Part shown: piece after piece, positions 1-37,071 of the stretch
Layout of the letters: the number at the start of each line of letters is the position of its first letter
Position numbering within the stretch: the stretch's first letter is position 1
From: Phycisphaera sp.
GTDB taxonomy: Bacteria > Planctomycetota > Phycisphaerae > Phycisphaerales > Phycisphaeraceae
Reading direction: 5' to 3'
Assembly: GCA_016125215.1 (NCBI GenBank)
Contig: WGMF01000049.1
Location: 1-37,071, forward strand
Length of the DNA: 37,071 bases
The notes under the pieces: generated by a model
Told to the model about the DNA's origin: nothing
The model's database searches: none
What the model saw: only the letters and a program-made list of their open reading frames with translations
Made by a program: the position numbers and the translations under genes

Positions 1-19
1 ACCTCGGCGATGGTCGGAG

Positions 20-1889
20 GTTGCAGATTGGTCGCGGGGCGGGGTCGGTTACACTCATGGAAATCACCCCCTCTGCCAAGTCGGTGTTGCAGATTGGTCG
101 CGGGGCGGGGTCGGTTACACTAGAACTTCCGTGGCAGGTCGAAGGCGCGAGTTGCAGATTGGTCGCGGGGCGGGGTCGGTTACACTCTACGCTCGTCATC
201 CCGATGGAACTCCCGAGTTGCAGATTGGTCGCGGGGCGGGGTCGGTTACACTATGCAGTGTGCTCCAGGACGCCGCCCACGGTTGCAGATTGGTCGCGGG
301 GCGGGGTCGGTTACACTTGCATTTCTGTCTTTTCGTGACAAGGACTGTTGCAGATTGGTCGCGGGGCGGGGTCGGTTACACTGGTCCCGACGTGCTCAAT
401 TCGATCCGTCATGTTGCAGATTGGTCGCGGGGCGGGGTCGGTTACACTCAATTCTTCAACTAAAGATTCTTTGGGATGTTGCAGATTGGTCGCGGGGCGG
501 GGTCGGTTACACTAGATGGTGTCGTTAGCCTGCGTGTTGGGGGTTGCAGATTGGTCGCGGGGCGGGGTCGGTTACACTTTTTTTTTCGTGGACGTTGACC
601 AGAGGCAGTTGCAGATTGGTCGCGGGGCGGGGTCGGTTACACTGACCAGAGGCACGACCCGAAGTTGCACAAGTTGCAGGTTGGTCGCGGGGCGGGGTCG
701 GTTACACTCGTCGTCCACAGCACCCGCGATGTCACGTTGTTGCAGATTGGTCGCGGGGCGGGGTCGGTTACACTGATCACGCAGTCATGGTGTATGAGAA
801 AGAGTTGCAGATTGGTCGCGGGGCGGGGTCGGTTACACTTCCATGCTCTCGATGTATTCTCGATGTTCGGTTGCAGATTGGTCGCGGGGCGGGGTCGGTT
901 ACACTGAAATCCAGAGCAGATAGCGCCAGGCGTGCGTTGCAGATTGGTCGCGGGGCGGGGTCGGTTACACTGCCAGTGGGCGCGGCTGGGCTACCTCGGC
1001 AGTTGCAGATTGGTCGCGGGGCGGGGTCGGTTACACTCACCGCCTCTTGGCCTCTGATACGGGACAGTTGCAGATTGGTCGCGGGGCGGGGTCGGTTACA
1101 CTTTGCGTGATGTTGCCATACATGTCTGTTTGTTGCAGATTGGTCGCGGGGCGGGGTCGGTTACACTCTGAATCCGCGCCCACCGCTTGCCAATGCTGTT
1201 GCAGATTGGTCGCGGGGCGGGGTCGGTTACACTAAACCGTATACAGTTGTATTGCCCTCCGCAGTTGCAGATTGGTCGCGGGGCGGGGTCGGTTACACTC
1301 ACCACGCCGCCGACCGGACACCCGGCGAGTTGCAGATTGGTCGCGGGGCGGGGTCGGTTACACTCGTATGCGGGGTGGGGTCTAAGGTCGATACGTTGCA
1401 GATTGGTCGCGGGGCGGGGTCGGTTACACTAATCTTCGCGCGGCTTCGCTCGCACGGATGTTGCAGATTGGTCGCGGGGCGGGGTCGGTTACACTGAACA
1501 TCGCATCTCCCGACGGTGTGATGCTGTTGCAGATTGGTCGCGGGGCGGGGTCGGTTACACTATGAGCCAACAGGCAGTAACGCGACTCTAGTTGCAGATT
1601 GGTCGCGGGGCGGGGTCGGTTACACTGTTCTGAAGATGGCGGTTGTCGCGGATATGTTGCAGATTGGTCGCGGGGCGGGGTCGGTTACACTCCTTGTCGA
1701 CCAGCCCGACCGCCTGATCGGGTTGCAGATTGGTCGCGGGGCGGGGTCGGTTACACTCACTCTGGCCACGGATCGGTGAGACTATGGGTTGCAGATTGGT
1801 CGCGGGGCGGGGTCGGTTACACTCAAGTCCGACGCCTTCTTCGCGGCGATCCGGTTGCAGATTGGTCGCGGGGCGGGGTCGGTTACACT
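20..1889 (+). CRISPR. Type II-C-like CRISPR array, 29 repeats and 28 spacers, truncated at the left edge
   Basis: The repeat is 36 bp. It begins GTTGCAGATTGG, has a G-rich middle and ends TCGGTTACACT. Repeat starts are 20, 86, 151, 217, 282, 347, 413, 478, 543, 608, 673, 739, 804, 870, 936, 1002, 1067, 1132, 1198, 1264, 1329, 1395, 1460, 1526, 1591, 1656, 1722, 1788 and 1854. All are identical except the one at 673, which has G for A at repeat position 8. Spacers are 29 or 30 nt and all differ; spacer 9 (579-607) and spacer 10 (644-672) share an 11-nt overlap. Bases 1-19 look like part of another spacer, so the array continues to the left. The tracrRNA at 7347-7451 is complementary to the plus-strand repeat, so crRNAs are read on the plus strand, towards cas2. 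The last repeat (1854-1889) is not degenerate. Confidence 0.99.
1656..1691 (+). promoter_or_regulatory. Promoter inside the CRISPR repeat (one example of 29)
   Basis: Every repeat carries a -35-like TTGGTC at repeat positions 9-14 and a -10-like TACACT at positions 31-36, separated by 16 bp. Transcription from such a promoter would start inside the following spacer. Neisseria meningitidis type II-C repeats are known to end in a TACAAT -10 box that starts each crRNA separately, so the placement here matches a known mechanism. The same boxes and spacing occur before cas9 (7297-7324). Function is inferred from sequence and family precedent. Confidence 0.55.
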
Positions 1890-1939
1890 AGACCCCTCGT
1901 AACCCGTGACGAGAAGGTTGGTAGCGTCCTTTCTGGAGG
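1890..1939. other. Spacer between array and cas2, with a small hairpin
   Basis: Only 50 bp separate the last repeat from the cas2 stop codon. The stretch holds a 5-bp hairpin, CTCGT (1896-1900) with ACGAG (1909-1913), but no T-run and no AT-rich leader. Because the array is read on the plus strand, this is the trailer side. The leader should lie left of the window. Confidence 0.5.
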
Positions 1940-2269
1940 TTAAAAAAGCTCCAGTTGGGACGGTGGTGGTTCGGGGGGTTTGCGTCTTTTTCCCCAGAAG
2001 ACGCGCATGCGTGCGAACTGTTTGTCGGTGATGGTGAGTACTCTCACTTCGCCGTCGTCGGGGACGCTGTTCTGTACACGGGTGGTGTGGATGAGGGCGT
2101 TTTCCTCGCTGGCGCAGTGTCGGATGTAGACCGAGAACTGCATCCGGGCAAAGCCGTCCTGAATGAGTTTCTTGCGGAACTGGGCGTAGGCACGGCGTGC
2201 CTTCTTGGTATCGACGGGGAGGTCGAACATCGTCACTACCCACATACATCGGTACCCGGAGAGATACAT
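1940..2269 (-). CDS. cas2: CRISPR-associated endonuclease Cas2
   Basis: The 109-residue product has the Cas2 ferredoxin-like start, with YRCMW followed by VVTMFDLP. Asp16 is the conserved first-strand acidic residue. Cas2 bridges two Cas1 dimers in the spacer integrase. The gene is the last of the cas9-cas1-cas2 operon, 6 bp after cas1. The ATG at 2269 is preferred over the internal Met9 because type II Cas2 proteins usually keep the segment just before the YRxMW motif. After the fold the chain ends in a proline-rich linker and SQLELF, which resembles the sliding-clamp-binding consensus QL(S/D)LF. The length is typical for Cas2. Confidence 0.95.
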   Translation of the reverse strand: MYLSGYRCMWVVTMFDLPVDTKKARRAYAQFRKKLIQDGFARMQFSVYIRHCASEENALIHTTRVQNSVPDDGEVRVLTITDKQFARMRVFWGKRRKPPEPPPSQLELF

Positions 2270-2275
2270 GGTTGT

Positions 2276-3199
2276 TCACCGTTCGTCCTCCAATGGTATC
2301 GGCAGTTCGAGTGCGGCATCTTGGTTCTGATAACAACGTGTTAGAGATGCGGTGACACGGTGCAGACCGACCATCAACGGCCCGGTCTGATCGCCCACGG
2401 TCACGGTGTCGGACAGGACGTGGAGCAGGTGTGCCTTGGCGGGTTGGTCGATGGTGCGGGTGCCCGAATCGAGCAAGTGCAGCGCACGACGATCGACCAT
2501 TGGTCGGATGGGTTCGACCAGGTCGTCAGCGAGACAGAAGGCGTTAGCGCGGTTGTGGTGGTGGATGCCCAAGGCCGGATGCAGACCTGCCGAGACCAGG
2601 GCACGTGCGACTGCGGCGCGTGCGACGGCGTAGCCGTAGTTAAGGAGAATATTGGCGATGTCGGTGCCCTCGGGGTTTCGCTTGAAGTTGCTCATGGGCT
2701 TGCGTGTGGCTCGGAGGGCGGCCCAATAGACACGGGCAGCCTGGGCTTCGGTGTTGGCCGTGTCACCTGATTTGACTTCTCTTCCAAGCACGGTGAGTTT
2801 ACGGCGCGCGGGCGAGTCTTTGAGAATGTTCAGGGCCTGGTTGGCGATTTTGGCACGGACGATCTGTTGCCAGAGTCGTTTAAGTGTCGGCTTCTTGACG
2901 GCAATCTGCTCTTGTAGGCGGTGGACCTGTTCGACGTTTGCGGAGAGTGGGAGCAGTACACCGGCGGGCAGGTGGTCGCGCCCGCAGATCACCAGCAACG
3001 CGCCGTGTCGGAGCAACGCCTCGGCAGCGCCTTGTGTGAATGAGCAGCGGGGTTCATCGACGATGACGTAGCCGATGTCCTCGCAGGGGATGGATCGGGC
3101 GGCGTCCTTGGGTTCGTCGTAGGGTTGAACAATCAACTGGTCCAGTCTCGCGGAGAGCAGGACGGGTTGGCGTGAGATTTCGATCGTTCGTTTAATCAC
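2276..3199 (-). CDS. cas1: CRISPR-associated integrase Cas1
   Basis: The 307-residue product is a type II Cas1, the metal-dependent integrase that inserts protospacers at the array. The active-site pattern is visible: Glu151 in GDTANTEAQAA, the His cluster 213-215 in GIHHHNRAN, and Asp225-Asp226 in LADDLVEPIRP. Translation starts at a GTG whose bases overlap the cas9 stop by 8 nt (3192-3199), so cas9 and cas1 are translationally coupled. Size and motif spacing are normal. No csn2 or cas4 lies in the operon, which, with cas2 next, fits subtype II-C. Confidence 0.96.
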   Translation of the reverse strand: MIKRTIEISRQPVLLSARLDQLIVQPYDEPKDAARSIPCEDIGYVIVDEPRCSFTQGAAEALLRHGALLVICGRDHLPAGVLLPLSANVEQVHRLQEQIAVKKPTLKRLWQQIVRAKIANQALNILKDSPARRKLTVLGREVKSGDTANTEAQAARVYWAALRATRKPMSNFKRNPEGTDIANILLNYGYAVARAAVARALVSAGLHPALGIHHHNRANAFCLADDLVEPIRPMVDRRALHLLDSGTRTIDQPAKAHLLHVLSDTVTVGDQTGPLMVGLHRVTASLTRCYQNQDAALELPIPLEDER

Positions 3200-6100
3200 G
3201 TTCGAGCACCGTGGCCTGGCCGAGCGGGTCCACGTGGATTTTCACGGCGTGGGGGTGTCCTGGCGGCGCGAGGGTGGTCAGGTCGTTGGGCGTGGCGGTG
3301 AAGCTGTCGCGTTTGGAGTCGGGGACTTTGTTGCCTTCTGAATCCTTTCGTTCGCCGGCCGCGCGGGCGTCCCAATGGGGAACGAGGACGATCCCTTGTG
3401 GCTTGTCAAGTTTGGCGACCACGAAGTACCCGACTTCGCCGGCGTCTTTGTGTTTCATCAAGAGCGTCTCACCCTCACTGAGGCTCATGACGAAGCGGCC
3501 GCCTTTGGCGTCGTCGTCGTTGCGGTCGACGATGGGGTGGTCCTGTTCGATCCGGCGCAGGGTGGGCGTGAGTTTGGCGCGGTCGGCCTTAGTGAGTTTC
3601 TTAAACTCGACGGGCTTGGGGATGTTGGCCTTACGGAACTCGCGGAGCTTGGCGAGCTTTCGCTGGGCGGCCTCGAAGGTGGTGACAATCTGGCCGGACC
3701 ATTTTTCAACGCCCTTTTTGTTCTTGGCCACTCGTATCTCGATGTGGTGGTTGTTACCACCGACGTAAGCGCGTTGGGAGGTGGGGTTGGTGTCGCGGAC
3801 CAATCGGCCCGTTTCGTGGTCGGGGCGTTTGCGGTTGATGATGACCGGATCACTCATGACTCGGATCAGTACAACGGACTTAATGGGCACACCGGAGGCC
3901 TGGCAAAACTTGCCTGCCTCAAAGAGTTTCTTAACTTGGCTGGAGGTGAACTTATCGGGGTCCATCCCTGCCTCTTCGATGCATTGACGCAGGCGTTTGC
4001 GGAGATCGGGGTCACGCACCAAGCCACTCTTGCCGGGCGGGGGATCGATCATCAAGGGCTTGAATCCGGGTGATGCGACGGTGGCCTTGGCCCACTTGCG
4101 TGCGGACTTATCATCGATCCCTTGAGACCTGATCCTGCGTTTGGTCAGCCGCTCGACCGCTTGTTTTTCGGTTTCCGGACGCGGGCATTCGAGGTGGTTG
4201 GGGTCGAGGTTGAGCACGCTCTTTCGAGCGGTGTAGTTCCCGGTGAGTTGGCCCTGCTCGTCGAGGATCGGGCCGAAGAGGGTCTCCTCGTGGAGTGCGC
4301 CGGTGAGCTTTCGTTTGGCTGGGCGGTGACAGATGGGGCGGCCCGGCTGGCCCTGGCCAAAGATCGATTTCCGGACTGCTTCGCGGAACTCGTCCCGGCT
4401 GTTGTATTGCGGAGGTGGGGAGAGGGGGTTACGTCGCCGATAGTTTTCCATCTCCACCTCATCAGCGGGGTTGGTGAGTTGCTTGTCGGCTTTCTTCTCG
4501 CGGTCCTCCCAGGCGATCTGTGTATTGCGAGTGGACAAAGCGATGACGACGGCGTCGATCGCGTGGTGGTGGTGGTCGCCGCGGTTTTTTTCTTTGCGCT
4601 CGTGCTCCTGTTCGTTGGACAAGCCCTTGGACTTGAAGCCGTGCGGGTCGAAGAACAACCCCCACTCCCGCCGGAGCCGGCTGGTCCACATCCCGTCCGT
4701 GGCAAAGATACGACGCTTGTTGTCCCCACCTTCGGACGGACCGGTGCTCCGCTCGGGCAAACCTTTGCCGTCGAAGAGGGCGTCGGCGAGGTAGGCCATG
4801 ACCTGGCGCGAGGCGTACTTGGTCACGGCCTCCTGGCGGTTGGTCATCTCTTGAATGTCTTTGATGTCTTTCTTGAACTGGTTGATTTTTCCGTGGTCTT
4901 CCCGTTGTGTGAAATAACAAGACCACAGTGCGTCACCGTTGGCGTTCTTGATCTCCGAAGGCTTGGGGCGTTGGATGTCACCATAGATGCCCTCGACGTG
5001 ACGCAGGCTCTCATCGAAACCCCCCTTGAAGAGTTGTGACCAGAACTCGCGTGGGGTTCGTCTGCCCATTTCGCGGTTGCACTTGGTGTGCGCGAGAACG
5101 ATGTTGCCCAGTCCGTTGTGACCGCCACTGGCACGGGGGATGATGTGGGCGATCTCACAGTCCTCGCCGTGGGCGGCCATGCGTGAGGTCAACCGGGTGT
5201 TGACTACCTGGTTGCCGCACAACGGGCACACGCCGTTTTGTTGGATACAGAGCACGACACGGTCGACGGCTGCGCGTTGCTGGGTCGTGGTATGAGATTC
5301 CAGGTCGAGCTCGCGGAGGATGTCGTTGCGGATGCGGTTGCGCAGGCGGTTCTTGAAGAGCAGTCGGTCAGAATCCTTTGCGCCCATCCGCGCTTCACGT
5401 GCCAGCTCGATGTATACCTCGTCGGGCTTGCGACCAAAGCGAGTCATGTACGCCACCACATGTCGCCGGACTTCGTGGATGGCTTTACGCACTACGGGGT
5501 TGCTGACCATCGGTGCCGGCGGAGGCTCGGCCAGAGGAAGGCCGTCGGGTCCATAGATCGGCTCACCGTCTTTCGTGAGCAGGTGCTGGCGCATGTAGTA
5601 ACGGTCACGGGCTGTGGCACCCTTGGCACCGGTGGCGTAACGCCGACGAGTCAGCTCGTCGAACTCTTGACCGTTGGTGACATCCTTGAAGACGCCATCC
5701 CCGGCGATGAGCTTGCGGGACTCGATCTCCGTGAGCCACTTGGATTGCCCTTCGCGTTTGGAGTCGAGCCAGGGTTCGGGGCTGTCCATGACCGTGAGCA
5801 GGTTGCGGACGGCTCGCCTGCTGATGTTTAAGCGCTTGGCGTCGGTTTTGGGGCGTCTTGTCCAGACGGCCACGAGGGCGTCGGCCTGTTGCTCGGTCAG
5901 CCCCGCCCAGGACATCACACCGTACTTGAGCTTGAGGTGATGCGCGTCGTCCTCCGGCTCGAACTTCAAAATGGCGCGGTTGATCCCTTCGCGTATCCGG
6001 CCGTCCATCCGATCCCACGCCTCGACGCCGATTGCGCCGTGGACGATCTCACGGTTGAACCAGTCGGTGTTGATCAGTCGGTCTTTGTCGGCTTCGATAT

Positions 6101-7253
6101 TGAAACGCAACGGAGAAGACTTGGTGGCCTTGCCCCAACGCATAAAGTTCCGAAGATCGGTCACACTCACGGTGGCCTTGGGGCGTGGGACGGGTTCTTC
6201 TTTCTGCCCCTTGGATTTCCTGGGTTTCTCAAGCCCCAACGGCCCGCTGAGATAGGTCTTGATCTTCTCTCGCTCCTCGGGGGTCAAGGCTCGCGCCTCT
6301 TTGCCTTTCTCGATGATCTTCAGGTTGTTCACCGTCTCGACCACCAGGAAGCGCGAGGCGTACATGTCGGCGTGGGGCACGCAGCGCTCCGTCGGGTGAA
6401 GCACACATCGCCCAAGCGTGCCCAGGTCCCACGTCTGTCGGCGTTGGCCGAAGAGCAAGCCTTTGTGCCGCCACGTCGCGTCGCCCGATTCATCGTCGAG
6501 CTTGAGGCGCAACGTATCGGTGAGAAGCGCGGCTGTCGGACCGCCCAGGTTTTTCTGGGCACTCCAGAGTTTGGCGAACTCGTCACGGATCATCGATCGA
6601 TCGGCGCAGTGTTCATAACCGCCTGATTTGTTTCGCACCGCGTCACGGAACACACGCTTACCTTTGCGCTCCAATGGGCGACGCTGGTCCGGGGTTTCGA
6701 TGGGGTGGACGCGCTCATCCCGAATCATCGCGATGAACTCACCAAAGGTCCGGGCATTTTTATGGAGCATCTTCGATCGGACCTCACCGATCGCCGCCTT
6801 GACCTTGCCGTCGTCCGCCGCCTTGCTGTCATCCGCTTCCGGGTCATCGGGGTTGGCAATCTTCAACCCCAGCGCGCCACGCCTCTGCGACAGGTGCAGC
6901 AGCACACGACCGAACTCGTAGGGTGTGAGTGCTTCGTAGAGTCCCTTGCGACGCAGCGCCCACGGGTCGGTCGAGTCCAGCAAGGACTTAAACCCCGCTT
7001 CATCCGACGGGAGCAGGCCAGCCTCGACCAGCGCACTTCGCAGTAGATGCTTTCGCTGTGCACGCCGGGCGAGTGTGATGCGGGTCCGTCGAGTCATCCT
7101 GCGTTTGGCGTTCTTAGGCTCACCCCGCTTGTCATCCGACTCATCCACACCAGCGGGGAATATGGAGATACCCGTTGTCAGATCGCCGGTCGCTGAATCA
7201 AGCCACGCGGAGCCTACGGAATTGGACCCGATATCTAAACCAAGCGTGATCAT
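3192..7253 (-). CDS. cas9: CRISPR-associated endonuclease Cas9, large II-C-like form
   Basis: This 1353-residue protein is an RNA-guided DNA endonuclease. RuvC-I holds Asp7 (LGLDIGSNSVG), followed by an arginine-rich bridge helix at about 50-70 (RRMTRRTRITLARRAQRK). RuvC-II has Glu616 (VYIELARE). The HNH domain is a zinc-type form, with CPLC at 676-679, catalytic His703 in EIAHIIPRASGG, Asn717 and a HTKCN motif at 722-726. RuvC-III has His897 and Asp900 in HHAIDA. Ala702 occupies the place just before the catalytic His where Asp is usual (SpCas9 Asp839). Most II-C Cas9 proteins are about 1000-1100 residues, so this one is long. The extra length lies in the REC region (about 70-600) and in the roughly 450 residues after RuvC-III, which should hold the PAM-interacting domain. 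A GGAGG ribosome site precedes the ATG by 6 nt. Confidence 0.97.
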   Translation of the reverse strand: MITLGLDIGSNSVGSAWLDSATGDLTTGISIFPAGVDESDDKRGEPKNAKRRMTRRTRITLARRAQRKHLLRSALVEAGLLPSDEAGFKSLLDSTDPWALRRKGLYEALTPYEFGRVLLHLSQRRGALGLKIANPDDPEADDSKAADDGKVKAAIGEVRSKMLHKNARTFGEFIAMIRDERVHPIETPDQRRPLERKGKRVFRDAVRNKSGGYEHCADRSMIRDEFAKLWSAQKNLGGPTAALLTDTLRLKLDDESGDATWRHKGLLFGQRRQTWDLGTLGRCVLHPTERCVPHADMYASRFLVVETVNNLKIIEKGKEARALTPEEREKIKTYLSGPLGLEKPRKSKGQKEEPVPRPKATVSVTDLRNFMRWGKATKSSPLRFNIEADKDRLINTDWFNREIVHGAIGVEAWDRMDGRIREGINRAILKFEPEDDAHHLKLKYGVMSWAGLTEQQADALVAVWTRRPKTDAKRLNISRRAVRNLLTVMDSPEPWLDSKREGQSKWLTEIESRKLIAGDGVFKDVTNGQEFDELTRRRYATGAKGATARDRYYMRQHLLTKDGEPIYGPDGLPLAEPPPAPMVSNPVVRKAIHEVRRHVVAYMTRFGRKPDEVYIELAREARMGAKDSDRLLFKNRLRNRIRNDILRELDLESHTTTQQRAAVDRVVLCIQQNGVCPLCGNQVVNTRLTSRMAAHGEDCEIAHIIPRASGGHNGLGNIVLAHTKCNREMGRRTPREFWSQLFKGGFDESLRHVEGIYGDIQRPKPSEIKNANGDALWSCYFTQREDHGKINQFKKDIKDIQEMTNRQEAVTKYASRQVMAYLADALFDGKGLPERSTGPSEGGDNKRRIFATDGMWTSRLRREWGLFFDPHGFKSKGLSNEQEHERKEKNRGDHHHHAIDAVVIALSTRNTQIAWEDREKKADKQLTNPADEVEMENYRRRNPLSPPPQYNSRDEFREAVRKSIFGQGQPGRPICHRPAKRKLTGALHEETLFGPILDEQGQLTGNYTARKSVLNLDPNHLECPRPETEKQAVERLTKRRIRSQGIDDKSARKWAKATVASPGFKPLMIDPPPGKSGLVRDPDLRKRLRQCIEEAGMDPDKFTSSQVKKLFEAGKFCQASGVPIKSVVLIRVMSDPVIINRKRPDHETGRLVRDTNPTSQRAYVGGNNHHIEIRVAKNKKGVEKWSGQIVTTFEAAQRKLAKLREFRKANIPKPVEFKKLTKADRAKLTPTLRRIEQDHPIVDRNDDDAKGGRFVMSLSEGETLLMKHKDAGEVGYFVVAKLDKPQGIVLVPHWDARAAGERKDSEGNKVPDSKRDSFTATPNDLTTLAPPGHPHAVKIHVDPLGQATVLERD

Positions 7254-7296
7254 CCGAACCTCCGGAACAAAGGGTTAGAAATGATGCAAAGACCAT

Positions 7297-7324
7297 AGTG
7301 TATTGAGAATACTTGACAGAGCAA
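7297..7324 (-). promoter_or_regulatory. Putative cas operon promoter
   Basis: Read on the minus strand, TTGCTC (7319-7324) and TACACT (7297-7302) are separated by 16 bp. A start near 7290 would give a leader of about 37 nt before cas9. The -10 is identical to that of the CRISPR repeat, the -35 differs by one base and the spacing is the same. Its -35 abuts the -35 of the tracrRNA promoter on the other strand (7313-7318), so the two promoters probably compete for polymerase. Confidence 0.55.
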
Positions 7325-7340
7325 TCAGGAGGTGTAAGAC
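7313..7340 (+). promoter_or_regulatory. Putative tracrRNA promoter
   Basis: A perfect -35 TTGACA (7313-7318) is followed after 16 bp by TAAGAC (7335-7340), a weak -10. The predicted start is about 7347, one base before the anti-repeat begins, so promoter and RNA agree. The promoter overlaps the divergent cas9 promoter. Confidence 0.6.
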
Positions 7341-7346
7341 TGTGGG

Positions 7347-7451
7347 CGTGTAACCGACCCCGCCTCGCGCTTTTCCGCAACAAGAGAAAATCGCAGGCAC
7401 CGCTGAAAAGCGACCGCCGCAGCACGCACAAACGTCCTGCGGCTCTTTTTT
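7347..7451 (+). ncRNA. tracrRNA
   Basis: The anti-repeat (7348-7381) begins GTGTAACCGACCCCGCC, a 17-base perfect complement of repeat positions 19-35. One G-U pair and four more pairs follow, then an internal bulge, then GCAAC, which pairs with the first five repeat bases. This gives the lower stem, bulge and upper stem seen in other crRNA-tracrRNA duplexes, with the upper stem as the expected RNase III site. Downstream is a hairpin with a GAAA loop (7401-7412). A terminator follows, GCCGCAG (7416-7422) with CTGCGGC (7437-7443) and a T-run. About 105 nt is a normal II-C size. The terminator fixes the strand and therefore the direction of the array. Confidence 0.92.
7416..7451 (+). terminator. 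Rho-independent terminator of the tracrRNA
   Basis: A 7-bp GC stem (7416-7422 with 7437-7443) is extended by ACG/CGT after a C-C mismatch. TCTTTTTT follows (7444-7451). The T-run overlaps the stop codon of the convergent nuclease gene (7450-7452 on the minus strand). Confidence 0.85.
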
Positions 7452-8451
7452 AGATTGGGGTCGTCACACTTCCGACGAACGCTGGGCACTGCCCCTTGAA
7501 CGGGCACGTCGAGCACATCATGGGCGAGGGCGCCGCGTAGTCGTGGCCGGCCTTGATGGCGGACCACACCTGGCGGACGTTCTCTGTCAGCACCGTCGCC
7601 TCCTGGTCAGCACCATGCGCGGATGACGCACTCGCATGGGGCACGTCGAGCACCTGCACCACCGGCGACTTGGCCTTGGTCACCACCACAAAGTGCAACG
7701 ACACCGGCAGGCTCAATCCCCGCGCCATCCGTTGGACGGTCCGCGCATACAGACGAAGCTGCTCCGCGTTCTCCACCGCCTTGTCCGGCGTCCACCGCGA
7801 TCGGCTCGTCTTCCAATCGACCACGTGCAAGCTTCCGGGTGTCCGCGTCACCAGGTCTACTCTTGCCAACACGTCGGGCAGGTCCTCTGCCAACGTCGTG
7901 GTCAGCTCCTCCTCGATGCCCACAATCTCCCCGTGCGGCTGCGACGCGGCGGACCCCCGGAAGGCGCCGAGCATGCGCTGGGCCAACTCGACCACGTCGG
8001 ACATCGACTCGTTCTTGTTGAACTTCACAGCCACCCCCGGAAGCTTTTCACACTGGAGCTGCCAGGCGGCCATGAAGGCGTGCATCAGGTCGCCCTCCCC
8101 TGTGGGTAAGCCTTCGAGCAGCCTGCGGAAGTACATCTCCATTGCGGCGTGGATCGCACCGCCAAAGACCAGGCTCACCGGCTGGAACTCGGGCTGGGCC
8201 TTCTCGACGTAGACAAACGCAAACTTCCGGGGACACCCCCGGAAGGTGGAGAGTTGGGAGTGGGAGACGTAGGGCCGACCGGTAAGACGCATGGCCTGCT
8301 CGTTGGCCTCTCTGACCGGCGTGGACGCCCTCTGCGCCCCCCGCGCGGGGCGGGAGGGGGTGTTGGGTGGGGTGGCGACGGGGTGCTGCAGCGCGCGCTT
8401 AGACGTGTTTACGGACGATCGGCGCTTCGCGCCGGTGTGGGTGCGGGTCAT
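7450..8451 (-). CDS. PD-(D/E)XK nuclease, RecB/Cas4-like, with predicted Fe-S cluster
   Basis: The product has 333 residues from an ATG at 8451 that has GGAG 8 nt upstream; the reading frame is open further upstream but lacks a better ribosome site. After a basic low-complexity tail (1-60), the nuclease fold shows His101 (GGAIHAAME), Glu180, Asp199 (ARVDLV), Asp212-x-Lys214 (VVDWKTS) and Gln231 (AEQLRLYA). One Cys in FRGCPRKF (73) and a C-terminal CxxCx5C (313, 316, 322) form the four-cysteine pattern of AddB and Cas4 proteins. It should be a metal-dependent DNA exonuclease. It runs convergent to the tracrRNA, with its stop inside the tracrRNA terminator. It could be a phage-type recombination exonuclease or could trim prespacers like Cas4; only the domain call is firm. 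Confidence 0.88.
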   Translation of the reverse strand: MTRTHTGAKRRSSVNTSKRALQHPVATPPNTPSRPARGAQRASTPVREANEQAMRLTGRPYVSHSQLSTFRGCPRKFAFVYVEKAQPEFQPVSLVFGGAIHAAMEMYFRRLLEGLPTGEGDLMHAFMAAWQLQCEKLPGVAVKFNKNESMSDVVELAQRMLGAFRGSAASQPHGEIVGIEEELTTTLAEDLPDVLARVDLVTRTPGSLHVVDWKTSRSRWTPDKAVENAEQLRLYARTVQRMARGLSLPVSLHFVVVTKAKSPVVQVLDVPHASASSAHGADQEATVLTENVRQVWSAIKAGHDYAAPSPMMCSTCPFKGQCPAFVGSVTTPI

Positions 8452-8476
8452 GGGGGGATCTCCGTGGTATGGGGTT

Positions 8477-8587
8477 GAATTGGAAAGTTCCAATTCACCA
8501 CGACCGGACCGTTCCGGCCGTGGTGAGAAGGGATGGGGGGATGGGATCAAGTCAGCCACGCGGGGGAGGCGTTAGGAATTTCCTAAC
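8477..8587. promoter_or_regulatory. Cluster of three inverted repeats upstream of the nuclease gene
   Basis: Three palindromes lie between the nuclease gene and the upstream gene. They are GAATTGGAA/TTCCAATTC (8477-8496, 2-bp centre), a long imperfect stem from CACCACG to CGTGGTG (8496-8525) and GTTAGGAA/TTCCTAAC (8571-8587, 1-bp centre). All share a GGAA-centre-TTCC or GGA-centre-TTCC core. They could be repeated operator sites for one dimeric regulator, or RNA hairpins in the transcript. Confidence 0.5.
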
Positions 8588-8657
8588 CGCAGGAAGCCCC
8601 GGGCGGTGACTTTCTGGTCGGACCGGCCCAACGCATCAGGCTTTATGACTCCACAGA

Positions 8658-9242
8658 TCAGCGAGCGCGCCCGTTGGAGCCTTGGGGCTGGCCGGAGGGG
8701 TCCGAAGATCCCCCGGATCCCCCGTTGTCCGGCGCGCCTGAGACGCGCTCCTCGTGGCTTTGCAGGCCCTTGAGGTGGTCGATGACCTTGCTGGCTTCGC
8801 GCAGGGTCAGGTCGTTAAAGACCCAGCCGAACTCTTGGTCGACTTCCGCTTCGGGTTCCAGGCCTAAACGACGGGCGATGGACTCGATAGCGCGACGCTG
8901 AGAGCGGGTCATGGCGGTGGAGCGGTCGTGTCCGTTGCGGCCATTCGAGGAGGGACGGCGGGTCGTATCCGGCCGGCTGTAGCGCCGGTCACTCCGATCC
9001 CCACGCTCGGTGTAGTCGGTCTGGCGTTGCGTGGATGGGGCCGGCGTGTTGCTGGACTTCTCAGCCTGACGCGACAGGGCCTGTTCAGCCTGTTCGTAGA
9101 GCGCATCGATCTGAGCTTGGAGTTCGTCGGGACGGGACAGCAGGGACTGGTCGAGTTCGGCGGTGATGTTGATGGACAGCCCGGTGGATTGGAAGTCGCG
9201 CGAGGCCTTGCGTGAGAGGCCGACGTTAAGGGTGAGGGGCAT
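8658..9242 (-). CDS. Hypothetical protein, accessory to the nuclease, mobile-element type
   Basis: The 194-residue product has three parts. The N-terminal domain (1-65) is compact and begins MPLTLNVGLSRKASRDFQ. The middle (about 65-110) is charged, low-complexity and rich in Arg, Asp, Ser and Thr. A conserved-looking C-terminal helical segment (111-160) runs from TRSQRRAIESIARRLGL to LREASKVIDHLK, followed by a Gly/Ser tail. Similar C-terminal segments are attached to phage single-strand annealing and related recombination proteins, from memory of the family pattern. AAGGAG lies 8 nt before the ATG. It is in tandem with the nuclease 200 bp downstream, so the two may form an exonuclease plus ssDNA-handling module. 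The function is not established. Confidence 0.7.
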   Translation of the reverse strand: MPLTLNVGLSRKASRDFQSTGLSINITAELDQSLLSRPDELQAQIDALYEQAEQALSRQAEKSSNTPAPSTQRQTDYTERGDRSDRRYSRPDTTRRPSSNGRNGHDRSTAMTRSQRRAIESIARRLGLEPEAEVDQEFGWVFNDLTLREASKVIDHLKGLQSHEERVSGAPDNGGSGGSSDPSGQPQGSNGRAR

Positions 9243-9269
9243 GCGTGAATCTCCTTGGTGAGGTGGGTA

Positions 9270-9302
9270 ACAAGTAAAACAACCACCCCACGGCGGGGTG
9301 GT
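9270..9302 (-). terminator. Possible terminator or leader hairpin upstream of the 194-aa gene
   Basis: ACCACCCC (9282-9289) pairs perfectly with GGGGTGGT (9295-9302) around a 5-nt loop. Read on the minus strand the stem is followed by TTGTTTTA. It lies 40 bp before the start of the 194-aa gene, so it could end a transcript from the recombinase side or attenuate the gene. Confidence 0.45.
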
Positions 9303-9486
9303 CGTTCGTGATCAGGGAATGTCGAAGGGCGTTAAGCGTAGAGCGGTGCTGTCGACGGCACGGGCCCGCTTAGCGGTGGAAGAAGGCGTTTCGGGCGTGA
9401 TCCGGCGCCGGAAGCCTAAACCGACCGGGCTTTATCAGTAGATAGTGACGCAAAACAAGCCGTTTTAGCCAGTCACAGCGGCACGC

Positions 9487-9514
9487 AAAAATTAAGACGG
9501 GGTTGAGCAACCCC
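9487..9514 (-). terminator. Possible rho-independent terminator downstream of the recombinase
   Basis: On the minus strand GGGGTT and AACCCC form a 6-bp stem with a 4-nt loop, then GTCTTAATTTTT follows. It lies about 200 bp after the recombinase stop, on the same strand. Confidence 0.5.
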
Positions 9515-9712
9515 ATGAAACAGGCCAAAGGGCCGGGTAAGCGGGTCGCCCGGGGGGGTTTTTGAGCCTTGGTGTGGGTGGCCGGGAGCAAGCACCCCGC
9601 GTAGGAGCGCAGAATGAGGGGTTGAAAGTGCTTGTAGTAAACAGCAAAGTCGCCCGCGTGTTACCGGTTTGGCCTCCACGATCTTGCCTTTGCCATCCCG
9701 ACGCACGCGGGC

Positions 9713-11149
9713 CTAAACCCCGGGCTTGGTGGCGGCTTGTGCCTGCTCGGGTGCCGTGGGCAAAAGGATGGGCTTGAACTTTTTCTCCATCTCATCCAAC
9801 GCACGGTCGAGGGAAGCTGTGGGGATCAGGGCCGGGTCGTTGCTCACGTAGTAACTCGCGGTCCTGCTGTCGCGGTGTGAGAGGTAAAGATCGGTCAGGG
9901 CAAGGTCGATGGGCGAGCTGGACTTGCCGATCTCCTCGATGAACTGGGCGCCCGTGTCGCGCAGCTGCGAGAAGACCGCCTTGACCTTGGCCCTTTTGGC
10001 GAGCTTCGAAAAGAAGGTACCGATACGATCACGGTCGGCGGTGTTCAGGGGTGTGCCCATAGCCGTGACGAAGAGACGCTCCCGGTTATCCCGATTCACA
10101 TCGTCCAGTGCGGCGTGGATAAGGTCGGCGGTGATCTTCCAGAGCTTGTGCTTGCTGGGGACATCGGTCTTTTCCCGTCGTTTGGCGATGTACCCCGGCG
10201 CCACCTCCAGGTCTTTGGGTTTAAGGTCGCTGATGTCTTTCGAGTAGTACCCGCAGTTGAGCCCCAGCGCGATCCAGCACCTCATGCGGTTGTCCGCCAG
10301 ACTCCACAACTTCTTGACCACTTCCAGCGACAATGGCTTGCCCGAGCGTGCCACCGGGACCTTGCTGCCGATCTCATCCATGTTGCGCGGCTGCTCGACG
10401 ATCTTGCGTTTGCTGTAGGCCCACTTGATGAAAGGCTTGAGGTGTTTGAGCTTGTCGTTAAAGGTGTGGGCGCTGTATTCCTCGGCGCCGAGTTTCTGTT
10501 CGAGATACCTGCGGTAGCCATCCAGAATGGTTTCGGTGTGCTGGGCGTCGCCCCAGTCTTCCTGGCCGGCGAAGGCTTTGAAGGTGCTCATGCCGTTCTG
10601 CATGCCCTTGTAGCCCCGGTCGCCCAGCGCCCGCTTGCTGTGACCCGTGGACGAGGCAGACACCTCGACACGGCGTTTCTGGTCTTCGAGGTATTCCACG
10701 ACCGTTGCGGCGATCGAACCCTTGGCGATCTGCGGAGCCACGCGACGGGGCTTTTGGAGCGGCTTGGCGCCTAAGACATACTCGATCGGGGACCTGCCCA
10801 ACAACAGGTCTTCGAGGGTGCCGGCTTGTTGGGCCTCGGCGATCTCGTCCCACAGCTGCTTGCCCTTGAGTTGATCGAGGTGGCCGTCGGGATCGTGGCT
10901 GGCTGCTTGTTCTTTAGCGAGGCGGTAGAGCCTGTTGCGCAACGCCACGGTATTGGCCCGGTCTTCCTGTTGGGCGGCGAGGTCGTCCATGTAGGCGCGG
11001 TATTTCCTGCGGGCCCTGTTATAGCTGGCCGTGTCTCCAGCGTTTTTGCCGCTGCCGAAGTAGAAGGTCTTGCCGTCGATCACTTTCTTCCAACGCTTGC
11101 TTGGCTTGTGGAAAGAGAGCTCGAGGCCGGTGGTGGAGGGGCGAGCCAT
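9713..11149 (-). CDS. Divergent tyrosine recombinase (integrase)
   Basis: The product has 478 residues from the ATG at 11149. That start has GGAG 7 nt upstream and lies about 20 nt after the start predicted from a promoter at 11176-11204; the longer frame to 11194 would begin inside the promoter. The N-terminal half looks like arm and core-binding domains. The catalytic domain shows box I ALGLNCGYYSKDISDL (294-309), box II QLRDTGAQ with Arg397, and LSHRDSRTASYY with His425 and Tyr433/434. The box I Arg is absent and the box II His position is Ser394. Similar departures occur in planctomycete integrases, from memory. It sits next to the 3' end of a tRNA-Arg gene, the usual place for an element integrase, and probably moves the island to its left. 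Confidence 0.85.
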   Translation of the reverse strand: MARPSTTGLELSFHKPSKRWKKVIDGKTFYFGSGKNAGDTASYNRARRKYRAYMDDLAAQQEDRANTVALRNRLYRLAKEQAASHDPDGHLDQLKGKQLWDEIAEAQQAGTLEDLLLGRSPIEYVLGAKPLQKPRRVAPQIAKGSIAATVVEYLEDQKRRVEVSASSTGHSKRALGDRGYKGMQNGMSTFKAFAGQEDWGDAQHTETILDGYRRYLEQKLGAEEYSAHTFNDKLKHLKPFIKWAYSKRKIVEQPRNMDEIGSKVPVARSGKPLSLEVVKKLWSLADNRMRCWIALGLNCGYYSKDISDLKPKDLEVAPGYIAKRREKTDVPSKHKLWKITADLIHAALDDVNRDNRERLFVTAMGTPLNTADRDRIGTFFSKLAKRAKVKAVFSQLRDTGAQFIEEIGKSSSPIDLALTDLYLSHRDSRTASYYVSNDPALIPTASLDRALDEMEKKFKPILLPTAPEQAQAATKPGV

Positions 11150-11175
11150 GAGGGGTCTCCGGAAGAGGTCCCCAT

Positions 11176-11204
11176 GGTTTACACCCGCCGGCAATAAAGG
11201 TCAA
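11176..11204 (-). promoter_or_regulatory. Putative recombinase promoter
   Basis: On the minus strand, TTGACC (11199-11204) and TAAACC (11176-11181) are 17 bp apart. This predicts a start near 11169 and a short leader to the ATG at 11149. Confidence 0.5.
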
Positions 11205-11313
11205 ATAAGGGTCAGAAATGGTGTCGACGTTCGGGTCATGAGCCAGTTAATCCATAAGTACCTTTGAAAAATGGGCATAACGATGTTGTTTTGTCGATAT
11301 TCCGAACCATCAA

Positions 11314-11387
11314 TACCCCCGAGAGGACTCGAACCTCTGACCTGCCGCTTAGAAGGCGGCTGCTCTATCCAACTGAGCTACGGGGGC
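11314..11387 (-). tRNA. tRNA-Arg (anticodon UCU)
   Basis: The minus strand gives a full 74-nt cloverleaf. The acceptor stem is GCCCCCG with CGGGGGT, the D arm contains GCTCAGTTGGATAGAGC, and the anticodon stem GCCGC/GCGGC has loop CTTCTAA, so the anticodon is TCT. The T arm contains GGTTCGAGTCC. The discriminator is A and CCA is not encoded. The 3' end faces the recombinase gene about 165 bp away, making it a likely attachment site. Confidence 0.96.
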
Positions 11388-11514
11388 GCCGTTGGACACG
11401 GGTGATTGTAACCCGTCCACGGGTGTGTGTGATGACAGACAATGATGATGACAGCCACGCATGGATATGCGTGGGCGGGTCCGGCGTGTTGTGTGATACA
11501 AGCCCGATGCCCGC

Positions 11515-13020
11515 TTATCGTTTGGCGCGTTTGGCCGCGGCGTCTTCGAGAAGCTTCTTCGCTTCGCCGACAAGGTAGAACGAGCCGGTGACGACGATCA
11601 GGTCTTCACGCGAGACGGCTCTTTGTGCCAATCGCAAGGCTTCCTCGAAGCTCGGGGCGGTCTGGGACATCTTGCCGGAGAGATCGTTGAAACGGTACTG
11701 GAGTTCTTCGGGCTCCATGGCGCGGGGGTTGTTCTTGGCGCGGGTGAAGATGATCTTGTCGGCGCCGAGGGCGACTTGCTTGAGCATGCCGTTGACATCT
11801 TTGTCCTGCCCGCAGCCGAAGATGAGCACGAGCGAGTCATAGGCGATGTGAGCGCCCAGCGAGCGGATGAGTGCGTGGATGGAGGCGGCGTTGTGGGCGC
11901 CGTCGAGGATGACGCGCGGCTCGTCGCAGATCTGCTCCATGCGGCCGGCCAGTTGTGTGGACGCCAGGCCCTCGATGACTTTCTCTTCGGGGGCCTCGAA
12001 GCCGAAGGCCTTGAGCTTGTCGAGCATGGCCAGCGCCAGGCCACAGTTGTGGGCCTGGTGTTCACCCTTGAGCGGGACGGGCAGGTGCTCCCATCGGCTG
12101 GTGGGCGTGGTGACGCAGACGCGCGTGTGCGGGCCGAGCTCGCGGTTGGCCTCGAAGCGGAACGAAAAATCGATCTGCTTGCCGGTGTATTCCAGCGGCG
12201 CGCCGACGTGCTGAGCCACTTCATCGAACACACGCACGACGGCGGGTTCCTGCTCGACGCTGATCGCGGGGACGCCCTTCTTCATGATGCCCGCTTTTTC
12301 ACGGGCGATCGAGGCCAGGTCCTTGCCCAGGACGTTCATGTGGTCGAGGCTGATCTGTGTCAGACCGGTGACGAGCGGCGTGACGGCGGTGGTCGAGTCG
12401 AGGCGACCGCCCAGGCCCGTTTCGAGCACCGCGATGTCCACGGCTTGCTCGGCAAAGTGACGCAGGGCGGTGGCGGTCATGATGTCGAAGAAGCTCGGCG
12501 GGTTGGTCGAGAGTTTCGACGCGGCCGCTTCGATCAATCGGAAGGTCTCGATGACCTCGGCGTAGGGGATGAGTTGGCCCTGGATGGTGATGCGTTCGCG
12601 CAGGTCGATCAGGTGCGGGCTGGTGTAGAGGCCGACCGTGTTGCCGCAGGATTCGAGCATGGACGAGAGCATGGCACAGGTCGAGCCTTTGCCCTTGGTG
12701 CCGGCGATCTGGACGCACTTGATGTCTTCGTGGGGGTTGCCCAGCACGTCGAGCAGGCGTCGCATGCGTTCGAGGCTGAAGGTGCGGTTGTTGTAGCTGA
12801 CGATGCGCATCCGCTCGTAGTCGGTGTGCTCGAAGAGCCAGCGGAGCGCGGTGGCGTAGTTGGTGATGGACGAACTCTTGCGTGAAGAGCGTGAGGCGCC
12901 GCCTTTGCCGGTGGCTTTCTTGGTCTTGGCAGCGGTGGAGCGGGGGGCACGGGCAGTGGAAGATCGCTTCGAGGCCGACCGTGAGGCCTTCGAAGCGGTA
13001 GCAGAGGATGAAGTAGCCAT
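11515..13020 (-). CDS. folC: Bifunctional folylpolyglutamate/dihydrofolate synthase with basic N-terminal tail
   Basis: The 501-residue protein ligates glutamate to dihydropteroate or folates using ATP, in the cytosol. The Mur-ligase-family P-loop GTKGKGST is at 107-114, followed by LYTSPHL (131-137) and the metal-binding ETGLGGRLD (200-208), with LDGAHN further on. Bacterial FolC is about 420-440 residues. The extra length is an N-terminal tail of about 50 residues made mostly of Ser, Ala, Lys, Arg and Thr, like a histone H1 tail. The frame is open throughout and no closer start with a good ribosome site is evident, so the tail is probably real. It is encoded alone, ending 127 bp after the tRNA. 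Confidence 0.93.
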   Translation of the reverse strand: MATSSSATASKASRSASKRSSTARAPRSTAAKTKKATGKGGASRSSRKSSSITNYATALRWLFEHTDYERMRIVSYNNRTFSLERMRRLLDVLGNPHEDIKCVQIAGTKGKGSTCAMLSSMLESCGNTVGLYTSPHLIDLRERITIQGQLIPYAEVIETFRLIEAAASKLSTNPPSFFDIMTATALRHFAEQAVDIAVLETGLGGRLDSTTAVTPLVTGLTQISLDHMNVLGKDLASIAREKAGIMKKGVPAISVEQEPAVVRVFDEVAQHVGAPLEYTGKQIDFSFRFEANRELGPHTRVCVTTPTSRWEHLPVPLKGEHQAHNCGLALAMLDKLKAFGFEAPEEKVIEGLASTQLAGRMEQICDEPRVILDGAHNAASIHALIRSLGAHIAYDSLVLIFGCGQDKDVNGMLKQVALGADKIIFTRAKNNPRAMEPEELQYRFNDLSGKMSQTAPSFEEALRLAQRAVSREDLIVVTGSFYLVGEAKKLLEDAAAKRAKR

Positions 13021-13334
13021 AGTCCAGTATCTTAGCAGAACATTGATTTTTGGTCAAATCAGCGTTTGCAAGGTGTTATCGGGCAGGGGTTTGCGTCGGG
13101 ACAGGGGGATTTTTGAAGATGACACGGATTCGATCTGGAAACTTCGCCGCAGAGGGCGCAGAGATCGCAGAGAAGAATCGGGGATAAAGCACAGAGGATG
13201 TGAGATGTTGAACCCCCGGCGCAAGCGACCGGGCTAAATGGGACCATCCGAAGTCCCTTACCTCCTTACTCCTGACCCTTGTCTCTTCTCTGCGTCCTCT
13301 GCGATCTCTGCGGTGAATGATTTTTGATTCGGCG
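13021..13334. repeat. Intergenic region with a facing pair of CGCAGAG-type repeats and a REP-like hairpin
   Basis: The left arm at 13144-13176 is built from CGCAGAG-like units (GCCGCAGAGGGCGCAGAG and so on). The right arm at 13282-13317 is its approximate inverse complement (CTCTGCGTCCTCTGCGATC). Between them, at 13213-13239, lies a copy of a short element containing GCGCAAGCGACCGGGCTAAA that also occurs twice near 24.8 kb. I see no gene here. The same arm family recurs at 34.1 kb and, degenerately, at 19.8-20.1 kb. Confidence 0.75.
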
Positions 13335-14693
13335 TCACCCGATCTTTTCGCGGCCGGCCATGTAGGGACGCAGGGCGGCGGGGATCGTCACCGAGCCCTC
13401 TGCGTTCTGGTAGAGTTCGAGGATGGGGATGAGGATGCGTGGGCTGGCCAGGACGGTGTTGTTCAGGGCGTGGGCGACGGCGGGCTTGCCGGTCTTCTCG
13501 TCGCGGTAGCGCAGGTTCAGTCGACGGCACTGGTAGTCGTAGAGGCGCGAGGCCGAGTGCGTTTCGCCGAACGAGTCACGCGAGGGCATCCAGCACTCGA
13601 TGTCGATCATGTCCGCATTCTTGGGGCCCAGGTCGCCGGTGCAGCACTGTAACAACCTGTAAGGGAGTTCGAGTCGCTGGAGCAGCGTCTCGACGAAGCC
13701 GATCATTTTTTTGTGCCACGATCGGCTCTCCTGTTCGTCGGCTTTGCAGATCACAACCTGCTCGACCTTGTCGAACTGGTGGATGCGGTAAAGCCCAGCC
13801 GTATCTTTGCCCGCGGCGCCGGCTTCCCTGCGGAAACAGGTGCTTACGGTGACGTACTTGCGGGGGAGGGTTTCGCCGTCGAGGATTTCGCCCTGGTGGT
13901 AGCCCATCAGGCCGACCTCGCCCGTGCCGGTGAGGAACAGGTCGTACCCGCCGCCGCGGTCGGTTTCGTTGACGTGGTAGGCCTGCTCGCGGCCGGCGGG
14001 GAAAAAGCCTGTGCCGACCATCATCTCCTCGCGCACGATGACGGGGACGTTGAGCGGGGTGTAGCCGTTCTCATTGGCCATGAAGTCGTAGGCAAAGCGC
14101 AGGACAGCCTGATGGAGACGCGCGCCGTCGCCGGTGAGGACGTAGCTGCGCGAGCCGGCGAGCTTGACGCCACGCTCGAAGTCGAACAGGCCGAGTTTTG
14201 CACCGAGATCGATATGCGAGAGCGCGTCGAACCCCTTGTTTTCCTTGTAGGACTTCCGGGGGTCGAACCACTGAGGGTTCCATCGGCGAAGCTCGACGTT
14301 GTCGTCGGCGCTCTTGCCCACCGGCACGTCGGGGTCGGGCGGTTGCGGGATCGTGAGCCAGATGGCGTCGCGCTGCGGTTCGAGTTGGGCGACGGTAGCG
14401 GAGAGTTTTTGTTCGAGTTCTTTGATCTCGTTGGGGCGGGCCTGGAGAGATTTCATCTGCGCCTCGAGCGCCGATTTCTCATCACCCTGGGCCTTCTTGA
14501 GTTTGCCCGCGAGCATCCCGATCTCTTTGCCGATCTTGTTTTTCTCCGCGGTGAGTTGTTCGAGTTCGGTCTGCGTGGCGCGGAGTTTTGAGTCGAGTTC
14601 GAGCAGGCCATCGATGTCGACGGCCATGCCCTTGTCGGCTGCGCCCTTGCGGTATTTGTCGGGGTTTTGTCGGAGGTCTTTGAGGTCGATCAT
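13335..14693 (-). CDS. serS: Seryl-tRNA synthetase
   Basis: The 452-residue class II synthetase charges tRNA-Ser with serine. Residues 1-110 form the long antiparallel coiled-coil arm that grips the tRNA (MIDLKDLRQNPDKYR at the start). The catalytic domain shows LTGTGEVGL, motif 2 FRREAGAAGKDTAGLYR and HQFDKVE. Motif 3 reads LNNTVLASPRILIPILE instead of the more usual NGSGLAVGR form but keeps the motif 3 Arg. Length is slightly above the usual 420-430. It is monocistronic; both flanks hold inverted repeats. Confidence 0.97.
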   Translation of the reverse strand: MIDLKDLRQNPDKYRKGAADKGMAVDIDGLLELDSKLRATQTELEQLTAEKNKIGKEIGMLAGKLKKAQGDEKSALEAQMKSLQARPNEIKELEQKLSATVAQLEPQRDAIWLTIPQPPDPDVPVGKSADDNVELRRWNPQWFDPRKSYKENKGFDALSHIDLGAKLGLFDFERGVKLAGSRSYVLTGDGARLHQAVLRFAYDFMANENGYTPLNVPVIVREEMMVGTGFFPAGREQAYHVNETDRGGGYDLFLTGTGEVGLMGYHQGEILDGETLPRKYVTVSTCFRREAGAAGKDTAGLYRIHQFDKVEQVVICKADEQESRSWHKKMIGFVETLLQRLELPYRLLQCCTGDLGPKNADMIDIECWMPSRDSFGETHSASRLYDYQCRRLNLRYRDEKTGKPAVAHALNNTVLASPRILIPILELYQNAEGSVTIPAALRPYMAGREKIG

Positions 14694-14770
14694 GGCGCGT
14701 GCCCGTGTGTTATCGAGGGGCGACAGTATCGGGCAAAGCGTGGGATGTCACAAGCGGGGTGCGAAGTCTT

Positions 14771-14853
14771 ACTGTCGGGTGCCACTGGCGGCTTGTCCGC
14801 CAGTGAAAATGCCGAGCGTTTCTAGCACAGGCGGACAAGCCGCCAGTGGCAGA
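14771..14853. repeat. Dispersed inverted-repeat element, copy 1
   Basis: GCCACTGGCGGCTTGTCCGC (14781-14800) is the exact inverse complement of 14831-14850. An ACTGTCGGGT box precedes it. A second copy with the same preceding box lies at 32591-32670. The element sits between serS and the TPR gene and could fold into a stem of at least 20 bp in RNA from either strand. Confidence 0.85.
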
Positions 14854-14875
14854 CATAGGCCTATCGCACGTTTTT

Positions 14876-16246
14876 TTATCGACCGCCGGTGACCCGCTTC
14901 AATGCGTTTTTGACCCACGCCATGAATCGCACACGGATGAGTCTGCCGTGCAGGGCGCGGAGTTGCGGGTCGTCGGGCCGGACTTCGCGGGCACGGATGA
15001 TCCAGAACCGGGCACGGGCGTAGCGTTGCAGTTGGAGATAAGCCAGCGCGAGGTTGACCATGGCGGTGACATCGCGCGGCCGATGGCGGAGCACACGTCG
15101 GCAGTCCTCGACGCCGGCCTCGGTCTGGTGGGTCCTCATGCGTGCGGCGCCACGGCAGAGCAGGGCGGAGGCCAGCTCATCGGGGCTTAAGGTTACGGCG
15201 TCGGGCTGCGTCGTGGTGGGCACGTCGAGCAGGGGGGTGAGCACATTGATCGCCAACTCGGGCTGGTCGAGTTCGTAGAGCAGGCGGGCCAGGTCGATGC
15301 TCAGCGGGATCGGTCGGTTGTGCCGATCGAGTTCGCGTTGGGCGTGACGCAGCGCAGCGTGGGACTTGCCGGTGGCCTGCGAGACCCGGGCGAGCCAGTA
15401 CTGGACGCCGACGGCCTGCGGGTCGAGTCGTGAGGCGGTGTGCAGTCGGGCGATGGCTTCGCGCATGTGCCCACACTCGAACGCCAGTTCGCCCAGCGCG
15501 GCGTGGGCCTGGGCACAGGCGGGTTCGAGTTCGAGGACCCTGCGGTATTTCTCGCCGGCTTCGGCAAAGCGGCGCATCTCAAAGAGCAGCCTGCCGACTT
15601 CGAGCAGCGCCTCGGTGTCCCCCGGTTCGCTGCGCAGGTGGGCGTGGTAATCGTCCAGCGCGGTGTCGGCCATGCCCGAGTGCCAGTGTGTTCGGGCCAG
15701 GTTGAGGTGGGTGCCGGGGTATTGGTCGTCGAGTTCGAGGGCCTTCTGCCAGCACCAGACCGCGCGGTCGAATCGGCCACGCATCGCCAGGCTCTGCGCG
15801 ATGTGGTCGAGGCAGCGCGGGCACCACTCTTCGACCTGCCTGGCAAGATAAAAGTTGGTCTCGGCTTCCTGGTGCTCGCCGAGCAGCGAGTGGGCGGCGA
15901 TGCTGTAGCAGTAGCCCGCTTCGCACTGGGGGTCGAGGTCTTTGACGCGCTGGAGCACGTCGAGCGCGGGGCGGGGTTTGCCAGCCTGGATCAGGCTGGT
16001 GGCCTGGTGGAGCATGAGGTCGACATCGTCGCCGCGCAGCTCGAGGGCGCGGGCAAAGCTGGCCGCCGCTTCGTCGAAGCGACCTAGCGCTTCGAGCGTC
16101 AGCCCCATGCCGAAGTGCCAGTCGTCCTGGTCGGGTTGAACGCTCAGGGCCTGCTGGATGGCTTCGAGCGCACCGAGCCACTGACCGGCCTCGTAGAGTT
16201 TGAGCGCCTGTTGTGCCAACTGCTCTGCGTTTTGCCACTCGTTCAT
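14876..16246 (-). CDS. Tetratricopeptide-repeat protein
   Basis: The product has 456 residues from Met at 16246 (MNEWQNAEQLAQQALKLYEAG); an upstream in-frame ATG at 16306 adds 20 residues that do not look like TPR. About ten TPR helix pairs run from residue 5 to about 435, with typical units such as AAASFARALELRGDDVDL and AGEKYRRVLELEPACAQ. The end is basic (VKNALKRVTGGR). No signal peptide or membrane segment is visible, so it is probably a cytosolic scaffold. No enzymatic domain is present and the specific role is unknown. Confidence 0.8.
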   Translation of the reverse strand: MNEWQNAEQLAQQALKLYEAGQWLGALEAIQQALSVQPDQDDWHFGMGLTLEALGRFDEAAASFARALELRGDDVDLMLHQATSLIQAGKPRPALDVLQRVKDLDPQCEAGYCYSIAAHSLLGEHQEAETNFYLARQVEEWCPRCLDHIAQSLAMRGRFDRAVWCWQKALELDDQYPGTHLNLARTHWHSGMADTALDDYHAHLRSEPGDTEALLEVGRLLFEMRRFAEAGEKYRRVLELEPACAQAHAALGELAFECGHMREAIARLHTASRLDPQAVGVQYWLARVSQATGKSHAALRHAQRELDRHNRPIPLSIDLARLLYELDQPELAINVLTPLLDVPTTTQPDAVTLSPDELASALLCRGAARMRTHQTEAGVEDCRRVLRHRPRDVTAMVNLALAYLQLQRYARARFWIIRAREVRPDDPQLRALHGRLIRVRFMAWVKNALKRVTGGR

Positions 16247-16483
16247 ACCGCACCGCCGATTCCGGGGTCGGGCTGCGCAACGGTCTACGCAAAGGCCATC
16301 CGTCACAAAATGCGTGCAATCCGATTCACCCTGTCAACCTCGCACCGATCTGACACGTAACATTTCATACAGGCCACGCCGCGAAACCCCACCCGCAATC
16401 CCCACCCGCAAGCCACACCCCTGATCGTGAACATTATAATCGCATCATACCCTCTTCGACCGATAAAAAGCGCATCAGTACCC

Positions 16484-18820
16484 ATGAAGAATCGGCTGAT
16501 TCACAACCCGAAGCCCAGAAACCCGGCCCGCTCGCTGCGCGTTTGTCGATGGCTGCTCCCGGTCGTCTTGCTTTGGCCCTGTGCGACCCCGACACTCCTG
16601 GCACAAACCCAAGAGGTCAGCCCCGGCCCGGCTCATCTCGCAACCGAGCCCGACCGCGATGCGTTGTTGGCTGTGGCAAAGGATGTCAACCAGCCGCAGT
16701 CCGCCCGACGCGCCGCCGTGGTGGCGCTGGTGAACAGTCCACCGCCTGGTCGAACCGCGGTGCTCGGGTTGTTGCTCGACCCTTCCAACGAGCCGGCCTT
16801 GCTGGCGATGACGCTGCGTGCGATGGCGACTACGCCGCACCCGCTTCCCGAAGAGGTGGTGCCGGCTTTGTATCGATTGCTCGGCGGCGTGCCCGAGGGG
16901 GCTGTGCGCGACCTGGGGCAGGTCCTGGCCACCACCGCCGACTCACGCATCATCAGCCGACTCATCGACACCGCCCTGCGAAGCGATGAGGTCCAAGCCA
17001 AACGTTTGGCGTCGATCACGTGCCTGGGTTTCACGCGCGACAAGGACGCCGCCGGCACGCTGGTGCAGTTGACCGACGAGGGCCAGCCGTCGGCTGTGCG
17101 TGAGTCGGCGTTGGATGCGCTGGAGGCCATGACCGCCGCCAACCAGCCGCGCGACCACAAGGCCTGGGACGCGTGGTGGTCGGGTGTGCGGCGCTCTTCG
17201 ACGCAGAAGTGGCTCGATGAACTGCTGGCCAACCACCAGCACCGGGAGTGGGCCGGCGATGCGCAGTCGGCTGCGCTGCGCGACCAGCTCATCGATGCGC
17301 AGCGCTCGCTCTACCGTGCGACGGCGGAGGCGGATCGGTCGGCGCTGCTCGTGGCCATGCTCAACAACCCCGCGTCCATCGTGGCCTCCCGGCTGCTGGC
17401 GCTGGACCTGGCGGTCCAGAGGTTGACCGATTCCCAGCCGATTCCCGACGAGCTGCGCCTGGCGCTGATCGAGCGATTGAAAGACCCGTCCGACGCGGTG
17501 AGGCAGCGGTCGGCGTTGCTGCTGCGCGACCTGTCGGACGGCCCGGCGGCCGACGCGGTGGCGCGTCAACTCGAATCGGGTGAGCCGGTGAGTCCCGCGG
17601 TGCTCAAGGCTTTTCTCCTGCTGCTGGCGCGTCAACCCCGGGCGGGCGTCGTCGAGCCGGCGATGGGGTTTCTGATGCGACCGGACGTGCGGGGCGAGGC
17701 CGCCGCCGCGCTGACCGCCGCGGCCGATGCGTCCCTCATGACCGACGATCAGAAGTCCGAAACCGACCGCGTGGTCCGGGTTCTCCTGTCATCGTCGTCG
17801 GACTCGGTCCCGCAGTTGATCGAACTGCTGGCACGAGTGGGGGACGAAGAGTCCTGGGGCCGAATCGCGGATTACCTGAGCAACGGCGACGACCAGGCCC
17901 GACTCGCCGCGGCCAGGGCGTGGGCGCAGTCCAACCGGCCGGTGAATAAACTCGCGCAACTCGCGGGTGATCCGATTGTGCAGTCGGTGCTTTATGTCGC
18001 CGCCACCAAGCGGTGCAACGACCTCGAAACCCTGCGCGCCCTGATCGCGCATCGGCCGGAACAGGAGCAGCCGCTCACGTCGTGGCAACGCGCGGTGGTG
18101 GCAATCGCCGGGCGGATCGACCCCGCCGACGTGCTGGCGATCGACGACGAACTCAAGACCACCCAGGCCGGCCGAACATTGCGTGACCAGGTCCTGGCCG
18201 CCGCGATCAACCGCCTCATGCCCGGCGAGGACCCGATCGACCCCGACCCCGACCCCTACGCCCTGGCGTTCAAGCGCGACGCATCCGTGCTGGCGCGTTT
18301 GCTCATGCGCCGCGCCGCGCTGCGACTCGAAGCCGGCGACCCCGCGCAGGCCATGGCCGACTTCGACCGCATTGCCAGCCTCGATACGGGCGTCGATCCG
18401 CAAATCCGTTCCGACATGGACCTGGGCATCGTCGAGGCACGCCTCGCGCTGGGCGACACCTCCGCCGCCGCCGAGCACGCGTCGGCTGTCGTCACACGGT
18501 TGGCTGACCAGCCCGAAAAGCAAAACGCCTTCCTCGTCGGCGTGGCTAAGCGTTTCCTCCAGACCGCGTCACGCAACCTCGACGCCGGTCAACCCGAACG
18601 CGCCCGACTCCTCATCGATCAACTCAAACGCCTGGTCCCCGACGCCTCCGTCCTGCCCGATGAACTTCACGAACTGCTTGACGCCCTCGACCGCAAAGCC
18701 GTCCCGCCCAAACCCGTCACACCCGCGACCCCCACGCCCACCGTCCCCGATGGCAACACGACCCCGCCCCCGACGCCAAGCGTTGAACCGACCGTCCAGA
18801 CGCCCTCAGCCAAGCCGTAG
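16484..18820 (+). CDS. Exported HEAT-repeat-like protein
   Basis: The product has 778 residues from the ATG at 16484. That start places a normal signal peptide at its N-terminus: basic residues, then a hydrophobic stretch LLPVVLLWPCATPTLLA and a likely cut after LLA. The in-frame ATG at 16427 would put 19 extra residues before it. The body is alpha-helical, with HEAT-like units (for example LIERLKDPSDAVRQRSALLL). Near residues 595-700 a TPR-like section includes RRAALRLEAGDPAQAMADFDR. The tail is Pro/Thr-rich. It probably acts as a binding scaffold in the periplasm or at the envelope. No catalytic motif is visible. Confidence 0.75.
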   Translation: MKNRLIHNPKPRNPARSLRVCRWLLPVVLLWPCATPTLLAQTQEVSPGPAHLATEPDRDALLAVAKDVNQPQSARRAAVVALVNSPPPGRTAVLGLLLDPSNEPALLAMTLRAMATTPHPLPEEVVPALYRLLGGVPEGAVRDLGQVLATTADSRIISRLIDTALRSDEVQAKRLASITCLGFTRDKDAAGTLVQLTDEGQPSAVRESALDALEAMTAANQPRDHKAWDAWWSGVRRSSTQKWLDELLANHQHREWAGDAQSAALRDQLIDAQRSLYRATAEADRSALLVAMLNNPASIVASRLLALDLAVQRLTDSQPIPDELRLALIERLKDPSDAVRQRSALLLRDLSDGPAADAVARQLESGEPVSPAVLKAFLLLLARQPRAGVVEPAMGFLMRPDVRGEAAAALTAAADASLMTDDQKSETDRVVRVLLSSSSDSVPQLIELLARVGDEESWGRIADYLSNGDDQARLAAARAWAQSNRPVNKLAQLAGDPIVQSVLYVAATKRCNDLETLRALIAHRPEQEQPLTSWQRAVVAIAGRIDPADVLAIDDELKTTQAGRTLRDQVLAAAINRLMPGEDPIDPDPDPYALAFKRDASVLARLLMRRAALRLEAGDPAQAMADFDRIASLDTGVDPQIRSDMDLGIVEARLALGDTSAAAEHASAVVTRLADQPEKQNAFLVGVAKRFLQTASRNLDAGQPERARLLIDQLKRLVPDASVLPDELHELLDALDRKAVPPKPVTPATPTPTVPDGNTTPPPTPSVEPTVQTPSAKP

Positions 18821-18911
18821 GCTATACTCCTACCCCGGCCAGGGTCGGACCCCCGGACCCGGGCACGAGGTTTTCACAACACACACCACCTCAATTTGAA
18901 AAAGACACACC

Positions 18912-19475
18912 ATGTCCACGGTCATCACCGGCAAAGCCTACGTCCTGGGCGACGACGTCGACACCGACCAGATCATCCCGGCCGAGTATCTTTCGTTTAA
19001 CCCAGCCGACACCGAGGAACGCAAGTACTTCGGCATGTACGCGATGGCGGGCCTCCCCCCCAAGCAGGCCGGCCTGCCCAAGGGCCACACACGCTTCGTC
19101 CCCGAGGGCCAGTTCAAGAGTGAATACACCGTCGTGATCGGCGGCAAGAACTTCGGCTGCGGCTCGTCACGTGAGCACGCCCCGCTCGCCATCGCCGAGG
19201 CCGGCGCCAGGGTCGTCGTCGCCGAGTTCTACGCACGCATCTTCTACCGCAACTGCGTCAACGGCGGCTACCTGCTGCCCTGCGAGTGTCCGACGCGACT
19301 GGTCGAAGAGGTCCGCACCGGCGACGAGTGCTCGGTCGATGTCCAGAAGGGCGAGCTGGTCAACAAGACCACCGGCAAGACTTACACGTTGTTACCCCTG
19401 GGCGACGCCAAGCCGATCATCGACGCCGGCGGCGTCTTCGAGTACGCCCGCGCAACGGGGATGCTCAAGGGTTGA
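18912..19475 (+). CDS. leuD: 3-isopropylmalate dehydratase small subunit
   Basis: The 187-residue product is the swivel-domain subunit of isopropylmalate isomerase, which with LeuC converts 2- to 3-isopropylmalate in leucine synthesis. Visible family motifs are DDVDTDQIIP (14-23), GCGSSREHAP (82-91) and FYRNCVNGGYLLP (111-123). The length matches LeuD. leuC is not in the window; the gene lies alone between an envelope protein and a repeat-rich spacer. A homoaconitase-type small subunit is a possible alternative. Confidence 0.92.
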   Translation: MSTVITGKAYVLGDDVDTDQIIPAEYLSFNPADTEERKYFGMYAMAGLPPKQAGLPKGHTRFVPEGQFKSEYTVVIGGKNFGCGSSREHAPLAIAEAGARVVVAEFYARIFYRNCVNGGYLLPCECPTRLVEEVRTGDECSVDVQKGELVNKTTGKTYTLLPLGDAKPIIDAGGVFEYARATGMLKG

Positions 19476-20160
19476 ATGTCCGGGCGTCCACCCAATACGC
19501 CCGCCTCTTCAAGCAAATAAGACGGCGTCGGGTATGGTGGGCCAAGTCCGCGCGGCCCACCACTCACACTCGAGCGTGAGACAAACCCCCGTTCATTTCA
19601 AGTCCAACGGGGTATCGATCCCCGATGGGCCCCCGTGTTCATCGGGCACGCCAAGCATGATGAAACGATGGATCGAAGAGTGCAAGTGGAAAACACCAGG
19701 CCGGCGGATCGAGAGCATTGCAAACCGAACGGACGTTCGTACGATCAATGGTGGGCCGCGAAGACTTGGCCCACCCTACCCGGGCCCGGGCTTCTTGCTA
19801 CGAAAAAATTAAGAACACCTGACAGAATCACCACAGAGACACCGAGGCACAGAGAGCAAGACGGTGAGAAAACCATCCGCGGATGACGCAGATAAGTGAA
19901 GTCCGAATCGCTTTTCGTGAGCTCGGAAACCGAGGGGTTTGGTGATGGGATCGCCAACACGGTTCATCGGGGGTCATTGGGTTCAAGCCCACGGGGGATG
20001 AGCCTATGAGCGATTCGAAGGGGTTTTGATCTGCGTCACCTGCGGATCAATGTCTTTCTCTGTGTCACTGGGGTTCATTTGATGGCCGCTCTACCACACA
20101 CACACGGGTGACCGCGTGCCTCCGGTCGGCGGTTGTGGCGTGGTTTGACTCCGTACCGCG
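19476..20160. repeat. Repeat-rich intergenic region of about 690 bp
   Basis: No convincing gene is present. A facing pair of one element lies at 19530-19562 and 19749-19781, both containing GTGGGCCAAGTC or its complement and GCGGCCCACC. A second facing pair is formed by ATCCGCGGATGACGCAGAT (about 19878-19896) and ATCTGCGTCACCTGCGGAT (about 20030-20048). Outside it lie degenerate ACAGAG-type arms (19825-19860 and about 20050-20075). The pairs are nested, so the region could fold into two long hairpins. Confidence 0.7.
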
Positions 20161-20161
20161 T

Positions 20162-20192
20162 TTGACTATACTTCGTCAATCAACGAAATATA
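20162..20192 (+). promoter_or_regulatory. arsR promoter and operator
   Basis: TATACTTCGT (20167-20176) and ACGAAATATA (20183-20192) form an inverted repeat matching at 9 of 10 positions around a 6-bp centre. TTGACT at 20162-20167 is a good -35, with an A/T-rich -10 at about 20185-20191 inside the dyad. A bound ArsR dimer would therefore block the promoter. The arsR ATG is at 20205. Confidence 0.75.
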
Positions 20193-20204
20193 GGAACCGC
20201 ACCC

Positions 20205-20570
20205 ATGCTGCTTTGCACACGCATCGCCAAGGCCCTGGCGGACGACACGCGCCTGCGGGCGCTTGCGAGCCTCGGAGGGGGGGAGCTGTGCGTGTGCCAG
20301 GTCATCGCGCTGCTGGGCCTGGCACCCTCGACGGTCTCGCGGCACATGGCGGTGCTCGATCAGGCCGGCCTGGTCGAGAAACGCAAGGTGGGCCGGTGGG
20401 CCTACTACCGCATGGCCAGAAAATCACCCGAGCCCGCTGTGCGTAACGCGTTACGCTGGGTCGTCGATTCATTGGGCAGCGAGCGCGTGATCCGGCAAGA
20501 CGCCGGCAAGCTCGAACGGATCCGGCAAAAACCCCTGCAAATCACCGCCAGATGTTACGCCTGTGCGTAA
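20205..20570 (+). CDS. arsR: ArsR-family metalloregulator
   Basis: The 121-residue winged-helix repressor carries the arsenic-site motif ELCVCQ, with Cys29 and Cys31, in front of a recognition helix (LAPSTVSRHMAVL). The C-terminus has an additional CYAC. In this family, As(III) binding to the cysteines releases the protein from DNA. It should repress itself and arsM, which starts 26 bp after its stop, through the dyad at 20167-20192. Antimonite sensing is also possible. Confidence 0.92.
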   Translation: MLLCTRIAKALADDTRLRALASLGGGELCVCQVIALLGLAPSTVSRHMAVLDQAGLVEKRKVGRWAYYRMARKSPEPAVRNALRWVVDSLGSERVIRQDAGKLERIRQKPLQITARCYACA

Positions 20571-20595
20571 CGCACCCCCACACAAGGAGCCTGTC

Positions 20596-21597
20596 ATGGC
20601 CTGCTGTCACGGTCCCTCGCAACACGACAAGAACCCGGGCGCAAACAAAACATCATGCTGCGGCCAAGGTCACAGTCACAATCACAGTCACGACCACAGC
20701 CACAGCGATACTCCTACCCACGCCCATTCCGTGCGCGACGCGGTGCGTGAGGGCTACTCTCGCATCAGCGAGTCGGGCAGCCTTGCCACCGTCACCTCGC
20801 CCGACGGCGGCGGGTGCTGCGGCAGCCACAAGGGCAAGGCCGGCTGGACGCACGAGCAACTGGCTGCGCAACTGGGCTACAGCACCGAGCAACTCCATGC
20901 GCTGCCCGACGGCGCCAACATGGGCCTGAGCTGCGGAAACCCCGGCGCGATCGCGCAGCTCAAACCCGGTGAGGTCGTGCTCGACCTGGGCAGCGGTGGG
21001 GGGTTCGATTGCTTCCTCGCCGGCCCGAAGGTCGGCCCGACCGGCCGCGTGATCGGCGTGGACATGACGCCCGGCATGTTGAGCAAGGCCCGCCACAACC
21101 TGGCCCACTACCAGCAAACCACCGGCCTGGACAACGTCGAGTTCCGCCTGGGCGAGATCGAAAACCTCCCCCTGGCCGACGCCTCGGTCGACGTGGTCAT
21201 CAGCAACTGCGTCATCAATCTCTCGGACGACAAGCTGCGCGTCTGGAGCGAGGTCGCGCGTGTGCTCAAGCCCGGCGGCCGTGTGGCGGCAAGTGACATG
21301 GCGCTCTTGCAACCGCTGCCCGAGAAGGTGCGTCAGATGGTGGCGGCGCTCGTGGGCTGCGTGGCCGGCGCGGTCGGTGTGGACGCCTACCAACGCATGG
21401 TGGAAGAGGCGGGCTTGAGCGATGTCGTGCTCACGCCCAAGCCCGATTATGTCGAGGCGCTCGTGCGCTGCGACGACCCGCTCTACAAACAGATCGCCGC
21501 GCACCTGCCCGGAGGCGCATCCGTGGCCGACTATGTGACGAGCCTCGACGTGCGGGCAACCCGGCCCCGGTCAACGTGCGGATGCTGCAAAAAGTGA
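20596..21597 (+). CDS. arsM: Arsenite S-adenosylmethionine methyltransferase
   Basis: The product has 333 residues from the ATG at 20596, with AAGGAG 7 nt upstream. It methylates As(III) with SAM, a detoxification reaction. The SAM-binding loop DLGSGGGFD is at 130-138. The three arsenic-binding cysteines are visible as Cys113 (LSCGNP), Cys205 (ISNCVINL) and Cys255 (LVGCVAG). It also has a Cys-rich N-terminus (CC at 3-4 and 21-22), a His-rich stretch at 26-44 (repeated HS/HN/HD), CC at 74-75 and a C-terminal CGCCKK. The His/Cys-rich sections could hold metal before catalysis. It is co-transcribed with arsR. Confidence 0.93.
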
Positions 21598-21623
21598 CGC
21601 CGACGTGAGCGGGCACGTGGGTC

Positions 21624-22526
21624 TCACACGCCCCACTTGGCACGGAGCTCTTCCATCGTGGCCGACTTCTCGGGGCGGTCGGGGTGGGGGTAGTGGCCCT
21701 TGGGGTTCTCGCCCATCCAGCGGTCGTCGACGGGGTCGGCGGCGGGCTGGAAGCGCGTGTCGGTGCTGATGCGGAACTTGTCGGTCTGGTTCTTGACCGA
21801 GGCGTGCATGGTGTGCATGCCGAAGACCACCACGTCGCCGGCGTTGAAGTTGGTCGTGGCCCACTGACCGCCGAAGCGCGAGGTGATCTCCTCCGGGTCG
21901 CTCGAGAACCAGCCCGGCGCACGGTCGCGGTCGACGTCGAGTTTGCCGTAGGTCTCGCGGAGTTTTGCGAAGCCCGGCAGACGGTTCGAGCCCGGGATCA
22001 CCGCCAGCGACCCCTGTTCGATGGGCACGTCCACGAATGGCGTCCACACGGTCATGAGCCTCGACGACCCCCGGCCCATGTAGACCACGTCGTAGTGTGC
22101 CCCGGTCGATTCGTCGTGCCCCACCGCACGCAGCCACTTGTAATCAAATGTCAGGATCGGCTCGCCCAGGAGCGTGGTGAGAAAGTCGAAGATGGCCTTG
22201 CCCTCGAGCACCGCGCGGACGCGGGGGTGGTGGGTCATGCCCTTGCGGCCGCCCCAGAACGCCCCGCCTTTTTTCTCACCGATGATGCGGTCGTTGGGGT
22301 CGGTGCCGGGGGCGGTTCGGCCCTCTTTGGCCAGTTCATCGATCACCACCTTTGCCGCGTCGAGCACGGTCTGGCGGTCGTGCAACCCGCGCACGAGCAG
22401 GTAGCCGTCCTCCCCGAGCCGCGCCAACAGCGCGTCGCGGTTGCCTAACAGGTTGTTACAGTCGCGCAGCTCGGCGAGCTTGTCGCCGGGGTACTCGTAG
22501 ACACGGTTGCCAAAGGGGACCTGCAT
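21624..22526 (-). CDS. Phytanoyl-CoA dioxygenase (PhyH) family oxygenase
   Basis: The product has 300 residues from Met at 22526 (MQVPFGNRVYEYPGD); the ATG at 22544 would add six residues. It has the Fe(II)/2-oxoglutarate oxygenase fold. The metal ligands are His144-x-Asp146 (GAHYDVVY) and the distal His241 (MHASVKN), and Arg252 is placed to bind 2-oxoglutarate. It should hydroxylate a small organic substrate, but the family's substrates vary widely and none can be named. It runs convergent to arsM with 26 bp between stops, so it is not part of the arsenic operon. Confidence 0.85.
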   Translation of the reverse strand: MQVPFGNRVYEYPGDKLAELRDCNNLLGNRDALLARLGEDGYLLVRGLHDRQTVLDAAKVVIDELAKEGRTAPGTDPNDRIIGEKKGGAFWGGRKGMTHHPRVRAVLEGKAIFDFLTTLLGEPILTFDYKWLRAVGHDESTGAHYDVVYMGRGSSRLMTVWTPFVDVPIEQGSLAVIPGSNRLPGFAKLRETYGKLDVDRDRAPGWFSSDPEEITSRFGGQWATTNFNAGDVVVFGMHTMHASVKNQTDKFRISTDTRFQPAADPVDDRWMGENPKGHYPHPDRPEKSATMEELRAKWGV

Positions 22527-22881
22527 GGCCAAACTCCTCGTCACGGGGTGATGCGTGCCATTTTAGCAATTCACCCCGGGCGGATGGGGGCGGGATTAGC
22601 CGCAGATGAACGCAGATGAACGCAGATGGGAAAGGATGATGAATTCATAATAATTCAGCCATCCGCTCGGGGCGGCATGAGCTTGGCCCATTGTTGATGC
22701 GATCTCCCGGCCTTTCTCACCGGATAGAGGCATTCCATATTTGGTCGGAGTTGCTCAATCAACCAAGAACCCAGTTGATTCAGCAATTTGACGTGATCCC
22801 CATCTGCGTTCATCTGCGTTCATCTGCGGCTACTCCTCCCCCGGTTTGCCTTGTGTGCCCGGAGGCTTAATAATCACCATC
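22527..22881. repeat. Intergenic region with a facing pair of CGCAGATGAA repeats
   Basis: At 22597-22629 the unit CGCAGATGAA occurs in tandem (two full copies and a partial third). At 22800-22833 the inverse complement occurs in the same tandem form (CATCTGCGTT repeated). The arms are 170 bp apart and could pair over about 32 bp. The sequence between them shows no gene. Confidence 0.85.
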
Positions 22882-24027
22882 ATGCGGATTATCACGGTGG
22901 ACGGGACCGACACGATGCGGGTGGACGAAACGGTCGAGCAGGCCGGCCGGGTGCTTGCGTCGGGTGGGCTGGTTGTTTTCCCAACCGAGACGGTCTACGG
23001 CATTGCGGCGTCGGCGGCCAGCGAGAAGGGCCTCGCTGCGCTGCGTGCGTTCAAGGAACGCCCCGACACGCAACCCTTCACCATCCACATGCCCACGCCC
23101 GCCGCGGCCGAGCGCTACGCCGACACCCGCAACGAACCGCTGCGCCGATTGCTCCGCAAGGTCCTGCCCGGCCCGGTCACGATCGTGGCCACCGTGGATG
23201 AACAGACCATCAGCGCCAGGATGCGCGAGCTGGGCACGATCCCCGGTCTGCCCGCCGACGCTCGCCACCGCATCTACCACGGCCAGACCGTCGGCCTGCG
23301 TTGCCCGGACCACGAGTTGGCACAGCGTGTGCTGGCCTCGATCGACGCGCCGATCGTGGCGTCGAGTGCCAACCGTCGTGGCCAACCCCCGCCCATGGAC
23401 GCCCACGAAGCGGCCGAGGCGGTGGGCGACGCCGCGGCCATGGTGATCGACGGCGGCCACGCGCGTTACGCCAAGCCCTCGACGATTGTGCACGTCCACG
23501 CCGACGGCAGGGTCGAGGTCGGGCGCGATGGCGTCTATGACGAACGCTTTATCCGCAAGCTCTTGCGCTGGACGATGCTGTTGGTCTGCAGCGGCAACAC
23601 CTGCCGATCACCGATGGCCGAGGGGATTGCAAAGAAGATGTTAGCCGAGCAGCGTGGGGTGGATGTGAACCAGCTCGAGTCCGCCGGCGTACGGGTGCTG
23701 TCCGCCGGTGCTTTTGCCATGCCGGGGATGCCCGCCAGCCCGGAGGCGGTGGAAGCGATGTCCAAACTGGGGATCGATTTGAAAGCGCACCGCTCGCAAC
23801 CGTTGACAATCGAGATGGTCCACGAGGCCGACGTGATATACTGCATGACGCGTGGACACCTCGAAGCGGTGAAGCAGCTCGTGCCCTCGGCGGTGAGCAA
23901 GGCCCAGCCCCTGGACCCGACGGGCGACGTGGAAGACCCGATCGGAGCCGGCAAGACCGCGTACCAGCGTTGTGCCGAGTTGATCCGCAGACGACTGGCA
24001 CAGCGATTATCCGAGCAATCGCCCTGA
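22882..24027 (+). CDS. Fusion of TsaC/Sua5 threonylcarbamoyl-AMP synthase and YwlE-like protein-arginine phosphatase
   Basis: The product is 381 residues from the ATG at 22882. Residues 1-215 are a YrdC/Sua5 domain (VVFPTETVYGIA at 31-42, KVLPGPVTIVA at 93-103, VASSANRRGQPPP at 159-171), which makes threonylcarbamoyl-AMP for tRNA t6A. Residues 232-381 are a low-molecular-weight phosphatase domain with CSGNTCRS (Cys236 to Ser243) and Asp352 as the general acid. The Thr before the second Cys matches B. subtilis YwlE, where that Thr favours phosphoarginine; tyrosine phosphatases carry a bulkier residue. In B. subtilis, ywlC (tsaC), ywlE and rpiB (ywlF) are neighbours, and rpiB follows here, so the fusion keeps a known order. 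Confidence 0.92.
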   Translation: MRIITVDGTDTMRVDETVEQAGRVLASGGLVVFPTETVYGIAASAASEKGLAALRAFKERPDTQPFTIHMPTPAAAERYADTRNEPLRRLLRKVLPGPVTIVATVDEQTISARMRELGTIPGLPADARHRIYHGQTVGLRCPDHELAQRVLASIDAPIVASSANRRGQPPPMDAHEAAEAVGDAAAMVIDGGHARYAKPSTIVHVHADGRVEVGRDGVYDERFIRKLLRWTMLLVCSGNTCRSPMAEGIAKKMLAEQRGVDVNQLESAGVRVLSAGAFAMPGMPASPEAVEAMSKLGIDLKAHRSQPLTIEMVHEADVIYCMTRGHLEAVKQLVPSAVSKAQPLDPTGDVEDPIGAGKTAYQRCAELIRRRLAQRLSEQSP

Positions 24028-24152
24028 CCGTGTGTGCGTTAGGGATTTGTTGCACTTGAGCGCTGTGGGCTGTTAAGACCCGCCGTGGTTTTGCCGATGG
24101 CCCGCTCATCAGGGGGCGCGTATTCAGGGGCATCTTTCAAAGGGCACCACCC

Positions 24153-24650
24153 ATGAAGATCGCAATCGGGGCCGACCACCGCGGGAAAGATGTCTTCGAG
24201 ACGCTCTGTCGTGTGCTTTCAACGCAGGGCCACGATCTGGCGAAGTTCGACCTCTCGCAGCACCGCACGATGTGCGACTACCCGGACGTGGCTTACCCCG
24301 TGGCGCTGATGGTCTCGCGCAGCGAAGCGGACTTCGGCGTGCTGATCTGCGGGTCGGGCATTGGGATGAGCATCGCCGCCAACAAGGTGCACGGCGTGCG
24401 CGCCGCGATGGTCCACGACGAGGTCTCGGCCGACATGAGCCGACGGCACAACAACGCCAACGTGCTGTGCCTTGCCGCGGACCTGTTGGGCATGCGGATC
24501 ATCGAACGCATCGTGACCAACTGGCTCAACACGCCGTTTGATGGCGGCCGCCACGAACGCCGGGTGCGCAAGATCGCCGCCATCGAAGCCGGCCGCGACC
24601 CCGCGACCGTCAGCGACAACGTGAACGACGCGGACAGCACCGCGGCGTGA
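24153..24650 (+). CDS. rpiB: Ribose-5-phosphate isomerase B
   Basis: The 165-residue product interconverts ribose-5- and ribulose-5-phosphate. It begins MKIAIGADHRG, as in RpiB, and has the catalytic Cys66 before GSGIGMSIAANK, then HDEVSADMSRRHNNANVLCL. An AAAGGG box precedes the ATG. It follows the tsaC-ywlE fusion on the same strand. The product is slightly longer than usual, with a charged C-terminal tail. Confidence 0.95.
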   Translation: MKIAIGADHRGKDVFETLCRVLSTQGHDLAKFDLSQHRTMCDYPDVAYPVALMVSRSEADFGVLICGSGIGMSIAANKVHGVRAAMVHDEVSADMSRRHNNANVLCLAADLLGMRIIERIVTNWLNTPFDGGRHERRVRKIAAIEAGRDPATVSDNVNDADSTAA

Positions 24651-24944
24651 GTTTCACTCGGGGGCCGCGGAGGGGTTCACGCGGGGGCCGGGCAGTGTTT
24701 CACGCGGGGGTCGCGGAGAGCGCGGGGGAAGAACAGAGACAGATGCGGCATTTAGCCCGGTCGCTTGCGACCGGTGATGCTCCATGTGTTTTTTGGGATT
24801 CGTGCTGGCGAATGGGTACCCACCGGTCGAAAGCGACCGGGCTAAATAAAATGTTCCCAATAAACTTGGCGACCTTGGCGGTCTTGGCGTGAAATGCTCT
24901 GCCCCGCGTTCTCCGCGGCCCCCGCGTGAAACCTCTTCCCCGCA
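24651..24944. repeat. Nested inverted repeats between rpiB and the SulP gene
   Basis: The outer arms are TTCACGCGGGGG-type sequences at 24652-24735 and their inverse complement at about 24889-24933 (CCCCGCGTGAAA). The inner arms are two inverted copies of the TTTAGCCCGGTCGC element, at 24751-24774 and 24822-24850. The single copy at 13213-13239 belongs to the same family. The nested order predicts a long branched hairpin between two converging genes. Confidence 0.75.
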
Positions 24945-26795
24945 TCAGATCCGGTAAGCCCACTGCTCGTAGGACAACTCGTGGTCTTCGTCGTCCTCGA
25001 AGCCGGTGGTGTCGATGGATTCCTGCGTGAGGTCGCGAGCGCGTTGCAGGGCGCGTTTGGCGCTGGCGAAGACGCCGATGGTTGTTTCGAAGATATTGTC
25101 TTTCCCGATGACGTCGGCCAACCCGAACGCCTCGATGCGGTGGGTCAGTTCGGGCCTCAGGCCGCAGAGGATCACGTGCCCGCCGCGCTGCTGCATGTAA
25201 CGGGTGAACTGTTCGAGCGCGGTGAGCACGGAGGCGTCGACGGAGTGCGTGCGTTTGAGTCGGAGGATGACAGCCTTGACCCCGGGGCCGGCCGCCTCGG
25301 TGAGTCGGTCGCGCAGCTCGTCGGCTAAACCGAAGAACAAGTCGCCCTCGACCTGAAGGAACATGACGCGTCGTTGTCCGTGCCTGTTGGAGATGGGCCG
25401 TTCGATGAACGGGCTGGGCGCGATGCCTGTTTTGTTGCCGGTCTGGTCCTGTGTTTCGGGGTCGGTTACGGGCACGGGGTTGCGGACCATCTCGGTGATG
25501 TGCAGTTCGCTTGCGCGTCGGACGTAGAGCGCGAGGTTGAGGAAGATGCCGACGTAGATCGCGTATTGCAGGGGCAGGACCAGCGCGGAAACAAAAGTGG
25601 TGATGCACACCGCGGTGTCGGACTTGGAGGTGCGCATGGTTCGGAAGATGGTGTGCCAGTCGATGAGTTTGAACCCGACGACAAAGAGGATCGCCGCGAG
25701 GCTGGGGTAGGGGATCAACTCCGCCTGTCGTGAGAGCATGAGGATGAAGACGAGATTGAAGCAGGCACAGAAGACGCTGCAGAGTCGTGTCTTGGCGCCG
25801 GCGGTGTATTGCAGGGCGCTGCGTGAGAAGCTGCCCGAACCGGGGATGCACTGGAAGAAGCTGCCGACGATGTTGCTGATGCCCTGGCCGAAAAATTCCT
25901 GGTTGGCGTTGATGCGGTGGTCGGTGCGCATCGCGATGGCCTTGGCAATGGAGACGGATTCGAGCATGCCCAGGAGTGCCAGCGCCAGTGCGCCGCCAAA
26001 GAGCGATTCGACGTGCGGCACGCTCAACGAGGGCAGCGCGAATTGCGGCAGGCCGCTGGGCAGGTCGCCGACCACGTGCATGCCTTGCTGGTCAAGCCCG
26101 AACCACCAGACCACCGCCGCCGCCCCGCCCACGGCGATCAAAGGCCCGGGGATCAGTTCCGAGATGTAACGCAGGACAATCACCGCCACCAGACAACCCA
26201 TGCCCAGCCCCAGCGACCACATGTGGGTGTTGTGCAGCAGCGGCCACAGGCGGTCGACCGCGCCGATCACGCCGGGGTAGTGCCTCGGGATGCCCGCGAC
26301 GCTGATGCCCATAAAGGCCGGCACCTGCTCGAGGATAATGAGCACCCCCGCGCCGCCGGTGAAACCGACCATCACACTCGAACTCACATACCGGACCAGT
26401 GAACCGAGCCTCGCCGCGCCGCACGCCAGTTGGATGCTCCCCTTGATCAGGGACAAGGCGATGACGAGCTTGAGATAGTCATCCGAGCCGTGGTGTGCCA
26501 GGCGGGAGACGATCGCCGCGACGAGCAGGCTCTGCGTGTTGGTCGGACCGTTCGAGAGAAACGCGCTGGAAGTGAGCAACCCGCCGATGAGCGCCTGGAT
26601 GATCGACGTGTAGATGCCGTAGATCGGTGAGACGCCCGCGATGACGGCAAAGGCCATCGACTGCGGCAGGTCCACGACGCTGACCGTCAGCCCGGCCACC
26701 ATGTCGTGGCGCAGCTTGACGAGGTTGTATTCCCGCGCGGAGGCGAGAATCCATTGCACCGTGCTCGAAGCCTTGGCCGATTCCATGAGGGACAT
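24945..26795 (-). CDS. SulP-family anion transporter with STAS domain
   Basis: The 616-residue inner-membrane protein has a membrane domain (about 30-430) with many hydrophobic helices. Family motifs include DLPQSMAFAVIAGVSPIYGIYTS near the start and GMLESVSIAKAIAMRT and PGSGSFSRSALQYTAGAKT later. A STAS domain follows at about 480-590 (SVDASVLTALEQFTRYM). SulP proteins carry sulfate, bicarbonate or other anions, usually with Na+ or H+; the substrate cannot be read from sequence. The start near MSLMESAKASS is uncertain by three residues. It is transcribed alone, divergent from the ROK kinase gene. Confidence 0.93.
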   Translation of the reverse strand: MSLMESAKASSTVQWILASAREYNLVKLRHDMVAGLTVSVVDLPQSMAFAVIAGVSPIYGIYTSIIQALIGGLLTSSAFLSNGPTNTQSLLVAAIVSRLAHHGSDDYLKLVIALSLIKGSIQLACGAARLGSLVRYVSSSVMVGFTGGAGVLIILEQVPAFMGISVAGIPRHYPGVIGAVDRLWPLLHNTHMWSLGLGMGCLVAVIVLRYISELIPGPLIAVGGAAAVVWWFGLDQQGMHVVGDLPSGLPQFALPSLSVPHVESLFGGALALALLGMLESVSIAKAIAMRTDHRINANQEFFGQGISNIVGSFFQCIPGSGSFSRSALQYTAGAKTRLCSVFCACFNLVFILMLSRQAELIPYPSLAAILFVVGFKLIDWHTIFRTMRTSKSDTAVCITTFVSALVLPLQYAIYVGIFLNLALYVRRASELHITEMVRNPVPVTDPETQDQTGNKTGIAPSPFIERPISNRHGQRRVMFLQVEGDLFFGLADELRDRLTEAAGPGVKAVILRLKRTHSVDASVLTALEQFTRYMQQRGGHVILCGLRPELTHRIEAFGLADVIGKDNIFETTIGVFASAKRALQRARDLTQESIDTTGFEDDEDHELSYEQWAYRI

Positions 26796-26888
26796 GAGCG
26801 TAGTGGAAGTTCACGGCTTGTGAAAGTGGCTTGGCCCGTGCCCGGCTCTGTTACAATCCCGGCCCATCCATCGAGGGATCATCACGCC

Positions 26889-27863
26889 ATGACACGCTTT
26901 GTCGGACTGGACCTGGGCGGCACAAACATCAAGGCCGGCGTCGTGAACGAGACGGGCCGGGTGCTGGCGCGCTGCTCGGTGCCGACGCGGGCGCAGCTCG
27001 GTGTCACACACGTGGTCGAGTCCTTGGAGAAAGCGGCGCGCGACGTGGCACAGGCGGCGAAGATCGAGTGGTCGAGCATCACGGGCATCGGTGTCGGTTC
27101 ACCGGGATTGATCGACGCCCGGGCCGGCGTCGTGAAGGCCTCGCCCAACATGCCCGCGTTCAAACAGGTCCCGCTGCGCGACCTGCTGCACAAGAAACTC
27201 AACGTGCCCACCTTCCTGGCCAACGACGCCAACGCCGCGGCGTTCGGCGAGTTCTGGGCCGGCGCGGGCAAAGACCCACACGTCCGCAGCCTCGTCATGC
27301 TCACGCTCGGCACGGGCGTCGGCGGGGGTATTGTCATGGACGGCCGCGTCGTCCACGGCTCGCACGGGCTTGCGGGTGAACTGGGCCACCTCATCGTCGA
27401 GCGCGGCGGGCGTCCGTGCCCTTGTGGGCAGCGCGGGTGCCTCGAACGCTACGCCTCGGCCAACGCCGTCTCACTCTCCGCGGTCAAACTCCTGAGCGAG
27501 GGCGATGTGACCAGCTCGCTCAAGTCGTTGGACAGCGAACCGAGCGCGGAGCAGGTCTTCGAGGCGGCACGTCAGGGCGATGCGCTGGCGTGCCAGGTCG
27601 TGGACCAGGCGGCGCACTACCTGGGGCTTGCGTGCCTGAACATCGCGCGGGCCATCGACCCGCAGATGATCGTCATGGCGGGCGGCATGGCGATGGCCGG
27701 GGATTTTCTCTTCGAGCGTGTCCGACGCGCCGCGACGAAGGAGTGGTGGTCGATCGAACCCTTCGACCTGCCCATCGTGCCCGCTGCGCTGGGCAACGAC
27801 GCGGGGATTATCGGGGCCGCCGCCGTCGCGTGGTCCGCCACCACCCCGCAAACGTCCGCGTAA
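26889..27863 (+). CDS. ROK-family sugar kinase, probably glucokinase
   Basis: The product has 324 residues from the ATG at 26889 (MTRFVGLDLGGTNIKAG); the frame is open further left, but the phosphate-binding DLGGTN must lie at the N-terminus. Other motifs are FLANDANAAAFGEFW, TLGTGVGGGIV and the zinc site HIVERGGRPCPCGQRGCLE typical of ROK kinases. It probably phosphorylates glucose with ATP. N-acetyl-hexosamine kinases share all these motifs, so the sugar is inferred. The gene lies 112 bp before a sigma factor on the same strand. Confidence 0.92.
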   Translation: MTRFVGLDLGGTNIKAGVVNETGRVLARCSVPTRAQLGVTHVVESLEKAARDVAQAAKIEWSSITGIGVGSPGLIDARAGVVKASPNMPAFKQVPLRDLLHKKLNVPTFLANDANAAAFGEFWAGAGKDPHVRSLVMLTLGTGVGGGIVMDGRVVHGSHGLAGELGHLIVERGGRPCPCGQRGCLERYASANAVSLSAVKLLSEGDVTSSLKSLDSEPSAEQVFEAARQGDALACQVVDQAAHYLGLACLNIARAIDPQMIVMAGGMAMAGDFLFERVRRAATKEWWSIEPFDLPIVPAALGNDAGIIGAAAVAWSATTPQTSA

Positions 27864-27975
27864 GTCGGGTTTCCATCCTTAAGACCCCGTGTGATTCATC
27901 CGACCTTATCAGGGGGCACGGACCCCGTGAGAAGGCTTCCTTAACGCGCGCCCACCAGCCGCGCAGGATCAATGG

Positions 27976-28860
27976 ATGGGGACAGCAGCGCTCAAACAGG
28001 GACTGGAGCTCTACCTCCGGCAGATCGACGAAACGCCCCTGCTCACCGCCGAGCAGGAGCGTGAGCTTTGCTGGAAGATCATCCACGACAACTGCCCCGA
28101 GTCACGCGACCGCATGGTCCGGGCCAACCTCCGTCTCGTCGTGAGTATTGCCAAGCGCTACGGGAACCGTGGTCTGCCGCTGACCGACCTGATCGAAGAG
28201 GGGAACATCGGCCTGCTCCGCGCGGTGGAAGCCTTCGACCCCGACCAGGGCGCACGATTCTCGACCTACGCCTCGTGGTGGATCAAGCAGGCGGTCAAGC
28301 GTGCGCTCATCAACGCGGTGCAGCCGATCCACATCCCCGCCTACATGGTCGAACACATCGCGCGCTGGAAAAAGACCACCGCGCAGTTCGAGGAACAACA
28401 CAGCCGACCGCCCTCGATGCAGGAACTGGCTGAGCTGATGGAACTGCCGATCAAAAAAGTGCGCATCATCCGCAAGGCCGTCCGCGCGATGCACAGGCCC
28501 ACACAGGGCTCCGCCTCCCGCTCCGAAGACGGCCCGACACTCTCGGACATGCTCCACGACCCGCGCACCCCCGCGCCCGAGGATCAGGTGCTCAACAAGG
28601 ACGAACTGCAGACCATCCGCACACTGCTCGAAGTCATCGACCAGCGCGAGGCGACGATCCTCCGCCTGCGCTTCGGCCTCGACGGGCAGGAACCGATGAC
28701 GCTCAAAGAGATCGGCAAACAGATCGGCCTGACCCGCGAACGTGTCCGCCAGATCGAGATCGAAGCGCTGGCCAAACTCAACACCCGCCTGGCCAGCGAC
28801 AACCCCTTCGACCAGACCCACCACAGCGACCCCAAACGCCGCCGCCGACTCGCGGGGTGA
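27976..28860 (+). CDS. Sigma-70 family RNA polymerase sigma factor (group 2-like)
   Basis: The 294-residue product has region 1.2 (about 8-40), region 2 (50-112, with [19 protein letters not shown] and the [12 protein letters not shown] promoter-melting segment), region 3 (120-175) and region 4 (205-270, with [19 protein letters not shown] as the -35 helix-turn-helix). The long region 1.1 of the housekeeping factor is missing, so it resembles RpoS or SigB-type group 2 factors or short primary paralogues. A strong terminator follows. Which promoters it reads cannot be told. Confidence 0.94.
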
Positions 28861-28882
28861 TGCTTAACTAGCGCGTCAACTT

Positions 28883-28916
28883 AAAGCGGAGGGATAGCCA
28901 TCCCTCCGCTTTGTTT
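28883..28916 (+). terminator. Rho-independent terminator after the sigma factor gene
   Basis: AAAGCGGAGGGAT (28883-28895) pairs perfectly with 28900-28912 around a 4-nt loop, then GTTTAT follows. The symmetric A/T flanks let it work in both directions, also ending gcvT transcription from the right. Confidence 0.9.
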
Positions 28917-28944
28917 ATCTACACAGTGAGTTGAGAAGAATCAA

Positions 28945-30060
28945 TCACTTCGCGCGCTTGTAGAACGGCAGAGCGACGACCTGCGCGTCGGCGCGGGTCG
29001 AGCCGAGGTCGAGGCAGAGGGTGTCGCCCGCACTCACCGAGTCGCGGGTGACGTAGGCCATCGCGATGGGGTAGCCGAGCGTGGGGGAGAGGCAGCCGCT
29101 GGTGACGGAGCCGATTTCGGTGTCGCCCTTGTAGACCTTCATGCCCTGGCGTGGCGTGCGTTTGCCGTCGAGCTTGAGGCCGATGAGGTTTTTCGTGGGC
29201 CCCTCGTCGGCGATCTTTTTCAAGGCGTCCTGCCCGATGAAGGTTTCGCCGCGGTCGCGCTGGTCTTTGTCGAGCGTGACAGCGAAGTTCAATCCCGCGC
29301 TGAGCGGGTCGAGCTCTTCGGAAAGTTCGTGGCCATACAAAGGCATGGCGGCTTCGATGCGCAGCGTGTCGCGAGCCCCGAGGCCGGCGGGCTTGACGTT
29401 GATCGCCTTGCCCTCGGCATCGACGCCGTCTTTGAGCAGGAGCTTGACCGCCATGCCCGCCATGTTCGCGCCCATGATGACCTCGACGCCGTCCTCGCCG
29501 GTGTACCCGGTGCGCGAGATGATGAGCTTGAGGATGAGCAGGTTCTTGGTGGTGAAGGCGTAGCGTTTGAGCGTGGGGATCTCGCGCGAGAATTGGCCGA
29601 TCATCTCCATGACCTTCGGCCCTTGCACAGCGACCATCGCGGTCGACTCGGTGAGGTCCTCGATCTTGACGGACATGTCGCCGACCTGCGCGTGCATGTG
29701 CGAGACAATTTTCTGCCGGTTAGCGCCGTTGACAACGAGCATCCAGTGGTCGTCGAAACGGTAGACGATGATGTCGTCCATCACGCCGCCGTTAGCGTTG
29801 CAGATCATGCTGTATCGGCAGGTTTTCTCGGGCATGTCGGAGACGTAGCGTGTGGCGAGGCGTTCGATAAACTTGCGTGCGTGTCTCCCGGAAAGCTTGA
29901 TTCGGCCCATGTGGGAGACATCGAAAAGCCCGCCCATGGTGCGGACCTGGTGGTGCTCCTCGTGGATCGAGGTGTAGAGCATGGGCAGCTCCCAACCGGC
30001 GAAGTCCACGAGTTTGGCTTTGTGGTCAGCGTGAAACGAATGGAAAGGTGATCGGTGCAC
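28945..30060 (-). CDS. gcvT: Aminomethyltransferase, glycine cleavage T protein
   Basis: The product has 371 residues from a GTG at 30060 with GGAG 5 nt upstream. The frame is open much further, but the upstream part is repeat DNA without similarity to the family. It transfers the aminomethyl carbon from H-protein to tetrahydrofolate. Motifs include DFAGWELPM, FDVSHMGRI, NANGGVMDDIIVYR (with the catalytic Asp), SRTGYTGEDG and GARDTLRIEAAMPLYG. No gcvH or gcvP is in the window. Confidence 0.94.
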   Translation of the reverse strand: MHRSPFHSFHADHKAKLVDFAGWELPMLYTSIHEEHHQVRTMGGLFDVSHMGRIKLSGRHARKFIERLATRYVSDMPEKTCRYSMICNANGGVMDDIIVYRFDDHWMLVVNGANRQKIVSHMHAQVGDMSVKIEDLTESTAMVAVQGPKVMEMIGQFSREIPTLKRYAFTTKNLLILKLIISRTGYTGEDGVEVIMGANMAGMAVKLLLKDGVDAEGKAINVKPAGLGARDTLRIEAAMPLYGHELSEELDPLSAGLNFAVTLDKDQRDRGETFIGQDALKKIADEGPTKNLIGLKLDGKRTPRQGMKVYKGDTEIGSVTSGCLSPTLGYPIAMAYVTRDSVSAGDTLCLDLGSTRADAQVVALPFYKRAK

Positions 30061-30374
30061 GGTCGCTCCAGTGTCGTAAGGGGGGAGACACAGGGTACCG
30101 TAAATAACCGTGCGTGTATTCCACCAAGATGCAAGACCGTCGCGCGGTTGTGGGGTATGTCCTGTAAGTCGAAGTCCGGTGCTTATTCTCCCCTCCCCTT
30201 TGAAGGGGAGGGGCCGGGGGAGGGGATGTCTGTGTCGCGTATGAGCCTGAATCCATAAGAAGTTCGTGTCAAGACACACCCTCCCCTGCCCCTCCCTCTG
30301 AAGAGGGAGGGGTTCCCGAACGTTCGCTTGAATGTCGTCAGTGGTACCCGATACCCAACACAGACCCCCGTGCT
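30061..30374. repeat. Intergenic region with a facing pair of C/G-run repeats
   Basis: The first arm holds CCCCTTTGAAGGGGAGGGG with flanking C-runs (30184-30222). The second (30280-30313) holds CCCTCCCTCTGAAGAGGGAG. Each arm is itself a hairpin and the pair is inverted overall. The stretch separates ftsI from gcvT on the same strand. I see no gene in it. Confidence 0.7.
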
Positions 30375-32198
30375 TCAATCCCCGTTGGCGCGGACCAACT
30401 GGCTGGGGGAGATGGTGTCGCGGGGCGGCTGGGGGGTGACGCCGAGGTAGATGAGCGTCTGTTCGACGATGCGTTTGGCGGCGGGCGCAGCGATGGTTCC
30501 GCCGTAGTGGTTCTTGCCCTCGCCGGGCTGGTGGATGAAGCAGCCGACGACGATGCGTGGGCGATCAAGCGGGGCGCCGCAGACGAACGAGCCGACGAAC
30601 GCGCCGGGGAGGTACCCGCCTTTCTTGCGGTCAGCGATCTGCGCGGTGCCGGTCTTGCCGAAGATGGCGTAGAGGTCGCTGTTGGCTTTTCGACCGGTGC
30701 CCTCGGTGACGACCCGGCGTAAGACGGACCGCGTGGTCTGTGCCGCCTCGGGTGTGAGGACGCGTTCGTAGACGACGACGGAGCCGGGGCTGTTTTTGCC
30801 GGGCTGGTTGGCGGCAAGGATGGTGGGGTGTACCAGGTTCCCACCGTTGGCCAGGGCGCAGAACGCGCGGGTGATCTGCATCGGCGTGACGGCGATCTCC
30901 TGTCCCATGGGCGTGCTGGTGGTGGAGTAGTGCGTCCACTTTTTCATGGGGGTGACGATGCCGTCGACCTCGCCGGGGAGGCCCGAGCGAGTGGACTCAC
31001 CAAAGCCAAAGGCGGTCAGGGCGTCGTGGAGTTGCTGTTCCTTGAGCCGCAGCGCGACCTTGGCCATGCCGATGTTGCTCGAATGGATGAGCACGCCAGC
31101 CCATGTGGTGGTGCCCGCGGGGTGGGCGTCGTGGAGGACTCTTTTTGCGGGGGTGACCCACACGCCGGACGTGGTGCAGTCGATGGTCTCGGAGGGGTTG
31201 GCTGCGCCGAGTTGCGTAGCCATGGACCAGACGAAGGGCTTGAAGATCGAGCCGGGCTCGAAGACGTCGGTGACGCAACGGTTGCGACGCAAGGCGATCT
31301 CGTCGGGCGTGGCCTGGCGTTTGGCGTTGGGGTCGAAGTCGGGGTAATTGGCCATGGCGAGGATTTCGCCGGTGGTCGGGTCCATGACGATGACCTGTCC
31401 CGCCTTGGCGTCGAACTCGTGACACGCGGCCGCCAACTCGGTCTCGGCGATGAGCTGCACCGTCATGTCGAGCGACAGTCGCAACGGGGTGGCGTCTTCG
31501 GGCGGTGTGTAGCTGGACTGGTCGACCCAGAGCGGTCGGTGTTTGGCGTCACGGAAATACACGATGCTGCCGGGCGTGCCGGTGAGCTGTTTATCGAAGA
31601 GCCTTTCAAGCCCGTCGAGTCCCTGGCCGTCGACGCCGACGAACCCGACGATCTGTCCCGCGAGATTGCCGAAGGGGTAATCACGCACGAGGCGGGTCTG
31701 CGTGGACAAGCCCGATAGGGGAGGCAGTTTTTCGAAGAGGTCTTCGCGTTCGTCGTCGAGGCGTTTGTCGATGACGACGAAGCGTGAGTTGGGCCTGCGT
31801 GCGAGCATTTGTTCGACCTTGGCCGGGTCGTAACCGAGCGAGTACCCCACGCGTTCGGAGAAGGTGTTGGGGTCGGCAATGATGGCGGGGTCGACAAAGA
31901 GGGACTCGGCGGTGTGGGTGGTGGCGATGATGCGTCCCTGCCGGTCGAGCAGCGCGCCGCGTCGTGGCCGGAGGACGAGCCTGGTGCGCTGGGTGTCGAG
32001 GAGCTGCGCGATGGACTGGGGGGGGTCAGCCTGCAACATCACGACGCGCACGATCAGGCCGACGAGTGCCATCGTGCAGAGCGCGACGAGGGCCTTGCCG
32101 ACGATCAGGACCCGGTCGGCGTGCCGGGCGTCGTCAAACACCTTGTCGGGTGTGGCTCTGACCTTGCGGGTAAGCGTGTCGCGTGTGCGTTCGATCAT
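30375..32198 (-). CDS. ftsI: Class B penicillin-binding protein, FtsI-like transpeptidase
   Basis: The 607-residue protein crosslinks septal peptidoglycan. It has a cytoplasmic tail (1-30), one membrane helix (about 31-55), a pedestal domain starting at RPRRGALLDRQGRIIA, and a transpeptidase domain with the SxxK motif Ser317-Lys320 (EPGSIFK), Ser373-x-Asn375 (HSSNIG) and KTG at 515-517. The gene follows an ftsL-like gene by 33 bp, the standard order in dcw clusters. murE, which usually comes next, is absent. The presence of ftsI and rsmH argues that this host makes peptidoglycan with a division transpeptidase. Confidence 0.93.
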   Translation of the reverse strand: MIERTRDTLTRKVRATPDKVFDDARHADRVLIVGKALVALCTMALVGLIVRVVMLQADPPQSIAQLLDTQRTRLVLRPRRGALLDRQGRIIATTHTAESLFVDPAIIADPNTFSERVGYSLGYDPAKVEQMLARRPNSRFVVIDKRLDDEREDLFEKLPPLSGLSTQTRLVRDYPFGNLAGQIVGFVGVDGQGLDGLERLFDKQLTGTPGSIVYFRDAKHRPLWVDQSSYTPPEDATPLRLSLDMTVQLIAETELAAACHEFDAKAGQVIVMDPTTGEILAMANYPDFDPNAKRQATPDEIALRRNRCVTDVFEPGSIFKPFVWSMATQLGAANPSETIDCTTSGVWVTPAKRVLHDAHPAGTTTWAGVLIHSSNIGMAKVALRLKEQQLHDALTAFGFGESTRSGLPGEVDGIVTPMKKWTHYSTTSTPMGQEIAVTPMQITRAFCALANGGNLVHPTILAANQPGKNSPGSVVVYERVLTPEAAQTTRSVLRRVVTEGTGRKANSDLYAIFGKTGTAQIADRKKGGYLPGAFVGSFVCGAPLDRPRIVVGCFIHQPGEGKNHYGGTIAAPAAKRIVEQTLIYLGVTPQPPRDTISPSQLVRANGD

Positions 32199-32231
32199 CG
32201 TGATCCAGGCCGGTGTTCGGGCGTCAGGGTG

Positions 32232-32567
32232 TCATGGGATTTGCGGGTTGCCGTTTTGCCCGACGTTTTCGAGGAAGACTTTTTTAAGCGGGTTCTGTTC
32301 GAGGTCGTTGACGGGCGATCGTGGGTCGGGCGCGGTGAGGGGTTCGAGGTCCAGCCCCTGCTCACGGAGGGAGCGGATGAGCCTGCGCGACTCGGAGGCC
32401 TGCGCGATGCGCGTCTGCAGGTCCCAGGTTTCCTGTCTGGCGCGGTCGATCTCGTGGTGGAATCGTGCGATCTGGTTGGAGAGTTCGATGCGTTGCTGCC
32501 TGCGGGTGAGCAGCGCCACCGCGAGGACCGTGAAAGCCAGCGAGAGCAGGAGCAGTTTGGTCCTCAT
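32232..32567 (-). CDS. FtsL-like septum protein
   Basis: The 111-residue product starts at the ATG at 32567 (MRTKLLLLSLAFTVLAVALL). It has a short cytosolic end, one membrane helix (about 3-20), then a predicted coiled coil (about 22-75, with heptad-like LSNQIARFHHEIDRARQE). This is the layout of FtsL, a bitopic division protein, although sequence conservation in that family is very weak. Position directly before ftsI supports the call. The ribosome site is poor. Confidence 0.65.
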   Translation of the reverse strand: MRTKLLLLSLAFTVLAVALLTRRQQRIELSNQIARFHHEIDRARQETWDLQTRIAQASESRRLIRSLREQGLDLEPLTAPDPRSPVNDLEQNPLKKVFLENVGQNGNPQIP

Positions 32568-32590
32568 GGTGAAGCGAGAGGGTGTTGGCC

Positions 32591-32673
32591 ACTGTCGGGT
32601 GCCACTGGCGGCTGGTCCGCCAGTGTGGTGGACACACATTGATTGCACTGGCGGGCGAGCCGCCAGTGGCACC
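32591..32673. repeat. Dispersed inverted-repeat element, copy 2
   Basis: ACTGTCGGGT (32591-32600) and GCCACTGGCGGCTGGTCCGC (32601-32620) repeat the element at 14771-14800 with one difference. The second arm at 32651-32670 (GCGGGCGAGCCGCCAGTGGC) pairs with the first with few mismatches. It is inserted inside the dcw operon between the LysM and ftsL-like genes and could form a hairpin in the mRNA. Confidence 0.85.
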
Positions 32674-32692
32674 CATCCATCACGGGGAGTCA

Positions 32693-34012
32693 TCAGTCGG
32701 GGATGCGGATGACCTGGCCGATGCGGATCGACTGCGGGTTGGCGATGGTGTCCTTGTTGGCGCGGAGGATTTCGTTCCATTTTTCGCCGTTGCCGAGCGT
32801 GCGCTGGGCGATGGCGTAGAGGGTGTCGCCCTCGCGGACGGTGTAGGTTTTGCCGGTGGGTGTCGTGGTGTTTCGGGGGGTTTCGCGCTGGGTGTTGAGG
32901 TTTGTCACCGGTGAGCCGGTCTGTGTGGTGGCGGTCGCGGGCAGCTTGAGCTTCATGCCGACGACGAGGGTGTCGGGGTCTTTGATGACATCCTTGTTGG
33001 CCTGGTAGAGCGCGTCCCACTTATCGCCGCTGCCGAGGTGTTGAGAGGCCAGTGACGAGAGTGTGTCGCCGGGGCCGACGACGAGGGTGCCCGCGGGGAG
33101 CGGAGCGGGTGTGTTGTCGGTCTGTGTCGAGGTGGTGTTGCCGGGTGTGGTGTTGTTGGGTGTGGCCGGGGTTGGGGCGGTGACTTTGACGACCTCGGAT
33201 TTAGCGGGCAGGAGAAGGGTATCGCCCTCGCGGATCTGTCCCTTGGGTCCGACGAGTCTGGGGTTGGCTTTCTGGATGTCGGTCCAGTACTTGCCGCTGC
33301 CGTAGTGTTCACGGGCGATGGCGGTGAGGTTGTCGTTGGCCTTGACCTTGTAAGAGGTCATGCGAGCGGTGCCGGGGAGGCTTGCCCCGCCGTCGGTGAC
33401 GGATCGGCCGTTGGGGTCGACGGGCAGGTAGGTTGTGGTCTGTCCACGCATCTGGTTGAGGATGGCGGCGTTGGCCTGCTGGGCGCCGTCGACGGGTTGG
33501 GGTCCGGTGTTGTTGGCGGGGGTGTTGTGGATGTTGTCGGTCGGCGCGGGGGTTTGGCCGAGTGTTCCGCCGTTGTCCGAGGCGAGTTGGGCCGCCATCA
33601 TCTGGACGGCTCGTTGGAACTCGTTGTTGGGGTTGGTGGGGGTAGCGGGGTGAGTGGGTGCGGGGTTGTGTTGTGTGTTTTCGGGCTGTGCGTTGGCGGG
33701 GCTGTTGGTCTGGAGCTGCTCGACGGTGCTCGGGCCGATGGTGAGGGGCTGGGCGTTTTGGCCCGTGGTGGAATCACCGACAGCGGGGTTGCGACCGCCG
33801 TCCGCGGTGCGGTTGTCGCCAACGCCCCGATTTTCACTTCCGGGGGCGGGGGAGATGGAGTCTTGGGCGCGGTCAGCGAACTCGGTGAGTTGGGGTGATC
33901 GTCCGGGTTCGACAGTGTTGTTGGTCATCGACAGGTGGTCGCTGACGATGATGCCGATGAGCAGGATGATGCCGGTTCCGACGAGCAGGCCGATCTTGGT
34001 TTCGCGTTGCAT
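32693..34012 (-). CDS. Membrane-anchored protein with three LysM domains
   Basis: The 439-residue protein has an N-terminal membrane anchor (6-24). A long low-complexity section rich in Asn, Pro, Thr and Gln follows (30-215). Three LysM peptidoglycan-binding domains lie at about 219-271, 308-358 and 388-438, each with the GDTL/NDNL core (ANDNLTAIA, PGDTLSSLA, EGDTLYAIA). No catalytic domain is present. It lies between rsmH and the ftsL-like gene, a position not standard in dcw clusters, so it may act in septal wall binding. Spacing to both neighbours exceeds 100 bp. Confidence 0.88.
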   Translation of the reverse strand: MQRETKIGLLVGTGIILLIGIIVSDHLSMTNNTVEPGRSPQLTEFADRAQDSISPAPGSENRGVGDNRTADGGRNPAVGDSTTGQNAQPLTIGPSTVEQLQTNSPANAQPENTQHNPAPTHPATPTNPNNEFQRAVQMMAAQLASDNGGTLGQTPAPTDNIHNTPANNTGPQPVDGAQQANAAILNQMRGQTTTYLPVDPNGRSVTDGGASLPGTARMTSYKVKANDNLTAIAREHYGSGKYWTDIQKANPRLVGPKGQIREGDTLLLPAKSEVVKVTAPTPATPNNTTPGNTTSTQTDNTPAPLPAGTLVVGPGDTLSSLASQHLGSGDKWDALYQANKDVIKDPDTLVVGMKLKLPATATTQTGSPVTNLNTQRETPRNTTTPTGKTYTVREGDTLYAIAQRTLGNGEKWNEILRANKDTIANPQSIRIGQVIRIPD

Positions 34013-34177
34013 GGTTCAATCGTCCGTGATTGAGGGTGGAGGGGCAGGGATTTTAACCGATTCCAGAGAGTTTTTTTCAACACAGAGGTCGCAGAGGCCA
34101 CAGAGTCCGATCTCAAAGACAAGGCGAATCCATTTTTGTTTCTCAGCTTTTCTCTGTGCTCTCTGTGTCCTCTGTGT
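34013..34177. repeat. Intergenic facing pair of CAGAGG-type repeats
   Basis: The arm at 34079-34108 (ACACAGAGGTCGCAGAGGCC) faces the arm at about 34149-34178 (TTCTCTGTGCTCTCTGTGTC). It belongs to the same family as the pair at 13144-13317. It separates rsmH from the LysM gene. Confidence 0.75.
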
Positions 34178-35170
34178 TTAATTTCCGATTTGATTCTTCA
34201 ATCCGCCCCCGATCCATTCGATGGCCCTGAGTTTTGCGCTTCGGCTGCGGGGGTTGGTTTGTTGTTCCTCATCGTCCGCGGTGAGGGGTTTTTTGGTCAG
34301 CACGTTTGCGAGGCGTTCTCTTTTCCAATCCGCGTAGCGGTGTTTGACGATCCGGTCTTCGAGGGAGTGAAACGCGATCACCGCCGCCCGACCGCCGGGC
34401 ACGAGCACCGTGGGCAACTGGTCGAGCAGGCGTTCGAGCACGTCAAGCTCAGCGTTCACCGCGATCCGCAGGGCCATGAACGTCCTCGTGGCCGGGTCGG
34501 TCTTGCCCTTCCACCGTCGCCGATGCTCGGGCTGTGTCCCCTCCCGGTCCTTGTTTGAAACTTCCGGGGTGGGAATCCCGAGCGCACGATGCACCACTTG
34601 AGCCAGTTGCCTTGTCAAAACAATCGGTGATTGACCGCGTTCTTCCACAATATTCCTTGCGATGCGTCGGCTCATCCTTTCCTCGCCGTACTTGTAGATC
34701 ACGTCAGCCAGTTCGCGCTCGGAGAGGGTGTTGACCAGGTCAGCCGCGGTCGTGTCGGTGGTGGGGTCCAGCCGCATGTCGAGCGGGCCGTCCTGACGCA
34801 TGGAAAAGCCGCGTTCGGGGTCGTCCATCTGGTTGCTGGCAAAGCCTAAATCCGCCAGAAGCAGGTCGGTTTTGGGGATATTCAAAGAGGCCAGCAGCGT
34901 GGTCAGATTGGCAAAATTGCCGTGGAGCAGGAGTAACCTTGGCCGATGGGCGTCGGGTAAAGCCTCAAGGACCGAGCGTGCGTAATCCAAATTCCGGGGG
35001 TCAGCGTCCAGGCCCACATACACCCCCGTGGGCCCGAGCCTCGGCGCGATCATCGCCGCGTGCCCAGCCCGACCGAGCGTGCAATCGACGCACACCTGCC
35101 CCGGCTGCGGGCTAAGCAACTCCAATACCTGCCGCGGCAGGACCGGGATGTGACCCGCTTCAACCATCAC
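34178..35170 (-). CDS. rsmH: 16S rRNA m4C1402 methyltransferase
   Basis: The 330-residue SAM-dependent methyltransferase N4-methylates C1402 of 16S rRNA. Visible motifs are the N-terminal [13 protein letters not shown], the SAM loop [13 protein letters not shown] (usually GRGGH, here GRAGH), [19 protein letters not shown] and [15 protein letters not shown]. It is normally the second gene of dcw clusters, after mraZ. No mraZ is present here; hslV starts divergently only 17 bp away. The start is either of two adjacent ATGs at 35170 and 35167. Confidence 0.96.
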
Positions 35171-35187
35171 GCGAGTTTACAACTACA

Positions 35188-35754
35188 ATGAGCTTCATGT
35201 CACCACCCCCAACCTTTCACGCCACGACGATCCTCTGCGTCCGCCGGGACAAAAAACTCGCCATCGCCGGCGACGGCCAGGTCACGATGCAGAACATTGT
35301 GGCCAAGGCCGACGCGGTGAAGGTCCGCAAACTCGAACAGCTCGGCCAGGATAGCGCGGGCGTCCTCGTGGGTTTTGCCGGTGCCGCCGCCGATGCGTTT
35401 TCGTTGTTGGAGAAGTTCGAGTCGAGATTGAAAGACTCGCCCTCCAACATCAAGCGGGCCGCGATCGAACTAGCCAAGCTCTGGCGCACCGACCGCATGC
35501 TCCGTCGACTCGAAAGCCTGCTCATCGTGGCCGACCGCGCCTGCACGCTCATCGTCTCCGGCTCGGGCGACGTGATCGAGCCCAACGACGGCATTGCCGG
35601 CATCGGCTCGGGCGGCCCCTACGCCACCGCCGCTGCGCGGGCCCTCGTCCAGCACACCGACCTCCCCCCAGTCGACGTGGCACGCCAGGCCATGAAAATC
35701 GCCGGCGAACTGTGCATCTACACCAACACGAACCTCACGGTGCTGGAACTCTAA
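35188..35754 (+). CDS. hslV: ATP-dependent protease subunit HslV
   Basis: The 188-residue product is the proteasome-like peptidase of HslUV. Maturation should expose Thr13 ([11 protein letters not shown]), the nucleophile. GDGQVT and the GSGGPYA segment match the family. The propeptide of 12 residues (9 if Met4 at 35197 is used) is longer than the single Met of E. coli. The partner ATPase gene hslU does not follow; an unrelated gene is next. A TACAAT box at 35184-35189 overlaps the first ATG, which would make transcripts begin near Met4. Confidence 0.94.
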
Positions 35755-35755
35755 A

Positions 35756-35818
35756 CCATAAAGCCCGCGATGGTATCGCGGGTCTTCAACCATAAAGCCC
35801 GCGATGGCATCGCGGGTT
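35756..35818. repeat. Two tandem hairpin repeats after hslV
   Basis: ACCATAAAGCCCGCGATGG occurs at 35756 and 35790. Each copy contains CCCGCGAT/ATCGCGGG with a 3-nt loop (35764-35782 and 35798-35816). The period is 34 bp. They start right at the hslV stop and may stabilise or end its transcript. Confidence 0.8.
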
Positions 35819-35940
35819 ATTGGGTGGTCGAGTGACCGAGTGGCCGAGTGGGTAGGCGTCATGTTGCACATCAATGCACGCACCGCATACAGAATCTCCA
35901 CCATCGCCCCACGACAGGGGTTTGCTCAGGAGCGATAGAC

Positions 35941-36870
35941 ATGTTCGCTTTGGGTTTTAAGATTATTTTCCTGGTTCTTGTCGCAGCGGTCGTCGCGTTG
36001 GTGGCAATGGTGATTGCCCGCCTGATCAGGAAACCTAAGGCGAATACCGCAGCCTACGCCTGTGGCCAGTGCGGTTACGACGTGCGCTACGCCAGTGGCG
36101 TCGAGTGTCCCGAGTGCGGCGCGGACCTTCGGACCGTCGGCATCTTCCCACCCGGTCGGCACGTCGGCGAAGGGTCTACGAAGTGGCTCATGTTTATCGC
36201 GTGGTCGATCGGTTGCGTGATCGGGGGCGTGCTGTTGTATGTCGCGCTCTACGCCACGGTGTTGCCTCGCTCCTCCAAGGGAATGGTGGGCGTCTCTTTG
36301 TCCGGCTCACCATCACTGCTCCAATCCGCGAGTCTGACACTGACAAGCGAAGAGTGGTACCTGCCGATTTCGGGGCCGCCACGACATTTAGGCGCTGTGA
36401 AAGGCGATGTCGTGCTCAAACTCACCTCGGGTGTGCATTTGCATCTGGCGGTCGATCCCGCAGCGGGCACTTACAAACTCCTCAACGCACCGCAGGGCAA
36501 CCGGCCCACTTCGGGTACGTTTGACTCTCAAGGTCTTTTAGATCTGGTCAATCCCGCGAAGTTGGCCTCACAAACCCCGCCGGCCGGCAGCCCAGTCACG
36601 GACCCGGAACTGACCGCCGCGGTCGGTGATATTGTCGATGAGTTCAACCAGGCCAGCCAGTCTTTGACGGCGTTCACGGGGTTGCAGGGGAGCTCGTCTT
36701 CCAGACGGTCAACATTCCAATCGATTAGCGGGGGGCGAGGCATGTCCTCGACAAGTACCGTCAGTTCATGGTCCACCGGGTCCCCCCAATGGATCGTCGG
36801 CGTCTATGCCCTGCTGGTCTTTGCATTTTGGGCCTGGGGCGTCGTGCGCGGTATCCGTAAGAGGTGGTGA
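35941..36870 (+). CDS. Zinc-ribbon membrane protein of unknown function
   Basis: The product has 309 residues from the ATG at 35941, with AGGAG 8 nt upstream. An N-terminal membrane helix (4-28) is followed by a zinc ribbon, CGQCGYDVR (41-49) with CPECGADLR (56-64). A second helix lies at 82-105, then a beta-rich domain of about 150 residues and a Ser-rich stretch (about 255-280). A last helix follows near 282-300 with a basic end. Zinc ribbons of the CGYDLR..CPECG form are very common in planctomycete membrane proteins, from memory. The function is unknown. Confidence 0.8.
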   Translation: MFALGFKIIFLVLVAAVVALVAMVIARLIRKPKANTAAYACGQCGYDVRYASGVECPECGADLRTVGIFPPGRHVGEGSTKWLMFIAWSIGCVIGGVLLYVALYATVLPRSSKGMVGVSLSGSPSLLQSASLTLTSEEWYLPISGPPRHLGAVKGDVVLKLTSGVHLHLAVDPAAGTYKLLNAPQGNRPTSGTFDSQGLLDLVNPAKLASQTPPAGSPVTDPELTAAVGDIVDEFNQASQSLTAFTGLQGSSSSRRSTFQSISGGRGMSSTSTVSSWSTGSPQWIVGVYALLVFAFWAWGVVRGIRKRW

Positions 36871-37071
36871 CGCTCAAGCGCACACCCCGCCCCACCCCGC
36901 GCGCACAAAAACGCCTCTTCGCCCTATGGTGTGAGCCTCGATGGACGCGTCAGTGGTGTTGATCCCCGGCGACAAATGATAGGGTGAGCTGGGGCATAAT
37001 CCGCTGCAGGCCTCCAAGGGGATAGTCGGAAGCACGGGCTTGACACCCGCAACAACGGGACCCCGTGTGGG
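36871..37071. other. Window end, no gene seen; possible start of a structured RNA
   Basis: About 200 bp after the zinc-ribbon gene contain no plausible reading frame. From about 36985 the sequence is rich in short complementary GC blocks (for example GGGCTTGACACCCGC and CGGGACCCCGTGTGGG), which may belong to an RNA gene cut by the window edge. I could not match it to a known family. Confidence 0.25.

What the first reader, a model, noticed from the sequence alone, without database searches (positions are those of the whole stretch)
1940..7253. Type II-C-like locus built around an unusually long Cas9 with a zinc-type HNH domain
The operon cas9-cas1-cas2 without cas4 or csn2 is II-C in form, but this Cas9 has 1353 residues against about 1000-1100 for most known II-C enzymes. 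The additions are in the REC region and in roughly 450 residues after RuvC-III. The HNH domain has CPLC and HTKCN zinc-ligand motifs, closer to free-standing HNH enzymes and actinobacterial Cas9 than to Neisseria-type Cas9. It may represent a separate lineage with a different PAM-binding domain.
Basis: partly seen in the sequence, partly recalled or inferred. Interest (0 to 1): 0.7.

Follow-up and report, generated by a model that had tools for sequence, protein, structure and literature searches.

The report
Cas9 lineage with altered HNH scissors
A complete bacterial CRISPR-Cas9 defence locus carries an unusually long Cas9 from a lineage in which two normally essential residues of one of the enzyme's two DNA-cutting sites have been replaced, so it may cut only one strand or cut the second by different chemistry.

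Summary
A cas9-cas1-cas2 operon (window 7253 to 1940, minus strand) encodes a 1353-residue Cas9 beside a 29-repeat array; I added a tracrRNA (7348-7451, plus strand).

Form, Cas1 and tree are type II-C. The Cas9 belongs to a separate long lineage (36 of 36 rows in one clade), found only in the window's class in my samples. Predicted folds still match II-C enzymes (Nme1Cas9, CbCas9), so a novel PAM-binding fold is not supported; no PAM could be derived.

The zinc-type HNH is real but not special: some ordinary II-C Cas9s of the class have it too. The unusual feature is the HNH active site. In 21 of 21 members of the window's sub-lineage the metal-binding Asp (SpCas9 D839) is Ala and the invariant Lys (K866) is Met; the general-base His and the Asn are kept, and RuvC is intact. 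None of 19 sister Cas9s or 36 control loci has the Ala. HNH is constrained like the rest of the protein.

Best reading: a working II-C system whose HNH was remodelled (0.5). Main rival: a natural nickase (0.35). An in vitro strand-cleavage assay decides.

The parts
20..1889 (+). CRISPR array, 29 repeats of 36 nt (28 identical, one with 1 mismatch), 28 unique spacers of 29-30 nt; crRNA sense is the + strand, opposite to the cas operon; cut by the contig start
1940..2269 (-). cas2, 109 aa
2276..3199 (-). cas1, 307 aa (GTG start; overlaps the end of cas9)
3192..7253 (-). cas9, 1353 aa; RuvC catalytic residues D7, E616, H897, D900 present
4974..5333 (-). HNH region (Cas9 residues 641-760), with zinc-ligand motifs C676-C679 and H722-C725
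5148..5150 (-). codon for Ala702 at the position of the HNH metal-ligand Asp (SpCas9 D839, AnaCas9 D581)
5067..5069 (-). codon for Met729 at the position of the invariant HNH Lys (SpCas9 K866, AnaCas9 K609)
5145..5147 (-). codon for His703, the general base (SpCas9 H840), kept in 21 of 21
5076..5078 (-). codon for Asn726 (SpCas9 N863), kept in 21 of 21
7348..7451 (+). tracrRNA: anti-repeat, nexus-like hairpin, 3' hairpin followed by a T run; antisense to and upstream of cas9
   Evidence: the simple promoter and terminator scan listed nothing here

Best explanation
A complete type II-C CRISPR-Cas9 immune locus. Cas1-Cas2 add spacers; the array and the tracrRNA, both on the plus strand, give a crRNA:tracrRNA guide; the long Cas9 binds target DNA by RNA-DNA pairing and RuvC cuts the non-target strand. 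In this sub-lineage of Phycisphaerales and kin the HNH active site has been remodelled: the metal-ligand Asp is Ala and the conserved Lys is Met, while the general-base His, the Asn and the zinc ribbon stay. Most likely HNH still cuts the target strand, with a metal site that does without the Asp, perhaps more slowly. Shown: gene content, guide RNA, residue changes, conservation. Inferred: all catalysis. The II-C identity itself I hold at about 0.95; the stated confidence is for the whole statement with a still-active HNH.
For: Operon, array and tracrRNA. RuvC residues are intact in every row where they are covered. The general-base His and the Asn are kept in 21 of 21 Ala members, including the long-branched L049, which also shares the Ala and the Met; a dead site would not need this. 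In 7 of 7 pairs the pN of HNH lies within the range of the other six regions. Mean identity within the Ala group is 0.63 for HNH and 0.63 for RuvC-III. Arrays are in good repair: 194 of 198 spacers unique within their arrays in 14 Ala-type loci, counting repeat copies with at least 30 of 36 matches. Precedent: in the 12 best of 26 free-standing HNH_2 matches of relatives, 10 have Ser and 2 Ala, none Asp, before the catalytic His; one of them, from the window's own genome, matches a solved HNH endonuclease with Ser there (6yex).
Against: D839A 'substantially compromised' SpCas9 editing, and the Lys is called invariant in II-A and II-C (PMC6706240, passages). No carboxylate unique to the Ala group appears in HNH to replace the Asp: the group-specific HNH columns are Leu678, Cys699, Ala702 and Met729, and a Cys at that place is also found in AnaCas9. 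HNH is less conserved than RuvC-II (pN higher in 7 of 7 pairs). No metal-site geometry could be measured; the HNH loop 708-715 is under pLDDT 50. No protospacer was found, so targeting is inferred.
Confidence: 0.5

Rival explanations
1. Natural nickase: HNH has lost target-strand cleavage and is kept as a structural and conformational gate; RuvC nicks the non-target strand, and immunity comes from nicking plus a stable R-loop, or from host processing of the nick.
For: Two residues held to be needed for HNH catalysis are both replaced in 21 of 21 members (PMC6706240 passages). The Ala occurs in 0 of 19 sister Cas9s and 0 of 36 control loci. Match to the Cas9-type HNH_4 model is 63 and 42 bits in the two sisters scanned (L043, L058) and 26, 25 and 17 in the three Ala members scanned (window, L036, L049).
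Against: General-base His and the Asn are invariant and HNH is about as constrained as the other regions. No second nuclease is conserved beside these loci: the PD-(D/E)XK gene next to the window's cas9 has no match in the 20 other Ala-type stretches read (19 genomes; some stretches are too short to show that neighbour).
Confidence: 0.35
2. An ordinary II-C Cas9 in function: the changes at 702 and 729 are neutral because another residue supplies the metal ligand, so chemistry is as in NmeCas9.
For: Fold, guide RNA and operon are ordinary II-C. The position is not fixed to Asp elsewhere: 24 of 36 controls have Glu.
Against: No substituting acid is conserved in the group. The 36 controls have only Asp or Glu, never a non-ligand, and keep the Lys.
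Confidence: 0.1
3. Decaying or artefactual gene: the replacements come from sequencing error or loss of function.
For: One of the 21 genes (L116/L092, draft genome) is broken into three frames.
Against: The same residues occur in 21 genomes; the 18 Ala-type rows put in the tree form one group; pN and pS show constraint; arrays are in good repair.
Confidence: 0.03

Closest known systems
Ordinary type II-C Cas9 systems of the same class (e.g. L032, L063, L066)
   Same: cas9-cas1-cas2 order, Cas1 family, 36-nt repeats where an array was read, some with zinc-type HNH
   Different: Cas9 1015-1161 aa (10 rows) instead of 1314-1441; all keep Asp or Glu, and Lys, in HNH
CbCas9 (PcrIIC1-associated long II-C Cas9, PDB 8wmm, 8iyq)
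   Same: long (1442 aa), II-C; top structural match of the C-terminal half (Z 11.9, rmsd 6.1, 353 aligned)
   Different: 17% identity over the aligned part; presence of a PcrIIC1-like partner here was not tested; Bacteroidota origin and HNH residues of CbCas9 not looked at here
Nme1Cas9 / HpaCas9 (II-C)
   Same: top structural match of the N-terminal half (6jdq, Z 18.3, 554 aligned)
   Different: Nme1Cas9 is about 270 residues shorter; its HNH has the Asp and the Lys (alignments)
AceCas9 and AnaCas9 (actinobacterial II-C with zinc-type HNH)
   Same: best Cas9 matches of the HNH region in the PDB; AnaCas9 shares a Cys four residues before the catalytic His
   Different: both have Asp before His and Lys three residues after Asn
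II-C2 phage Cas9 with inactivated RuvC (PMC12669027, passages)
   Same: a natural Cas9 in which one nuclease site is altered
   Different: mirror image: there RuvC is inactivated and HNH apparently active
II-D / Cas9d (PMC9755519, passages)
   Same: zinc-finger motif in HNH
   Different: compact; the window scores 118 bits against a cut-off of 375; its loci carry cas4 (PMC12669027 passages)

Membership tests
Type II CRISPR-Cas (Cas9) | Cas9 matching the curated model | tested here: met
   TIGR01865, 375 bits, cut-off 100
Type II CRISPR-Cas (Cas9) | tracrRNA with anti-repeat to the locus's repeat | tested here: met
   7348-7451 (+); duplex -61.3 kcal/mol against a mean of -25.6 and minimum of -40.0 in 200 shuffles; 19 pairs, 9 with double changes, in 21 sequences
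Type II-C | cas9-cas1-cas2 without csn2 or cas4 | tested here: met
   window operon; same three genes in order, where the contig is long enough, in the Ala-type stretches read. Caveats: a PD-(D/E)XK gene (Pfam PDDEXK_1) lies beyond the tracrRNA, and the far array end on C47 was read only as ORFs
Type II-C | Cas9 branches with II-C Cas9s and away from II-A | tested here: met
   quick ML tree of 83 rows rooted on one II-A Cas9 (Listeria, csn2 present): the 36 clade rows form one group, SH-aLRT 100. Only one II-A and no II-B row were available, so the test is thin; the subtype of the other rows was not established one by one
Type II-D (Cas9d) | Cas9d model score over cut-off | tested here: not met
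   NF049971 118.5 bits, cut-off 375
Active HNH of Cas9 | Asp-His-Asn triad (SpCas9 D839-H840-N863) and conserved Lys | tested here: not met
   His and Asn present, Asp->Ala and Lys->Met in 21 of 21; definition from PMC6706240 passages
Active RuvC of Cas9 | D10, E762, H983, D986 equivalents (SpCas9 numbers recalled) | tested here: met
   D7, E616, H897, D900 in all rows of 40 where covered
Natural nickase | cuts one strand only | not testable with these tools
   needs a cleavage assay
Separate PAM-interacting fold | C-terminal domain unlike known Cas9 PI domains | tested here: inconclusive
   C half matches known II-C Cas9s (Z 11.9), but loosely; the PI domain was not folded alone

The most novel reading that the evidence does not exclude
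A vertically maintained lineage of natural Cas9 nickases: HNH no longer cuts the target strand, and adaptive immunity in these bacteria works by RuvC nicking of the non-target strand plus R-loop blockade, the cellular counterpart of engineered HNH-dead Cas9.
Probability: 0.35. Interest if true: 0.82.

Novelty: new variant of a known kind. Interest (0 to 1): 0.6.

Why it matters
HNH catalysis in Cas9 is described as needing Asp, His, Asn and a basic residue. A whole natural lineage that lost the Asp and the Lys but keeps His, Asn and the domain under selection makes a direct test possible: either the required set is smaller than thought, or nicking is enough for CRISPR immunity. Either answer informs Cas9 mechanism and nickase design. 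The lineage also shows that II-C Cas9 can exceed 1300 residues while keeping II-C guide RNA and fold.

Tried and rejected
PAM from spacers: window and L039 arrays against phage records (no match at E<=1 for the window; six weak hits at E 0.9 for L039); window array against 251 genomes of the order (30 genomes match; the strong hits, by length and 64-78% identity, look like other arrays; neither these nor the weak short ones were checked one by one); three 3'-end spacer patterns in IMG/VR (0 each). Only 1 of the 14 arrays went to and 2 of 14 to the phages. No PAM claimed.

Accessory gene: the PD-(D/E)XK gene upstream of cas9 was tested as a partner and rejected; no match in the other Ala-type stretches. 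Other neighbours were not compared.

HNH taken over from the free-standing HNH proteins of the class: the two read (L034, L035) have Asp before His, so no support. HNH_2 proteins have Ser or Ala there but a different third motif.

A stand-alone C-terminal Cas9 piece in G354 looked interesting; the reading frame runs through stretches that read N, so I set it aside.

Cys699 as a replacement ligand: AnaCas9 has a Cys at the same place together with its Asp, so not specific.

Close relatives: none in viral contigs; in phage records one partial Cas9 match, in plasmids 50 records with partial matches of distant Cas9s; the single genome-contig scan gave L002.

Prior description: searches (listings) showed me no paper on this lineage or on a natural HNH-altered Cas9. 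Supplementary tables could not be read, so earlier inclusion in large Cas9 surveys (e.g. the MG subgroups of PMC10278012, passages; PMC7606464, passages) is not excluded.

Full report
What is there. On the minus strand lie cas9 (3192-7253, 1353 aa), cas1 (2276-3199) and cas2 (1940-2269), followed by a CRISPR array (20-1889, 29 repeats of 36 nt, 28 unique spacers). Curated models confirm all three genes. The window is a whole contig (G000:C43) that begins inside the array; four further copies of the repeat, the first cut by the contig end, and then a degenerate repeat-like stretch (my reading), lie at the start of contig C47 of the same genome. The genome is kin, at order level in the tool's scheme, to G332; contig G332:C58 has the same length (63,174 bases) as the record of L002, titled a Phycisphaerales MAG. 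I therefore write of Phycisphaerales and of their class.

Guide RNA. Upstream of cas9 and in the opposite sense is a tracrRNA, 7348-7451 (+). Its anti-repeat pairs with the repeat over nearly its full length (-61.3 kcal/mol; 200 shuffles: mean -25.6, minimum -40.0). Of 26 loci of the lineage examined, 25 have an anti-repeat upstream of cas9 (14-17 of 17 positions); L048 has not (11 of 17), in L111 the element is cut by the stretch read, and L049 has a diverged 3' part. In 21 aligned sequences (L049, L117 and L118 of the 24 listed left out) RNAalifold gives 19 pairs, 9 with changes on both sides that keep the pair. Array and tracrRNA thus share one strand, opposite to the cas operon, which is a II-C layout (recalled). 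A consensus promoter and terminator scan of 7240-7500 found nothing.

Lineage. Searches with the window Cas9 found 73 of 397 genomes of the class with some match at E<=1e-10; 27 of them hold a long-lineage Cas9 by my reading of the rows. In the order, 22 of 400 genomes match at E<=1e-130, 19 of them of the window's Ala type. In the phylum sample, 4 of 392 match at E<=1e-100, all in the same class. I aligned 40 lineage members; four partial rows (L009, L010, L018, L092) were left out of the trees. With the HNH columns removed, the 36 remaining rows form one clade (SH-aLRT 100) in a 53-row tree and again in an 83-row tree rooted on a II-A Cas9 (six rows dropped beforehand: L141 and L164 as duplicates, L161 and L165 as partial, ordL069 and ordL070 as long-branched). 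Only one II-A and no II-B reference could be had. Lengths: 1314-1441 aa in the window's sub-lineage (18 rows), 1155-1374 in its sisters (18 rows), 1015-1161 in ordinary Cas9s of the class (10 rows) (some start codons are uncertain). Cas1 proteins of ordinary loci of the class match the window's Cas1 about as well as those of the long lineage do.

Shape. AlphaFold2 models of residues 1-760 (mean pLDDT 83.1) and 745-1353 (84.5) match II-C Cas9s: the N half best Nme1Cas9 6jdq (Z 18.3, 554 aligned), the C half best CbCas9 8wmm (Z 11.9, rmsd 6.1, 353 aligned; by Foldseek GeoCas9). So the extra length enlarges known domains; no different PAM-domain fold is shown. CbCas9 at 1442 aa also shows that long II-C Cas9s are known.

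HNH. The zinc-ligand motif is real (C676, C679, H722, C725). It is present in all 21 members of the window's sub-lineage, in 5 of 19 sisters (L043, L044, L052, L058, L093), and in 4 of 12 ordinary rows of the class (ordL063, ordL064, ordL066, ordL068). It is therefore not the mark of this lineage. What marks it: Ala702 in place of the metal-ligand Asp (SpCas9 D839, AnaCas9 D581) and Met729 in place of the invariant Lys (SpCas9 K866, AnaCas9 K609), together with Leu678 and Cys699, each in 21 of 21 members. The residue match to AnaCas9 comes; the SpCas9 match is mine by motif, and equates AnaCas9 K609 with K866. Sisters: Asp in 18, Glu in 1, and Lys in 19 of 19. Controls: 30 Planctomycetota loci and 6 plasmid loci; Asp in 12 and Glu in 24 of 36; Lys in 35 of 36 by column and, in the Listeria row where the alignment slips, by eye. 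Two controls repeat loci already used: L141 (= L068) and L164 (= the sister L061). One control, L135, has Lys in place of the HNH Asn. The general base His703 and Asn726 stay in 21 of 21, and RuvC residues D7, E616, H897 and D900 stay in every row of 40 where covered. The Ala group is one side of a branch (SH-aLRT 95, 80; without the long-branched L049, 95 and 96).

Is HNH decaying? I see no sign of it. In 7 of 7 pairs its non-synonymous rate lies within the range of the other six regions, though above RuvC-II each time; mean identity within the group is 0.63, equal to RuvC-III and below RuvC-II at 0.73. Arrays of 14 loci are in repair: 194 of 198 spacers are unique within their arrays. That count takes repeat copies with at least 30 of 36 matches; a looser k-mer count gave more copies in L042 (43 against 38) and L116 (13 against 9), so some degenerate copies may have been missed. 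One of 21 genes is broken (L116).

What it does. The literature I read (passages of PMC6706240) gives the SpCas9 triad as D839-H840-N863, reports that D839A substantially compromised editing, and calls the Lys invariant in II-A and II-C. By that standard this HNH should be weak or dead. Against that, His and Asn are kept over long divergence, and other HNH enzymes lack the Asp: of 26 HNH_2 matches in 17 of 61 related genomes I read the best 12, and all 12 have Ser (10) or Ala (2) there; one matches a solved HNH endonuclease with Ser there (6yex; I did not read whether it is active). I put 0.5 on a remodelled but active HNH, 0.35 on a natural nickase, 0.1 on ordinary function by an unseen substitute, 0.03 on artefact.

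Novelty. The nearest published natural counterpart seen is II-C2, a phage Cas9 with inactivated RuvC (PMC12669027, passages). I call this a new variant of a known kind.

Noticed in passing
window 7450-8559 (-): PD-(D/E)XK nuclease family gene (PF12705, 105.8 bits), with a Cys-rich end, directly beyond the tracrRNA; no match in the related cas9 stretches read.
   Followed up: partly
window 9713-11194 (-) and 11314-11387 (-): A weak phage-integrase match next to a tRNA-Arg gene suggests that the CRISPR locus sits at the edge of a genomic island.
   Followed up: no
L129 (G000:C47) 1-260: Probably the other end of the window's array: four repeat copies, then a degenerate repeat-like stretch.
   Followed up: partly
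G039: contigs C136, C96, C49 (L037, L145): One genome holds three cas9 loci, one long Ala-type and two that match the general Cas9 model.
   Followed up: no
L135, Novosphingobium sp. ES2-1 plasmid: A plasmid Cas9 with Lys at the position of the HNH Asn (SpCas9 N863).
   Followed up: no
L067 793-4035 and L059 4557-5510: An ordinary cas9 and a cas1 that are each split into two open frames by one in-frame stop.
   Followed up: no
L069, L070: A very divergent Cas9 (1184-1216 aa) in the class, next to cas2, with cas1 on the opposite strand.
   Followed up: no
L163 (G814, 1358 aa) and G841:C1 (1408 aa open frame): Other long Cas9 frames in the phylum, outside the class; L163 has an ordinary HNH and branches away from the window's lineage.
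   Followed up: partly
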